Shown here: positions 1 to 64,000 of the stretch, piece by piece | Numbering within the stretch: the first letter of the stretch is position 1 | Layout: each line of letters begins with the position of its first letter | Origin: a bacterium BMS3Bbin13 | GTDB taxonomy: Bacteria > Pseudomonadota > Gammaproteobacteria > 21-64-14 | Direction: 5' to 3' | Length of the DNA: 64,000 nt | Assembly (NCBI GenBank): GCA_002897735.1 | Contig: BDTW01000025.1 | Span: forward strand, 62,001-126,000 | The notes under the pieces: model-generated | The model's input: only the letters and a program-made list of their open reading frames with translations | Database searches by the model: none | Told to the model about the DNA's origin: nothing | Translations under genes and position numbers: made by a program

Positions 1-513
1 CGCGTGCAGGTCGCCGGCGTGGTTCAGTGCCTCGAAGGCGAGGCCCGCAGTCATCGCCCCGTCGCCGATCACCGCCACCGCCTTGCGCGCGGCACCGGTG
101 TGCCGCGCGGCCAGCGCCATTCCCAGCGCGGCGCTGATGGAGGTGCTGGAGTGGCCGACGCCGAAAGTGTCATAGGGACTCTCGTTGCGCTTCGGGAAGC
201 CCGAGAGCCCGCCGGCCCGGCGCAGTGTGCCCATGGCCTCCCGGCGCCCCGTGAGGATCTTGTGCGGATAGCTCTGGTGGCCGACGTCCCAGACGAGACG
301 GTCGTCGGGAGTATCGAACACGTAGTGCAGGGCGATCGACAGCTCCACGGTCCCGAGCCCCGCCGCGAGGTGGCCGCCGGTGCGCGCGACCGATTCGACC
401 AGAAAGGCGCGCAGCTCACGGGCCAGCTCTTCGAGCCGGTCCTCGGGCAGCGCGCGCAGGTCGTCCGGCGCGTCGATCGAGGCGAGCAGGGGATATCGGG
501 AATCGTTGGTCAT
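1..513 (-). CDS. dxs: 1-deoxy-D-xylulose-5-phosphate synthase, N-terminal part
   Basis: First 171 codons of DXS, the thiamine-diphosphate enzyme that joins pyruvate and glyceraldehyde 3-phosphate to start the MEP isoprenoid pathway. The remainder lies beyond the left window edge. Seen: the GGHLA segment near residue 46, [16 protein letters not shown] near 75-90, [10 protein letters not shown] at 120-129, and GDGAMTAG at 150-157, which opens the ThDP-binding motif. ATG at 513 gives the usual family N-terminus. It follows ispA on the same strand with a 68-bp gap holding a strong hairpin, so expression probably depends on the xseB-ispA transcript. The family identification is firm. Confidence 0.96.
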
Positions 514-554
514 GCGATGCGCACCGGTCAATACGGCATTATTGGGCAGGGGAC

Positions 555-578
555 GCGCGGCGGCAACCGCCGCCGCGC
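555..578. other. 10-bp perfect hairpin between ispA and dxs
   Basis: GCGCGGCGGC, loop AACC, then its exact complement. The hairpin sits in the short ispA-dxs gap of a minus-strand operon. No T tract follows on either strand, so a classical terminator is unlikely. It could stabilise the ispA end of the transcript or reduce read-through into dxs. The structure is seen; the role is inference. Confidence 0.45.
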
Positions 579-581
579 CGC

Positions 582-1487
582 TCAGTGATTGCGCTCCACG
601 GTATAGGAGGCGATCCAGCGCAACGGATCGGCCCGCTCGTCGAGCGACGCCAAGGCATCCATGGTCTCGGCGAACAGCTCGCGGGCCCGCGCCTTGGCCG
701 GTTCCAGCCCGAGGATCGCCGGATAGGTCGGTTTCGCGCGCGCCGCGTCCGCCCCCCGGGTCTTGCCGAGCGTCCCGGTCTCGCCCTCCACGTCGAGGAT
801 GTCGTCACGAATCTGAAACGCAAGCCCGATACACTTGGCGTAGTGGTCCAGCTTGGCGAGCAGCGCCTCGTCCACAGCCGGCGAGCTGTAGGCCCCGAGC
901 AGCACGCCGGCACGGATCAGCGCACCGGTCTTGTGGATGTGCATGTCCTCGAGTTCGGCCAGATTCAGGGTGCGGCCCTTGGCGGCGAGGTCGATGGCCT
1001 GCCCCCCCGCCATGCCCCGGGAGCCGGAGGCCGTGGCCAGGGTCTCGACCATGCGCAGCCGCGCTTCGGCGGATACGCGCAGGGCCGGGTCATGGGCGAG
1101 GGCGTGGAAGGCGAGGGACTGGAGGGCGTCGCCGACCAGCAGTGCCGTGGCCTCTCCATAGGCGCGGTGGCAGGTGGGCTTGCCACGGCGCAGGTCGTCG
1201 TCGTCCATGGCCGGCAGGTCATCGTGCACCAGGGAATAGGCATGGATCAGCTCGACGGCGCAGGCCGAGGCATCGAGTGTCGAGGCGGGGGTGTCCAGCG
1301 CCGCCCCCGCGGCATACACCAAGGCCGGGCGGATGCGCTTGCCGCCGCCGAGGACCGCATAGCGCATGGCCTCGTGCAGATGGGCGGGGTGAGTATCCGC
1401 GGTGGGCAGCCAGCGCTCCAGGGCCCGTTCGACCCGGGCTTGATGAAAGCGCAGCCACTCCTGGAAGGGGTTGGGCTTATTCTTCAC
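582..1487 (-). CDS. ispA: Farnesyl diphosphate synthase (geranyltranstransferase)
   Basis: 301-residue trans-prenyltransferase that condenses IPP with DMAPP/GPP to give farnesyl diphosphate, the precursor of undecaprenyl phosphate, quinone side chains and other isoprenoids. The first aspartate-rich motif [10 protein letters not shown] is at 89-98 and the second, DDILDVEG, at 228-235. GGGKRIRP at 47-54 is the usual substrate-binding stretch. The length matches bacterial IspA. The start overlaps the end of xseB by 11 bp, so the two are translationally linked, with dxs downstream. xseB-ispA-dxs is a common gammaproteobacterial order. Confidence 0.96.
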
Positions 1488-1716
1488 TGGCGAATGGGAC
1501 TGTCTCGGCGCGGCCCTCTGTCCGGACCAGCTGCTCGACCTTCTGCTCGGCTTCCTTGAGGGTGCGCTGGCAGGCGCGAGTCAGCTCGATGCCCCGTTCA
1601 AAGCACTTCAAGGATTCCTCCAGGGTCAGTTCTCCCTGCTCCATCCGCGACACCAATTCCTCCAGCTCTTTCAGGGCCTGTTCGAAGCCCAGGGGCGGAT
1701 TGGGTTTTTTGGCCAC
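1477..1716 (-). CDS. xseB: Exodeoxyribonuclease VII small subunit
   Basis: 79-residue XseB, the small subunit that binds the large subunit XseA to form exonuclease VII, which degrades single-stranded DNA to short oligomers. Seen: FEQALKELEELVSRMEQGELTLEESLKCFERGIEL, the family core of two helices, written here by its ends: FEQALKELEE and ESLKCFERGI. The start is GTG at 1716 with GGAG about 9 bases upstream. It is first in the xseB-ispA-dxs operon. A TTGACC box on the minus strand (1773-1768) with a weak -10 is a possible promoter. XseA is not in the window. Confidence 0.93.
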   Translation of the reverse strand: MAKKPNPPLGFEQALKELEELVSRMEQGELTLEESLKCFERGIELTRACQRTLKEAEQKVEQLVRTEGRAETVPFASEE

Positions 1717-1829
1717 GGCTTGAAACTCCGGAAAATCGAGCCTACGTTACCCCAGCGTTCCCGGGTGGGTCAAATAAGCCCCACATTTCCCGCCGTGGGC
1801 GCGGCAGGTCCACTCGGCGTCGATTTGTA

Positions 1830-1858
1830 TTGACTAATCCTTTTTCACGGGTTAGGGT
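1830..1858 (+). promoter_or_regulatory. Sigma70-like promoter of the rubrerythrin unit
   Basis: TTGACT (1830-1835), a 17-base spacer and TAGGGT (1853-1858). The -35 matches 5 of 6 consensus bases and the -10 is weak, as expected for a regulated promoter. The 1867-1887 palindrome would cover the transcription start. It lies in an AT-richer patch that stands out from its surroundings. Confidence 0.5.
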
Positions 1859-1866
1859 TACCTCGA

Positions 1867-1887
1867 GATTTAGACATGATCTAAATC
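1867..1887. promoter_or_regulatory. 21-bp perfect palindrome, candidate repressor site upstream of rubrerythrin
   Basis: GATTTAGA, five bases CATGA, TCTAAATC: two perfect 8-bp arms just downstream of the predicted -10. The outer core TTAGA...TCTAA resembles Fur/PerR-type boxes, and rubrerythrins are often under PerR, Fur or Rrf2-type control. No regulator gene lies next to it in the window. The palindrome is seen; its identity as a metal or peroxide regulator site is inference. Confidence 0.55.
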
Positions 1888-1950
1888 AGGGGCGCGGCGT
1901 ATGCCGCCTGATACCTTGTTCTTCACCCGAATCGACGGAGGGTACCTTCC

Positions 1951-2370
1951 ATGGAACTCAAGGGAAGTAAGACGCAGGACAACCTCAAGGCCGCCTTCGC
2001 CGGGGAATCCCAGGCCAACCGTCGCTATCTCTACTTCGCCTCCAAGGCGGACATCGAAGGGTACAACGACGTGGCCGCGGTATTTCGCTCCACGGCCGAA
2101 GGGGAGACCGGGCACGCGTTCGGACACATGGAGTATCTGGAGGCGATCGGCGATCCGGTCACCGACCGGCCCATCGGAGGCACGGCGGACAATCTCAAGT
2201 CGGCAATCGCCGGCGAGACCTACGAGTACACGGACATGTATCCGGGCATGGGCAAGAGTGCCCGCGACGAGGGATTCGACGAGATCGCCGATTGGTTCGA
2301 GACCCTGGCCAAGGCGGAACGCTCGCATGCCAACCGATTCCAGAAGTCTCTGGACGCGCTGGAGGACTGA
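1951..2370 (+). CDS. Rubrerythrin-type diiron protein lacking the rubredoxin domain
   Basis: 139 residues made of the ferritin-like four-helix diiron domain only. Classical rubrerythrin (about 190 residues) adds a C-terminal rubredoxin Cys4 domain, which is absent here. Diiron ligands fit E19, the ExxH at 52-55, and the glutamates in GETYEY and AERSHA further on. Such proteins act in the cytoplasm as peroxide reductases or oxygen-stress proteins and need an outside electron donor. It starts at ATG 1951 after GGAGGG. The Fe-S oxidoreductase and DUF3501 genes downstream recur with rubrerythrin in other proteobacteria (from memory), so one of them may supply electrons. The promoter carries a palindromic operator candidate. 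Confidence 0.9.
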   Translation: MELKGSKTQDNLKAAFAGESQANRRYLYFASKADIEGYNDVAAVFRSTAEGETGHAFGHMEYLEAIGDPVTDRPIGGTADNLKSAIAGETYEYTDMYPGMGKSARDEGFDEIADWFETLAKAERSHANRFQKSLDALED

Positions 2371-2387
2371 GGCGATCCGTGTTGCGG

Positions 2388-2409
2388 GGGGGCCGTTCGC
2401 CCGGCCCCC
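2388..2409 (+). terminator. GC hairpin after rubrerythrin, attenuator or weak terminator
   Basis: GGGGGCC (2388-2394), an 8-base loop and GGCCCCC (2403-2409), followed by the T-rich TCGTTCTTG. It lies between the rubrerythrin stop and the next gene of the same direction, so it may keep rubrerythrin mRNA more abundant than the downstream part. Confidence 0.45.
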
Positions 2410-2469
2410 TCGTTCTTGATCCTGGAAACACCGCGTGCCGCGCCCTCGCGGCACCAGAGGAATCCGCAC

Positions 2470-3822
2470 ATGTCCACGCCCACGAAGGAAGGGGTTCGGG
2501 AAGGCAGCCTGGAGATGCCGCAACGCCATCCGCTCGGGTGGCGTGAGCCGGATTTCTACAATGAGCCGGCGTTGCTCGAGGAAATGGAGCGGCAGTTCGA
2601 CATCTGCCACGGGTGCCGGCGCTGCATCAGCCTGTGCCAGGCGTTCCCGGCGTTGTTCGATCTCATCGACGAGTCCGGGACCCTGGAGGTCGACGGCATC
2701 GACAAGGCCGACTACTGGAAGGTGGTCGACCACTGTTACCTGTGCGACCTGTGTTTCATGACGAAGTGTCCCTACGTGCCGCCGCACGAATGGAACATGG
2801 ACTTTCCGCACCTGATGCTGCGGGCCAAGGCCTTTCGCTTTCACCGCGACGGGGCCCGGTTCCGTGACCGGCTGCTGACCTCGACCGACGCGGTCGGCCG
2901 CCTCGCGGGCATCCCGGTGGTGGCGCAGACCGTGAACGCCGCCAACCGCAACGCGGCGGCCCGGCGGGTTCTCGAACGCACCCTCGACGTGCACGCCGAC
3001 GCGCCGCTGCCCGAGTACCAGGCCCGGCCGCTGCGCCGTCGCCCGGCGGCCCGCCGCGCGCCGCCGAACGCGACGCCCGAGCCCGCGGGACCCACGCGCG
3101 GGCGCGTGGCGCTCTACGTGACCTGCTACGGCAACTACAACGAACCGGGGCTTGCCGAGGACCTGATCGCCGTGTTCGAGCACAATCGCATCCCGGTGCG
3201 GCTGGTCGAGCGTGAGCGTTGCTGCGGCATGCCCAAGCTCGAGTTGGGCGATCTGGAGGCGGTCGAGCGGCTCAAGGAACAGAATATCCCGATGCTTGCG
3301 CGCCACGTCGAAGAGGGTTGGGACCTGGTCGCCCCGATGCCCTCGTGCGTGCTGATGTACAAGCAGGAGTTGCCGCTGTTGTTCCCGGACGATCCGCAGG
3401 TGCTGCGGGTACGCGATGCGATCTTCGACCCGTTCGAGTATCTGATCCTGCGTCACCGCCACGGCAAGCTCGATACCGGGTTCCGCAATCCGCTCGGCAG
3501 CATCGTCTACCAAGCGGCTTGTCACCTGCGTGTGCAGAACATGGGGCTCAAGACCCGCGAATTGCTCTCCCTGGTGCCCGATACCCGTATCGAGGTGATC
3601 GAGCGTTGCTCCGGCCACGACGGGACCTACGCGGTGAAGCGTGAGACCCACGAGTTCTCGATGAAGATCGGCCGCCCGGTCGTGGAACGGGTGCGCAAGT
3701 CCGCCCCCGACCACTATACGAGCGACTGCGCACTCGCCGGGCACCAGATCGCCCACGGCCTCGGCGAGGGGCGGGGCCCGGAACACCCGCTGCACCTGCT
3801 GCGCATGGCCTACGGCATCTGA
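2470..3822 (+). CDS. GlpC/HdrD-like Fe-S oxidoreductase associated with rubrerythrin
   Basis: 450-residue cytoplasmic iron-sulfur protein. Two 4Fe-4S ferredoxin motifs are clear: CHGCRRCISLC (C46, C49, C52, C56) and CYLCDLCFMTKCP (C89, C92, C95, C100). The C-terminal half has the cysteine-rich CCG-type pattern of GlpC and heterodisulfide reductase subunits (ERCCGMPKLE, then ERCSGHDG). ATG 2470 is chosen over an upstream start because AGAGGA sits 8-9 bases before it. It lies between a rubredoxin-less rubrerythrin and DUF3501, so an electron-transfer role for that peroxidase is a reasonable inference. The physiological donor is unknown. Confidence 0.85.
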   Translation: MSTPTKEGVREGSLEMPQRHPLGWREPDFYNEPALLEEMERQFDICHGCRRCISLCQAFPALFDLIDESGTLEVDGIDKADYWKVVDHCYLCDLCFMTKCPYVPPHEWNMDFPHLMLRAKAFRFHRDGARFRDRLLTSTDAVGRLAGIPVVAQTVNAANRNAAARRVLERTLDVHADAPLPEYQARPLRRRPAARRAPPNATPEPAGPTRGRVALYVTCYGNYNEPGLAEDLIAVFEHNRIPVRLVERERCCGMPKLELGDLEAVERLKEQNIPMLARHVEEGWDLVAPMPSCVLMYKQELPLLFPDDPQVLRVRDAIFDPFEYLILRHRHGKLDTGFRNPLGSIVYQAACHLRVQNMGLKTRELLSLVPDTRIEVIERCSGHDGTYAVKRETHEFSMKIGRPVVERVRKSAPDHYTSDCALAGHQIAHGLGEGRGPEHPLHLLRMAYGI

Positions 3823-3877
3823 AAGTCCCCGACGGGCTCCCGGGCGACGCGTGACCCGACTCCATTAAAGGCGACCC

Positions 3878-4462
3878 ATGCAGAAGCTTACCCGTGAAGA
3901 CCTCTACCCGCTCGAGCGCTATTCGGAGCTGCGCCCGGAGTTCCGCGCCCGGGTGATGGCCCACAAGCGCGACCGCAGGCTTCCCCTGGGTCCGAACCTG
4001 GTCCTGTATTTCGAGGACCGCCTGACCATGCAGTACCAGATCCAGGAGATGCTGCACGCCGAGCGCATCTTCGAGGCCGCCGGCATCCAAGGGGAACTGG
4101 ACGCCTATAACCCCCTGATCCCCGACGGCGGCAACTGGAAGGCGACCCTGATGGCGGAGTTTCCGGACGCCGTCGAACGCCGGCGCGCGCTGGCCCGGCT
4201 GGTGGGAATCGAGGACCGGGTGTGGCTGCGCGTGCAGGGTTTCGACCCGGTCTACGCGATCGCCGACGAGGACCTGGAGCGGGACACCCCGGAGAAGACC
4301 TCGGCGGTGCATTTCGTCCGCTTCGAACCGACCCCGGAGATGGCGGCGGCGGCCAAAGCGGGCGCCGCGCTCGCCGCGGGCGTCGATCACGAACACTACC
4401 GCCATACGGCCGATCCGATGCCCGAGCCGGTGCGGGCGTCGCTGATGCGCGACCTCGCCTGA
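3878..4462 (+). CDS. DUF3501 family protein
   Basis: 194-residue soluble protein of the DUF3501 family. The opening LTREDLYPLERYSELRPEFR and the block ENRLTMQYQIQEMLHAERIFE-like (here EDRLTMQYQIQEMLHAERIF) are the recognisable parts. The function is not established. It lies 55 bp after the Fe-S oxidoreductase, completing the rubrerythrin/Fe-S/DUF3501 unit, so a role in oxidative stress or in assisting the diiron peroxidase is the likeliest guess. No transmembrane segment or cofactor motif is visible. Confidence 0.85.
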   Translation: MQKLTREDLYPLERYSELRPEFRARVMAHKRDRRLPLGPNLVLYFEDRLTMQYQIQEMLHAERIFEAAGIQGELDAYNPLIPDGGNWKATLMAEFPDAVERRRALARLVGIEDRVWLRVQGFDPVYAIADEDLERDTPEKTSAVHFVRFEPTPEMAAAAKAGAALAAGVDHEHYRHTADPMPEPVRASLMRDLA

Positions 4463-4815
4463 TGCGCGGGCGCGGACCACCCTTGCCGTCGAGGGCCGTG
4501 CCGTACGAACCCCGGGTCCGGCCCTTGTCTGGGGGTGGCGCTTCGCGGACAATGGCGCGCGTGAAGCCGCGATTGCCCACTGTCCGATCCGCGACCTACG
4601 CCGTCGGCTCCGGCGCCGGGCCGTTCGAGGGGATCGACCGTCCACACCGGCGCCCGGAGACCCAAGGCGGTGCGGGGGACTATCGTCGCGTGTTGTACCG
4701 CAACTGTCTCTGTGACTCCTTCGGTCCGCCGCATGCGCCGCGGGCGTTGCGCGGATCCGGTGCGCCGGAATACTCCGATGAGCCCTGAGCGCCGCCCGGC
4801 CATAGCGTCCCGTCG
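4463..4815. other. Intergenic region before parE
   Basis: 353 bp with no credible gene: the frames that stay open show only GC-driven composition. An imperfect inverted repeat (CGGACAATGG near 4547 and CCACTGTCCG near 4577) is present. I see no convincing -35/-10 pair, although parE must have a promoter here or upstream. Confidence 0.5.
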
Positions 4816-6702
4816 ATGAACAGTGTCTACGATGCCTCCGCGATCGAGGTCCTGAGCGGTCTCGATCCGGTACGCCGCCGCCCCGGGATGTTCACCGATA
4901 CGGCGCGTCCCAACCACCTCGCTCAGGAGGTGATCGACAACGCCGTCGACGAGGCGATCGTCGGTTACGCCCGCGGCATCGACGTCACCCTCTACAAGGA
5001 CGGCTCGCTGGAGGTGCGCGACGACGGGCGCGGCATGCCGGTCGATCCGCACCCCGTGGAGAAGCTCCCGGGCGTGGAGGTGATCCTCACGCGGCTGCAC
5101 GCCGGCGGCAAGTTCTCGAACAAGAACTACCGCTTCTCCGGCGGGCTGCACGGGGTGGGAGTCTCCGTGGTCAACGCGCTCTCGACGCGGCTCGAGGTGC
5201 GGGTGCGGCGCGGCGGCTTGGAATACCACATGGCCTTCGCCAACGGCAAAAAGGCCTCCGACCTGACCGTCATCGGCAAGGTGGGGCGCGGCAATACCGG
5301 TACCTCGGTGCGCTTCTGGCCGGACCCGGCGTACTTCGACTCTCTGCGTTTCTCGGTGGCGCGCCTGACACACATCCTGCGCGCGAAGGCGGTGCTGTGC
5401 CCCGGGCTGCGCGTGCGTTTCCGCGACGAGGCGCGCGAGGAGCAGACCGAATGGTGCTACCGGGACGGATTGCGCCAGTACCTGCTCGATGCGTTGGGCG
5501 CGATCGAGCGGATCCCGGAGGAGGCCTTCACCGGCACCCTGGAGGGTAACCGCGAGGCCGCCGAGTGGGCGCTGGTGTGGTTGCCGGAGGGCGGCGAGCC
5601 GGTGGCCGAGAGCTATGTGAACCTGATCCCCACCGTCCAGGGCGGCACGCACGTCAACGGCCTGCGCGGCGGGCTCACGGAGGCCGTGCGCGAGTTCTGC
5701 GAGTTTCGCAACCTGCTGCCGCGCGGCGTTCGCGTGGCGCCCGAAGACGTCTGGGGACGCGTGAGCTACATCCTGTCCGTGAAGATGCAGGACCCGCAGT
5801 TCACGGGGCAGACCAAGGAGCGCCTCGCCTCCCGCGAGTGCGCCGCGTTCGTCTCCGGCGTGGTCAAGGACGCCTTCGGCCTGTGGCTCAACCAGCACAC
5901 CGAGGTGGGCGAGCGCATTGCGCAACGGGTCATTCAGAGCGCGCAGGCGCGCCTGCGCGCCGGCAAGAAGGTGGCACGCAAGCGGGTGACGAGCGGGCCG
6001 GCGCTACCCGGCAAGCTCGCCGACTGTACCGCACAGGATCCCGGGCGTACCGAGTTGTTCCTGGTCGAGGGCGATTCGGCCGGCGGTTCCGCCAAGCAGG
6101 CCCGCGACCGCGAGTTCCAGGCGGTGATGCCGCTGCGCGGCAAGATCCTCAACACCTGGGAGGTCACCCCCGACCAGGCGCTCGCTTCGAACGAGGTCAA
6201 CGACATCGCCCAGGCCCTCGGCGTGGAGCCGGGCATCGGCGACCTGGAGGGGTTGCGCTACGGGAAGGTCTGCATCCTGGCCGACGCCGATTCCGACGGC
6301 AAGCACATCGCCACGTTGCTCTGCGCGCTGTTCGTGCGCCACTTCCGCAACCTCGTGCGGGCCGGCCACGTGTTCGTGGCGATGCCCCCGCTCTACCGGA
6401 TCGACGCGGGCAAGGAGGTCTTCTACGCCCTGGACGAGGCCGAGCGCCAGGGGGTGCTCGACCGGATCGCCGCCGAGCGGATCAAGGGCAAGGTGAGCGT
6501 CACCCGTTTCAAGGGGCTCGGGGAGATGAACCCCATGCAGCTTCGCGAGACCACCATCGCACCGGAAACCCGGCGCCTGGTGCAGCTCGTGCTGGACGTC
6601 GAGGACGACACCGACCGGCTCCTGGACATGCTGCTGGCCAAGCGTCGCGCCGCCGATCGCAGGGCGTGGCTGGAGGAGAAGGGCAACTTGGCGGACACGT
6701 AA
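4816..6702 (+). CDS. parE: DNA topoisomerase IV subunit B
   Basis: 628-residue ATPase subunit of topoisomerase IV, which with ParC unlinks replicated chromosomes. Seen: GHKL ATP-binding motifs EVIDNAVDEA (about 40-49), the DDGRGMPVD block (about 73-81) and FSGGLHGVGVSVVNALS (about 113-129). The TOPRIM part carries ELFLVEGDSAGGSAKQARDR (about 416-435), and the metal-binding DADSDGKHI follows. Length and the short TOPRIM region match ParE rather than GyrB, as does the partner gene parC, which starts 147 bp downstream on the same strand. Confidence 0.97.
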   Translation: MNSVYDASAIEVLSGLDPVRRRPGMFTDTARPNHLAQEVIDNAVDEAIVGYARGIDVTLYKDGSLEVRDDGRGMPVDPHPVEKLPGVEVILTRLHAGGKFSNKNYRFSGGLHGVGVSVVNALSTRLEVRVRRGGLEYHMAFANGKKASDLTVIGKVGRGNTGTSVRFWPDPAYFDSLRFSVARLTHILRAKAVLCPGLRVRFRDEAREEQTEWCYRDGLRQYLLDALGAIERIPEEAFTGTLEGNREAAEWALVWLPEGGEPVAESYVNLIPTVQGGTHVNGLRGGLTEAVREFCEFRNLLPRGVRVAPEDVWGRVSYILSVKMQDPQFTGQTKERLASRECAAFVSGVVKDAFGLWLNQHTEVGERIAQRVIQSAQARLRAGKKVARKRVTSGPALPGKLADCTAQDPGRTELFLVEGDSAGGSAKQARDREFQAVMPLRGKILNTWEVTPDQALASNEVNDIAQALGVEPGIGDLEGLRYGKVCILADADSDGKHIATLLCALFVRHFRNLVRAGHVFVAMPPLYRIDAGKEVFYALDEAERQGVLDRIAAERIKGKVSVTRFKGLGEMNPMQLRETTIAPETRRLVQLVLDVEDDTDRLLDMLLAKRRAADRRAWLEEKGNLADT

Positions 6703-6849
6703 TGAGTCCCCCGCCGCGTCGGCACCCGGCTGGACTCCGCCCGCCGGCGCCGCTATGGGTACGACGGTGCCCGCCGTGACGGATCCCGATTCCATGACGC
6801 CGGTCCGGAAATCCGGGTGACGGGCGGTTCAGCGAGGAGATCACGCGAG

Positions 6850-9102
<2,253 letters not shown>

Positions 9103-9180
9103 ACGCCACCGGCCCCGATCGTCGTTGCCGTCGCGACGGATACCGACGCGGGGTTCCCGGCGCCTTCTCCCGGATCCCGT

Positions 9181-9271
9181 GTAGCCCGAATGCAGGCCGC
9201 AGGCCGAAATCCGGGGATGCGGTGCCCGGAAGGACCGCATCCCGGATTCCGCTTCGCTTCATCCAGGCTAC
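9181..9271. repeat. 91-bp REP-like palindromic element
   Basis: Outer arms are GTAGCCCGAATGCAGGCC...AAATCCGGGG on the left and CCCGGATTCCGCTTCGCTTC...AGGCTAC on the right. Inside is a second inverted repeat ATGCGGT/ACCGCAT. Elements of the form GTAGCCCGGATG...CATCCGGGCTAC are scattered through many gammaproteobacterial genomes. This is the only copy I see in the window. Confidence 0.7.
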
Positions 9272-9515
9272 ATTCGCTGCCCGCCAGGGAAGTGCGAAGC
9301 ACGAGGCGGGTAGTCCCCGGGAGGCGTAGGGCGCGGGCGTGTCGCCGGAGTGGCGGAGCGAAAGGTCCCGAAGCCGCGGAGGCGATATGCAAGCGCATCC
9401 GGAACGCCGTCCAGCCATTGTGGGAGTCGTCGCGGAGGGCTTCCCAACGAGGAAGTCCGGAGCGGCGACGGACGCAGGGCGGCCGGGGCCCAAAAGCTTG
9501 TCGCGTAGGCGAGTC

Positions 9516-9543
9516 GATTTTGGGACTGGGATGTCCCAAAATC
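9516..9543. terminator. 11-bp perfect hairpin, candidate bidirectional terminator
   Basis: GATTTTGGGAC, loop TGGGAT, GTCCCAAAATC. The A/T outer part of the stem gives U-rich RNA on both strands. It lies between the convergent parC and TPR-lipoprotein genes, where a shared terminator is expected. The stem is unusually AT-rich for this region. Confidence 0.55.
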
Positions 9544-9648
9544 TTTCACGAGGTAGCGACACCCCGCGGGAGACCCGGATCAGGGCGGTAGGGCGCGGCG
9601 AATTGCGCGGAATGGAAAACAACGCCGGCCGGGTTTGTCCGCCGGCAG

Positions 9649-10752
9649 TCAGGACGCCGGCGCGGGCGGCGTCTTCGGTGCCTGTCGCTTGAGTTCGCGC
9701 AGCTTGTTCAGTACGCGCCGGGCGCGTTTGACGTTGGCTTGCGCCTGCTGCTGTTCGGGGTCGAGGGCGAGCACCGCCTCCCAGGCGGTCTTGGCTTCCC
9801 GGATGCGGCCCTGCCGATACAGGGCGTTTCCTTTGTCGAGGAGCTGCCGGATGCGCACCGCGACGGCTTCGTCCAGCGCCTTCTTCAGGCTGGTGAGTTC
9901 TCGGTTGTCGGGGTCGAGTTTCATCAGTTTCCGCAGGCTCGCCTGCGCCTTGCGCCACTCGCCGTCGGCGATCGCCTCCTGGACTTGGTCGTGCAGGCGC
10001 GCCTTGCGTCGACGCAGATCCTGTTCGCGGTTGCGCTGCTGCGCCACCTCCTCCAGGCGTTGCTGTTCCTGTCGGAGCCGGGCGAGTCGCTCGAGGGCGG
10101 TGCGCACCGGCGGGGCATCGTTGAGCGTCTGCGACAGTGTCAGGCACTGTCGGGCGTCGTCCAGTTCGCCGGTACGCATCGCGTCGGTGCCCGCCGCCAG
10201 GAGCTTCTCGGCCACCTTGCGCCGCTCGTAGTCGAGTTCCGCCAGGCGCAGGCGGTCGAGCAGTCCGAAGGAGGTGATGCGCTTCAACTCCTTGCGTGCC
10301 GGTATCTCCCGGCTCAGCCATTCGCCGCGCGCGATCAGCATCCGGTGTTCGATCTCCCGCACCCGGTGTACGCGCCGTGCATGGAGGTTGTGCAGTGTCG
10401 TCCGCACGTCCTTGGCGCCGGGGTCGTGGTCCAGGGTGTCGCGGAGGATCTTCTCTGCTTGGTGCCAGTTGCCGGCTTGTTCCGCCTTGCCGGCGGCGGC
10501 AAGACGCCGCGCCGCGTAGCGTGCGGCCTGGGCGCGCACCTGCAGGCGCTTGGCGCGCAGTTCCGCCGCGTCGGGGGCGTCGGGCGGGATGTTGCGGAGC
10601 GCGGCGAGCGCATCGCCGTAACGGTCGTCGGCGATCAGGCGCTCGATGCCTTCGTGGGCCGGTCGCCCGGAGGTCCACGGCGCAACCTGCGCGCAGGCGG
10701 CGAGCAGCAGCGCGAGCAGGACCGGGGCGAGCGCACCGTTGCGGCGGTTCAT
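9649..10752 (-). CDS. TPR-type lipoprotein, partner of the cyclase upstream
   Basis: 367 residues. A signal peptide ends in the lipobox LLAACAQ with the lipidated cysteine at 20. The rest is alpha-helical, charged and repeat-like: segments near 30-60, 90-125, 180-215 and 300-350 (for example GNALYRQGRIREAKTAWEAVLALDP) read as tetratricopeptide repeats, with coiled-coil-like stretches between. Its ATG overlaps the cyclase stop in ATGA, so the two are translationally coupled and probably act together at the envelope. The exact function is unknown; a scaffold or sensor role is inference. Confidence 0.8.
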   Translation of the reverse strand: MNRRNGALAPVLLALLLAACAQVAPWTSGRPAHEGIERLIADDRYGDALAALRNIPPDAPDAAELRAKRLQVRAQAARYAARRLAAAGKAEQAGNWHQAEKILRDTLDHDPGAKDVRTTLHNLHARRVHRVREIEHRMLIARGEWLSREIPARKELKRITSFGLLDRLRLAELDYERRKVAEKLLAAGTDAMRTGELDDARQCLTLSQTLNDAPPVRTALERLARLRQEQQRLEEVAQQRNREQDLRRRKARLHDQVQEAIADGEWRKAQASLRKLMKLDPDNRELTSLKKALDEAVAVRIRQLLDKGNALYRQGRIREAKTAWEAVLALDPEQQQAQANVKRARRVLNKLRELKRQAPKTPPAPAS

Positions 10753-12350
10753 ATCCCGGCCTCGAGTTCCTCGCCGATCAGGGAGTCGATGCGACGGTCC
10801 ATCGCCCGGCGGTAGCGGTGCGCGACGTCCACGACGCGGTAGGTGCGCACCGGGCGCGAGATGCCGCGCAGATGGATCGCCCGGTGCTCGCGCACGCGCA
10901 CCCGCTGCCGGACCTCCGGTTGGTCGAGCATCTCATGGCCGATGACGGTGGTGCCGGGCTCGGCGACCGAGCACAGCCGTGAGGCCAGGTTCACGGCGTC
11001 GCCCACCACCGTGTACTGCATGCGATCCCGGGTCCCGATGTTACCGGCGAGCATCGGACCGGTATTCACGCCGATGCGCAGCCGGATCGGGGGCAGGCCC
11101 CGCGCACTCCGGCTCCCGGTGAGCCGCTCCATGAGCCGCTCCAGCAACAGCGCGCAGCACAGCGCCCGAAAACCGTGGTTGGTGTCGTCTTCCGGGATCC
11201 CGAAGATCAGCATCGCGCAGTCGCCGATGTACTTGTCCACGGTGCCGCCGTAGACCTCCGCGGCCCGGCTGGTGTAGGAGTAGAACTCGTTGAGCATGCC
11301 GGCGACTTCGTCCGGGCTCATGCGCTCGGAGAGTGCGGTGAATCCCACGATGTCGGCGAATACCACGCTGGCCTGCACGCTCTTGCCGCCGAGCTTGACC
11401 TGTTCCAGGTCGGAGAGCACCGCCGTGGCCACGGAGGGCGGGACGTAGCGCCGGAAGACGCTCTCTACCTGGGCCTTCTGGATCAACCCGGCCGCCATCT
11501 TGTTGAATGAATCCATCAGATAGCCGATCTCGTCGTGGCGCCGCTCCTGAAAGCGGAAATCGAGACGGCCCTGGCCGAGGGCGCGACCGGCGTCCATCAG
11601 GTTGATGATGGGGCGCGACAGCCGGCGGCCGATCAGGTAGGAGAGCACCACGCCGATGAGGATCATGAACAGCGTTGCGGCGACGATCGCACGCACCGAC
11701 TCGTTCAGTGCCTGGGTCATGGCTTCACGGCTGAAGCTGATCAGTACGTAGCCCGCCACCACGCCCTTGAAGCGCACCGGGCTCAGAAACGACACCGCGT
11801 CGACGCCGTTGCGCGTACCGGCCCAGCGCCAGTCGAACTCATGCGGGGTTGCATCCAGATAGCCCGCGATGCGCCCGGCGAACGGGGCGCCCGGAGTGAA
11901 CGGCGTGACGCCGGCGTGCGCGAGCACCTTGCCGTTGTTGGAGAAGATCGTGGTGCCGAGCACGTTGGGACCGTTGGACAGGTTGGTGGCCAGCATCTCC
12001 AGGCCCAGGGTGTCGTTCGCGAGCAGCGGTTCCTTGGCGGATTCCGCCATCTGCCGGACCACGGTGCGCCCGAAACCGTCGATCTGCCCGCGCAGCAGCC
12101 GGGCCTGGTTGCCGATGATGATCGAACCGAGCAAACCCATGCCCGCCGAGATCAGCAGCGCGATGACGAACGCGAGTTTGTAGGCGATCGGGGCGTGGCT
12201 GGGACGTAGTTTGTCGAACCACGCGCGCCACGCCGCGCGGCGCTCGGGCGGCGACACCCTGGGCAGGACGGCCGCATCGGACGGGTCGCCCGCGGCCCGC
12301 TGCTTCTGTGCCTCCTTGGGTCCCGGCATCTGCGGTCTCACCTGTCCCAC
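10749..12350 (-). CDS. Membrane-bound class III adenylate cyclase with HAMP domain
   Basis: 533 residues: cytoplasmic N-tail, TM1 (about 57-79), a periplasmic sensor region (about 80-218), TM2 (about 221-240), HAMP (241-293) and a class III cyclase domain (about 320-500). Catalytic residues are visible: metal aspartates D333 (FADIVGFT) and D377 (KYIGD), base-recognition K373 and D451 (VVGDAVNLASR), and transition-state N454 and R458. The K/D pair points to ATP rather than GTP. The product should be cAMP in response to a periplasmic signal. It is coupled by ATGA to the lipoprotein gene. An in-frame ATG 21 bases downstream (12329) is an alternative start. Confidence 0.9.
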   Translation of the reverse strand: MGQVRPQMPGPKEAQKQRAAGDPSDAAVLPRVSPPERRAAWRAWFDKLRPSHAPIAYKLAFVIALLISAGMGLLGSIIIGNQARLLRGQIDGFGRTVVRQMAESAKEPLLANDTLGLEMLATNLSNGPNVLGTTIFSNNGKVLAHAGVTPFTPGAPFAGRIAGYLDATPHEFDWRWAGTRNGVDAVSFLSPVRFKGVVAGYVLISFSREAMTQALNESVRAIVAATLFMILIGVVLSYLIGRRLSRPIINLMDAGRALGQGRLDFRFQERRHDEIGYLMDSFNKMAAGLIQKAQVESVFRRYVPPSVATAVLSDLEQVKLGGKSVQASVVFADIVGFTALSERMSPDEVAGMLNEFYSYTSRAAEVYGGTVDKYIGDCAMLIFGIPEDDTNHGFRALCCALLLERLMERLTGSRSARGLPPIRLRIGVNTGPMLAGNIGTRDRMQYTVVGDAVNLASRLCSVAEPGTTVIGHEMLDQPEVRQRVRVREHRAIHLRGISRPVRTYRVVDVAHRYRRAMDRRIDSLIGEELEAGI

Positions 12351-12451
12351 GGTATCGGCGTCACGCCGCCCCCCTCGCGGGCTTTAAAGAATATCACGCG
12401 GGCGAGGGCTCACCGATAGGGGCCGTTTTCGGCCTCCGCCCGGTTCCGCCG

Positions 12452-12480
12452 CTTGAAGCCGGTGCCCGGGCACCTACTAT
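12452..12480 (+). promoter_or_regulatory. Possible htpX promoter with heat-shock-like -35
   Basis: CTTGAAG at 12452-12458 matches the sigma32 -35 CTTGAA. CACCTACT (12471-12478) is a partial match to the sigma32 -10 at 12-base spacing, and TACTAT (12475-12480) could serve sigma70. HtpX is heat- or envelope-stress-inducible in other bacteria, which makes the match worth noting. Confidence 0.35.
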
Positions 12481-12608
12481 TGAGGTTTCGGCCGCCCGCC
12501 GCTCCCCACGGTTGCGCCCCGCAAGGTGTGCGCGTCGGAGACCGGCGGGTGCCCGCGGTTTGGCATGTCCGCCGAGGCGTGCCTGCGGCATCGGCACGAA
12601 GCCCCGCA

Positions 12609-13493
12609 ATGAAACGTATCTTATTGTTTTTGATTACGAACATTGTAGTTCTTCTGGTGTTGGGCGGGGTCCTGCGGCTGCTCGGTGTCGAGCGTCTGTT
12701 GGATGCCCGGGGGGCCGGACTCGATTATTGGGCGCTGCTGATCTTCGCGGGCGTGTTCGGGATGGGCGGGGCATTCCTCTCGCTCGCCCTCTCCAAATGG
12801 ATCGCCACGCGTATGACCGGTGCCCGGGTGATCGAGCAGCCGCGCACACCGGCCGAATCCCGGCTGGTGGACATCGTGCGCCGCCTGGCCCGCGAGGCCG
12901 GGATCGGAATGCCCGAGGTGGCGGTCTACGACTCCTCGGATATGAACGCGTTCGCCACCGGCATGCGCCGCGACCAGGCACTGGTCGCCGTCAGCACCGG
13001 CCTGTTGTCGGGCATGGAACGCAACGAGATCGAGGCGGTGCTCGGCCACGAGATCAGCCACGTGGCCAACGGCGACATGGTGACCCTCGCGCTCATTCAG
13101 GGCGTAGTGAATACCTTCGTGATCTTCCTGTCGCGGGTCGTCGGCTACGTGGTCGACCGGACCGTGTTCCGGGTGGAACGCGGCCACGGGCCCGCGTACT
13201 GGATCACCGCGATCATCGCGGAACTCGTGCTCGGGATCCTGGCGAGCCTGGTGGTATTCTGGTTCTCGCGCCGACGGGAGTTCCGCGCCGATGCCGGCGG
13301 GGCACGGTTGGCGGGCCGCGACTCGATGATCGCCGCCCTGGATCGACTGCGCTCCACCGTGGACTACGAACACCTGCCGGACCGCATGGCCGCCTTCGGT
13401 GTCTCCGGGCGGGCGGGGGTCGGCATCGCGCGCTGGTTCATGACCCACCCGCCGCTCGAGGAGCGGATCGCGGCCCTGCAGGCGAGGGCATAG
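12609..13493 (+). CDS. htpX: Membrane zinc metalloprotease HtpX
   Basis: 294-residue M48B peptidase that helps degrade damaged inner-membrane proteins alongside FtsH. Seen: two N-terminal membrane segments (about 4-24 and 40-62), the zinc motif HEISH at 147-151, two more hydrophobic segments around 160-178 and 197-217, and the third-ligand glutamate in RREFRADAGGARL. ATG 12609 gives the canonical MKRILLFLITN start although no clear Shine-Dalgarno precedes it. Upstream lies a possible heat-shock promoter, and a DUF1015 gene follows. Confidence 0.95.
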   Translation: MKRILLFLITNIVVLLVLGGVLRLLGVERLLDARGAGLDYWALLIFAGVFGMGGAFLSLALSKWIATRMTGARVIEQPRTPAESRLVDIVRRLAREAGIGMPEVAVYDSSDMNAFATGMRRDQALVAVSTGLLSGMERNEIEAVLGHEISHVANGDMVTLALIQGVVNTFVIFLSRVVGYVVDRTVFRVERGHGPAYWITAIIAELVLGILASLVVFWFSRRREFRADAGGARLAGRDSMIAALDRLRSTVDYEHLPDRMAAFGVSGRAGVGIARWFMTHPPLEERIAALQARA

Positions 13494-13574
13494 CGGGACT
13501 TCGCCCGCGGACAGGGGACGCGCGGGCGGGTACAATGGCGCGCCTGATTTCGTTCACCGCAAGGATGATCCGAC

Positions 13575-14813
13575 GTGCCTCTGATCCGACCGTTCCGCGG
13601 GCTGCGCCCGGCGCCACAGCATGTCGCCGAGGTACTCGCCCCCCCGTACGACGTACTCAACAGCGAGGAGGCGCGCGCCCGCGCCGCCGGCCGGCCGTGG
13701 AGCTTTCTGCATATTTCCAAGCCCGAGATCGACCTGCCCCCGGGGCAGGATCCCTATGCGCCCGAGGTCTACGCGAAGGGCGCCGCGAACTTCGCGCGGC
13801 TCCTGGAGGAGGGGATCCTGATCCGCGATCCCACCCCGCGCTATTACGTCTATCGCCTGCGCATGGGCGCGCACACGCAGACCGGGCTGGTATGCACGGC
13901 GTCGGTCGCGGCGTACCGCGCGCAGCGCATCCGTCGCCACGAGTTCACCCGTCCCGAGAAGGAGAACGACCGCGTGCGGCAGATCGAGGCCCTCAACGCC
14001 CAGACCGGCCCGGTGCTCCTGGCCTACCGGGACGACGCGGACCTCGACGCCCGCCTCGCCGCGGTTACCGGGACCGCCCCCGAGGTCGATGTCGAAGGGG
14101 GCGACGGCGTGCGCCACAGCGTGTGGGTGGTCGACGATCCGGGCTGGTGTGCGCGCGTTTCGGAGCGCTTCGAGGCCATGCCGGTGCTGTACATCGCCGA
14201 CGGTCACCACCGCTCGGCGGCCGCGGCGCGGGTCGCCGAATCTCGTGCCGCCGCCGATCCCGGCGCCGGTGCGGAAGCATCGTACGACTATTTCCTCGCG
14301 GTCGCTTTCCCGGCCGGCCAGATGCGGATCCTCGATTACAATCGCGTGGTCCGCGACCTCAACGGGCTGCGGCCCGAGGCGTTCCTCGCACGCCTGGCCG
14401 ATGATTTTACGGTGACCCCGGCCGACGCACCCGTCTCCCCGCAACGCCCGGGCGAGTTCGGGCTCTATCTCTCGGGGCGTTGGTACCGTTTGTCTCTCGA
14501 CCCCGCGCGGGTCCCCGACGACCCGGTCGCACGTCTCGACGTCAGTCTGCTCACCGACCGGGTGCTGGCGCCGGTCCTCGGCATCCGCGATTTGCGCCGC
14601 GATCCGCGTATCGACTTCGTCGGCGGGATCCGCGGGCTCGGCGAGTTGGAACGGCGTGTCGACGACGGCGGGATGGCGGCGGCCTTCGCGTTGCGCCCCA
14701 CGCCGATGCGCGACCTCATGGCGGTCGCCGACGCGGGCAAGGTCATGCCGCCGAAATCCACGTGGTTCGAGCCCAAGCTCGCCGACGGCCTGGTGTCGCA
14801 CGTGCTCGACTGA
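13575..14813 (+). CDS. DUF1015 family protein
   Basis: 412-residue soluble protein of the DUF1015 family. It opens MPLIRPFRGLRPAP, with the characteristic PPYDVLNSEEAR and FLHISKPEIDLP blocks in the first 60 residues. IADGHHRSAAAARV near residue 210 holds the most conserved HH pair, and FEPKLADGLV is at the end. The family function is not established to my knowledge; in some genomes it neighbours serine-biosynthesis genes, but not here. GTG 13575 is preceded by AAGGA at proper distance. No membrane segment is visible. Confidence 0.88.
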   Translation: MPLIRPFRGLRPAPQHVAEVLAPPYDVLNSEEARARAAGRPWSFLHISKPEIDLPPGQDPYAPEVYAKGAANFARLLEEGILIRDPTPRYYVYRLRMGAHTQTGLVCTASVAAYRAQRIRRHEFTRPEKENDRVRQIEALNAQTGPVLLAYRDDADLDARLAAVTGTAPEVDVEGGDGVRHSVWVVDDPGWCARVSERFEAMPVLYIADGHHRSAAAARVAESRAAADPGAGAEASYDYFLAVAFPAGQMRILDYNRVVRDLNGLRPEAFLARLADDFTVTPADAPVSPQRPGEFGLYLSGRWYRLSLDPARVPDDPVARLDVSLLTDRVLAPVLGIRDLRRDPRIDFVGGIRGLGELERRVDDGGMAAAFALRPTPMRDLMAVADAGKVMPPKSTWFEPKLADGLVSHVLD

Positions 14814-14826
14814 ATCCCACGGTGGT

Positions 14827-14969
14827 GTCGGCGGGCCGGGGCCCGCCCTACGCACGGACCCCTGTTGTGCCACCTGTAGGGCCGGGCTCGCCCGGCCGAC
14901 GACGTTTCGTGCCCACAGCGGACGCTGCGGAATAATCCGGCGTTGCCGGCGGGGCGAGCCCCGCCCTAC
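14827..14969. repeat. REP-like cluster A (three 25-bp palindromes)
   Basis: Three copies of a 25-bp imperfect palindrome, consensus GTAGGGCGGGG-CTCG-CCCCGCCGAC: 14827-14851 (reverse), 14876-14900 (forward) and 14945-14969 (reverse). The two ends differ (GTAGGG against GTCGGC), which gives each copy a direction. The rest of the 14814-15211 gap holds a further degenerate GC palindrome near 14980 and no gene that I can support. Confidence 0.85.
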
Positions 14970-15211
14970 AGGAGGCTACCGCCGCCCCGGCGGGGTGACC
15001 CCGCCCTGTGCGATCCCGTGGTGTCGTGGCCCGGCTCGCCGGTCCCGGAACCGCGCCTTCCGAGGGGTCGCCGCTCCTGGAGATGCGGTTTCAAGGGGGA
15101 CGGTTGGATGCTGCCGTATAGCCAAGCCCACCATCTCTCCGAGCACGGAATACCCATATGTCAAGCCTGACCCGGTACCCTTGAATCTCCCCGACCGGCG
15201 GGGCCGCACGG

Positions 15212-17296
15212 TTACAGCACGCCTTCGCTGAAATCGTAGGACAGGGTGGCGTCGGGCTCCTGGAGAAAATAGCCCTGTATGTAGTTGACGCCGCATTGCC
15301 AGAGCACCGCGAGGGTGCCGGCGTCCTCGACCCATTCGGCGATGGTGAGCTTGCCCATGGAATGGGCCATGTCGGTCAGCGACTTGACGGTGTCCTGGGT
15401 CTCCCGGTTCTCCGCCAGGTCGCGCATGAACGTGCCGTCGATCTTGAGATAGTCGGCGGGCAGGTGCTTGACCAGATTGAAGGAGTTGAGTCCGCTCCCG
15501 AAGTGATCCAGGGCCAGGCCGCAGTGCAGTTCCCGGATCTGTTTGACCAGGGCCTTGGCCTGCTTCAGATGGGTGAACGCGACCGACTCGGCGATCTCCA
15601 GCACGACGGCGTCACCGGGGAGGCGTCGCTCCTTGAGGGTCTCACTGAGCCATTCCACCAGGTCCCCGCCGATGATCGAGGCCGCGGAGAGCTTGACGAA
15701 GAACCGGGTGCGGATACCGGATTGCAGGCGCCGGGCGAGCACCTCGATGGCGTGCCCGAGCACCCAACGGTCGACGTCCGCCATCAGCCCGGCCTGCTCG
15801 GTCGGTGTGAGGAAGTCGCCCGGGACCAACTCCCCGCCGTCCTCGTCGATCATCCGCAGCAGGACCTCGTACATCTCGTTGGCGTCGCCATGCAGGCTGA
15901 CGATGGGTTGGTACACCAGGCGGAAACGATCCTTCTCCAGCGCCGTGTGGATTCGCTCGCCCCATTGTCGCTGCCGGTCTTTGGCGGAGCCTTGCTCCAC
16001 GGCGGGGTTGAATATCTCCACCCGGTTGCCGCCCGCGGACCGGGCCTTCTCACAGGCGAAGTCCGCCTGCCCGAGGATATCCTGCGCGCCGGCGGCCTCC
16101 TCGGTGACGGCCGCAATGCCGATACTGCAGGTGGTGGCCACCGAGGTGGTGCCGATTTCGGAGATGTGATCGGCGATCGCGGTGCGCAGCCCGTCGGCGA
16201 GACGGTGCACCGCCGCCGGCTCCGGCCCGTGGGCGATCAGTGCGAAGGCGTCGTCGTCGAAACGCGCGAGCACGTCGTGCTCGCCGATGCGGCCCTCGAG
16301 CAGTCGCGCGACGTCGCCTATGACCAAGTCACTGCCGGCGACGCCGACCCGTTCCTTGATGCCCTTGAAGTCGTCGAGCACGATGTGCAGCAGGGCGCCG
16401 GGGACGTCCGCGGTCCCGGCGTGCGAGACGGCTTCGTTGAGCGCGTCCATCAGATACTGACGATTGTAGAGGCCGGTCACGATATCCTTCATGCTGAGTT
16501 GCCGGATCTTCTTTTCGAGATCCCCCTGATCGAGCTGGCTGCGGATGATGATCTGGGTGCACGGCTCGCCGTCGATCGTCGCCGGGGCCAGATTCATGGC
16601 GGCGTCGAAGGTATTGCCGTCGGGGAGCAGGCCGCTCAGTTCCAAGGTGTCCGGGGCCTCGCCGCCCTTGGCGTGGCGGCGCAGAAACTCCTTGAACTTC
16701 GCGTGGTCTCTCGGTGCGACCATGTCCATGATCGGCGTGCCCTCGAGTTCGGAGAACTCGCTGTAGCCGAACAGTTCCAGATATGCGCGGTTGGCGTAGA
16801 CGTGCATGCCCTCGTGCACGTAGGCGATGGCGTCGCGCGAACTCTCCAGCAACGCCTGGCAACGTTTCCGGCCTTCGCGGATCGTGGTGTCGTTGCGCCG
16901 CAGGGTGTGTTGGGCGCGAATGAATTCCAGTTCGCGCCCGACTACCAGTTGCAGGTGGTCGGGTTGCGACTTTCCGACGAGATCGCGTGCGCCGGTACGC
17001 AACGCATCGATCACCGCACCCTCATCGGTGCTCGCGGCCGTGGCGATGACGGGGATGATCTTGCCGGTCCGGGCCAGGAGTTCCACGGCCTCGCCAAGGC
17101 TGAACCCGTCGAGTTCGGTGGAGCAGATCACGAGGTCCGGGACTTGCTCCTGAAGCGCCGCCGCCATGTCCTCGCCGTCCTCGGCGTTGCGGGCGCGCAC
17201 CGCGTAGCCGGCGTTGCGCAGTACGCTTGCGATGATCTCGGCGTCGTTCTGGGAGGTCTCGACGATCAGCAGGCGAAGTAGGTTGTCCTTGTCCAC
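15212..17296 (-). CDS. fimX: FimX-like c-di-GMP effector (REC-PAS-GGDEF-EAL, degenerate)
   Basis: 694 residues, the same size and order as Pseudomonas FimX, which binds c-di-GMP and promotes type IV pilus assembly at the cell pole. The REC domain (about 8-120) has serine S59 where the phosphoacceptor aspartate should be. PAS covers about 145-255. The GGDEF domain (about 265-425) reads DDDAF at 347-351 instead of GGDEF. The EAL domain (about 445-690) reads EVL at 477-479 but keeps the fold motifs DHFGSG and ADYLKIDG. All three enzymatic or phosphotransfer sites look dead, as in FimX, so it should be a receptor rather than an enzyme. FimV in the same window supports a twitching-motility setting. 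Confidence 0.85.
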   Translation of the reverse strand: MDKDNLLRLLIVETSQNDAEIIASVLRNAGYAVRARNAEDGEDMAAALQEQVPDLVICSTELDGFSLGEAVELLARTGKIIPVIATAASTDEGAVIDALRTGARDLVGKSQPDHLQLVVGRELEFIRAQHTLRRNDTTIREGRKRCQALLESSRDAIAYVHEGMHVYANRAYLELFGYSEFSELEGTPIMDMVAPRDHAKFKEFLRRHAKGGEAPDTLELSGLLPDGNTFDAAMNLAPATIDGEPCTQIIIRSQLDQGDLEKKIRQLSMKDIVTGLYNRQYLMDALNEAVSHAGTADVPGALLHIVLDDFKGIKERVGVAGSDLVIGDVARLLEGRIGEHDVLARFDDDAFALIAHGPEPAAVHRLADGLRTAIADHISEIGTTSVATTCSIGIAAVTEEAAGAQDILGQADFACEKARSAGGNRVEIFNPAVEQGSAKDRQRQWGERIHTALEKDRFRLVYQPIVSLHGDANEMYEVLLRMIDEDGGELVPGDFLTPTEQAGLMADVDRWVLGHAIEVLARRLQSGIRTRFFVKLSAASIIGGDLVEWLSETLKERRLPGDAVVLEIAESVAFTHLKQAKALVKQIRELHCGLALDHFGSGLNSFNLVKHLPADYLKIDGTFMRDLAENRETQDTVKSLTDMAHSMGKLTIAEWVEDAGTLAVLWQCGVNYIQGYFLQEPDATLSYDFSEGVL

Positions 17297-17583
17297 CCGA
17301 TGCTCCTGGCGATCCGGCCGTGCGTCCGCGTCGTCCCGCGTCTTCGGCAGGTACCGCGGGAGCGTTGCGACGCCGGGGAGAGACCGATCCTCCCCCTATG
17401 ATCGCGCCGCCCATAGTGTCGGCGCCTGCATGGGTTCCTTGAACCCGTGTCGGACCGGCCGCAACGATTTCCCGCCGGTTCCCCGGTCCGGGCTTTCCTG
17501 CTAGGATGCCGGGAAGGCGGGTCCGGTTGCCGGCCGACCCCATGCAGGCCGGACGGATGGTTCCGACGGCCGCGGATTGCGTT

Positions 17584-18114
17584 GTGAAAACCCAGGATAT
17601 CATCGTCAGACCGGAGACTGCGGGCGACGTCAAGGCGATCGACGTGGTCAACCTCAGTGCCTTCGAGGGGGAGGCCGAGGCCCGGTTGGTCGAGACCATG
17701 CGCCGGTTGCCGGGGTTTGCGCCGGAACTCTCGCTGGTCGCGGAACTCAACGGGCGCATCGTCGGCCACGTGCTGCTGACGCGCGTCCCCCTCCAACAGG
17801 AAGGCGGTCGCGCGACCCGCGTTCTCGCCCTGGGGCCGATGTCGGTGGTCCCCTCCCAGTCCCACCGCGGAATCGGCTCGGCGTTGATCCGGGCGGCGAT
17901 CGATCAGGCCCGCAAGCTCGGGTTCGGGGCGATCGTCGTCGCCGGCCATCCGGAATACTACCGTCGTCTCGGCTTCGAGCCGGCGGCGGGACGGGCGCTC
18001 GGCAGTAACCTCCGGGTGGCGGAGGACGCGCTCACGGTCCTGGAGCTGCAGGCCGGTACGCTGCACGGCGGCGGCCGGGTCGTCTATCCCGATCCCTTCG
18101 CGCGGATCTTCTGA
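17584..18114 (+). CDS. GNAT family N-acetyltransferase (YhbS-like)
   Basis: 176 residues from GTG 17584. The acetyl-CoA-binding motif A is SQSHRGIGSALIRAAID (about 97-113). The PEYYRRLGFEPA segment is typical of YhbS-type predicted acetyltransferases. The substrate is unknown. Upstream in-frame ATGs exist (17542, 17557), but the extra residues are not family-like, so the GTG is preferred with moderate certainty. It is divergent from fimX. Confidence 0.82.
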   Translation: MKTQDIIVRPETAGDVKAIDVVNLSAFEGEAEARLVETMRRLPGFAPELSLVAELNGRIVGHVLLTRVPLQQEGGRATRVLALGPMSVVPSQSHRGIGSALIRAAIDQARKLGFGAIVVAGHPEYYRRLGFEPAAGRALGSNLRVAEDALTVLELQAGTLHGGGRVVYPDPFARIF

Positions 18115-18142
18115 CGCGGCGTCGTCGCGCGCCGCGCCGGCC

Positions 18143-19924
18143 TCACAGCACCGACCACAGCGAGTCGAACGCCTGCGGATCGTGGTCCCCCCCGGAGTCC
18201 GGGGATTCCGCCTCGTCGAACTGGAACTGCGCGAACAGACCGGTATCCTCCACCTGTTGGGTCAGGCGGATGTGCCGCTCGTCGTCCGCCGTGACCAACG
18301 TGAGGGTGTCGCCGGCGCGGTGTGTGTGCGGTTCGGTGATCAGCGAAGGCGGTTGTTGCAGTGCGTCGATGCCCGGCAGATGCAGCGTGCGCCGGTGCAC
18401 GGCCCGTTCACGCCCGTGGGCCGCGCCGCGCAGGGCCGCGGGCACGGCCCACGGTGCGATCAGTTGCACGCCGATTTCCAGGCCCTTGGCGCCGTCGGCC
18501 ATCATCCGGCGGATCACCCCCACGTGCCAGCGATGTGTCGCGCCCGCGCCCTGGCGTATGCCGATCAGTTCCCCCACCTGGGCCCGGCCGGGACCCTCGT
18601 GCCCCCACAGCAGGCAGCAGCCGCCCGCGCTGATGTTTTTCATCCGCCACTCCTGGGCGGTCCGGTCCAGTTCGCCGTCGCTGGGGCTGAGGAGCACGGT
18701 CACCGCAGCCGGTCCGCGCTGCGGGTCGACCTGCTCGTAGACCATATCCCAGACATCGGGCAAGTCACCATCGTGTTGCGGCAGGTTCTTGCTCGTGAAG
18801 CGCGCGCGGGGGTCGTCCAGATCCTCTTTCAACAACCGCGCGCACGCCCCGTGCTCCGACGTGGAGCCGGTGGCCTTGCAGAGAGTGCGGTGCAGGGCGT
18901 ACAGACCGATGATCACGAGGACCTCGCCGGATTGGGCGCTGCGCCGAAAGCTGCGCCGGGAAACGAGGTCCCAGACGGGGACCAGTCGCCGCAGGGTATC
19001 GGGGTCCGGGTGCTCGCCCTTCAGCACGTCGTGCGTCCGCCTCGCCGGTCGCGCCAACGCCTCGCGCACGTACGTCGTGAGGCCGCGCGTGTCGAGAACC
19101 CGGCAGGTTGCCGGGTCCCGCGGCTGTAGATGGCGCAGATACGCGGGCGGGGCATCGGCATCCAGGTCCACGACCAGCAGATCGGCGTCGGGCGCGGGCG
19201 CGTCCTTCAGAGGGAGCAGCCGGACCGCCGGGGCCCAGTCTTCCAGTAGTCGCGCCAAGCGGATCTGCTCGCCCTGCCGTAGGCGGTACAGGCACGATGC
19301 GCCCAGGAGCAGGGTGCGCAAGTAGCCGTCCGCGACCGTGGCGGCGCGGCGCTGCGGGCCGGGTGCCGAGACTTGCATCTCCAGGATGCCGTAGCGTTCC
19401 GCGGCCCGGTACAGGATATGGAGTTCGCGCCACACCCCGTCCGGGACCGGCGCGTAGACCAAGCACGACTTCAACAGGATCCCCGTGAGGTGATCCTGAG
19501 CGTGGCGGACCGCCGTGGCAAGGAGGTGACGATCAGGCGGCTCCTCGCGCAGCAGGTCCAACACCACGATCTTGTACCCGTCCGCCATCTCCGTCTGCAG
19601 GACCCGCGCAAGATCGGCAATGCGCCGCTGCTTGTCCGAGAGCGGAAATGTGCGCCCTACCACGTGCCGGTCCAAGGCATGGTCCGCCAGGGCGAGCGGT
19701 TCCTGGAGCAGCTCCAGGGCCGCGAGGCGCTTCGCCGGCGCGGCTTCCTGACGATTGGCCTCGCGCAGGGCATAGAACAGCCGCCGGGCGGTCTCGCCGA
19801 CGTTGGCCAGCGGCAGGGCCCGGATCCAGGTGCGCACCGCGGGCACGCGCAGGTCGAGGGCACCTGCGGTCGGTGCATGGCGCTCCGGCACGCGCAGCGC
19901 CGTCAGCGGTAAGGAATCGGTCAT
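18143..19924 (-). CDS. Large PilZ-like protein of unknown role
   Basis: 593 residues from ATG 19924. The N-terminal two thirds is helical and unfamiliar apart from an opening (LPLANVGETARRLFYALREANR) that I associate with conserved gammaproteobacterial proteins. The C-terminal third (about 430-520) looks like a PilZ domain: MKNISAGGCCLLW fits its second c-di-GMP motif (D/N)xSxxG. A clear RxxxR is missing just upstream. Cytoplasmic, with no membrane span. Adjacent to fimX and in a window with a GGDEF-EAL sensor, so c-di-GMP signalling is a fair but unproved guess. A longer frame to 20044 would run through the 20014-20046 palindrome and is not used. Confidence 0.7.
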   Translation of the reverse strand: MTDSLPLTALRVPERHAPTAGALDLRVPAVRTWIRALPLANVGETARRLFYALREANRQEAAPAKRLAALELLQEPLALADHALDRHVVGRTFPLSDKQRRIADLARVLQTEMADGYKIVVLDLLREEPPDRHLLATAVRHAQDHLTGILLKSCLVYAPVPDGVWRELHILYRAAERYGILEMQVSAPGPQRRAATVADGYLRTLLLGASCLYRLRQGEQIRLARLLEDWAPAVRLLPLKDAPAPDADLLVVDLDADAPPAYLRHLQPRDPATCRVLDTRGLTTYVREALARPARRTHDVLKGEHPDPDTLRRLVPVWDLVSRRSFRRSAQSGEVLVIIGLYALHRTLCKATGSTSEHGACARLLKEDLDDPRARFTSKNLPQHDGDLPDVWDMVYEQVDPQRGPAAVTVLLSPSDGELDRTAQEWRMKNISAGGCCLLWGHEGPGRAQVGELIGIRQGAGATHRWHVGVIRRMMADGAKGLEIGVQLIAPWAVPAALRGAAHGRERAVHRRTLHLPGIDALQQPPSLITEPHTHRAGDTLTLVTADDERHIRLTQQVEDTGLFAQFQFDEAESPDSGGDHDPQAFDSLWSVL

Positions 19925-20013
19925 GTGCGTGGGCATCTCCGGCTTCGGTCCCCCGTACCCCCGGGGGTCATGTGGTTTATCGGACCGAGCGCCGCAGACT
20001 TGACCCGAATACT

Positions 20014-20046
20014 GAATGATTCGCACGCGCCGTGCGCGAATCATTC
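20014..20046. other. 33-bp inverted repeat upstream of the PilZ-like gene
   Basis: GAATGATTCGC on the left and GCGAATCATTC on the right: 11 perfect base pairs around an 11-base GC-rich centre. It lies 90 bp before the PilZ-like gene and after epmB on the same strand. It could be an operator or the end of the epmB transcript. No U tract follows. Confidence 0.45.
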
Positions 20047-20157
20047 GTGCCGACGTAAGCTCATCGGGCGTTCTCCAACCCGTCGATCCATCAATTTTCT
20101 CTTAAGACAATACGCTGCAGAAAACGTGCCACGGATCGGCCGCGGCCCGGGCGTCGA

Positions 20158-21168
20158 TCAGGCGAGGGGCAGCTTGGCCGATGCCCCCGGGACCTCGCGG
20201 ACCAGCCGCGGGACCAGATAGCCGGGCAGGCGTGCCGACAGTGTCTCGTGCAGACGCCGCGCGGCACCGTCCGGGACGGCGAAATGGGCCGCGCCCTGAA
20301 CCGGGTCGAGCGCGTGGAGGTAGTAGGGCAGGACCCCGGCCTCGAACAGCGTCTCGCTCAGATCGACGAGGTCCGCGACCCGATCGTTGACGCCGTGCAG
20401 CAGGACCGACTGGTTGAGCAGCGTGATGCCCCGCGCGCTCAGTCGCAGCAGGGCACCGCGCACGGCGTCGTCGAGTTCGCGGGCGTGGTTGGCATGGATC
20501 ACCACCACCGGGCGCAGCCGCCCGCCGGTCAGCCAGTCGCACAGTTCATCGGTCACCCGTTGCGGGATCATCACCGGCAGGCGGGTATGGATGCGCAGCC
20601 GGGTGAGGTGGGGGACGGTGTCCAGCGCCGCCGCGAGCCGGGCCAGGGATTCATCGCGCAGGCTCAACGGGTCGCCGCCGCTGAGGATGACCTCGCGCAG
20701 ATCCGGGTCGGCGCGCAGCCGCTCCAGCGCCGCGCCCCACGGGCGGGCGATTGCGTCGGCCGCGTACGGGTAGTGGCGCCGGAAGCAGTACCGGCAGTGC
20801 ACGGCGCAGGCGCCGGTGGTGACCAGCAGCGCCCGTCCCCGATACTTTCGAAGCAGGCCCGGTGCGCTGCGCGCCGCCGACTCGTGCAGGGGGTCGGCCG
20901 TATAGCCGGGTACCGGTCGAAGTTCCTCTTCGAGCGGCAGTACCTGGCGCAGCAACGGATCGTCCGGATCACCGCGCCGGATGCGCGCCAGGTAGGGGAG
21001 CGGCACGCGCAGGGGGAACGCTCGGGTGGCGGCCTGCGCCGCGGCGAGCAAGCCCGGGTCCAGGCCGAGACGCGCGAGCAGCTCGCGCGGGTCGCGCACG
21101 GCGCGGGCCAGCTCCCGCCGCCAGGCGGGCGTCTGCCGCGAGCCCGCGGTTCGCGCTATGATGTGCAA
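20158..21168 (-). CDS. epmB: EF-P lysine 2,3-aminomutase (EF-P beta-lysylation)
   Basis: 336-residue radical-SAM enzyme that converts lysine to (R)-beta-lysine for attachment to EF-P. Seen: CAVHCRYC at 121-128 (the CxxxCxxC cluster of radical SAM), [10 protein letters not shown], and a PLP lysine at position 332 in the C-terminal AKLPLA, equivalent to E. coli EpmB. The start is a TTG at 21168. From there the protein reads [16 protein letters not shown], which aligns with the E. coli start MAHIVTLNTPSREDW, while upstream residues do not. It is divergent from efp with 48 bp between starts. Confidence 0.93.
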
Positions 21169-21216
21169 CCGCGCCTCCCCCGGGGGGGGTATCCTGCGGC
21201 GTGCAATGGAGACGGA

Positions 21217-21786
21217 ATGGCCACCTACAGCACCAATGAATTCAGAGCGGGGCTCAAGGTCATCCTCGATAGTGATCCCTTCGCTATCATTGAAAACGAG
21301 TTCGTCAAGCCCGGCAAGGGGCAGGCGTTCAGTCGCGTCAAGCTGCGCAATCTCAAGACGGGGCGCGTGGTGGATCGCACCTTCAAGTCGGGGGAGAGCG
21401 TCGAGGCGGCAGACGTGGTCGAGGTGCAGATGCAGTACCTCTACAGCGACGGCGAGTTCTGGCACTTCATGAAGCCCGATACCTTCGAGCAATACGGCGC
21501 CGATGCCGCCGCGGTCGGCGACGGGGCCAAGTGGCTCAAGGAACAGGACCTCTGTACCCTGACCCTGTGGAACGACGTGCCGCTCATCGTGACCCCGCCG
21601 AACTTCGTGGTGCTGCGGGTGACGGAGACCGACCCCGGCGTGCGCGGGGATACCTCCGGCGGAGGCGGGAAACCCGCCACCCTGGAGACCGGTGCGGTGG
21701 TGCGTGTGCCGCTGTTCATCGACATCGGGGAACGGATCCGGGTCGATACCCGCACCGGCGAGTACGCGGCCCGCGCCAAGGAATGA
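21217..21786 (+). CDS. efp: Translation elongation factor P
   Basis: 189-residue EF-P, which enters the ribosomal E site to relieve stalling at polyproline runs. The modified lysine is K34 in FVKPGKGQA, the residue EpmA and EpmB act on. All three OB/KOW domains are present and the C-terminus [20 protein letters not shown] is canonical. ATG 21217 has GGAGA upstream. The stop overlaps the epmA start (ATGA), coupling substrate and modifying enzyme. Having epmB, efp and epmA together indicates a full beta-lysylation pathway apart from the hydroxylase EpmC, which I do not see. Confidence 0.97.
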
Positions 21787-22805
21787 GCGGGGCCGGCCCG
21801 CCGCCGCGGGGCGAGGACGCGGGCGGGTCCTGGCGCCCATCGGCCTCGTGGGACGTGTTGCGCCTGCGGGCGGCCCTCCTGGCGCGTATCCGGAGTTGGT
21901 TCGCGGCCCGCGGCCTGCTGGAGGTGGAGACCCCGGTGCTCTCCGCCGCCGGGACCACCGATCCCCAGATCGAGAGCTTCACCACCCGTTATTGCGGGCC
22001 CGGCGCGCCGTACGGGCGTACCGCCTATCTGCATACCTCTCCCGAGTTCCCGATGAAGCGCCTGCTGGCCGCGGGGTCCGGCTCCATCTATCAGATCTGC
22101 CGGGTGTTCCGTCAGGGCGAAGCGGGCGCGCACCACAACCCGGAGTTCACGCTGGTCGAGTGGTATTGCATCGGTGCGGATCACCACACCCTCATGGATG
22201 AAGTGCAGGGCTTGATCGCCGAGGTGCTGGCCGGCTCCCGGTCGCTGGGCGAGCCCGAGCGGCTGAGCTATCGCACGGCCTTCGAGCGTCACGTAGGAGT
22301 CGATCCGCACGGGGCGAATCCCGCGCAGTTGCGCACCTGCGCGGCGCGCCACGGACTCGAGACCGGCGCCGGATTGGGGGACCGGGATGCCGATCCCTGG
22401 CGCGATCTGCTCTTGAGTCACCTCGTGGTCCCACACCTCGGCCGGGGGCGGCTGAGCCTGCTCTATGACTACCCGGCCTCCCAGGCGAGCCTCGCCCGGG
22501 TCCGGCCCGGGGATCCGCCGGTGGCCGAGCGATTCGAAGTCTTCCTCGATGGCATGGAACTGGCCAACGGTTTCCACGAGTTGGCCGATGCCGGTGAACA
22601 GCACCGGCGCTTCGAACGCGACCGGCACCGCCGTCGCGCGGCGGGGCAGCCGTCGGTGGCGCCCGACGAACGCCTGCTCGCGGCGCTCGCGGCGGGTCTG
22701 CCCGACTGTGCCGGGGTGGCGCTGGGCTTCGACCGGCTGGTGATGGCCGCATGCGGAGCACGGCGCCTGGAGGAGGTGCTGGCGTTTCCGTTCGAGCGCG
22801 CCTGA
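21783..22805 (+). CDS. epmA: EF-P (R)-beta-lysine ligase
   Basis: 340-residue class II lysyl-tRNA-synthetase paralogue (PoxA/GenX) without the anticodon-binding domain. It ligates beta-lysine to K34 of EF-P. Class II motif 2 is [24 protein letters not shown] (here about residues 101-124). Motif 3 is in [15 protein letters not shown] near the end, and [17 protein letters not shown] is intact. The start overlaps the efp stop by ATGA. A GC-rich 20-residue N-terminal extension precedes the conserved part. Confidence 0.95.
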
Positions 22806-22848
22806 TCGCTTGTCGTCCGGGCCCTGGCCTGGCGAGGATGGCGACGGC

Positions 22849-22926
22849 CGCGGCCGGGCAAGCCCGGCCCTACCGCCGATCACCCATCCCGTGGGATCTC
22901 CGTAGGGCGGGGCTCGCCCCGCCGAC
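22849..22926. repeat. REP-like cluster B (two 25-bp palindromes)
   Basis: Copies at 22849-22873 (reverse, CGGCCGGGCAAGCCCGGCC type) and 22902-22926 (forward, exact consensus). They sit between the converging ends of epmA and psd, a usual place for REP/BIME elements. Confidence 0.85.
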
Positions 22927-22984
22927 ACCGCATGGACAGATCCCTCGGTATCTCCTTCCCGCACGATTTCAGACCGTTGGGCGC

Positions 22985-23893
22985 TCAGGATCGTTCTGCT
23001 CCGCCATTGTCCGGGGTCAACCGCCCGACCGGCATGCCGACGCGCACTGCGGCGCCGTTTTGCAGCGTCTCGTCCCACTGCACCCGCCCGCGCGGGAAGA
23101 TCACGATCACCGTGGACCCCATGCCGAAGCGGCCCATCTCGGCGCCCGCGGCCAGCCGCACACGCGCGTGCTCCTCGCGGCGGAGCCGTTCCCGGCGCCC
23201 GTACGGATAGCTGCCGGGACCACCCCAGGCGGTCTCGATGAAGCCCACCAGCATGGCGCCCACCAGCACCAGCGCCATGGGTCCGGCCGGGGTCTCGAAC
23301 ACGCTCACGACCCGTTCGTTGCGTGCGAACAGGCGGGGCACCGCGCGGGTGGTGGACTCCGAGACGCTGAACAGGGTCCCGGGCAGATAGACGCTCTCGG
23401 TGAGGGTCCCCGGGCAGGGCATGTGCACCCGATGGTAGTCGCGTGGTGCCAGGTAGACGGTCAGAAACGCCCCGTCGCGAAACGGCGCGGCGCGTCGCTC
23501 ACTGCCGCCGAGCAGCTCCACGACCGAGTACCGGCGGCCCTTCGCCTGGAGCAGGCGCTCGCCCTCCAGGCTCCCGAACTCGCTCAGGCGCCCGTCCGCA
23601 GGCGCCAGCAGAGCCTGCGCATCGGCGGGCAGGGGACGTGCCCCGGGGCGTAGCGCGCGGATGAAGAAGCTGTTGAAGTCGAGGTAGGCGGCCGGATCGG
23701 GATAGCGCGCCTCGCCGAGGTCGACGCGATAACGACGTGCGAACCACCGGATCAGGGCGTCCTTGAGCCATCGCCGGCGACTGCGCGTCACCCGGTAGAC
23801 CAGACGGCTGAGGGCATGCTGCGGCAGCGCGTACTGCGGCAGGGTCCGCAACGTGTCCGCGAGTCCGGAGAATGAGATGCGAGGCGGTGTCAC
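22985..23893 (-). CDS. psd: Phosphatidylserine decarboxylase proenzyme
   Basis: About 302 residues. Inner-membrane enzyme making phosphatidylethanolamine. It self-cleaves at a serine that becomes the pyruvoyl cofactor: the motif here is MGST (258-261, cleavage before S260) instead of the LGST of E. coli. The active-site blocks [11 protein letters not shown] and [14 protein letters not shown] are present. The start is set at GTG 23893, which begins about 13 residues before the conserved [16 protein letters not shown] stretch. No ATG is available in frame nearby, so the exact start is uncertain. It is divergent from prmB across 276 bp. Confidence 0.93.
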
Positions 23894-24169
23894 GGACGTG
23901 CCCCGGTCGGGCGTCGCGGCCGGTCGGAATGGAGGCCAGGCGGGGACATGCGCGCGAGTATGCCATATCGGGGCGCAAGGCGGCGTGCCGGCGCGGCGTG
24001 GATTGTTTATCATCGGCGGTCGCGACGCCGGATCGCGACCGTGGGACATGGGGTCCCCGGGCCGGCGTGCGCCGCACCCCGGAGCGTAACCCGATATGGC
24101 CACTGGATCGATCTCCCGCGGAACCCGAAACGGGGCCCGCACGCGACCCGCGCGCGGCGGCGTCCCGTC

Positions 24170-25093
24170 GTGAGCGACGCGGACCTCGACGGGTTGCGCA
24201 CGGTGCGCGATTTCATCCGCTGGGGCGCGAGCCGGTTCAGCGAGGCCGGGCTGGTGTTCGGTCACGGTACCGACAACGCCCTCGACGAGGCCGCCGCACT
24301 GGTGCTCCATGCCCTGCACCTGCCGCCCGATCTGCCCGCGGACTGGTTCGGCGCCGCGCTCACGCGTGCGGAGCGCGGTGCGGTGGCGGCGCTGCTGGGC
24401 CGGCGCTTGCACGAACGGTTGCCGGCCGCCTACCTCACCGGCGAGGCATGGTTCGCCGGGCTCTCGTTCCGGGTCGACCCGCGGGTGCTGATCCCGCGTT
24501 CGCCGATCGCCGAACTCATCGAGCGCGGCTTCGAGCCGTGGGCCGCGGGCCTGGAGGTGCGCCGCATCCTCGATCTGGGCACCGGGAGCGGCTGCATCGG
24601 GATCGCCTGCGCGATGGTGTTTCCGGAGGCGCCGGTGGATCTGGCGGACGTCTCCCCCGATGCGTTGGAGGTGGCGCGCGAGAACGTCGCCCGTCACGGC
24701 CTCGAGGCGCGGGTGCGCGTGCTGCGCTCGGACCTGTTCGCGGCGCTGGCGGGACCCTACGACCTGATCGTGAGCAACCCGCCGTATGTGACCGAGGCGC
24801 AGATGCGGGCCGTGCCCCCGGAATACCGGCACGAGCCGGCCGGCGCGTTGGCGGGAGGCCCGGAGGGGCTCGATTTCGTCCTGCGCATCCTGCGCGAGGC
24901 CCCGGCCTATCTGGCCGAGGCGGGACTGCTGGTGGTCGAGGTCGGGGAGGCCGCGGCGGCGCTCGAGGCGCGCCTGCCCGGCCTGCCGTTCATGTGGCCG
25001 GAATTCTCGCGCGGCGGCGACGGGGTGTTTGTGCTGACCGGCGCGGAACTGCGAGACTATTGGGAGAACCGCGCCCGCGCGGAGTCCGCCTGA
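24170..25093 (+). CDS. prmB: 50S ribosomal protein L3 glutamine methyltransferase
   Basis: 307-residue N5-glutamine methyltransferase of the HemK/PrmB group, which methylates a glutamine of L3 during ribosome assembly. Seen: the AdoMet motif [14 protein letters not shown] (about 129-142), the catalytic NPPYV (about 203-207) and [14 protein letters not shown], the PrmB version of the segment preceding the AdoMet fold. GTG 24170 gives the expected length. Longer frames to 23948 add arginine-rich residues unlike the family. Confidence 0.93.
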
Positions 25094-25133
25094 CGGGGGC
25101 GGGCCCTACGCGGGCGCCGAGAGGGAAACGATC

Positions 25134-25448
25134 ATGCAGAGGCCGCGCACGGCGGAAGAGTACTTCGACCTGGTCAATCAGACCCTGTTCGAGATCCAGG
25201 ACCTGCGCGAGGCGGCGGAGTTCGACGAGGAGGAATTCGGCAACGCGCTGAAGTTCCTGGACCGGCTTGAAGAAGAGGTGGGGAAGCTGCGTCGGCAGAT
25301 GCTCGACGGGGCTTACCACTTCGGCAATGAGGACCTGCCGTTCATGGAGATCGTCCTCGCGCAGGACGCCTTCATCCTGCCCTTCAAGCCGCTGTTGCAG
25401 ATCATCAACCAGACCCACAAGCACGGCTTGGCGGTGGAGGGGGGTTGA
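25134..25448 (+). CDS. Conserved small acidic protein, unknown
   Basis: 104 residues, acidic and helical. ATG 25134 has GAGGGAAA upstream. Notable stretches are RTAEEYFDLVNQTLFEIQDL, FLDRLEEEVGKLRRQMLDGAY and PFMEIVLAQDAFILPFKPLL. No cofactor, membrane or secretion signal is visible. It lies 40 bp after prmB and 44 bp before hemN and probably shares their transcript. The even codon use and the well-placed ribosome site make it a real gene. I do not recognise the family. Confidence 0.75.
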   Translation: MQRPRTAEEYFDLVNQTLFEIQDLREAAEFDEEEFGNALKFLDRLEEEVGKLRRQMLDGAYHFGNEDLPFMEIVLAQDAFILPFKPLLQIINQTHKHGLAVEGG

Positions 25449-25492
25449 TGCCCGTCAAGATCCCTCGCGGCGACCCCCGGTAGGATTCGACC

Positions 25493-26899
25493 ATGGCCCC
25501 TCCGACCTACTCTTCGCTGTTCGATCCCGAGTGTATCCGCCGCTATGATAAGGCGGGTCCGCGTTACACGTCCTATCCCACCGCGCCGCTGTTCCACGAG
25601 GAGTTCGGCGAGGCGGACTATCGCACGTGGGCCGGGCGCGGCAACGAGGGCCGTCCGTTGCGCCCGCTGTCGCTGTATTTCCACCTCCCGTTCTGCGCCA
25701 CGGTGTGCTTCTACTGTGCCTGCAACAAGGTGGTCACCCGGGATCGCTCGCGCGCGGCGCGCTACCTGGAACGGTTGACCCGCGAGATCGAACTGCAGGG
25801 CGGGTTGTTCGACCGGGGCCGCACGGTGGACCAACTCGCCTGGGGCGGCGGTACGCCCACCTTCCTCGACCACGACCAGATCCGGGCCCTGATGGCGGCC
25901 ACGCGGCGCCACTTCAGTCTGCGCAACGACGACCTGGGGGAGTACTCGGTCGAGGTCGACCCGCGCGAGGCGAGCGCCGAGACCATCGCGGTATTGCGCG
26001 AGGTGGGCTTCAATCGACTGAGCATCGGCGTGCAGGACTTCGATCCCGAGGTGCAGCGTGCCGTGAACCGCATCCAGAGCGAGGCGCGGACCCTGGAGGT
26101 GATGGAGGCGGCGCGGCGCACGGGCTTTCACTCCATCAACGTCGATCTCATCTACGGCCTGCCGTTCCAGAACGTGGAGCGCTTCGCGCGTACCCTGGAG
26201 AAGGTGATCGCGGCCGGGCCGGAGCGGCTTTCGGTGTTCAACTACGCCCACCTGCCCGAGCGATTCAAGCCGCAGCGGCGCATCCGCGCCGAGGACCTGC
26301 CGCCGCCCGCCGAAAAGCTGGCCATCCTCGGATATACGATCGAGCGGCTCACCGGGGCGGGCTACGTCTACATCGGCATGGACCATTTCGCGCGGCCCGA
26401 CGACGAACTCGCCCTCGCGCAGCGTGAGGGGACGCTGTATCGCAACTTTCAGGGCTATTCCACGCATGCCGACTGCGACCTGGTGGGGCTCGGCGTGACC
26501 GCGATCGGCAAGGTGGGGGAGAGCTACAGCCAGAACGTGCGCGAGCTGCCGAGTTACTACGAGCGGCTCGACGCGGGCCGCCTGCCGGTGTTCCGCGGCT
26601 ATGAACTCGACGCCGATGACCGGCTGCGTCGCGACGTGATCATGGGCCTCGCCTGCAACCTGGGCGTCGCGTTCCCCCCGATCGAGAAGCGCTACGGGAT
26701 CGTGTTCACCGACTACTTTCGGCGCGAACTCTCGGAACTCGCCGCCATGGCGGCCGACGGGCTCGTGGAGATCGGGGGGCGGGAGATCCGCGTGGCGCCG
26801 CCGGGGCGGCTGCTGGTGCGCAACCTGTGCATGGTCTTCGACCGCTACCTTCGCGAGCAGCGTGCGGCGCCGGCCCGCGCCTACTCGCGGGTCATCTGA
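25493..26899 (+). CDS. hemN: Oxygen-independent coproporphyrinogen III oxidase
   Basis: 468-residue radical-SAM enzyme that decarboxylates two propionates of coproporphyrinogen III in anaerobic haem synthesis. The 4Fe-4S ligands lie in CATVCFYCAC (C68, C72, C75, plus C77), the true HemN spacing with the fourth cysteine that HemW paralogues lack the context of. WGGGTPTFL and NYAHLPERFKPQ are also HemN-specific. AGGA sits 7 bases before ATG 25493. It implies that the organism can make haem with little oxygen. Confidence 0.96.
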   Translation: MAPPTYSSLFDPECIRRYDKAGPRYTSYPTAPLFHEEFGEADYRTWAGRGNEGRPLRPLSLYFHLPFCATVCFYCACNKVVTRDRSRAARYLERLTREIELQGGLFDRGRTVDQLAWGGGTPTFLDHDQIRALMAATRRHFSLRNDDLGEYSVEVDPREASAETIAVLREVGFNRLSIGVQDFDPEVQRAVNRIQSEARTLEVMEAARRTGFHSINVDLIYGLPFQNVERFARTLEKVIAAGPERLSVFNYAHLPERFKPQRRIRAEDLPPPAEKLAILGYTIERLTGAGYVYIGMDHFARPDDELALAQREGTLYRNFQGYSTHADCDLVGLGVTAIGKVGESYSQNVRELPSYYERLDAGRLPVFRGYELDADDRLRRDVIMGLACNLGVAFPPIEKRYGIVFTDYFRRELSELAAMAADGLVEIGGREIRVAPPGRLLVRNLCMVFDRYLREQRAAPARAYSRVI

Positions 26900-26935
26900 A
26901 CGACGCAGGCCCGGGGGCGGGCGCCGCGGCCCGGC

Positions 26936-27133
26936 TCACACCTGGCGGTAGATCAGCCCCGGCGGGATGAGCATCTCCCCCCGGTCCAACTGGTCCAGGG
27001 GGCAGCCTTCGACGTCGCACTGGGCGATGCGGTCGAAGACGTAGGTCCCCTCGCGATCCTCGATCTTTTCGAAAATCGGTTTTCCCAGATAATTGCCGAT
27101 CCTGGGTCCGTAGTGGCGGTGGTTGTGGTCCAT
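26936..27133 (-). CDS. Small conserved His-rich-start protein, unknown
   Basis: 65 residues from ATG 27133 (GGGA about 7 bases before). It starts [13 protein letters not shown] and contains [19 protein letters not shown], a CxxxxC-type pair, then ends GLIYRQV. A TTG start six codons upstream is possible. It has no membrane segment. It is isolated between hemN and aroC on the opposite strand. Composition and codon use look coding, and I recall similar short orphan proteins in related genomes, but no function is known. Confidence 0.65.
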
Positions 27134-27333
27134 CCGGTTTCCCGCAATCAACGTGTGAAGGCTTCGTCGACCCGGTCGGCGGGGCCGGGACCGAGGGCGG
27201 ACGGTACCAACCGTACTCCCCTGGCAGGTCCATCGACGGTGCGCGGCGAAACTTTAGCCGGCATCGCCCATCGGTGGCGGCGGCCCGCGGCGGCCGAGGC
27301 ATCCCCGGGCGGGAGACGTTACAATGTCGTCCC

Positions 27334-28437
27334 ATGTCCGGAAACTCGATCGGCAGACTGTTCACCGTTACCACCTTCGGGGAGAGTCACGGCGCGGCCA
27401 TCGGCTGCATCGTCGACGGTTGCCCGCCGGGAATGATGCTTGGCGAGGCCGATCTGCAGCCCGACCTCGATCGGCGCAAGCCCGGCAAGAGCCGCCACAC
27501 CTCGCAGCGGCGCGAGGCCGACGCGGTGCGGATCCTGTCCGGCGTCTTCGAAGGTCGCACCACGGGTACCCCTATCGGCCTGCTGATCGAGAACACCGAT
27601 CAGCGATCGCGCGACTATGCCGAGATCATGGACCGGTTCCGGCCCGGGCATGCCGACTACACCTATCTCCAGAAATACGGCCTGCGCGACTACCGCGGCG
27701 GGGGGCGTTCCTCGGCGCGCGAGACGGCGATGCGCGTGGCGGCCGGCGCCATCGCGCGCAAGTACCTGCGCGAGCGCCATGGCGTGGTCATCCGCGGCTA
27801 TCTTGCCCAACTCGGCCCGATCCGGCCCGAGGCCTTCGACTGGGACGAGGTCGGGCGCAACCCCTTCTTCTGCCCGGACGCCGCCGCGGTGCCGGAACTC
27901 GAGGCCTATATGGACGCGTTGCGCAAGGCGGGTGACTCGATCGGGGCGCGTATCGACGTCGTCGCCCAGGGCGTGCCGCCGGGGCTTGGGGAGCCGGTCT
28001 TCGATCGCCTCGACGCCGATCTCGCGCACGCGCTGATGGGCATCAACGCCGTGAAGGGTGTCGAGGTCGGCGCCGGGTTCGAATGCGTCACCCAGCGCGG
28101 TACCGAGCACCGCGACGAACTCACGCCCGAGGGATTCCTCAGCAACCGCGCGGGCGGCGTGCTGGGCGGGATCTCCACCGGCCAGGACCTTCGGGTCTCC
28201 ATCGCGCTCAAGCCGACTTCGAGCATCCGACTGCCCGGGCGCAGTGTGAACCTGCGCGGCGAGGCGGTCGAGGTGGCGACCAAGGGCCGCCACGACCCCT
28301 GTGTCGGCATCCGCGCCACGCCGATCGCCGAGGCGATGACGGCCATCGTGCTGATGGATCACCTGCTGCGCCAGCGGGCGCAGAATGCGGACGTGGTACC
28401 GCCGCTCGCGCCCATCCCGCCCGGCACGAGCCCCTGA
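27334..28437 (+). CDS. aroC: Chorismate synthase
   Basis: 367-residue last enzyme of the shikimate pathway, converting EPSP to chorismate with reduced FMN. Diagnostic motifs: [14 protein letters not shown] near the start (residues about 16-29), [16 protein letters not shown] in the middle and RxxGGxxGGISTG-type [14 protein letters not shown] later. ATG 27334 yields the standard start [20 protein letters not shown]. Chorismate from it feeds the tryptophan enzymes found further right. Confidence 0.97.
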
Positions 28438-28495
28438 CCGCCGCCCGGCGGCATCGCAACGCCCCCGGTCCCGCGGGGGCGATCTTCGCACGACG

Positions 28496-29653
28496 ATGAT
28501 CTACTGGCGCCTCTCGACCTTTTACCTGTTCTACTTCGCGGCGCTGGGAGCGCTGATCCCGTACTGGAGCCTGTATCTGCAGTCCCTGGGGTTCGGGCCG
28601 GTGGCGATCGGCGAGCTGGTCGCGATCATGATGGCCACCCGGATCGTGGCGCCGAACCTCTGGGGATGGCTCGCCGATCACACCGGGCGGCGCATGACCG
28701 TGGTGCGCATCGCCTCGTTGTTGGCCTGGGTGGCCTTCTGCGGGGTGCTGCTGGGTCGCGGGTTCTGGTGGCTCGCGGTCGTGGTCGCGGTGTTCAGCTT
28801 CTTCTGGAACGGGGCCCTGCCGCAACTCGAGGCCACTACGCTCAATCACCTGGGCGCGCGGGCGCACGGCTACGGTCGCATCCGGGTATGGGGTTCGGTG
28901 GGTTTCGTCCTCAGTGTGAGCGGGCTGGGATTCTTATTTCAGCATCGTTCGCCGGCGCTGCTGGTGCCGGTGGCGCTTGCGCTGCTGGTGGCGATCTGGC
29001 TCGCGAGTCTGCGCGTTCCGGAACGCTTCCGCGCCGCGCCCGAGGCGATCGGGCGTCCGCTGCTGGCGGTCGTGCGCCGCCCGGAGGTGGCGACACTGCT
29101 CCTGGTCTGCCTGCTCATGCAGCTCAGCCATGGTCCGTACTATGCTTTCTTCACCCTATATCTGGAACACCATGGGTACAGCGGCGGGATGATCGGGCTG
29201 TTGTGGGCGCTCGGGGTCGTCGCCGAGATCGGCGTGTTTCTGATCATGCCGCGCGCCCTGCCGCGGTTCGCGCCGCGGACCCTGCTGTTGGCGAGTCTGG
29301 CGCTGGCGGCCTTGCGCTGGCTGCTGATCGGCGCGTTTCCCGACCACCTCGGGGTGATCGTCTTCGCCCAGTCGCTGCACGCGGCGAGCTTCGGCGTCTA
29401 TCATTCGGTGGCCATCGACTTGGTGCACCGGCATTTCACCGGGCGCCTGCAGGGGCGGGGCCAGGCCCTCTACAGCAGCGTCAGCTTCGGGGCCGGCGCC
29501 TCCCTGGGCAGTCTCGCCAGCGGTTATCTGTGGGTGGGAGTGGGCCCGAGCGCGACCTACTACGCGGCGGCGGCGGTCGCGGCGCTCGCCTGGCTCGTGG
29601 CCTGGCGCGGGCTCCCGGCCGCCGCGTCGCCCGCCGCGTCGCCCGCCGCGTAA
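28496..29653 (+). CDS. MFS transporter, HcaT/3-phenylpropionate permease-like
   Basis: 385 residues with about 12 membrane helices. It opens WRLSTFYLFYFAALGALIPYWSLYLQSLGF, a start shared with the HcaT-type and LacY-like MFS group (MFS_1_like). Between helices 2 and 3 it has DHTGRRMTVVR, the MFS loop motif. The substrate cannot be told. The C-terminus ends in an Ala/Pro/Ser repeat (AASPAASPAA). It follows aroC after 58 bp on the same strand. Confidence 0.82.
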   Translation: MIYWRLSTFYLFYFAALGALIPYWSLYLQSLGFGPVAIGELVAIMMATRIVAPNLWGWLADHTGRRMTVVRIASLLAWVAFCGVLLGRGFWWLAVVVAVFSFFWNGALPQLEATTLNHLGARAHGYGRIRVWGSVGFVLSVSGLGFLFQHRSPALLVPVALALLVAIWLASLRVPERFRAAPEAIGRPLLAVVRRPEVATLLLVCLLMQLSHGPYYAFFTLYLEHHGYSGGMIGLLWALGVVAEIGVFLIMPRALPRFAPRTLLLASLALAALRWLLIGAFPDHLGVIVFAQSLHAASFGVYHSVAIDLVHRHFTGRLQGRGQALYSSVSFGAGASLGSLASGYLWVGVGPSATYYAAAAVAALAWLVAWRGLPAAASPAASPAA

Positions 29654-29695
29654 GGGCGTTTGGTCCCGCGCCTGTCCTTGGCCGCGCCTTCCGAA

Positions 29696-29701
29696 TATAA
29701 T
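29696..29701 (+). promoter_or_regulatory. TATAAT box upstream of leuC
   Basis: A perfect -10 hexamer TATAAT, with no good -35 at the right distance (TGTCCT at 29673-29678), in an AT-rich patch 45 bp before the leuC start. It is the likely start of leuC-leuD-leuB transcription. A leucine-responsive leader peptide is not visible, since the remaining leader is too short. Confidence 0.45.
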
Positions 29702-29745
29702 GAATCGCTTACACTAGACGTTTTTGCAGCTGCACGGGCGATGAC

Positions 29746-31152
29746 ATGGCCGGCCGAACCCTCTACGACAAGCTCTGGGACGATCACGTGGTGCACGCCG
29801 ACGCCGACGGCACCACGCTGCTCTATATCGACCGACATCTGGTCCACGAGGTCACCTCGCCGCAGGCGTTCGAGGGGCTGCGGCTCGCCGGGCGCCGGCC
29901 GTGGCGCACCGATTCACTCCTGGCGGTGCCGGACCACAACGTCCCGACCACCGATCGCGCCGGCGGGATCGCCGATGCGATCGCGCGCGTGCAGGTGGAG
30001 GCGCTGGACACCAACTGCGCCGCCTACGGCATCACCGAGTTCGCGATGTGCGACCCGCGCCAGGGCATCGTGCACGTGATCGGCCCGGAGCAGGGTTTCA
30101 CCCTGCCCGGCATGACGATCGTCTGCGGCGATTCCCACACCTCCACGCACGGCGCGGTGGGTGCGCTCGCGCTCGGAATCGGTACCTCGGACGTGGAGCA
30201 TGTGCTCGCCACCCAGTCCCTGGTGCTCAAGAAGTCGCGCAACCTGTTGGTGCAGGTCGAGGGCACGCTCGGGCACGGCGTCACCGCCAAGGATCTCGCG
30301 CTGGCCGTGATCGGCGAGATCGGCACCGCCGGCGCTACCGGGCACACCATCGAGTTCGCGGGCGAGGCGGTCCGCGCGCTGTCCGTCGAAGGGCGTATGA
30401 CCCTGTGCAACATGGCCATCGAGGCGGGCGCGCGCTCCGGGCTGGTGGCGGTGGACGAGCGCACCATCGAGTATCTGCGCGACCGGCCGTTGGCGCCCAA
30501 GGGGGCGCTCTGGGATCGCGCGGTGCGGGCGTGGCCGGCGTTGCATAGCGACCCGGACGCCGTCTTCGACCGGGTGGTGCACCTCGATGCGGGCGTGCTT
30601 CGCCCGCAGGTGAGCTGGGGGACCTCCCCGGAGATGGTGGTCGCGGTGGACGGGCGGGTTCCCGATCCGCAGGCCGAGGAGGACCCGGTGCGTCGCGAGG
30701 GGATGCGCCGTGCGTTGCGCTATATGGGGCTCGAACCCGGCACGCCGATCACGGAGATTCGCCCGGACAAGGTGTTCATCGGTTCGTGTACCAACTCGCG
30801 CATCGAGGATCTGCGCGCGGCCGCGGCGCTCGTGCGCGGGCGCCGCTTGGCGCCGGGTGTGCGCCGGGCCCTGGTGGTGCCGGGATCGGGGCTCGTGAAA
30901 CGCCAAGCCGAGGCCGAAGGGCTCGACCGGGTGTTTCGCGACGCCGGCTTCGAGTGGCGCGAACCGGGTTGTTCGATGTGCCTGGGGATGAATCCGGACC
31001 GGCTGGAACCGGGCGAGCGTTGCGCCTCGACCTCGAACCGCAACTTCGAGGGCCGCCAGGGGCCGGGTGGGCGCACGCACCTGGTCGGCCCGGCGATGGC
31101 GGCGGCGGCGGCGATCCACGGCCACTTCGTCGACGTGCGCGAATTCGACTGA
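29746..31152 (+). CDS. leuC: 3-isopropylmalate dehydratase large subunit
   Basis: 468-residue aconitase-family subunit that isomerises 2- to 3-isopropylmalate in leucine synthesis. The 4Fe-4S cysteines are in [12 protein letters not shown] and in [38 protein letters not shown] is the family signature. LeuD follows 11 bp after, forming the heterodimer. First gene of leuC-leuD-leuB-asd. Confidence 0.97.
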
Positions 31153-31163
31153 GGCAGGGGGCG

Positions 31164-31817
31164 ATGGAGAAATTCGAGACTTTCACCGGACCGGTCGCGG
31201 CGCTCGATCGCGCCAACGTCGATACCGACGCGATCATCCCCAAGCAGTTCCTCAAGTCGATTCGGCGCACCGGCTTCGGGCCGTATCTGTTCGACGAGTG
31301 GCGCTACCTGGATCACGGTGAGCCCGGGATGGACTGTGCGGCGCGCCCGCGCAATCCGGACTTCATACTCAATCTTCCGCGCTATCGCGGCGCGCAGATC
31401 CTGCTCGCGCGCGACAACTTCGGCTGCGGCTCCTCGCGCGAACATGCCGTATGGGCGCTGTCGGACTACGGGTTCCGGGTGGTGATCGCGCCGAGCTTCG
31501 CCGACATCTTCTTCAATAACTGTTTCAAGAACGGCGTCCCGCCGATCACGCTGCCCGGTGCCGTGGTCGATCGGCTGTTCCGTGAGGTCGGGGCGCGCGA
31601 GGGATATCGGCTGACGGTCGATCTGCGGGCGCAGGTGCTGGTTACGCCCGAGGGCGAGGCGATCGCCTTCGAGATCGACCCGTTTCGCCGACACTGCCTG
31701 CTCGAGGGTCTCGACGAGATCGGACTCAGTCTGCGGCGCGCCGAGGAGATCCGCGCCTACGAGAGCCGCCGGCGCGACGAGACTCCATGGCTGTTTCCGG
31801 AGCGCTGCGGCGGGTGA
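31164..31817 (+). CDS. leuD: 3-isopropylmalate dehydratase small subunit
   Basis: 217-residue swivelling-domain partner of LeuC. Seen: [16 protein letters not shown] near the start and [13 protein letters not shown] around residues 86-98. ATG 31164 has a GGGGGCG purine run before it. Typical LeuD of the larger proteobacterial type (about 200-217 residues). Confidence 0.97.
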
Positions 31818-31875
31818 AATCACGCCCGCCGCGGGTCGTCCGGATGCGGACCCGGTGTGTGCGAATGGAGGAGCG

Positions 31876-32955
31876 ATGACGTACAAGATTCTGATTCTGC
31901 CCGGCGACGGCATCGGCCCGGAGATCGTGGCCGAGGCGGGCAAGGCCATCGAGGCGCTACGCGCGGATTTCGGCCTCGCCGTGGAGATCGAGGAGGCCGC
32001 GATCGGCGGCGCCGCCTACGAGGGCGCGGGTCACCCGCTCCCCGAGTCGACCCTGCGCCTGGCGCGCGCGGCCGACGCCGTCCTACTCGGTGCCGTCGGC
32101 GGGCCGCGATGGGAGGGGCTCGCGCGCGATTTGCGCCCCGAGCGCGGTCTGCTTGGGTTGCGCGCGGCGCTCGGGCTGTTCGCCAATCTGCGCCCGGCGC
32201 TGCTCTATCCGCAGCTCGCCGAGGCCTCCACGCTGCGGCGCGAGGTCGTCGCCGGGCTCGATCTGATGATCGTGCGTGAGTTGACCGGCGGGATCTACTT
32301 CGGCGCGCCGCGCGGCGTGCGCGAGGAGGACGGCGTGCGTAGCGCCTTCAACACCATGGGCTACACGGAGCCCGAGATCGAGCGCATCGGGCGCGTGGCC
32401 TTTGAGACCGCGCGCCGGCGCGGGCATCGCGTGTGCTCGGTGGACAAGGCCAACGTGCTCGAGGTCTCGGAGTTGTGGCGCGAGGTCATGACCGGCCTCG
32501 CCGGTGAATACCCGGACGTCACGCTGACGCACCTGTACGTGGACAACGCCGCCATGCAACTGGTGCGCGCCCCGACGCAGTTCGACGTGATTGTGACGGG
32601 CAACCTATTCGGCGATATTCTCTCGGATCAGGCGGCGATGCTCACCGGCTCGATCGGTATGCTGCCCTCGGCGTCCCTGGACGCGCACGGCAAGGGGATG
32701 TACGAGCCGATCCACGGTTCGGCGCCGGACATCGCCGGACGCGGCGTAGCCAATCCGCTCGCCACGATCCTCTCGGTGGCGATGCTGTTGCGTCACTCGC
32801 TGGGCGAGCCGGAGGCGGCCGTGCGCGTGGAGCGGGCCGTGAGCCGGGTGCTCGATCAGGGGCTGCGCACCCCGGACATCGAGGCCCCCGGGACGCGCCG
32901 CGTCGGGACCCGGGAGATGGGTGAGGCGGTCGTGGCGGCGTTGCGCGCGGGCTGA
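31876..32955 (+). CDS. leuB: 3-isopropylmalate dehydrogenase
   Basis: 359-residue NAD-dependent oxidative decarboxylase giving 2-oxoisocaproate, the leucine precursor. Seen: [10 protein letters not shown] at the N-terminus, LTGGIYFG, the metal-binding block [13 protein letters not shown], and [14 protein letters not shown], the NAD region. GGAGG stands just before ATG 31876. The gene is 58 bp after leuD. Confidence 0.97.
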
Positions 32956-32986
32956 CGGGGGCGACGATGTGGGCGGTGAGGCGGGT

Positions 32987-34009
<1,023 letters not shown>

Positions 34010-34169
34010 ACTACCTTCCGACCGGGTTCCGGGGTGTGGCGGCAGCCCGCCCGGCGGGCCGGAATTAAGTTAACCGGGCAGGCTTCCGATATAGCGACAC
34101 ACAGGCCCGAGTTGGAGGTCCGTCCGGACCCCGCCTACGGGACGGGCCGCAGAAGGGGGCGTTTTGATA

Positions 34170-36896
34170 ATGAATCGGAAGCTGGCCTTGGCCGTGGCCT
34201 CCGCGTGCATGATGGCGCCCGCGCCGCTGTACGCCCTCGGGCTCGGTGCCATCACCCTCCATTCCCATCTCGACGAGAAACTCAAGGCCGATATCCGGCT
34301 CTACTCCGATAACCCGGGGGAACTGGACGGCGCCCTTGTGAGCCTCGCCGGACCCTCGGCCTTCGCCCGGGCCGGTATCGGTCGGCCGTTCATTCTGGGC
34401 GATCTGCATTTCAAGGTCGTGCACAACGCGAAGGGTCGCCCGGCGATCCAGGTGACCAGCGACCGGCCGATCCGCGAGCCGTTCCTCGACTTCATCGTCG
34501 AGGTCGGCTGGCGAAACGGACGGATTCTGCGCCAGTACACCGTCCTGTTGAACCCCCCGACGATGACCGCGTTGCGCCCGGCCGGGGTGCACCCGGCTGC
34601 GGCGGCGGCCGTGACCCGTACCCCCGCCGCCCCCGTCGTTGCGCCGGTCGCGGGCAGTGCGCCCCCGGTCGCGGGCATCGGTGCCCCGCCGCCACGGCGT
34701 GGGACGGTGCGGCGCGCCGGCGCCCCGCAACCGGCGCCCGGTGCGCGCGGTACGATCCGTACCACGCGCAACGATACGCTGTGGGGTATCGCCCGGCGCG
34801 TGCGGCCCAACGACCGGGTGAGCATCGAGCAGACGATGCTGGCGTTGCTCGACGCCAACCCGCAGGCGTTCTACGACCACAACATCAATCGTCTGAAGGC
34901 GGGTTACGTGCTGCGGGTTCCGGATATCTCGCAGATCCTCGGCATCGACCCCCGAGGGGCCCTGGCGCAGGTACGGCACCAGAATCTGCTCTGGGAGCGG
35001 TACCGCAGGCGCCTGGCCGGGGTGGCGACCGGCGCCAAGCCCGGCGCCGGCGTGTCGTCGGCGGCGCGGCAGGAGCGGGAACGGCTGCGCCTGCTGGCTC
35101 CCAAGGTCGGCGAGGCGGTCGCTACCGGCGCGCCCGGCGGCACCGCCGGTGTGAACCGCCGGGCGCTCAAGAATCGACTGGCCCTGGCCAATGAGGCCGC
35201 GGTATCCAAGGCCGCGGAAGCGAAGGATCTGCAAGGCCGGGTCAATGCGCTGCAGGGCCAGGTGGGCAAACTCAAGGAGTTGCTGAGTCTCAAGAATCAG
35301 CAACTGGCCGCTCTGCAGACGCGGTCCGGGACCGAGACCGGGGCCGTTGCGGTACCGCCCGCCCCGGCGAAGCCCGCGGCGGCCACTTCGCCGGCCGGAA
35401 CCTCCAAGGCGTCTACCCCGATGCCCGGGCCGGCCCACCCGGCCGCTCCGCCGGCGCCGGCCCTCCGGCATTCCGTGACTCCCGCCCCGGCGCGGGTGCA
35501 GACGCCGCCCCCGGCCTCCCGGCTCGGTTCGTTACGCGAACTGCTCAACGACCGCGGTGTGCTGGCCTTTCTGGGTGGGGCGTTCCTGGCGTTGGTGGCC
35601 CTGGTCTGGCTGGTGATCCGCCGTCGCCGTTCCACCGAATCCGGATTGCCGTTGGAGGCGGAGTCCCGGGCGTTGGCGGATGGCGGGACGGACGATGAGA
35701 CGGACGGAGAGGCGAGCGGTGCGGATGTCTTCGCACAGGCGCTTGGCGATGAGCAGGAGGGGTCCGGGGCGGCGGTCGCCGAAGCCGGTGGCGATGCCCT
35801 CGCCGAGGCCGAGATCTACTTGGCGTACGGGCGCTATGAGCAGGCGGCGGAGCAGCTCGCGCAGGCGGTACGCGACGAGCCCGATCGGGCGGACCTGAAG
35901 GCAAAGCTGCTCGAGGCCTATCACGCCCTGGCCGATCGCGACGCCTTCGAGTCGACCGCCGAGGCCTTGTATGCGGATCTCGGCGACGCCTCCCATCCAT
36001 TGTGGCGGAACGTCGCGCAGTGGGGGGCGGAGCTGTGCCCCGAGCATCCGCTGTTTCGCGGGGAGGCCGGTGCCGAGGCGGAGTCGTCCGCCGGAGCCGG
36101 TCCCGCCGCCGAGGCACAGGCCGCGGATGCGGCCCCCGAAGAGGGTGTCGAATCGGCCGCCGCCGAGGAGTCGGCCGGAGAGGCCGTCGATGAGTTGCTG
36201 CGCAGCCTGGTGGCGGAGCTGCCGGCGCAGGAGGCGGACGAGGATCATCCTGCGCCGGCTGCGACGCCGGTCGATGAGACCCCGGCTGCGGATCGCTCGC
36301 AAGACCTCCCGGCCGAGCCCGGGTCCGAGACGTCCGGAGACCTGTCGGAGGAACCATCGGGGGCGCAGGGGGCGGAGGAACAGGACGAAGCGGACTCGGG
36401 CCCCCCCCTGCCCGACACCGAACCGGAGGCCTTCGAAGAAACGCATGCGCCGGAGCAGGCCGCCGAGGCGGCCCCCATCGAGGATGCCGCTACGGTGGAA
36501 AAAACCCCGGAGCCGGCCGAGTCCAATGTGATCGAATGGGAGGGAGGACTCACCTCCGGCGGTGCGGCGCGCGTCGGAGAGGATGCCGTCGGGGAGGAAG
36601 TCACCGGAGAGGAAGTCACCGGAGAGGAAGTCACCGGAGAGGGAATCGCCGAGGGGCAAGCCGCCGAGAAGGAAGCCGCCGAGAAGGAAGCCGCTCGAGA
36701 GACCACCGGGGATGTAGGCGAGGACGCGGTGCTCGGGGAACCCGACGAGGTCGGCACGAAGCTCGATCTGGCGCGCGCGTACCTGGACATGGGCGACCGG
36801 GAAGGGGCGCGCGAGTTGCTCGTGGAGGTGATCGAGGAAGGCAGTGATCCCCAGCGCAAGGAGGCCGAAGGCCTCATGCAGCAGTTGAGCGCCTGA
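34170..36896 (+). CDS. fimV: FimV-like pilus and polar-organisation protein
   Basis: 908 residues. A signal peptide (about 1-24) is followed by LGLGAITLHSHLDEKLKADI, the FimV N-terminal hallmark. A LysM-like peptidoglycan-binding part lies around 195-252 (TIRTTRNDTLWGIA). Next come a coiled coil (about 335-375), a single membrane helix (about 468-487, VLAFLGGAFLALVALVWLVI), a long acidic Glu/Ala-rich cytoplasmic region and the conserved C-terminal FimV motif LDLARAYLDMGDREGARELL. FimV organises type IV pili and activates cAMP signalling in Pseudomonas. The start is ATG 34170 rather than the TTG two codons before it. Tandem repeats at 36600-36689 may vary in length between strains. Confidence 0.92.
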   Translation: MNRKLALAVASACMMAPAPLYALGLGAITLHSHLDEKLKADIRLYSDNPGELDGALVSLAGPSAFARAGIGRPFILGDLHFKVVHNAKGRPAIQVTSDRPIREPFLDFIVEVGWRNGRILRQYTVLLNPPTMTALRPAGVHPAAAAAVTRTPAAPVVAPVAGSAPPVAGIGAPPPRRGTVRRAGAPQPAPGARGTIRTTRNDTLWGIARRVRPNDRVSIEQTMLALLDANPQAFYDHNINRLKAGYVLRVPDISQILGIDPRGALAQVRHQNLLWERYRRRLAGVATGAKPGAGVSSAARQERERLRLLAPKVGEAVATGAPGGTAGVNRRALKNRLALANEAAVSKAAEAKDLQGRVNALQGQVGKLKELLSLKNQQLAALQTRSGTETGAVAVPPAPAKPAAATSPAGTSKASTPMPGPAHPAAPPAPALRHSVTPAPARVQTPPPASRLGSLRELLNDRGVLAFLGGAFLALVALVWLVIRRRRSTESGLPLEAESRALADGGTDDETDGEASGADVFAQALGDEQEGSGAAVAEAGGDALAEAEIYLAYGRYEQAAEQLAQAVRDEPDRADLKAKLLEAYHALADRDAFESTAEALYADLGDASHPLWRNVAQWGAELCPEHPLFRGEAGAEAESSAGAGPAAEAQAADAAPEEGVESAAAEESAGEAVDELLRSLVAELPAQEADEDHPAPAATPVDETPAADRSQDLPAEPGSETSGDLSEEPSGAQGAEEQDEADSGPPLPDTEPEAFEETHAPEQAAEAAPIEDAATVEKTPEPAESNVIEWEGGLTSGGAARVGEDAVGEEVTGEEVTGEEVTGEGIAEGQAAEKEAAEKEAARETTGDVGEDAVLGEPDEVGTKLDLARAYLDMGDREGARELLVEVIEEGSDPQRKEAEGLMQQLSA
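36600..36689 (+). repeat. Short tandem repeats inside fimV
   Basis: Three 15-bp units GTCACCGGAGAGGAA (36600-36644, last one with a single change) encode VTGEE. Shortly after, two 15-bp units GCCGCCGAGAAGGAA (36660-36689) encode AAEKE. Units are multiples of three, so gain or loss keeps the frame and would only change the length of the acidic linker. Confidence 0.85.
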
Positions 36897-37000
36897 TCGA
36901 TCCGCCCATGCCGCCGGTGGGCGTGGAGGCGTGGGCGGTGGCTCGCGTCCGGGTGCGGCGATCGTCCGGGGCGCCCGCGGCGTCCATCGGACCCTGATCC

Positions 37001-37780
37001 ATGCGCATCGCCCTCGGTGTGGAGTACGACGGCACGGACTTCTCCGGCTGGCAGGCCCAGGCGGGTACGCGTACCGTGCAGGAGGTGCTCGAGGGCGCGT
37101 TGTCGCGGGTGGCGGATCGGCCGGTGCGCGTGGTATGCGCCGGGCGTACCGATGCCGGTGTGCACGCCACCGGTCAGGTGGTTCACTTCGACACCGAGGT
37201 GGTGCGTCCGGAGCGCGCCTGGGTCCTGGGGACCAACGTGCACCTGCCCCCGGAGGTCTCGGTGTGCTGGGCGCGGGCGGTGGACCCGCGGTTCCATGCG
37301 CGATTCTCCGCCGTCAGCCGCCGCTACCGCTATGTGATCCTCAACCGCGTTACCCGCCCGGCACTGTTGCGCGGCCGGGTGTGGTGGGTGTACCGCCCCC
37401 TGCATGCGGATCGCGCGCGCGAAGCGGCCGTACACTTGGCCGGGGAACACGATTTCACCTCGTATCGCGCCCTCGCCTGTCAGGCCCGCCATCCGGTGCG
37501 TACGGTGCATCGCCTGGAAGTGCAACGCGCGGGGGAACTTCTGTATATCGACGTGCTGGCCAATGCCTTTCTGCACCACATGGTGCGCAACCTCGCCGGG
37601 GTCCTGGTCGCGATCGCCCGCGGCGAGCATCCGCCGCACTGGGCCCGCGAGGTGCTGGAGGCGCGTGACCGCACACTGGGCGGCATCACCGCGCCTTCGG
37701 CCGGCTTGTATCTGGTTCAGGTGAACTATCCGGCGTCCTTCGGCCTGGGGCGCCCCGTGCGCCTGCCGATGTTCGGCTGA
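37001..37780 (+). CDS. truA: tRNA pseudouridine(38-40) synthase
   Basis: 259-residue TruA, which modifies U38-U40 in the anticodon arm of many tRNAs. The catalytic aspartate is in AGRTDAGVHATGQVVHF (D near residue 52). The start MRIALGVEYDGTDFSGWQ is classic, and FLHHMVRNLAG and ITAPSAGLYLVQV are family blocks. It lies between fimV and trpF as in Pseudomonas. Confidence 0.97.
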   Translation: MRIALGVEYDGTDFSGWQAQAGTRTVQEVLEGALSRVADRPVRVVCAGRTDAGVHATGQVVHFDTEVVRPERAWVLGTNVHLPPEVSVCWARAVDPRFHARFSAVSRRYRYVILNRVTRPALLRGRVWWVYRPLHADRAREAAVHLAGEHDFTSYRALACQARHPVRTVHRLEVQRAGELLYIDVLANAFLHHMVRNLAGVLVAIARGEHPPHWAREVLEARDRTLGGITAPSAGLYLVQVNYPASFGLGRPVRLPMFG

Positions 37781-37837
37781 CAGGGCGTGAATTCTGGTAG
37801 TCTGTGCCCGGGGAAGGAGGCGTCGTGGTGGCCACCG

Positions 37838-38488
37838 GTGCGCACCCGGGTTAAAATCTGCGGCATCACTCGACCCGAGGACGCGGGCGAGGCCGCGCGC
37901 CTCGGGGTCGACGCCATCGGACTGGTGTTTCATCCGGACAGTCCGCGCGTCGTGGATCTGCGTCGCGCCGCCGAGATCGCCCGCAGTCTCCCGCCGTTCG
38001 TGACGGTCGTGGGACTGTTCGTGGATCCGCCGCAGGGTCGGGTGGAGGCCGTGCTCGCGGCGCTGTCGCTGGATCTGCTTCAGTTCCATGGCCGCGAGCC
38101 GGCGGCGCGCTGTCGCGGATTCGGGCGCCCCTATATCAAGGCACTGGCCGCGGGGGCCGGCTCGGACATCGCCGCCCGGGCGGCGGAGTACCCGGACGCC
38201 GTAGGTATCCTGCTCGACACCGAAGTGGACGGGCGCAGCGGCGGTACCGGTCGTACGTTCGACTGGCGACGGGTGCCGGAAGGGTTGAACCGCCCGCTGA
38301 TCCTCGCCGGCGGCCTGGGTCCGGAGAATGTCGCGGAGGCGATCCGCGCGGTGCGCCCCTACGCGGTCGACGTGAGCAGCGGCGTGGAATCCGCCAAGGG
38401 CATCAAAGACGCGGCGCGCATGGCCGCGTTCGTGCGAGGTGTGCACAGTGTCGACGCAGGCAAAGACCCGATCTACCCTCCCCGCTAG
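37838..38488 (+). CDS. trpF: Phosphoribosylanthranilate isomerase
   Basis: 216-residue TIM barrel converting N-(5-phosphoribosyl)anthranilate to CdRP in tryptophan synthesis. The catalytic cysteine is in [14 protein letters not shown] and the catalytic aspartate in [14 protein letters not shown]. The GTG at 37838 gives MRTRVKICG and fits the family. A longer frame to 37787 adds unrelated residues. A strong GGAGG lies 17 bases before the GTG, a loose spacing. Its 3' end overlaps trpB by 41 bp. Confidence 0.93.
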
Positions 38489-39677
38489 CGCGCTGCCGGA
38501 CGCCGACGGGCATTTCGGCCCCTACGGCGGGCGCTTCGTGGCCGAGACCCTCATGGGGGCGTTGGAGGCGTTGCGTACGACCTACGAGGCGTTGCGCACC
38601 GATGCGGAGTTCCTCGCCGAGTATGATCGCGACCTGGCGCACTACGTCGGGCGCCCCTCGCCGCTGTATTTCGCGCGGCGCTGGAGCGAGGCGGTGGGCG
38701 GGGCGCGGATCTTCCTCAAGCGCGAAGACCTCAACCACACCGGCGCGCACAAGATCAATAACACCGTCGGCCAAGCCCTGCTGGCGCGCCACATGGGCAA
38801 GATGCGGGTCATCGCCGAGACCGGCGCCGGTCAGCACGGCGTCGCCACCGCCACGGTCGCGGCGCGCTTCGGCATGCGTTGCGTGGTCTACATGGGCGCC
38901 GAGGACATCCGGCGCCAGGCGATCAACGTCTATCGGATGCGTCTGCTGGGTGCCGAGGTGGTCGAGGTGAACTCCGGCTCGCGGACCCTCAAGGACGCCA
39001 TGAACGAAGCGATGCGCGATTGGGTGACCCACGTCGACGACACCTTCTACATCATCGGCACGGTGGCCGGCCCGCACCCCTACCCGGCGATGGTACGGGA
39101 TTTCCAGGCGGTGATCGGCCGCGAGGCGCGCGCCCAGATCCTGGAGCAGGCCGGACGCCTGCCGGACGCCCTGGTCGCCTGCGTCGGCGGCGGATCGAAC
39201 GCCATCGGGCTGTTTGCGCCGTTCCTCGAGGATCGGGACGTGGCCCTCTACGGCGTCGAGGCGGCGGGCGAAGGGCTCGACACCGGGCGCCATGCCGCAC
39301 CGCTCAACCGCGGGCGGGTCGGGGTGTTGCACGGCAACCGGACCTATCTGATGGAAGACGCCGACGGCGAGATCCTGCCCACGCATTCGATCTCGGCGGG
39401 ACTCGACTATCCGGGGGTCGGGCCGGAACACGCGTGGCTCAAGGACAGCGGGCGCGCGCGCTACGTCGCGGTCACCGACGAGGAGGCGCTCGGCGCGTTC
39501 CACGACCTCACGTGCACGGAGGGGATCCTGCCGGCCCTGGAATCCAGCCACGCGCTCGCCTACGCCGCCCGGCTCGCCGTCGAGCTGGGGCGCGACGCGG
39601 TGCTCATCGTCAATCTCTCGGGGCGCGGCGACAAGGACATCCACACGGTGGCGGCGCACGAGGGCATCCGCGTATGA
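38448..39677 (+). CDS. trpB: Tryptophan synthase beta chain
   Basis: 409-residue PLP enzyme joining indole and serine. The PLP lysine is in [15 protein letters not shown], the phosphate loop is GGGSNAIG, and [11 protein letters not shown] is at the front. GTG 38448 is chosen (GAGG 9 bases before). Another GTG three codons upstream is possible. It overlaps trpF in another frame and trpA by the ATGA at 39674-39677, so all three are coupled. Confidence 0.96.
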
Positions 39678-40507
39678 GCCGCATCGCCGAGGTGTTCGCG
39701 CGGCTGCGTCGCGACGGGCGTTGCGCGCTGATCCCGTACTTCACCGCGGGCGACCCGGATCCGGAGACCACCGTGCCGGTGATGCACGCCGCAGTCGCGG
39801 CCGGCGCCGATCTCATCGAGCTGGGTGTCCCGTTTTCCGACCCCATGGCCGACGGCCCCGTGATCCAGGCGGCCTGCGAGCGTGCCCTTGCGCATCATAC
39901 GACCCTCGCCCGCGTGCTGGAGATGGTGGCGCAGTTCCGCGAGACGGACCCGGCTACGCCGGTCGTCCTGATGGGCTACCTCAATCCGGTGGAGGCGATG
40001 GGCTACGGGCGCTTCGCGGCGGCGGCGGCGCGGGCCGGTGCCGACGGCGTGCTGACGGTGGACATGCCGCCCGAGGAGTCGGCGGTGTTGGAGCAGGTGC
40101 TGGCGGAGCAGGGCCTCGATCCGATCTTTCTGATCGCCCCGACCACCTCGCCCGCGCGGATCTCGCGGATCTGCAAGTCGGCCCGCGGCTTCGTATACTA
40201 CGTCGCCCTGAAGGGGGTGACGGGCGCGGCGCACCTGGACGTGGACGCCGTGGCGCACAAACTACGCGAGATTCGCGAGATCACCGGGTTGCCGGTGGGC
40301 GTCGGTTTCGGGATCCGCGACGCCGCCTCCGCGGCGCGGATCGCGGCGCTCGCCGACGCCGTCGTGGTCGGCAGCGCCCTGGTGCGTCGCGTCGGAAGCC
40401 ACGCCGGCGATCCGCAGGGCGCGGCGCGTGAGGTCTCCGCGCTGCTTGCCGACATGCGACGCGCCATGGATCGGGTTCGCGCTCCGGCCGCCGCGGCGAA
40501 GGGCTGA
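39674..40507 (+). CDS. trpA: Tryptophan synthase alpha chain
   Basis: 277-residue TIM barrel that cleaves indole-3-glycerol phosphate and channels indole to TrpB. The catalytic glutamate is in [16 protein letters not shown] (E near 49) and the catalytic aspartate in the TVDMPPEE loop region. [11 protein letters not shown] and GVGFGIRDA are the phosphate-binding parts. The start overlaps trpB by four bases. Confidence 0.97.
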
Positions 40508-40529
40508 GCGGACACGCTCGCAGGAACAG

Positions 40530-41390
40530 ATGAACTGGTTCAGAAAACTGGTGCCGTCGCGGATCCGGATCGAGGGGGGCAGCAAACGCACCGTGCCCGA
40601 GGGTCTGTGGACCAAGTGCGGGGCGTGCAGCGCGATCCTGTATCGCGCGGAACTGGAACGGGAACTGGATGTGTGTCCGAAGTGCGGCCACCACATGCGC
40701 ATCGGCGCACGGCTGCGTCTGGAACGATTCCTGGATCCCGAGCCGCGTCGCGAGATCGGCGTGGGCCTGGAGCCCGTGGATACGCTCAAGTTTCGCGACA
40801 GCAAACGTTACCGCGACCGCCTGGCCCAGGCCCAGAAGACCACCGGCGAGAAGGACGCATTGGTGGTGATGGAGGGGGCGCTCAACGGCATGCCGGTGGT
40901 GGCCGCGGCCTTCGAGTTCGCCTTCATGGGGGGCTCCATGGGCGCGGTGGTGGGCGAGCGCTTCGTGCGTGGTGTGGACCTGTGCCGCGAGCGCGGGATC
41001 CCGTTGGTGTGCTTCTCGGCCAGCGGTGGGGCGCGTATGCAGGAGGCGCTGTTCTCGCTGATGCAGATGGCCAAGACGGCGGCCGCGCTGGCGCGGCTGG
41101 CCGAGCAAGGGATCCCGTACGTTTCGGTGCTCACGGATCCCACTATGGGCGGGGTTTCGGCGAGCCTCGCCACCCTCGGGGACGTGCTGATCGCCGAGCC
41201 GCGCGCGCTCATCGGCTTCGCCGGGCCGCGTGTGATCGAGCAGACCGTGCGCGAGACGCTGCCCGAAGGCTTCCAGCGCAGTGAGTTCCTGCTCGAACAC
41301 GGCGCCATCGACATGATCGTGCATCGCCACAAATTGCGCGACACCGTCGTCTCGCTGCTCGGCCAGTTCACGCGGCGACCGCTCGCCTGA
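40530..41390 (+). CDS. accD: Acetyl-CoA carboxylase carboxyltransferase beta subunit
   Basis: 286 residues. An N-terminal zinc ribbon holds two Cys pairs ([10 protein letters not shown] and DVCPKCGHH), followed by the carboxyltransferase crotonase fold with [12 protein letters not shown] and [12 protein letters not shown]. With AccA it transfers carboxyl from biotin to acetyl-CoA for fatty-acid synthesis. CAGGAA lies 8 bases before ATG 40530. Confidence 0.97.
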
Positions 41391-41410
41391 GCGCGCGGCC
41401 CGTCCCCGCC

Positions 41411-42685
41411 ATGCGTTTCGAGGCCCTCGACGGGTGGCTCGCCTGGCAGGACTCGCTGCACCCGCGCAAGATCGATCTGGGCCTGGATCGTGTCGGTCGG
41501 GTCGCCGGGGTGCTGGGGCTGGATCGTCCGCCGTTTCCGGTGGTCACGGTCGCCGGCACCAACGGAAAGGGCTCGTGTGTGGCGCTGCTCGAGGCGGTGC
41601 TGTCCGCCGCCGGCTACCGGGTCGGCGCCTATACTTCGCCGCATCTGCTGCGCTACAACGAGCGGGTGCGCGTGGCCGGCGCGGCGCTCGACGACACGCA
41701 ACTGTGCCGTGCGTTCGCGCGCATCGACGACGCGCGCGGCGACACGGCGTTGACCTATTTCGAGTTCGGCACGCTCGCCGCGCTCGAGCGATTCCGTGCG
41801 GCGCGCGTCGACCTCGCGTTGCTCGAGGTCGGCATGGGCGGGCGCCTGGACGCCACCAACGTGGTCGACGCGGAGGTTGCGTTGGTCGCGGCCTTGGGCG
41901 TCGATCATCGCGACTGGCTGGGCCCGGACCGCGAGAGCATCGCGCGCGAGAAGGCCGGCATCTTCCGTCCCGGCCGCCCGGCGGTGTGCGCGGATCCCGA
42001 GCCGCCCGAGTCTCTGGTGCAGCACGCGGCGCGTCTGGGGACGCCGCTCTATCGGATCGGGCGCGAGTTCGACTTGCGGGCCGACGGCACCGGGTGTTGG
42101 GAATGGGAATGCGATGCGCGCCGGCGCCGCGCCCTCCCGCCGCCCGCCCTACAGGGCGAGTTCCAGGTGCGCAACGCCGCCGCCGTTCTGATGACGTTGG
42201 AACTGCTCGCCGAGCGGTTTCCGGTGACGCAGGACGAGGTGTGTCGCGGCCTGCGGGAGGTGCATCTGCCGGGCCGTTTCCAGGTGATCCCGGGACCGGT
42301 GGAGTGCATCCTGGACGTGGCGCACAATCCGCAGGCGGCGCGGTCGCTGGCCGCCAATTTGGCACGCCGCCCGTGCCGGGGGCGTACCCTGGCGGTGGTG
42401 GCGCTGCTGTCCGACAAGGAGATCGAGGCGGTCGCGGCGGCACTGGACTGCGTGGTGGACCGCTGGCTGGCGGCGGGTCTCGAGGGTCCACGGACCCTGC
42501 CGGTGGCGGAGTTCGCGGCGCGGATCCGGGCCGCGCCGGTACGTGCGCCGTTGTCCGTCCACCCGAGCGTCGCCGAGGCGTTGGCCCGTGCCGACGCGCA
42601 GGCACGCCCGGGCGATCGCATCGTGGTGTTCGGCTCGTTTCGCACGGTGGAGGCGGCCCTTCGTGCCCTCCGGTTTTCGTTGTAA
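41411..42685 (+). CDS. folC: Bifunctional dihydrofolate/folylpolyglutamate synthase
   Basis: 424-residue Mur-ligase-like ATP enzyme adding L-glutamate to dihydropteroate and then to folates. The P-loop is VTVAGTNGKGSCVALLE (about 37-53). YTSPHLLRYNERVRVAG and the ALGVDHRDWLG block are FolC-specific. Twenty bases after accD, same strand. Length is typical. Confidence 0.96.
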   Translation: MRFEALDGWLAWQDSLHPRKIDLGLDRVGRVAGVLGLDRPPFPVVTVAGTNGKGSCVALLEAVLSAAGYRVGAYTSPHLLRYNERVRVAGAALDDTQLCRAFARIDDARGDTALTYFEFGTLAALERFRAARVDLALLEVGMGGRLDATNVVDAEVALVAALGVDHRDWLGPDRESIAREKAGIFRPGRPAVCADPEPPESLVQHAARLGTPLYRIGREFDLRADGTGCWEWECDARRRRALPPPALQGEFQVRNAAAVLMTLELLAERFPVTQDEVCRGLREVHLPGRFQVIPGPVECILDVAHNPQAARSLAANLARRPCRGRTLAVVALLSDKEIEAVAAALDCVVDRWLAAGLEGPRTLPVAEFAARIRAAPVRAPLSVHPSVAEALARADAQARPGDRIVVFGSFRTVEAALRALRFSL

Positions 42686-42740
42686 GGTGGGGGCCTGCCG
42701 GAGGACTGCCGGTGTTCACGATCCGTCGCATGGCACGGTA

Positions 42741-43352
42741 ATGGAACGACCCCTCAAACAACGCTTGGTGGGTGGGGCGGCCCTGGTCGCTCTGGCGGTG
42801 ATCTTCCTCCCGATGATCCTGCACGGGCCGGGCAAGGGCGAGGGCCTGTTCGGCGGGCCGTCGATTCCCCCGAAGCCCGACTGGATCCTCGCACCGCCCC
42901 GTGGCGCCACGGGGCCGGCGCGGGGGACGCCGCCGGCACCTGCGCCGGCCGGTCCGCTCATCGTCGGTGGTCCGTCGAGCGCGGCACCGGAATCGTCGTC
43001 GCCGGGATCGGTGGATCGAAGGCCGACCGCGCCCGCCGCCCGCACCCCCCCGAGCGGCGCCGCGTCCGGGGTACCCCCGCCCGCGCTCGCGCAGCACCCG
43101 CCGGCGGTGCCGGGACTGCACGCCTGGGTGGTGCAACTCGCCAGCCTGAGCAGCGAGTCGAGCGCCGTGGCGCTGCGCGATCGGTTGCGCAGGGCCGGGT
43201 TCGCGGCCTTTGTGGAGCGGGTGCGGGTGAACGGCAAGCCGGTGTTCCGGGTCCGGGTGGGGCCGGAGTTGGATCGGACCCGCGCCGATGCGCTGCGCAG
43301 GCGCCTGCAACAGACCCGGAACCTGCGCGGCATCGTCCTCACCTATCCATGA
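42741..43352 (+). CDS. SPOR-domain protein (DedD-like)
   Basis: 203 residues: a short cytoplasmic start, one membrane helix (about 10-27, VGGAALVALAVIFLPMIL), a long proline/alanine/serine-rich periplasmic linker (about 50-125) and a C-terminal SPOR domain (about 127-203, AWVVQLASLSSESSAVALRDRL). SPOR domains bind denuded glycan strands at the division septum. Position between folC and cvpA matches dedD. The gene symbol is left blank because only the domain and position support it. Confidence 0.85.
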   Translation: MERPLKQRLVGGAALVALAVIFLPMILHGPGKGEGLFGGPSIPPKPDWILAPPRGATGPARGTPPAPAPAGPLIVGGPSSAAPESSSPGSVDRRPTAPAARTPPSGAASGVPPPALAQHPPAVPGLHAWVVQLASLSSESSAVALRDRLRRAGFAAFVERVRVNGKPVFRVRVGPELDRTRADALRRRLQQTRNLRGIVLTYP

Positions 43353-43455
43353 GCGCTCGGGAGGCAATCCTCGCGGATCCTTCGAGGGCCGGCGGGCGGG
43401 GCACGGAATGACGGATTCCGGGATCGGTGCGCGGCCGCTGCCGGAAGTGGCGTCG

Positions 43456-43484
43456 TTTCCCCGGTCGCGCCCGTCTGGTATCAT
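43456..43484 (+). promoter_or_regulatory. Possible cvpA-purF promoter
   Basis: TTTCCC (43456-43461), a 17-base spacer and TATCAT (43479-43484), a 5-of-6 -10 box, in the 288-bp gap before cvpA. I do not see a PurR-type operator here. Confidence 0.3.
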
Positions 43485-43640
43485 TTCCGGCGAAGGCGCT
43501 TGCGCCCGGAGCCGGCCTTCGAGGGGAGTTTGCCCGACCGTGCTGGACCCTCTGCACAGGCCCCGTGGCGGTGGCCTCCTTCGATTCCGGGCGCAATCCG
43601 GCCCGGGTCGACCGGCGCCGTGGTGCAGATCGTGCCCGCG

Positions 43641-44132
43641 ATGACGTGGGTCGATTACGCCATCGTGGCGGTCATCACGCTCTCGGCGGCGGTCGGTCTG
43701 GTTCGCGGGTTCCTGCGCGAGGCGCTGTCGCTGGCGGCGTGGATCGTGGCGTTCTGGGTGGCCCTGACCTTTTCCTATGGTCTCGCGCGCTTCTTCACCG
43801 GCCTCATCGCCTCGCCGACGGTCCGGATCGCGGTGGCGTTTGCGGCGCTGTTCCTCCTCACACTGCTGCTGGGGGCTCTGATAAGCTACCTCGCCGCGCA
43901 ATTGATAAAGGGCAGTGGTCTTACCGGGGCCGATCGGCTGGTCGGCGTGGTGTTCGGCCTGGCGCGTGGGGTCGCTCTGGTGGCGGTGCTGGTGTTGCTC
44001 GCCGGGTTGACCTCCGCGCCCAAGGATCCCTGGTGGCACGAGTCCCTGCTGCTGGGGCATTTTCAGACCCTGGCGTTCTGGCTGCGCGGGCTGCTGCCCT
44101 CGGGGGTTGCGGCGAACTTCGTCTTCCACTGA
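43641..44132 (+). CDS. cvpA: CvpA family inner-membrane protein
   Basis: 163 residues with four or five membrane helices. MTWVDYAIVAVITLSAAVGL matches the E. coli CvpA start MVWIDYAIIAVI, so ATG 43641 is preferred over GTG codons upstream. RGFLREALSL and the middle GADRLVGVVFGLARG block are family hallmarks. CvpA is needed for colicin V production and is often linked to purF; its general role is still unclear (envelope stress tolerance has been suggested). Confidence 0.94.
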   Translation: MTWVDYAIVAVITLSAAVGLVRGFLREALSLAAWIVAFWVALTFSYGLARFFTGLIASPTVRIAVAFAALFLLTLLLGALISYLAAQLIKGSGLTGADRLVGVVFGLARGVALVAVLVLLAGLTSAPKDPWWHESLLLGHFQTLAFWLRGLLPSGVAANFVFH

Positions 44133-44189
44133 GCGGCGCGTGCGCCCGTGCGGCGTCACGTACCGTAAATCACGCGAGGTGAGTCGCCC

Positions 44190-45725
44190 ATGTGCGGGAT
44201 CATCGGCATCATGGCCCGGGGTCCGGTCAATCAGGCCCTGTTCGACGGACTGACGGTACTGCAACACCGTGGTCAGGATGCGGCGGGCATCATGACCTGC
44301 GATCACGGGCGGTTGTTCCTGCGCAAGGACAACGGGCTGGTGCGGGACATCTTCCGCACCCGTCACATGATCCGCCTGCCCGGCAACCTGGGCATCGGCC
44401 ACGTGCGCTATCCCACCGCGGGCTGCGAGAGTTCCGCCGAGGCCCAGCCGTTCTACGTGAACTCCCCGTACGGCATCGCACTCGCCCACAACGGCAACCT
44501 GACCAACGCCGATGATCTCAAGCGCGATCTGTTCCGCGAGGATCTGCGCCACATCAATACCGACTCCGACTCCGAGATCCTGCTCAACGTCTTCGCGCAC
44601 GAATTGCAGCGCCGCGGCAGGTTGCGCATCAACGAGGAGGATCTCTTCCAGGCGGTGGCCGGCGTGCACCGTCGCTGTCAGGGCGCCTACGCGGCCGTCG
44701 CCATGATCCCGGGCTACGGGATCATGGGTTTCCGCGACCCCTACGGGATCCGGCCGCTGGTGTTCGGCGCGCGCGAGACCGCCCACGGTACGGAGTACAT
44801 GATCGCCTCGGAGAGCGTCGCCTTGGACATCCTCGGTTTCGAGCTTGTGCGCGACGTCGAACCGGGCGAGGCGGTGTTCTTCGCCGCCGACGGGCGGATG
44901 CATACTCGGGTGTGCGCCGAGCACGCGATCTACTCGCCGTGCATCTTCGAGTACGTGTACCTGTCGCGCCCCGATTCGATCATCGACGACGTCTCCGTCT
45001 ACAAGGCGCGGTTGCGTATGGGCGAGAAGCTCGCCGACAAGATCCTGCGCGAGCGCCCGGAGCATGACATCGACGTGGTCATTCCGATCCCCGACACCAG
45101 CCGTACCGCGGCGCTGCCGCTGGCGTACCGCCTGGGCGTGAAATACCGCGAGGGCCTGATCAAGAACCGCTACATCCCGCGCACCTTCATCATGCCCGGC
45201 CAGAAGCAGCGCAAGCGTTCGGTGCGCCAGAAGCTCAACGCCATCGGGCTCGAGTTCGAGGGCAAGAACGTGCTGCTGGTGGACGATTCGATCGTGCGCG
45301 GCACCACGTCCCGGCAGATCATCCAGATGGCGCGCGAGGCGGGCGCGCACAAGGTCTATTTCGCCTCCGCGGCGCCGCCGGTGCGCCACCCGAACGTATA
45401 CGGCATCGACATGCCGGCGGCCGGCGAACTCATCGCCCACGGGCGCACCGAGGAACAGGTCGCGCGCGAGATCAAGGCCGACTGGTTGATCTACCAGGAC
45501 CTCCCGGATCTCATCGATGCGGTGCGCCGGGGCAACCACAGGCTGGAACGCTTCGATACCTCGATCTTCACCGGCGAGTACGTGACCGGAGACGTGGACC
45601 AACGCTATCTCGCCCGGCTCGAGCGCCGGCGCAGTGATGCGGCCAAGCAGCGGCGCCTGCACCCGGAGGAGGAGGCCGATCGCTCCCGGGACAACCCGGT
45701 GATCGAGCTGCACAACGCCTCCTGA
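44190..45725 (+). CDS. purF: Amidophosphoribosyltransferase
   Basis: 511-residue first enzyme of purine synthesis, using glutamine and PRPP. The N-terminal nucleophile is C2 (MCGIIGIM), exposed after removal of Met. The PRPP loop is [16 protein letters not shown] (about 364-379). In related genomes metZ follows directly. Here the next 3.9 kb hold a metZ-like scrap and an accessory gene cassette. Confidence 0.97.
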
Positions 45726-45737
45726 TGTCGCGATCCC

Positions 45738-45773
45738 TGATCCACTCGGCGACCCAATATCTCGACGAGCGGG
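45738..45773 (+). pseudogene. metZ-like fragment directly after purF
   Basis: A 36-bp stretch, 12 bases after the purF stop, matches metZ at 50217-50252: 17 identical bases (TGATCCACTCGGCGACC), then 10 more (TATCTCGACG) after a few changes. It lies in the same codon phase, reading LIHSATQYLDERA against VIHSATKYLDGQG around the PLP lysine. The lysine itself is Gln here. It sits within an 84-codon open frame beginning in TGATG at the purF stop; the rest of that frame resembles nothing I know. Probably a remnant of an earlier metZ copy, although chance is not excluded. Confidence 0.45.
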
Positions 45774-45975
45774 CGAAGAACGGCCTCCTCGCCGCCTTTG
45801 CGGATCGTGTCTCCACCGCCTCCACCGCCGCGTATTACTCGGTGCCGTCACCTACCCGCACCGGCTTCTTCCCCTCCTCCTTCAGGAGGCCCCCGACCGT
45901 GGTCGCCGACCTCGGCCACGGGGATGGATGCGGCCATGGTGAGAGGTGGCGGCGTATTGTCGGGAGAGATACAGA

Positions 45976-46398
45976 ATGAAAACGGATTTCATGGATGCCG
46001 CCACCCGGCACTGGGAGGACGCGGAGCTGCTCAGCAACACCTTGCGGTGGGCCAACGCCGACCACCTGTATGGTGTGGCAGCGGAGTGTGCTCTCAAGGC
46101 CGTCATGGTCATGCTGGGTATGGAGACGAAACCTGATGATGGCTCTCCAATCGAATCCAGACACAAAAAGCATATCAACCGAATTTGGGAGGAGTTTTTG
46201 ACCTTTGCGGCGGGCCGCAACGAGGGGCGATACAGCGGGATGTTGCCGGTGGGAACCCCCTTCGCCGATTGGGATGCGGCCCAGCGTTACGCCGCACGCC
46301 GCGAGTTCTCGAAGGATCGCGTTACCCTCCATCGTGATGCGGCCCGCGCTGTACGTCGGATCCTTGCCGATGCGAGAGTGGACGGGAGTCTCCCATGA
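45976..46398 (+). CDS. HEPN-like small protein, first gene of the cassette
   Basis: 140 residues, all helical. ATG 45976 has GGAGAG about 8 bases before. The segment WANADHLYGVAAECALKAVM (25-44) is the signature of a HEPN-type helical bundle subfamily, and the later HKKHINRIWEEF is also typical of it. HEPN proteins are RNA-directed toxins or their partners in many defence and toxin-antitoxin systems. The catalytic Rx4-6H is not evident at the usual late position. R24-x5-H30 has the spacing but lies early. The stop overlaps the next start (ATGA), which argues for a fixed protein ratio or complex with the ATPase. The family is inferred from pattern only. Confidence 0.72.
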   Translation: MKTDFMDAATRHWEDAELLSNTLRWANADHLYGVAAECALKAVMVMLGMETKPDDGSPIESRHKKHINRIWEEFLTFAAGRNEGRYSGMLPVGTPFADWDAAQRYAARREFSKDRVTLHRDAARAVRRILADARVDGSLP

Positions 46399-47714
46399 AA
46401 CCGACCGCCACCTTTGACACGATCCTCAGCGAAGTCCGCGAGGCTTTGCAGCAGTTTCAGCCTGAACTGCAAAGCATTGGGAGGCTCACCGTGGTACGGG
46501 ATCTCTGGGGCAGGGTGCGCCTGGTTGCGCCCACGCGGCCCGAGTCCGGCGCCCCTCTGGCACAGACCCTCGAGAGGCTTGCCAGCAACCTGCAGGCCCG
46601 CCTCGGACGCCACGCCTATCCGCCCGAGCAAACCTTTCTCTATGCCGACGAGCTTGCCGAACCCACCGATCTGGAGCCCGGGCGTGGCGTCGATCTCGAG
46701 GTCGAGGGGTTCGACGCCCGCCTCATCGACCGCCAGCTCACCGGTACCTCATGGGCCGAGGTGGCAGCGTCGACGGATCTTCCACAACACCCCGCGCGCC
46801 TGACCTTCTACTCCATCAAGGGCGGCGTCGGGCGCAGCACCGCGGCCGCCGTCGCCGCCTGGAGGCTGGCGCAAGAGGGTCGGAACGTCCTGGTCCTCGA
46901 CCTCGACCTAGAGGCACCGGGCCTCTCCTCGGCCCTGCTGCCGCAAGGGATCCTGCCGCGGTTCGGCATCGTCGACTGGTTCGTCGAAGACCTCGTGGGC
47001 CAAGCGGACGAGATTCTCGACGACATGGCCGTCCCGAGCCCCGTGTCCGCGGATCTGCCCGGCGAGGTGTGGGTGGTCCCGAGCCACGGTGCCGCAGGGG
47101 GCGAGTACATCGCCAAACTGGGCCGCTGTTATCTCGACCTGCCGCCGTCGACAGGGCGGGATGAAGGGCGTCAGAGCTGGCCGCAGCGCCTCCGGCATCT
47201 CCTGGAAGCGATTGAGGCGCACCACCGGCCCGATGTGGTGCTACTCGACAGTCGCTCCGGCCTCCACGACGTGGCCTCGGCCGTGGTGACGGATGTCGAT
47301 GCCCAGGTTCTCCTCTTCGCCGTGGGCTCGGACCAGACGTGGCGCGGCTACCGTTTGCTCTTCGAGCACTGGCAGCGTCACGATGCGGCTCGTATCATCC
47401 GGGAGCGCCTCAAGGTGGTGGCCTCCATGGTCCCGGAGACGGGGCGGGCCGAGTACCTCTCGGCGTTCCGCGAGGCATCTTGGGACCTCTTTCGTGAGCA
47501 CCTCTACGACGAGGTGGTTGAGGGCGCGCTGGACGGCTTCAGCTACGACCTCATGGACGACACCGGGCCACACGCGCCGTTGCTTACCTACTGGAGCCGG
47601 GGTTTTGCCTCCCTCGGTAACCTCGCCTCTCTCGACCCACAGCTCGTAGAGGCGGCCTACGGCCCCTTTCTGGATGGCATCCAGGAGTTGTTACCGTCGC
47701 TGGAGGGCCTATGA
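46395..47714 (+). CDS. ParA/MinD-like ATPase with KGGVGRS P-loop
   Basis: 439 residues. The N-terminal 130 residues form a unique alpha/beta region (DTILSEVREALQQFQ, WGRVRLVAPT). Then comes a SIMIBI/ParA-type ATPase: deviant Walker A KGGVGRST at 142-149, NVLVLDLDLEAPGLS at 164-178, and VVLLDSRSGLHD near 275-286 in the place of Walker B. ParA and MinD have KGGvGKT/S: the signature lysine K142 is kept, but the P-loop lysine is arginine (R147). It is neither chromosomal MinD nor a plasmid ParA by context: no parB, minC or origin is nearby. ATGA overlaps join it to genes on both sides. A regulatory or switch ATPase of a conflict system is my inference. Confidence 0.8.
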   Translation: MKPTATFDTILSEVREALQQFQPELQSIGRLTVVRDLWGRVRLVAPTRPESGAPLAQTLERLASNLQARLGRHAYPPEQTFLYADELAEPTDLEPGRGVDLEVEGFDARLIDRQLTGTSWAEVAASTDLPQHPARLTFYSIKGGVGRSTAAAVAAWRLAQEGRNVLVLDLDLEAPGLSSALLPQGILPRFGIVDWFVEDLVGQADEILDDMAVPSPVSADLPGEVWVVPSHGAAGGEYIAKLGRCYLDLPPSTGRDEGRQSWPQRLRHLLEAIEAHHRPDVVLLDSRSGLHDVASAVVTDVDAQVLLFAVGSDQTWRGYRLLFEHWQRHDAARIIRERLKVVASMVPETGRAEYLSAFREASWDLFREHLYDEVVEGALDGFSYDLMDDTGPHAPLLTYWSRGFASLGNLASLDPQLVEAAYGPFLDGIQELLPSLEGL

Positions 47715-49204
47715 GACCGGAAGATCTGCACCTGCCCTCGGCCCGCGATGCGATGTTGGAGAGCCTTCCCGAAGCCACCTCCCTCCACGGTGCGGTACCC
47801 GAGTTGCGTTTCACCTATCTGCCGGCCTCTCATGCCAAGGCGTTGAATCTCGATGTCATGCTCGTCGTCGGTATGCGCGGCGCCGGCAAGAGCTTCTGGT
47901 GGGCGGCGCTGCAGCGACCCGAACACCGTCTGCTTGTGCACCGCCTCGCCAAACGGTCCGGCCTCACTGAGAATGTGCAGGTCACGGTCGGCTTCGGTGA
48001 GCGTCCGGACCCGGGGGCCTACCCGGGGAGGGACGTACTGGATCACCTTCTCACCCAAAATCACGACCCCCGCCTCATCTGGCGCACCGTCATCCTGCAC
48101 GCCCTTGCACCGCCGGACCACGCCCTGCGCGGATGCGCCGACTGGCCCGATCGCGTTGCCTACGTCGCGGCGCAGCCCGAGGCGATGGACAACCTGCTCT
48201 ACCATCGGGATCAGGAACTGGACGAGAAGGGCGGCCACTGGCTCATCCTCTTCGATGCGCTGGACCTCAGTGCCTCGGATTGGCCGACGATGAAGGCCCT
48301 CATTCGCGGCCTGCTCCAGGCGGTCCTCGACCTGCGTCGCTACCGCCGGCTCCGCGCCAAATGCTTCCTCCGGACCGACCAGCTCGACGAGCGGGCGGTC
48401 GCGAGCTTTCCCGACGCCTCGAAGATCCTCGCGGAGCGCGTCGAGCTGACCTGGCCCGGCACGGAACTCTACGACCTGTTGTGGCAGTACCTTGGCAATG
48501 CTTCCGGCGAGGCCGGCGAGGACTTCCGGGGGGAACTGATCTCGGTCTCCGGGGGGCGTTGGGGCTCGGAGGAAATCCGTGGAGAGGCCGTCTGGATGCC
48601 GCCGAACGAGCTGCGTCGCAACGGCGATCTTCAGCGCCGGGTCTTCCACGCCATCGCGGGACCGTGGATGGGAAAGGGTCCGCGCCGTGGCTACCCGTAC
48701 ACCTGGGTTCCGAACCACCTCGCCGACGCCCAAGGCAATGTGAGTCCGCGCTCCTTCCTGGCAGCGCTGCGTAAGGCCGCCGAGGATACCGACCAGCGCT
48801 ACCCGGATCACGAGTGGCCACTCCACTACGAGAGCATCAAGCGGGGTGTGCAGGCGGCATCGGGGATTCGTGTAGATGAGATGCGCGAGGACTACCCGTG
48901 GGTCGATGTGTTGATGGAACCGCTCAGAGGGAAGGTCGTGCCGTGCGACTTCGAGGAGCTGGCGCAGATCTGGCACAAGGGCGCCCTCGATCGGTTGGAA
49001 ACGCGGGTCCAACAAGAGCAAGAACGCCTGCCACCGGCGCATCTGGACGAGGGCCCCGAGGGGCTACGCCGAGATCTCGAGGAGCTTGGCGTCTTTCTTC
49101 GTATGCGAGACGGGCGCGTGAACATCCCCGATGTCTTTCGCGTCGGCTATGGCCTCGGTCGCAGGGGCGGGGTGCGGCCGATCCGGCACGACGCGGGCCG
49201 ATGA
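47711..49204 (+). CDS. P-loop NTPase of unknown family, third cassette gene
   Basis: 497 residues. Walker A GMRGAGKS at 54-61 after a hydrophobic strand (LDVMLVVG), and Walker B-like HWLILFDALD at 176-185. A following KCFLRTDQLDE (218-227) then FPDASKILAERVELTW (233-248) and ELYDLLWQYLGN resemble the sensor and lid parts of STAND or KAP-type ATPases in bacterial conflict systems. The C-terminal 150 residues are helical with no recognisable enzyme motif and end in an arginine-rich tail. No membrane segment. The start overlaps the preceding stop (ATGA). I cannot assign a function. The likely unit is HEPN-like effector plus two NTPases. Confidence 0.75.
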   Translation: MRPEDLHLPSARDAMLESLPEATSLHGAVPELRFTYLPASHAKALNLDVMLVVGMRGAGKSFWWAALQRPEHRLLVHRLAKRSGLTENVQVTVGFGERPDPGAYPGRDVLDHLLTQNHDPRLIWRTVILHALAPPDHALRGCADWPDRVAYVAAQPEAMDNLLYHRDQELDEKGGHWLILFDALDLSASDWPTMKALIRGLLQAVLDLRRYRRLRAKCFLRTDQLDERAVASFPDASKILAERVELTWPGTELYDLLWQYLGNASGEAGEDFRGELISVSGGRWGSEEIRGEAVWMPPNELRRNGDLQRRVFHAIAGPWMGKGPRRGYPYTWVPNHLADAQGNVSPRSFLAALRKAAEDTDQRYPDHEWPLHYESIKRGVQAASGIRVDEMREDYPWVDVLMEPLRGKVVPCDFEELAQIWHKGALDRLETRVQQEQERLPPAHLDEGPEGLRRDLEELGVFLRMRDGRVNIPDVFRVGYGLGRRGGVRPIRHDAGR

Positions 49205-49347
49205 GGGCAATTCCCCCGCGGATTATGGAGGCGGAGGACAAGGCGGCGGCGCTGCGGGAGGCTGTGGGCGATCCCGGCGCGGCGAACCGGTTCGAGGTCG
49301 ACTTGGCGAATTTTACCGGCGTACCCGGGGCATCCTTTGCTTTGTAG
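49201..49347 (+). CDS. 48-codon ORF at the cassette end, probably a truncated fourth gene
   Basis: ATG overlaps the stop of the P-loop gene (ATGA), like the earlier joints, and the frame runs MRAIPPRIMEAEDKAAALRE to a TAG at 49345. The peptide looks like the N-terminal region of a larger protein (ANRFEVDLANFTGVPGA is well-ordered and non-repetitive), stopped soon after. An 8-bp-arm hairpin follows at once. Either a small accessory protein or the stump of a fourth gene lost by deletion next to metZ; I favour the second. Homology was not assignable. Confidence 0.5.
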   Translation: MRAIPPRIMEAEDKAAALREAVGDPGAANRFEVDLANFTGVPGASFAL

Positions 49348-49386
49348 CCTGTCGGAAGCAACGCAAGCGTTCGATGTGCCGACAGG
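49348..49386. other. Nested inverted repeat at the right end of the cassette
   Basis: CCTGTCGG (49348-49355) and CCGACAGG (49379-49386) pair perfectly, and within the loop AACGC/GCGTT pair too. It begins one base after the stop of the 48-codon ORF. No T run follows, so it is a weak terminator at best. It may mark the junction with ancestral DNA. Confidence 0.5.
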
Positions 49387-49404
49387 CGCTACGCCGCGCT
49401 CAAG

Positions 49405-49434
49405 TTGACAGGCGCGGCGCCGCGGAACTAGGAT
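49405..49434 (+). promoter_or_regulatory. metZ: Strong sigma70-like promoter of metZ
   Basis: TTGACA (49405-49410, perfect), an 18-base spacer and TAGGAT (49429-49434, 4 of 6). It gives metZ a transcript independent of purF, needed because the cassette separates them. The roughly 160-base leader to metZ contains a run of seven T and a short GC hairpin (GCGGG/CCCGC near 49525) but no known riboswitch that I can identify. Confidence 0.65.
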
Positions 49435-49603
49435 TTCGGCTGTCGCGCCGATTTGATTCAGCTTGCGGGCGCGTAACAAATGCAGCTAAAGCGGGTCGGC
49501 CTGCTTTCGTTGCCGTGCGGAGCGGGTTTTTTTGCGCCCGCGTCTGCGCCGTTCCCTCTGTGTTCCGGGCCGGCACCGGCCGTCGATGAGGAGGATCCGT
49601 GGG

Positions 49604-50797
49604 ATGGACTCAGACCAGTCGGAGGACTATCGGTTCGAGACCCTGGCGGTGCGCGCCGGGCAGGTGCGCACCGGTGAGGGCGAGCACTCCGAGCCGATTT
49701 TCCCCACCTCCAGCTTCGTGTTTGCGAGCGCGGCCGAGGCGGCGGCGCGCTTCTCGGGCGCCGTCCCGGGCAACATCTACTCGCGCTTCACCAATCCGAC
49801 CGTGCGCACCTTCGAGCGCCGCCTCGCGGCCCTCGAGGGCGGTGAGTGCAGTGTCGCCACCGCCTCGGGCATGGCGGCGATCCTGTCCACCTGCATGGGT
49901 CTGCTCAAGGCCGGGGATCACGTGGTCTCCTCGCGCAGCGTCTTCGGGAGCACCACGAGCCTCTTCAACACTTATCTGCAGCGGTTCGGGGTGGCGGTCG
50001 ACTACGTGGCGCTGACCGATCCGGGTGCCTGGGAGCGGGCGCTGCGGCCCGCGACGCGGCTGCTGTTCCTGGAGACCCCGTCCAACCCGCTCACCGAGGT
50101 CGCCGACATCGCCGCGCTCGCCGACCTCGCACACCGGCACGGCGCGCTGCTCGCGGTCGACAACTGCTTCTGTACCCCGGCGCTGCAGCGACCCCTGGCC
50201 CTGGGGGCGGACTTGGTGATCCACTCGGCGACCAAGTATCTCGACGGGCAGGGGCGTTGCATGGGCGGCGCCGTGGTGGGGTCGCAGGAACTGGTCGGCA
50301 AGGAGGTGTTCGGATTCCTGCGCACGGCGGGCCCGAGCATGAGCCCGTTCAACGCCTGGGTGTTCCTCAAGGGGCTGGAGACCCTGGCGTTGCGTATGCG
50401 TGCGCACAGTGCCAACGCCCTCGATCTGGCACGTTGGCTGGAAGGGCATCCGCGCGTGCACCGCGTGCACTATCCGGGGCTCGCCTCACACCCGCAGCAC
50501 GAACTCGCGTGCCGCCAGCAGTCCGCCCCCGGCGGGATCGTCTCCTTCGAAGTGGTCGGCGGTCAGGCGGCGGCGTGGACCGTGGTCGATCGCACGCGCC
50601 TGGTCTCGATCACCGCCAACCTCGGGGATACCAAGACCACCATCACGCATCCGGCAAGCACCACGCACGCGCGGGTGGGCGCCGAGGCCCGGGCCGAGGC
50701 GGGTATCGGCGACGGCCTGCTCCGCCTGTCGGTGGGGCTCGAGGCGGTCGAGGACCTCGAGGCGGACCTGGATCGCGGGCTCGCGGCGCTCGGCTGA
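49604..50797 (+). CDS. metZ: O-succinylhomoserine sulfhydrylase
   Basis: 397-residue PLP enzyme of the Cys/Met metabolism family making homocysteine from O-succinylhomoserine and sulfide. The PLP lysine lies in DLVIHSATKYLDGQGR (K near residue 210). PIFPTSSFVFASAAEAAARF is the MetZ type start, rather than MetB or MetC. The normal neighbour purF lies 3.9 kb upstream. GAGGAGGA is 9 bases before ATG 49604. Confidence 0.95.
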   Translation: MDSDQSEDYRFETLAVRAGQVRTGEGEHSEPIFPTSSFVFASAAEAAARFSGAVPGNIYSRFTNPTVRTFERRLAALEGGECSVATASGMAAILSTCMGLLKAGDHVVSSRSVFGSTTSLFNTYLQRFGVAVDYVALTDPGAWERALRPATRLLFLETPSNPLTEVADIAALADLAHRHGALLAVDNCFCTPALQRPLALGADLVIHSATKYLDGQGRCMGGAVVGSQELVGKEVFGFLRTAGPSMSPFNAWVFLKGLETLALRMRAHSANALDLARWLEGHPRVHRVHYPGLASHPQHELACRQQSAPGGIVSFEVVGGQAAAWTVVDRTRLVSITANLGDTKTTITHPASTTHARVGAEARAEAGIGDGLLRLSVGLEAVEDLEADLDRGLAALG

Positions 50798-50806
50798 GGG
50801 TCGCAC

Positions 50807-52129
50807 GTGTCCCGGGACGCCTGCTTCGACGCCGAACGCCGACAGGTGCTTTCGGTCTACCGGGAGGCGTTGGCGGCGGTGCATGGAGGCGCCCGCGTGC
50901 GCGCCGCCTTGGAGCGCCGACCGCCGCCGTGCCCGGTCCACGTGGCGGCGGTGGGCAAGGCCGCCTGCGCGATGGCCGAAGGGGCCTTCGAGGCGCTCCG
51001 GCACGGAGTGCGCGCCGCCCTGGTCATTACCCGGCACGGCTACGGCGATCCGGTGCCGTGTCGCCGGCCCGGCGTGCACTGCCTGGAGGCCGGCCACCCC
51101 GTACCCGACGCGGACAGCCTGGTCGCCGGGCGCGCGCTGCTCGAGTTCCTCGACGCCATCCCTGCAGACCGTCGGCCGTTGCTGCTGATCTCCGGCGGGG
51201 CATCGAGTCTCGTCGAGCGGCCGCCCGCCGGTGTGACGTTGGCCGATCTGGCCCGCCTGAACCATTGGCTGCTCGGTAGCGGCCTGGACATCCGGTGCAT
51301 GAACCGGGTGCGCTGCGCGGTCTCGACGATCAAGGGCGGGCGCCTGGCGGCGCGCCTGGGCGCGCGCGCCGCGATGGTACTGCTGATCTCCGATGTGCGC
51401 GGCGACGATCCCGCGGTGATCGGTTCCGGGTTGGCTGCTCCGGGTGCCTGTGAGGGTCCGCTGCCGAGTGTGACCCCGGCGTGGGTGCGTGCCCTGGCGG
51501 CCCGTGCGCCGCCCGCGCCGCGTCCACACGACCCGGCCTGCGAGGGGCTGGAGGTGCACGTGGTGGCGCGGCTCGCCGATGCCCTGGAGGCCGCCGCGGC
51601 GGCGGCGCGCGGGCTCGGCGCGCCGGTCCACCGATATCCCGAATTCGTCGCCGGCGACCCGTGCGAGGCCGGGCGTGCGTTCGCAAGGCGGCTGCGGACC
51701 GGCGCGCCGGGTTTCCACATCCGGGGCGGGGAACCCACGCCGGCGCTCCCGCCCCATCCGGGGCGCGGCGGGCGCTGTCAGTCGCTCGCGCTCGCCGCGG
51801 CGCTGGAACTGCAAGGTGAGGAGGGTGTGGTGTTTCTGGCCGCGTCGACCGACGGCAGCGACGGCCCAGGAGAGGACGCCGGTGCCCTGGTCGACGGCGG
51901 CACGGTGGCGCGCGGGGTGTCGGCCGGCTACGATCCGATGCACTGTCTCGCGGGCGCCGATGCGGGGTCGTTCCTGGAGGCGGCCGGGGATCTGATCCAG
52001 ACCGGGCCGACCGGCACCAACGTCATGGACCTGTTCATCGGCTGGAAGCGCGGGCCGGCGGGGGATCGGCCCCTCTCCGGCGGTGTCGGTCGGGCAAGCC
52101 CTGCCCTACGGGGAGGCGATTGCCCGTAG
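50807..52129 (+). CDS. Glycerate 2-kinase (GckA/TtuD, MOFRL type)
   Basis: 440 residues. An N-terminal DUF4147 domain (VAAVGKAACAMAEGAFEAL; ISGGASSLVERP) and a C-terminal MOFRL domain (LAASTDGSDGPGEDAGALVDG; TGPTGTNVMDLFI) give this family. The reaction is ATP-dependent phosphorylation of glycerate. GTG 50807 begins 10 bases after metZ. The C-terminus is odd: after DLFIGWKRG it runs on for about 29 residues through REP copy 52085-52109, and its TAG stop (52127-52129) is the TAG inside the GTAGGG end of the next REP copy. The tail is therefore repeat-derived. Confidence 0.88.
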   Translation: MSRDACFDAERRQVLSVYREALAAVHGGARVRAALERRPPPCPVHVAAVGKAACAMAEGAFEALRHGVRAALVITRHGYGDPVPCRRPGVHCLEAGHPVPDADSLVAGRALLEFLDAIPADRRPLLLISGGASSLVERPPAGVTLADLARLNHWLLGSGLDIRCMNRVRCAVSTIKGGRLAARLGARAAMVLLISDVRGDDPAVIGSGLAAPGACEGPLPSVTPAWVRALAARAPPAPRPHDPACEGLEVHVVARLADALEAAAAAARGLGAPVHRYPEFVAGDPCEAGRAFARRLRTGAPGFHIRGGEPTPALPPHPGRGGRCQSLALAAALELQGEEGVVFLAASTDGSDGPGEDAGALVDGGTVARGVSAGYDPMHCLAGADAGSFLEAAGDLIQTGPTGTNVMDLFIGWKRGPAGDRPLSGGVGRASPALRGGDCP

Positions 52130-52264
52130 GGCGGGTCTCGGCCCGCCGACAACTCCGATTCCGTAGGCACCTGTAGGGCGGGGCTCGCCCCGCCGGCAAC
52201 GCCGGGGATCCGATCCGGGTCGGTGCACGGCTCCGTAGCGTCGGCCGGGCGAGCCCCGTCCCTT
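52085..52264. repeat. REP-like cluster C (four 25-bp palindromes)
   Basis: Copies at 52085-52109 (reverse), 52126-52150 (forward), 52173-52197 (forward) and 52240-52264 (reverse, most degenerate), all of the GTAGGGCGGGG-CTCG-CCCCGCCGAC type. The cluster lies between the convergent ends of the glycerate kinase and lpxH, with its first copy inside the kinase gene. Confidence 0.85.
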
Positions 52265-52315
52265 GTGCAGGGGTAATCGGTCCTCGGTTCCCCCGCGTGC
52301 CTCGCTGCACTCAGC

Positions 52316-53059
52316 TCACCCGGACCCGTTCCCGGTGAGCGGCAGGGTCTCCGGGGTGAAGTCCCCGGCGCCCGCCGAGAGCACGTGCCCCTCGCGGTAC
52401 CAGTCCCCGAGCACGATCCGGGTCGCCGGCTCCCCGTCCAGGGTGAAGCGATGCACGCCGGGACGGTGCGTATGGCCGTGGATCATCGTGCGCACCCCGT
52501 GTGCGCGCATCACCCGCTCCACCTCACCGACGGTCACGTCCATGATCTCCCCGGCTTTGGCGCCGGTCGCGGCGCGGCTCTGTGCGCGCGCCGCCCGGAC
52601 GAGGGCTTGGCGTTCTTCGATCGGGCGCGCCAGGAACTCGCGGATCCATCGGTCGTTGCGCACCGTCGCGCGCCAGGCGATGTAGGCCTCGTCGTCGGTA
52701 CAGAGGGTGTCGCCATGCAGGAGCAGCACGCGTGTGCCGTACAGATCGAGGGGCGTGGGATCCGGGATCAGCCGGCAGCCGGTGAGCGCCTCGAGGTCCG
52801 CGCCCATCAGGAAGTCACGGTTGCCGGGCATCAGGTAGACCGGGGTCCCGGTCCCCGTCAATCGCCCCAGCGCGCCGAGGATGTCGCGGTTCTCCGGCGT
52901 GGGGTCGTCGTCGCCGGCCCAGGTCTCGAACAGGTCGCCGAGGACGTAGAGCGCGTCGCAACGAGTCGCTCGAGTGCGCAGAAACTCCAGGAACAGCGCC
53001 GTGATCCGGGGGCGCTCCGGGGTCAGGTGCAGATCGGAGATGAACAGCGTCTCCTGCAT
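52316..53059 (-). CDS. lpxH: UDP-2,3-diacylglucosamine diphosphatase
   Basis: 247-residue peripheral metallophosphoesterase that makes lipid X in lipid A synthesis. Calcineurin-like metal motifs: ISDLHL (D9, H11), GDLFETW (D41), PGNRDF (N80) and the later HGDTLCTDD and GHTHRPG. It lies 10 bp after ppiB on the same strand, a common pair. It shows that the organism makes LPS by the LpxH route. Confidence 0.95.
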   Translation of the reverse strand: MQETLFISDLHLTPERPRITALFLEFLRTRATRCDALYVLGDLFETWAGDDDPTPENRDILGALGRLTGTGTPVYLMPGNRDFLMGADLEALTGCRLIPDPTPLDLYGTRVLLLHGDTLCTDDEAYIAWRATVRNDRWIREFLARPIEERQALVRAARAQSRAATGAKAGEIMDVTVGEVERVMRAHGVRTMIHGHTHRPGVHRFTLDGEPATRIVLGDWYREGHVLSAGAGDFTPETLPLTGNGSG

Positions 53060-53069
53060 GACGCGGTGA

Positions 53070-53588
53070 TCAGGCCCCGGTTTCGGGTTCCGGTTCCTCT
53101 TCCACTTCGACGCGTTCGATCACCACGTCCTCGGTGGGGACATCCTGATGGCCGGCGCGCGAGCCGGTGGCGAGCGATTCTATGGCGCGGACCACGTCCA
53201 TGCCGTCCATGACTCGGCCGAATACGCAGTATCCCCACCCGGCCGGGGTCGACGCGGTATGGTCCAGGAAGACGTTGTCGGCGACATTGATGAAGAACTG
53301 GGCGGTGGCCGAATGCGGATCCTGGGTGCGCGCCATGGCCACTGTCCCGGTGCGGTTGCTCAGACCGTTGTCGGCCTCGTTGTGGATCGGCGCGTGGGTG
53401 TCCTTGGCGTGCATGTCCGGCTCCAGTCCTCCGCCCTGGACCATGAATCCGCGGATCACACGATGGAGCAGGGTGCCCTCGTAGAATCCCTCGCGTGCGT
53501 AGCGGACGAAGTTCGCCGCCGTCTCCGGCGCGCGCTTGTGGTCCAATTCGATGGCGATGGTGCCATGGTTGGTGTGAAGATAGATCAT
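53070..53588 (-). CDS. ppiB: Peptidyl-prolyl cis-trans isomerase, cyclophilin B type
   Basis: 172-residue cytoplasmic cyclophilin. Catalytic core: [13 protein letters not shown]-like [14 protein letters not shown] and [11 protein letters not shown], with [14 protein letters not shown] after. No signal peptide, so PpiB rather than PpiA. An acidic tail (EVEEEPEPE) extends past the fold. Operon with lpxH. Confidence 0.95.
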
Positions 53589-53773
53589 GCGGATTCTTCC
53601 AGGGGGAGCGAATACTCATCATACTCGGCTCGGCCCGGCTTCCCAAAGACGCATTTGGCCGGTCCGGGCCTTTCCGCTACCATGATCGCCCGCGGCCGGC
53701 CCGCGCGCCGTGCCGTATAACGCCCCGGACAGATATCCCCGCCTCCGGCAGGGGACTTGGTAATCGCCCACGA

Positions 53774-55240
53774 ATGACCGCCCAGCCCGTGAGGACCCGT
53801 TTCGCCCCGAGCCCGACCGGGGCGCTGCATCCAGGTAACGTGCGCACTGCGCTGTTCAACGCGCTGCTCGCGCGCCGTGCCGGCGGCGTGTTCGTGTTGC
53901 GCATCGAGGATACCGATGCTACGCGCATCGAGGATACCGAGGCCGCTCGCGGCGGGGAGGACGCCGAGGCCGGTATCGAGGAGGATCTGCGCTGGCTGGG
54001 GCTGGAGTGGCAGGAGGGCCCGGGTACCGGCGGCGCCTTCGGCCCGTACCGCCAGTCGGAGCGCGGCGCCCACTATCGGGAGCAGTACCGGAGGCTGGAG
54101 GAGGCGGGACGCGCCTATCCGTGTTTCTGCACACCGCAGGAACTGGAACGGGCGCGCGCCGCGCAGCGGCAGGCCGGGCGCGCGCCGCGCTATCCCGGCA
54201 CCTGCGCGGCGCTGACGCCGCGCGAGGTCCGCGAGCGGCTGGAGAACGGGCAGCGCCCGGCGCTGCGCTTCCGGGTGCCGGAGGACGGCGTGGTGGCGTT
54301 CGATGACCTAGTGCGCGGCGCTCAGCGTTTCGCGGCCGGGGAGATCGGCGATTTCGTCATCCGGCGCGCCGACGGGACGCCGGCGTTCTTCTTCTGCAAC
54401 GCGGTGGACGACGCGCTGATGGAGATCACTCACGTGCTGCGCGGCGAGGACCACCTGAGCAACACGCCGCGTCAGATCCTGATCCTCGAAGCCCTCGGCC
54501 TGACGGCGCCGCGCTACGGCCATCTTCCGCTGCTGGTCGATGCGCAGGGGCGCCCGTTGTCGAAGCGGCGCGGCGCGCCCGGCGTGGGCGGGTTGCGCGC
54601 GGCGGGTTACCTGCCGGTCGCGGTGGTGAACCACTTGGCGCGGCTCGGCCACGCCTACAAGGACGACGCGCTGCTCGATCTCGATGTCCTGGCGCGCGGT
54701 TTCGATCCCGCCCGGATCGGGCGTGCGCCGGCGCGCTTCGAGGAGGCGCAGCTGCGGCGCCGGCAGAAGGAGGCGCTCGCGCGCCTGCCGGCCGACGCGC
54801 TGTGGGACTGGATGCGCCGCGCGCAGGTGGGCGCGGCATTGGAGGAACGAGTGCCGGCGTCGCGGACCCTGGCGTTCGCCGAGGCGGTGCGCAACAACAT
54901 CGAGTTGCCGGCCGACGCGCTGCACTGGGCGCAGCGCCTGTTCGCGGACCCGGCCCCCCCGGCCGTCGCCGAGGCGCGCGCGGCGATATGCGCGGCCGGG
55001 GAGAGTTTTTTCCGCGCCGCCCTCGAGGTGTCGGACACGTCGGCGGCGGCGGAATTCGCGACGTTTCGCGAGGCCCTGGGTCGGGCGTGCGGCGCACGTG
55101 GGCGTGCGCTGCTGCTGCCGCTGCGCGCGGCGCTCACCGGCGAGACGCACGGCCCGGAACTGGCGCGGATCTGGGAACTGATCGGCGTCGACGGCGTGCG
55201 GCGCCGGCTCGCCGCGGCGCTTGCGCTGTGTACCTCCTGA
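53774..55240 (+). CDS. gltX: Glutamyl-tRNA synthetase
   Basis: 488-residue class I aminoacyl-tRNA synthetase. [16 protein letters not shown] holds the HIGH motif as HPGN, where a hydrophobic residue is usual after His. The KMSKS equivalent is LSKRRGAP. After FVLRIEDTD, the segment IEDTDATR is repeated as IEDTEAAR by a 24-bp tandem duplication near 53903-53950. No second gltX is visible, so it is unclear whether this is the sole enzyme or a second, possibly discriminating copy. ATG 53774 gives the standard start. cysS follows 13 bp after. Confidence 0.92.
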
Positions 55241-55253
55241 AGGGACCGTCATC

Positions 55254-56639
55254 GTGCTGCACATCTACAACAGCCTGACCCGGAGCAAGGATCCGTTCGT
55301 TCCGATCGAGGCGGGGCGCGTACGCATGTATGTGTGCGGAATGACCGTCTATGACTACAGCCACATCGGCCACGCCCGGGTCCTGGTCGTCTTCGACGTG
55401 GTGGCGCGCTATCTGCGTGCGGCGGGCTACCGGGTCACGTATGTACGCAACATCACCGACATCGACGACAAGATCATCCGCCGGGCGCACGAGGCCGGGG
55501 TTGCGTTCGCGGAGCTGACGCACCGCTATATCGAGGCGATGCGCGAGGACGCCGCCGCCCTCGGCGTGCTGGCGCCGGACCATGAGCCGTGCGCCACCCG
55601 CCACATCGGCGAGATCCAGGCGATGATCGCGACGCTGCTCGAGCGGGGGTACGCCTACCGCGGCGGGAACGGCGACATCTACTACGACGTGAGCCGCTTC
55701 CCGGACTACGGCCGGCTCTCCGGGGAGCGCCTCGATGGGCTGCGCGCCGGGGCCCGCGTCGAGGTCGGCGAGGCCAAGGACGATCCCCTGGACTTCGTGC
55801 TCTGGAAGGCGGCCAAGCCGGGCGAGCCCAGTTGGGAGAGCCCCTGGGGGCCGGGGCGCCCGGGCTGGCACATCGAGTGTTCGGCCATGTCCACCGCCCA
55901 TCTCGGGCCGCACTTCGACATCCACGGCGGCGGCCAGGACCTGCGTTTCCCGCATCACGAGAACGAGATCGCCCAGTCCGAGGCGGCCACCGGGCGGCCG
56001 TTCGTCAACTACTGGATGCATGCCGGCTTCGTGCGCGTCAACGAGGAGAAGATGTCGAAGTCGCTCGGCAACTTCTTCACCATCCGCGAGGTCCTGGAGC
56101 GCTTTCCGGCGGAGGTGGTGCGCCTGTTCCTGCTCACCAGCCACTACCGCAGTCCGCTGAACTACGGGGAGGAACAACTGGAGGCCGCGCGCCTGGCGCT
56201 CGCGCGCCTGTATACCGCTCTGCGCGGGCTGCCGGGGGGCGCGGCCGACGATGGCTGCGGCACGTTCGAAGCGCGTTTCCACGCCGCCATGGAGGACGAC
56301 TTCAACACGCCAGAGGCGATCGCGGTGCTCTTCGGTCTGGCGCGCGAGATCAACCGGGTGCGCGCATCCGACGCCCAAGAGGCCGCGCGCCTGGGCGCCT
56401 GCCTGCGCGCACTGGGCGGCGTGCTCGGGCTGCTGCAGCGGGACCCGGACCGCGTCCTCCAGCAGGGTGCGCCCGCCGGTGCCTTGGACGACGCGGAGAT
56501 CGAGACCCTGATCCGTGAGCGTGCCGCGGCACGCCGGCGGCGCGACTGGTCCGCGGCGGACCGGGTCCGCGACCGTCTCCAGGAGGCGGGGGTGATCCTC
56601 GAGGACGGCGCCGGGGGTACCACTTGGCGCCGCGGCTGA
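55254..56639 (+). CDS. cysS: Cysteinyl-tRNA synthetase
   Basis: 461-residue class I synthetase. Zinc cysteine C28 and the HIGH motif lie in [28 protein letters not shown] and [11 protein letters not shown] hold further zinc ligands; KMSKSLGNF is the second signature. GTG 55254 gives [10 protein letters not shown], with AGGGA 9 bases upstream. ATG starts are not available nearby. Confidence 0.96.
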
Positions 56640-56748
56640 CGAGCGCCCCGGTAAAGTTCCCTCAGTAACGGCCGCTGCCCGGCATAAGACCCGACCTGCG
56701 GCCCGCGATAACGGAACGAACCCGGCCGCCGTTCGAGGGAGCCGCCCC

Positions 56749-57162
56749 GTGACCGATCGCAACTTTCGTTTCTTGTTCGCCATCGCCCTGCTGGGCGCCC
56801 TCTACCTGGATTCGCAGGTGGCCCTGCGGATCCTGATCGGGCTGCTGTTCTTCGAAGGGGTGACCAACCGGCGGCTGTCCCTGCTCACGACGCGGATCCG
56901 CTACCGGGGGCGCACGCCGCCGTGTCGTATCTGTGATCTGACGGTTCGCGCAGCGGGCCCGCTCCTTCCCTTCGAGGCGGAGCGTGCCTGGCGGCTGATG
57001 ATGGGAACGACGCTCCTGCTCGCCTGCGAGGTGTTTCCGACGGCGCTATGGTTCTTCCCCTGGTTCATGGGCTTCGCGATTCTGGGCGCGGGTGTGAGCG
57101 GCGTCTGCCCGATACTCATGGGGTTGCAGTGGGCGGGATTCCGGTATCCGCCGTCGCCATGA
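56749..57162 (+). CDS. Small integral membrane protein, unknown
   Basis: 137 residues from GTG 56749. Hydrophobic segments at about 7-37, 85-104 and 105-125. A CxxC (PPCRICDL) sits in the hydrophilic middle. The last helix has GAGVSGVCPILMGLQW, a pattern reminiscent of DUF2892/YgaP-type C-termini (GxxGxCP). It overlaps the start of the GGDEF-EAL gene (ATGA), so the two are coupled and may work together at the membrane. No function is assigned. Confidence 0.7.
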   Translation: MTDRNFRFLFAIALLGALYLDSQVALRILIGLLFFEGVTNRRLSLLTTRIRYRGRTPPCRICDLTVRAAGPLLPFEAERAWRLMMGTTLLLACEVFPTALWFFPWFMGFAILGAGVSGVCPILMGLQWAGFRYPPSP

Positions 57163-59579
57163 GCCGCACCCCGGATCCGCCGCGCGCCGCGGGATCGGGT
57201 CTGCCGCCCGGCCTCCCGCTCAAGATCTCCGGGATCGTCTTCTGGGGCAGTCTGTTGGTGGGGCTGGCGATGGCCCTGGCCTCGCTGCACGGGTTGCAAG
57301 AACACCTCGCCTGGGAGTACCGGGCCTCGGCGGACAGTTTCGCCTACCGGATGCAGGGATTCCTGGGCGCCCACCCCGATGCCCTCTTCCCCGCGGTGCG
57401 GCGCGAAGCGCGTCGCCTGCGCGCCGAACTCGGCCTGCGGGGCGTGGACCTGAAACTCGGGGACCGGCAGGTGCGTCTCGGGAGCACGGGGGCGGGGCTG
57501 AAACCGCGCACGCGCCAGGTGCGCGACCCCGCCACCGGCCGGGTCCTGCAGATCCGGGTCTACGAGCCGGACCTGCAGCGCGTCGTCACCGCCACTCGCA
57601 AGCGGATGCTGATCGTCGGGGCCCTGTCGTTCCTGCTGCTGGGCATGATCCTCAAGTGGATACTCGAACGGGTGTTGAGCCGGCCGTTCCTGCGCATGGT
57701 CGAGACCGCGCGGCGTTTCTCGCGGGGCGAGACGAATCTGCGGTTGGACGAGCGGCGCAACGACGAGTTCGGGTTTCTCGCGCGGTTCATCAACCGCGCG
57801 CTCGATTATGTGCTGACGCAACAGGAGGAACTGCGCGAGGCGCTGGCTCGGGTGCGCCGGTCCGAGGCGGCATTGTTCCGGGAGAAGGAGCGCGCCGAGG
57901 TGACCCTGCACTCCATCGGCGACGCCGTCATCACCACCGACGGGGAGGGGCGCATCGACTACCTCAATCCGGTGGCGTTGCGGCTCACCGGCTGGCGTGC
58001 GGAGGAGATCGGCGGGCGCCCCATCGCATCGCTGATGCGTATCGTCGGCGAACACTCCGGGGAGGAGATTCCACATCCCGTCGTGCAGGCGCTGTGCGAG
58101 AACCGCATCGTGGAACTGCCCCCGCACAGCGTGCTGTTGTGCGCCGACGGGCACTCGTTCCCGATTGCCGACTCCGCGGCCCCCATCCATGACCGGCGGG
58201 GGCGGACGATCGGCGCGGTCATGGTGTTCCACGACGTGACCTACGCCCGCCGGCTCGAGCGCGAACTCTCCTACCATGCCTCACACGACGCACTCACCGG
58301 GTTGTGCAACCGCCGCCAGTTCGAACTCGTGCTGGAGCAGGCGTTGCAGGACGCCGTCTCCGGGGGCCGCGAACACGCCTTGTGCTACCTGGATCTCGAT
58401 CAGTTCAAGGTGGTCAACGATACTTGCGGGCACGGCGCAGGCGACGAACTCCTGCGTCAGCTCGCCGCCCGGCTCTCCGCCAAGGTGCGCGAGAGCGATA
58501 TGCTCGCGCGGCTCGGCGGCGATGAGTTCGGCGTGCTGCTCTATGGTTGCACCCCGCGGCGCGCCTATGCCATCGCCGAGGAGTTGCGCAACGTGATCCG
58601 CGAGTTCCGCTTCAGCCGCCGCGAGCACCGCTTCCAGGTGGGGGCCAGCATCGGCGTGGTCGCCATCAATTCCGGATCGGGCAGTGTCGCGGAGCTGCTC
58701 AGCGCGGCGGACGTCGCCTGCTACGCCGCCAAGGAGCGCGGTCGCAATCGCGTGCACGTCTATCAGACCGACGACCATGAGCTGCAGGAGCGTCGCGGCG
58801 AGATGCGCCTCGTCTCGCGGATCAACCGGGCCCTGCAGGAGGGGCGCTTCCGGCTCTTTGTCCAGGACACCGCCGGCCTGTCCGACGATGCCCGGCCGGG
58901 GTACCGCGAGCTGCTCGTGCGCCTCGTCGATCGCGACGGCGGATTGCTGCTTCCGATGTCTTTCATCCCGGCCGCCGAGCGTTACGGTCTGATGCCGTCG
59001 GTGGATCGGTGGGTGGTTGCGAACGCCTGCCGGCTGTTGGTGGAGGAGTCCGCGCGTGATTCCGAGGGTATCTGGGCGATCAACCTTTCCGGGCAATCGG
59101 TGTGTGACGAGGCGTTCCTGGAATACGTGATGCATACGGTTCGGGAGTCCGGCGTCGCACCGCAACGGCTGTGCTTCGAAATCACGGAGACCGCGACCAT
59201 CACCAATCTCGGGCATGCGACGCGGTTCATGAACGTGATGCACGGCATGGGCTGCCGGTTCGCCCTCGACGACTTCGGCAGCGGATTGAGTTCCTTCTGC
59301 TACCTGAAGCAACTCCCGGTCGACTACCTCAAGATCGACGGCGCCTTCGTGCGCGACATGGCCGAGGATCCGATCGACTATGCGATGGTGGAGGCGATCA
59401 ACCGCATCGGCCACGTCATGGGTATCCGCACCATTGCGGAGTTCGTGGAGGACGAGGCGGCCCTGAACGCGTTGCGGGGGCTGGGCGTGGACTATGCCCA
59501 GGGTTACTGGATCGCAGAGCCGCACCCCATGGCGGCGGATGACGCGGTCGCCGCGACCCGGGTTCCCGGACGCTGCTAG
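57159..59579 (+). CDS. Membrane GGDEF-EAL protein with HAMP and PAS domains
   Basis: 806 residues: TM1 (about 22-42), periplasmic region (43-148), TM2 (about 151-169), HAMP (about 170-222), coiled coil, PAS (about 248-360), GGDEF (about 375-535) and EAL (about 550-800). The diguanylate cyclase signature GGDEF is intact at 453-457. The EAL motif reads ELL at 584-586, keeping the catalytic glutamate, and NLSGQS, FEITET, DDFGSG and DYLKIDG are all present, so both activities are possible. It senses an external or redox signal and adjusts c-di-GMP, which FimX and the PilZ-like protein may read. Coupled to the small membrane protein. Its stop shares a CTAG with the convergent folD. Confidence 0.9.
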
Positions 59580-60433
59580 CCCGAGGGCGCGCGCTCGGCG
59601 GCCTCCAGCGTGTTGCGCAGCAGCACGGCGACGGTCATCGGGCCTACGCCGCCGGGTACCGGGGTGATCCAGCGGGCGCGCTCGCGCGCCGCGTCGAATT
59701 CCACATCCCCGGTCAGGCGCCCGTCGGCGTGCCGGTTCATACCCACGTCGATCACCGTCGCCCCCGGCTTGATCCACGCCCCGCGTACCAGCGCCGGCTT
59801 GCCCACCGCGACCACCAGGATGTCGGCCTCGGCGACGTGGTGCTCCAGATCCCGGGTGAAGCGGTGGCAGGTGGTCACCGTGGCCCCCGCCAGCAGCAGC
59901 TCCAGGGTCATGGGACGACCGACGATGTTGGAGGCGCCCACCACCACGGCGTGACGTCCCTTGTACGCCTCACCGGTATGGTCCAGGAGCAGCATGATCC
60001 CGCGCGGCGTGCACGGGCGCAGCAGCGGCACGCGCAACGCCAGGCGTCCGATGTTGTACGGATGGAAACCGTCCACGTCCTTGTCGGGCCGGATCCGCTC
60101 GATGACCGCCGCGCCGTCGATGTGGCGCGGGAGCGGCAGTTGTACCAGGATGCCGTCGATCTGCGGGTCGTCGTTCAGGTGTTCGACGAGGTCCAGCAGC
60201 GTCGTCTCGGAAGTATCCGCCGATAGGATGTGGGCCTGCGATACCACCCCCGCATCCTTACAGGCGCGGCGCTTGTTGCGCACGTAGACCTCCGAGGCGG
60301 GGTCGTTGCCGACCAGGACGACCGCCAGTCCCGGCGGGCGCAACCCGGCCCGCCCGCGCGCCAGGACCCGCTCGCGGACCTCACGCCGGATTCCGGCGGC
60401 GAGCGTCTTTCCGTCGAGCAGTTCAGCGGCCAT
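59576..60433 (-). CDS. folD: Methylene-THF dehydrogenase/methenyl-THF cyclohydrolase
   Basis: 285 residues from ATG 60433 ([14 protein letters not shown], aligned with E. coli MAAKIIDGKTIAQ). An ATG six codons upstream (60451) is possible. Motifs: [13 protein letters not shown] with the catalytic lysine, [30 protein letters not shown] (the NADP loop) and [12 protein letters not shown]. It interconverts one-carbon folates. The last four bases overlap the convergent GGDEF-EAL gene, with the palindrome CTAG serving both stop codons. Confidence 0.96.
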
Positions 60434-60549
60434 AGGCGGAGTCGGGTACATACTTAAGGGAGGCGCGGCATTTTCGCACGCTCCCCAACGCCAGACAAGG
60501 CGCAGCGTCTGCGGTCGCGGTGTGGAGGCGGCTCTGGTAGTATCCGGCG

Positions 60550-60586
60550 ATGGCGTTTGACGCCATAATAGGGCGGCGCGTATGAT
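60550..60586 (+). promoter_or_regulatory. Promoter of the tRNA cluster
   Basis: TTGACG (60557-60562), an 18-base spacer and TATGAT (60581-60586): both boxes 5 of 6. The CGCGCCGCG after the -10 is the GC-rich discriminator typical of growth-rate-regulated stable RNA promoters. The -35 overlaps a 17-bp inverted repeat (ATGGCGT-TTG-ACGCCAT, 60550-60566). The first tRNA begins about 90 bases after the expected start. Confidence 0.7.
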
Positions 60587-60680
60587 CGCGCCGCGGTTCC
60601 CGGCCTGCCGGTCGGCTGCGGGTTGTATTCGGGGTTGTGGTCTGCCTGCACTTGTCCGGGCGCGCGTCGGGGCCTGTCTA

Positions 60681-60757
60681 CGGGGTATAGCGCAGCTTGG
60701 TAGCGCGCCTGCTTTGGGAGCAGGAAGTCGGGGGTTCGAATCCCTCTACCCCGACCA
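60681..60757 (+). tRNA. tRNA-Pro (anticodon TGG)
   Basis: 77 nt with encoded CCA. Acceptor stem CGGGGTA/TACCCCG, D arm AGCGCAGCTTGGTAGCGC, anticodon stem CCTGC/GCAGG with loop TTTGGGA (TGG at 60715-60717), T arm GGGGGTTCGAATCCCTC. First of four. Confidence 0.97.
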
Positions 60758-60817
60758 CGAGCCGTGCCGCCGGGACTCCCCCCCTGGGCGGAGTTGAGCG
60801 GATCCGGAGGGGTCCCT

Positions 60818-60894
60818 GCGCCCGTAGCTCAATCGGATAGAGCATCGGCCTTCTAAGCCGAGGGTTGCAGGTTCGAATCCTGCCGGGCGCACCA
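60818..60894 (+). tRNA. tRNA-Arg (anticodon TCT)
   Basis: 77 nt with CCA. Acceptor GCGCCCG/CGGGCGC, anticodon stem TCGGC/GCCGA with loop CTTCTAA (TCT at 60852-60854), T loop GTTCGAATCC. Reads the rare AGA/AGG codons, useful in a GC-rich genome with few such tRNAs. Confidence 0.97.
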
Positions 60895-60929
60895 CACCCA
60901 CGGTGGTGAGTAGTGTGGTTTTGGTCGAT

Positions 60930-61007
60930 GGTGGGCGTAGCTCAGTTGGTTAGAGCACCTGGTTGTGGCCCAGGAGGCCGTGGGTTCGAATCCCATCGTC
61001 CACCCCA
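60930..61007 (+). tRNA. tRNA-His (anticodon GTG)
   Basis: 78 nt including the extra G at position -1 (60930), which pairs with the discriminator C at 61004, the hallmark of bacterial tRNA-His. Acceptor GTGGGCG/CGTCCAC; anticodon loop TTGTGGC (GTG at 60965-60967); CCA encoded. Confidence 0.97.
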
Positions 61008-61108
61008 TTTCCGGCCGCTTGCAGCGGTCCGGACGCTGTGGTTGACTAAGCGCTGGCGCCGCCACGACGGCGCCGCGTCGTCTCCCGACGGACTGTTTGG
61101 TTTTCTCG

Positions 61109-61184
<76 letters not shown>

Positions 61185-61310
61185 ATCAATAAGTTACAAG
61201 GAAAACAGCCCCCGAATTTGCACTCCGTCCGGGCATGGAGTTCTCGACGCGTTGACCGGCCAGGGCCTTGGTTGTCAGACGCGTTCGAATCGTTGGGGCG
61301 TAGATTATTG

Positions 61311-61342
61311 TTGACATTTCGCAGTAAATCCGCAAATATCAT
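61311..61342 (+). promoter_or_regulatory. Promoter of the AAA-RloB unit
   Basis: TTGACA (perfect, 61311-61316), then AT-rich DNA with TATCAT at 61337-61342 (20-base spacing) or a weaker AAATAT at 61334 (17). The segment 61290-61355 is markedly AT-rich against the GC-rich chromosome, as is usual for promoters of acquired genes. Confidence 0.5.
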
Positions 61343-61365
61343 TCTTTAATTATTCGCCCGTGGCT

Positions 61366-62658
61366 ATGCTGATCGAATTCAACGTCGCCAATTTCCGCTC
61401 GTTCAAGGATCGTCAGTCCTTGTCTCTGGTCGCGAGCAGCGGCTCCGAACACCGTGAGCAGAACGTGTCGACCACCGGGATCGCCGGTCTCGACCTGCTG
61501 CGAACTGCGGTTCTGTACGGTCCCAATGCAGCCGGCAAGAGCAACCTGTTCCATGCGCTACGCGCGCTGCAAGTGCTGGTACAGTTCTCTGCCACGGCCC
61601 TGCAGCAGGGGCAGGTGTTGCCCGGTGTGAGTCCTTATCGGCTCACCAAAGACTCGGCGGAGGGTCTCACTGAGTTCGAAATCAGCTTCATCGCCGATGA
61701 TGGCGTGCGCTACCAGTATGGCTGTGCGGTGCGCCCGGAGCGCGTAGTCAAGGAGTGGCTCATCGCCTATCCACACGGTCGGCCGCAGCGCTGGTTCGAG
61801 CGCGACCATACGAGCAAGGACGGCAACGTCTGGTGGTTTGGACCGAACTTCGACGGGGAACGGGCGCAGCGCAAGGTCTGGCAGGACTCTACCCGCGACA
61901 ACGCGCTGTTCCTCTCCACCGCCATCCAGCTTAACAACACCCAGTTGCGGCCGGTTTTCGTATGGCTGACGGAACGGCTGATTGTCCTTGCACCGGGGAC
62001 CAACATGAACCCGTTTCTCAGCCTTGAGCTGCTCAAGTCGGCGGATGGGCAGCGGCGCATTATGGAGTTCATGCATGCGGCGGATATCGACATCGACCGC
62101 ATGGAACTCAAGGAGGAGGACATGCCCACCTCTTCCGAGCCGACTGCGCCGGGCATGGTCCAGCTGCGGATCGAATCAGGCATGCCACCGGGAATCGAAG
62201 CGCCACAGATCAAGCAGTTCCGTATACTCGCCTGGCACAAACGCAAGGACGACGGCCGAGCGGTTGCCTTCGACTTCGGCGAGGAATCCGCCGGCACCCG
62301 AAAATTATTCGAGTTTGTTGGTGGCCTGCTGCGTGCGATGGACTCCGGGGCCGCCGTCTGCATTGATGAGCTGGATCGCAGCCTGCATCCGCACATCACG
62401 CGGTACCTGGTCGAGCTGTTTCAACATCCCGGTAGTCAGCAGTCTGCGCAGTTGCTGTTCAGCACGCACGACGTGACTTTGATGAATGTCGATCTTCTGC
62501 GGCGTGACCAAGTCTGGTTCGTCGAGAAGAAGCCGCAGGACGGTTCGTATCTTTATCCTTTGCTCGAGTATTCGCCACGCAAGGGCGAGGCGCTGGAGCG
62601 AGGTTATTTGAAGGGTCGCTATGGGGCCGTTCCGGTCACCGGAATGACGGCGCGGTGA
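61366..62658 (+). CDS. AAA-family ATPase of an RloA/AbiL-like defence pair
   Basis: 430 residues from ATG 61366 (a GTG two codons earlier is possible). ABC/SMC-like ATPase of the AAA_15/AAA_21 type: it opens MLIEFNVANFRSFKDRQSLS, has Walker A GPNAAGKS at 52-59, Walker B AVCIDELDRSLHPH near 327-340, and the switch histidine in LLFSTHDV. Such ATPases pair with RloB-family proteins in phage-defence and restriction-linked loci (RloA, and the AbiL system as I recall). The next gene is RloB-like, the start overlapping this stop as GTGA. Position next to tRNA-Lys suggests an island. Confidence 0.87.
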   Translation: MLIEFNVANFRSFKDRQSLSLVASSGSEHREQNVSTTGIAGLDLLRTAVLYGPNAAGKSNLFHALRALQVLVQFSATALQQGQVLPGVSPYRLTKDSAEGLTEFEISFIADDGVRYQYGCAVRPERVVKEWLIAYPHGRPQRWFERDHTSKDGNVWWFGPNFDGERAQRKVWQDSTRDNALFLSTAIQLNNTQLRPVFVWLTERLIVLAPGTNMNPFLSLELLKSADGQRRIMEFMHAADIDIDRMELKEEDMPTSSEPTAPGMVQLRIESGMPPGIEAPQIKQFRILAWHKRKDDGRAVAFDFGEESAGTRKLFEFVGGLLRAMDSGAAVCIDELDRSLHPHITRYLVELFQHPGSQQSAQLLFSTHDVTLMNVDLLRRDQVWFVEKKPQDGSYLYPLLEYSPRKGEALERGYLKGRYGAVPVTGMTAR

Positions 62659-63300
62659 CGCGCGGCACGAGGTGGACAAATCCGGGGAGTTCGCTCTTTC
62701 AGGCGCAGACCTGGGCGCAAACCGCCCCGATCCATTACCCTCATCGTCTGTGAAGGTGAAACGGAGCAGGCCTATTTCAATGCGGCCCGTATCCACTATG
62801 GCTTGAGTACCGCCGAGGCCCTCGTCGCCGATAACACAGTCGGATCAGCGCCCATCAGCGTTGTCCAATGTGCCGAAGCAAAGAGCAAAGAACAGGGAGG
62901 ATATGACACGATTTACTGCGTGTTCGACCGCAATGGGCATGAGAGCTTCGCGCGGGCAAGGGAGCGGATTCGTGCGCTGGCTGGGCGCGTGAAAAATCGA
63001 TTACCCGTGTACGAGGCCATTTCGATTCCCTGCTTTGAGTTCTGGGTACTGCTTCATTTTGAGCGAACTGCCGCCCCATTTTCTCGCTGCGACGATGTCA
63101 TTCGTAGAGTCAGGGACCCCAGGTACATGCCGAATTACGCAAAGGCGGATGCTGCGATCGCAAGGAGGCTCATGGGGCGGATTAATCGTGCGTTGGAAAA
63201 CTCGGAGTGGCTGGAAAGAAATGCGGAGGACAGCAACCAAAACCCGTTTACCACGGTTCAACGTGTGCTTCGTCACTTTAAACAGGTTGCCCAATCGTAA
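62655..63300 (+). pseudogene. RloB-family protein with an apparent +1 frameshift
   Basis: The best reading starts at GTG 62655, overlapping the ATPase stop (GTGA), and runs MTRGTRWTNPGSSLF to about 62699. One base must be skipped (around C62700) to continue RRRPGRKPPRSITLIVCEGE and on, through ETEQAYFNAARI, to the stop at 63300: 214 residues in all, near the family length. The conserved nucleotide-binding or Toprim-like motif IVCEGETE lies upstream of any ATG/GTG/TTG in its own frame; the only later start (TTG 62803) would delete it. So it is a frameshifted gene, a case of programmed +1 shifting at TTT-C, or a sequencing error. The C-terminal part is otherwise intact (DTIYCVFDRNGHESF, IPCFEFWVLLHFE). 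Confidence 0.75.
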
Positions 63301-63452
63301 ACACGCCGCATAACCTGCAAGAAAAAAAGCACTCTGACCCCTTGAACACCCCTTAGAACCACGACCGATCTGGCGGTACGGTCTCATCCGCAATAAAATG
63401 CGCGGAATCCGAAGGTCCGCCGCTTGGCTCCTGCTTTCGTGTGGCCCATCGA

Positions 63453-64000
63453 TCAGGGGCTCGGGGTGCCGGGCCGGTGATCGATCGATTCCGGCGCACA
63501 CCGCAAAAGCCGGCGCTTGATCGTGGGCCGCAAGAATTCCATGTCCGCCTCCGGTACGTCGTAGGATCGGAAGACCGACTCCCAGTTTTCCACGGCCCGA
63601 TAGACCTCCTCGATCGTGCCCATCATTCGGGCACTCGAAAGTCCCGTTTGACGCCCGAGTTCGATCAGCGCCGCATAATCCGGGCGGTTGCCGCGCAACC
63701 CGAAGCTCAATACATGTTCTTCGCGGCGCATCACGTCCGGCAGCAGATCATAACCGGGGGACAGACGCCAGCCCCGGGCATCGTGTAGCATCGAGAAGTT
63801 CTTGAGATGATCGTCGGTATTCCCGACCATGGCGTTGAAGACCGCTTGGCGAAAGATCCCCATCAGATCCGTTTGTGGCCGATCGGATACCCGGCGCAAG
63901 ACCTCGGCGATGTCCGCGTAGCCGAGATTGTAGAAATTCTCGGCCCCCAACAAGGTGGCCAGGCTGATCCGGTGATAACGCCCCCCGGAGGTGGCCGGAT
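63453..64000 (-). CDS. HipA-family serine/threonine kinase, C-terminal part
   Basis: 182 codons of a gene whose start lies beyond the right edge. GGRYHRISLATLLGAENF and the catalytic block VFNAMVGNTDDHLKNFSML (N and D of the kinase loop), then WRLSPGYDLLPDV, are HipA signatures. HipA toxins phosphorylate GltX and cause growth arrest or persistence; HipB would be upstream and is not visible. It faces the RloB gene. The 152-bp gap between them holds an A-rich run and no gene. Confidence 0.88.
   Translation of the reverse strand, partial: PATSGGRYHRISLATLLGAENFYNLGYADIAEVLRRVSDRPQTDLMGIFRQAVFNAMVGNTDDHLKNFSMLHDARGWRLSPGYDLLPDVMRREEHVLSFGLRGNRPDYAALIELGRQTGLSSARMMGTIEEVYRAVENWESVFRSYDVPEADMEFLRPTIKRRLLRCAPESIDHRPGTPSP

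What the first reader, a model, noticed from the sequence alone, without database searches (positions are those of the whole stretch)
62655..62805. RloB reading frame broken by one base, conserved motif lying in the wrong frame
The RloB motif ITLIVCEGETEQAYF lies in the same frame as the ATPase, after the ATPase stop and without any start codon. A GTG overlapping that stop opens another frame whose N-terminal peptide fits RloB until about 62699, where a +1 shift at CTC-TTT-C is needed. Either phase-variable or programmed expression, recent inactivation of a defence gene, or a sequencing error.
Basis: seen in the sequence. Interest (0 to 1): 0.7.

Follow-up and report, generated by a model that had tools for sequence, protein, structure and literature searches.

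The report
Phage-defence effector gene missing its start
Next to a tRNA gene sits a two-gene AbiL-type phage-defence unit whose second gene (the putative growth-inhibiting RloB part) has an intact, conserved body but no usable start codon, so it is most likely a recently silenced ordinary defence gene rather than a new kind of frame-switching gene.

Summary
The raw observation holds. The RloB body (62680-63300) is open, in the frame of the upstream AbiLi ATPase, and has no ATG/GTG/TTG between the ATPase stop (62656-62658) and the motif ITLIVCEGETEQAYF. A GTG (62655) overlapping the stop opens another frame. Comparison with about 50 homologous operons changes the interpretation. In three close relatives (64-69% identical), and in a fourth that is itself broken, RloB starts with ATG one codon after the ATPase stop, in the ATPase frame. 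The window has GCG there. Window frame-1 residues IRGVR (62680-62694) fit relatives' LRGSG/LRGER (p about 0.01); the GTG-frame residues do not (p about 0.3). So no slip is needed at 62699; the defect lies upstream of 62680: either the start codon was substituted, or one base is surplus after a GTG start (not separable). RloB shows no decay. Nothing argues for phase variation or programmed frameshifting. A strong Shine-Dalgarno (GAGGTG, 62669-62674) before ATC 62680 leaves near-cognate initiation open. Verdict: a standard AbiL operon inserted between tRNA-Lys and tig, with the effector's start recently lost; assembly error is not excluded. Interest is low to moderate.

The parts
61109..61184 (+). 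tRNA-Lys (anticodon ctt), last of a tRNA Pro-Arg-His-Lys cluster; left border of the inserted defence segment
   Evidence: ARAGORN; Rfam; in G001 (same genus) tig follows the cluster directly
61360..62658 (+). AbiLi-type AAA ATPase (432 aa from GTG 61360; relatives' MLIEF start corresponds to ATG 61366)
   Evidence: PADLOC AbiLi 1.2e-91; Pfam AAA_21 7.9e-39; one continuous frame
62655..62753 (+). GTG overlapping the ATPase stop and the 32-codon frame it opens; no recognisable RloB homology in its own frame
62662..62664 (+). GCG in the column that holds the RloB start ATG in L003, L034, L035, L005 (stop-NNN-ATG)
62669..62674 (+). GAGGTG, strong Shine-Dalgarno-like site 5 nt before ATC 62680 (duplex -10.4 kcal/mol)
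   Evidence: 1.3% of ATH triplets in the window have as long a match
62680..62682 (+). ATC, possible near-cognate start; also the first codon whose translation is clearly homologous to relatives
62680..63300 (+). RloB (AbiLii-like) body, 206 codons plus stop, open, conserved
   Evidence: Pfam RloB 3.9e-31; AbiLii 8.4e-24; AlphaFold2 mean pLDDT 87; no decay
62734..62778 (+). conserved motif ITLIVCEGETEQAYF

Best explanation
This is an ordinary AbiL-type two-gene unit (AbiLi ATPase plus RloB/AbiLii effector), gained between a tRNA-Lys gene and tig. The effector's translation start has recently been lost by a small change confined to the 20 or so bases between the ATPase stop and 62680: either the start codon was substituted (GCG now stands where relatives have ATG), or one surplus base separates a GTG start from the body. 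The ATPase stays intact. The RloB body has had no time to decay, and the protein is probably not made, or made only in traces. Shown: intact body, continuous frame from 62680, missing start, no visible decay, empty site in the sister species. Inferred: that it is a real mutation, that expression is lost, and that loss was tolerated or favoured because the effector can harm the cell (an AbiLii from Fusobacterium nucleatum inhibits E. coli, PMC3985639).
For: No ATG/GTG/TTG from the stop to the motif. Relatives L003, L034, L035 (and the start of L005) place ATG exactly one codon after the ATPase stop, in the ATPase frame, where the window has GCG. Frame-1 residues from 62680 match relatives (p 0.006-0.01), GTG-frame residues do not (p about 0.3). 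RloB amino-acid-changing divergence from the closest relatives (pN 0.21-0.23) is no larger than that of the ATPase (0.26), so any loss is recent. Two other homologues are also damaged at the RloB 5' end while their ATPase is one frame: L007 (start GTG changed to GTT) and L005 (frame break plus internal deletion). G001 has tig directly after the tRNA cluster.
Against: A 206-codon body that keeps the strongly conserved positions, apart from conservative changes and an N that relatives L034 and L035 share, is also what an expressed gene would look like. A strong Shine-Dalgarno sits correctly before ATC 62680. The genome is a draft of 62 contigs and no reads were available. Substitution and indel versions of the lesion could not be told apart.
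Confidence: 0.52

Rival explanations
1. RloB is still translated, at a low level, from the near-cognate ATC at 62680 behind the GAGGTG Shine-Dalgarno, giving a protein about 8 residues shorter than its relatives; the weak start throttles a harmful effector.
For: SD-like 6-mer at 5 nt spacing, matched by 1.3% of ATH triplets; -10.4 kcal/mol, equalled by 3 of 153 long ORFs. Homology begins at this codon, and the conserved I/L-S-K/P just upstream in relatives is gone. The N-terminal tail before the first strand is predicted with low confidence, as if disordered, so a shorter tail should not harm the fold. No decay.
Against: AUC is a very poor initiator in bacteria (general knowledge; the 64-codon E. 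coli study was not held). Relatives have Leu/Ile/Pro at this position as an ordinary residue, so ATC may be just Ile. One site with p about 0.013 is weak.
Confidence: 0.2
2. Assembly or sequencing error: the real gene has a canonical start in frame.
For: Draft genome in 62 contigs; a single wrong base could explain it; gene body well conserved; GC-rich, locally repetitive junction (10/11-nt imperfect tandem copy 62645-62665).
Against: HipA, tig, clpP, clpX nearby are full length. Of 54 genes compared with G001, the 9 flagged mostly trace to over-long upstream ORF ends or shadow frames and not to clear mid-gene breaks. L007 suggests that start loss occurs in this family.
Confidence: 0.2
3. Programmed +1 frameshifting or phase-variable expression from GTG 62655.
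For: GTG overlaps the stop (GTGA) and lies about 28 codons before the motif, the usual RloB N-terminal length.
Against: The proposed slip site lies downstream of codons already homologous in the other frame. GTG-frame codons score -4.3 in coding likelihood. No homopolymer longer than 4, no short-unit repeat, RNA fold z -0.12. No intact relative needs a shift.
Confidence: 0.05
4. Read-through of the UGA stop makes an ATPase-RloB fusion protein.
For: Same frame, no intervening stop other than TGA-C; the in-frame arrangement is shared by L003, L034, L035.
Against: Those relatives have their own ATG, L035 uses TAA, and L055, L056, L057 are out of frame; no fused ATPase-RloB was seen in the loci read.
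Confidence: 0.03

Closest known systems
AbiL (AbiLi/AbiLii) abortive infection system, Lactococcus lactis (Deng 1999, cited in PMC3985639 and PMC10440598)
   Same: AAA ATPase followed at once by an RloB-family protein; PADLOC AbiLi and AbiLii models match.
   Different: RloB here has no canonical start codon; proteobacterial sequence, remote from the lactococcal one; phage defence not tested.
AAA-TOPRIM/RloB toxin-antitoxin-like pairs of the NetFlax network (nodes D29/D44, PMC10440598)
   Same: Same two-gene architecture, RloB as likely toxic partner.
   Different: No toxicity data; the effector is apparently not expressible as assembled. Foldseek gave no significant solved-structure match, so the TOPRIM relation was not confirmed here.
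PARIS (AriA/AriB)
   Same: Related ATPase (PADLOC AriA 1.5e-36).
   Different: Effector is RloB (PF13707), and AbiLi is the far better ATPase match.

Membership tests
AbiL (AbiLi + AbiLii/RloB) | AbiLi-type AAA ATPase | tested here: met
   PADLOC AbiLi E 1.2e-91, Pfam AAA_21
AbiL (AbiLi + AbiLii/RloB) | RloB/AbiLii gene directly downstream, same strand | tested here: met
   PF13707 109 bits; AbiLii 8.4e-24; the ATPase was found with RloB in every other locus except L004, which is cut at its contig end
AbiL (AbiLi + AbiLii/RloB) | translatable RloB gene with a canonical start | tested here: not met
   no ATG/GTG/TTG before the motif; so filed as an AbiL-type locus with a defective or unconventional effector gene, not as an intact system
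AbiL (AbiLi + AbiLii/RloB) | phage defence or effector toxicity | not testable with these tools
   literature only: AbiLii of F. nucleatum toxic in E. coli (PMC3985639)
Programmed ribosomal frameshift gene | conserved slippery site with stimulatory element, conserved frame change in relatives | tested here: not met
Phase-variable gene | simple-sequence repeat in or before the start | tested here: not met
   longest run 4; no short-unit repeat
Pseudogene | relaxed constraint or further lesions in the body | tested here: inconclusive
   no stop, conserved positions kept, pN not raised; excludes old decay, but a very recent loss would leave no such trace

The most novel reading that the evidence does not exclude
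The RloB effector of an AbiL system is expressed from an AUC start codon placed behind a near-perfect Shine-Dalgarno, a built-in throttle on a self-harming defence protein, and weak or missing starts recur in this family (L007).
Probability: 0.15. Interest if true: 0.45.

Novelty: new member of a known kind. Interest (0 to 1): 0.25.

Why it matters
If the lesion is real, it is a small, recent example of a defence operon losing its effector while keeping its ATPase, as expected when the effector is costly. If the gene is translated from AUC, it would be a rare natural non-canonical bacterial start in a toxic gene. Either way it shows that gene callers will truncate or miss RloB here, and that a frameshift should not be inferred from the sequence alone.

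Tried and rejected
3) Deciding between start substitution and a surplus base from N-terminal peptide scores or codon usage: not resolvable (substitution version p 0.08, surplus-base version p 0.25, codon likelihood ratio about 6 for frame 1 over the GTG frame). 4) The 10/11-nt imperfect tandem copy at 62645-62665 as a duplication event: 34 similar arrays occur in the 64 kb window, so weak. 5) Closer relatives: viral, plasmid and phage collections and about 1800 genomes gave nothing above 69% identity over the full gene. 6) PDB sequence and fold searches were uninformative.

Full report
The observation. The ATPase ORF ends with TGA at 62656-62658. In the same frame the sequence is open to TAA at 63298-63300 and translates to an RloB protein (P0001; Pfam RloB 109 bits against a cut-off of 31.5). 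The motif ITLIVCEGETEQAYF is at 62734-62778. Between the ATPase stop and the motif there is no ATG, GTG or TTG in that frame. GTG at 62655 overlaps the stop and opens a 32-codon frame.

What the operon is. The ATPase matches PADLOC AbiLi at 1.2e-91 and the second protein AbiLii at 8.4e-24. An AbiLi-type ATPase, matched as one continuous frame, accompanies RloB in every other locus examined except L004, which is cut at its contig end. The pair lies directly after a tRNA Pro-Arg-His-Lys cluster. In the only same-genus genome, G001, that cluster is followed at once by tig, clpP, clpX and lon, while the window's genome has about 5.6 kb extra between tRNA-Lys and tig, holding AbiL and an intact 439-aa HipA-like gene. 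So it is a gained (or, in G001, lost) accessory segment.

Where the break is. Relatives at 64-69% identity (L034, L003, L035; also L005, which is itself damaged) have ATPase stop, one codon, then ATG, and so keep RloB in the ATPase frame; their N-termini read MVRRMSISKLRDCASFRR, MVRRTPLSKLRGSGSFRR and MARRMPISKPRDSGSFRR. The window reads stop, CGC, GCG, then ARGGQIRGVRSFRR in the same frame, three codons shorter. A further homologue, L057, has MTSRRLSALRGERSFAR. Against these, the five residues before SFRR fit in frame 1 (IRGVR, p about 0.01 by mean score, 0.006 by best score) and not in the GTG frame (NPGSS, p 0.29 and 0.25). Without L057 the same test gave only p 0.07-0.08, so the evidence is moderate. 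Three-residue windows point the other way (GSS), which I attribute to their shortness. The break therefore most likely lies upstream of 62680, not at 62699, and need not be a frame break.

Substitution or indel. Two versions remain. In one, GCG 62662 replaces the ancestral start codon. In the other, GTG 62655 was the start and one surplus base lies between it and 62680; that version restores the usual 28-codon distance to the motif. Peptide scores (p 0.08 for the first, 0.25 for the best of the second), the scores with L057 added and codon usage (likelihood ratio about 6 for frame 1 over the GTG frame, with frame 2 scoring best of all) do not decide it.

Is the gene dead? The body has no visible internal lesion. 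The one apparent catalytic change, N at 62932, is shared with L034 and L035. Amino-acid-changing divergence from the closest relatives is 0.21-0.23 for RloB and about 0.26 for the ATPase; synonymous sites are saturated, so only old decay can be excluded. Either the loss is recent, or the gene is still used. A route for use exists: ATC 62680 lies 5 nt after GAGGTG (-10.4 kcal/mol), a match as long as that found before 1.3% of ATH triplets in the window. AlphaFold2 places the N-terminal tail before the first strand at low confidence while the body is well predicted, so a shorter N-terminus should fold. Against it, AUC initiation is known to be very weak (general knowledge).

Other mechanisms. 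Phase variation needs a repeat tract; the longest run in 62655-62740 is four bases. Programmed frameshifting lacks a conserved shift in intact relatives, and the local RNA fold equals shuffles (z -0.12). UGA read-through lacks any fused relative among the loci read.

Family context. L007 has also lost its start (GTG in its 93%-identical neighbour L006 is GTT in L007), though an ATG directly before LIVCEG could rescue it. L005 has a frame break near the N-terminus plus an internal deletion. An AbiLii from Fusobacterium nucleatum is toxic in E. coli and its AbiLi did not neutralise it (PMC3985639). RloB is described as related to OLD/TOPRIM domains by HHpred in PMC10440598; my fold search did not confirm that. 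Three damaged effectors against no visibly split ATPase is suggestive, not statistically significant, and the sample was chosen mostly by RloB.

Error. The genome is a draft. Of 54 non-overlapping G001 genes compared with the surrounding 132 kb, nine were flagged; inspection points mainly to over-extended ORF starts or shadow frames, with a few left ambiguous. Errors do not look frequent, but a single-base error at this site cannot be excluded without reads.

Verdict. A real, ordinary AbiL-type operon with a start-less effector gene; recent loss of the start is the best reading (0.52), then near-cognate initiation (0.20), assembly error (0.20), frameshifting (0.05) and read-through (0.03).

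Noticed in passing
61188-66797 (window ends at 64000; continues in L064): About 5.6 kb accessory segment (AbiL pair, HipA-like 439-aa gene, a further 274-aa gene) between tRNA-Lys and tig that is absent in the same-genus genome G001 (L065).
   Followed up: yes
L007:3956-4648: Homologous RloB gene whose GTG start (as in 93%-identical L006) is GTT; ATPase intact. A second start-less RloB.
   Followed up: partly
L005:3955-4399: Accumulibacter RloB with a frame break near the N-terminus and an internal deletion, while its ATPase is intact.
   Followed up: partly
62645-62665: Imperfect 10/11-nt tandem copy (TGACGGCGCGG / TGACGCGCGG) straddling the ATPase stop and the GTG; 34 arrays of similar score occur in the window, so of weak significance.
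   Followed up: partly
63321-63359: Sequence AAGCACTCTGACCCCTTGAA after RloB recurs (91%) on contig C36, where an inverted pair of it occurs (L002:1510-1605); looks like a REP-type or transposon-associated repeat.
   Followed up: no
62932-62934: The conserved FDRD motif reads FDRN here and in close relatives L034 and L035; a clade-specific change in a motif that is D or E in nearly all other RloB proteins examined.
   Followed up: partly
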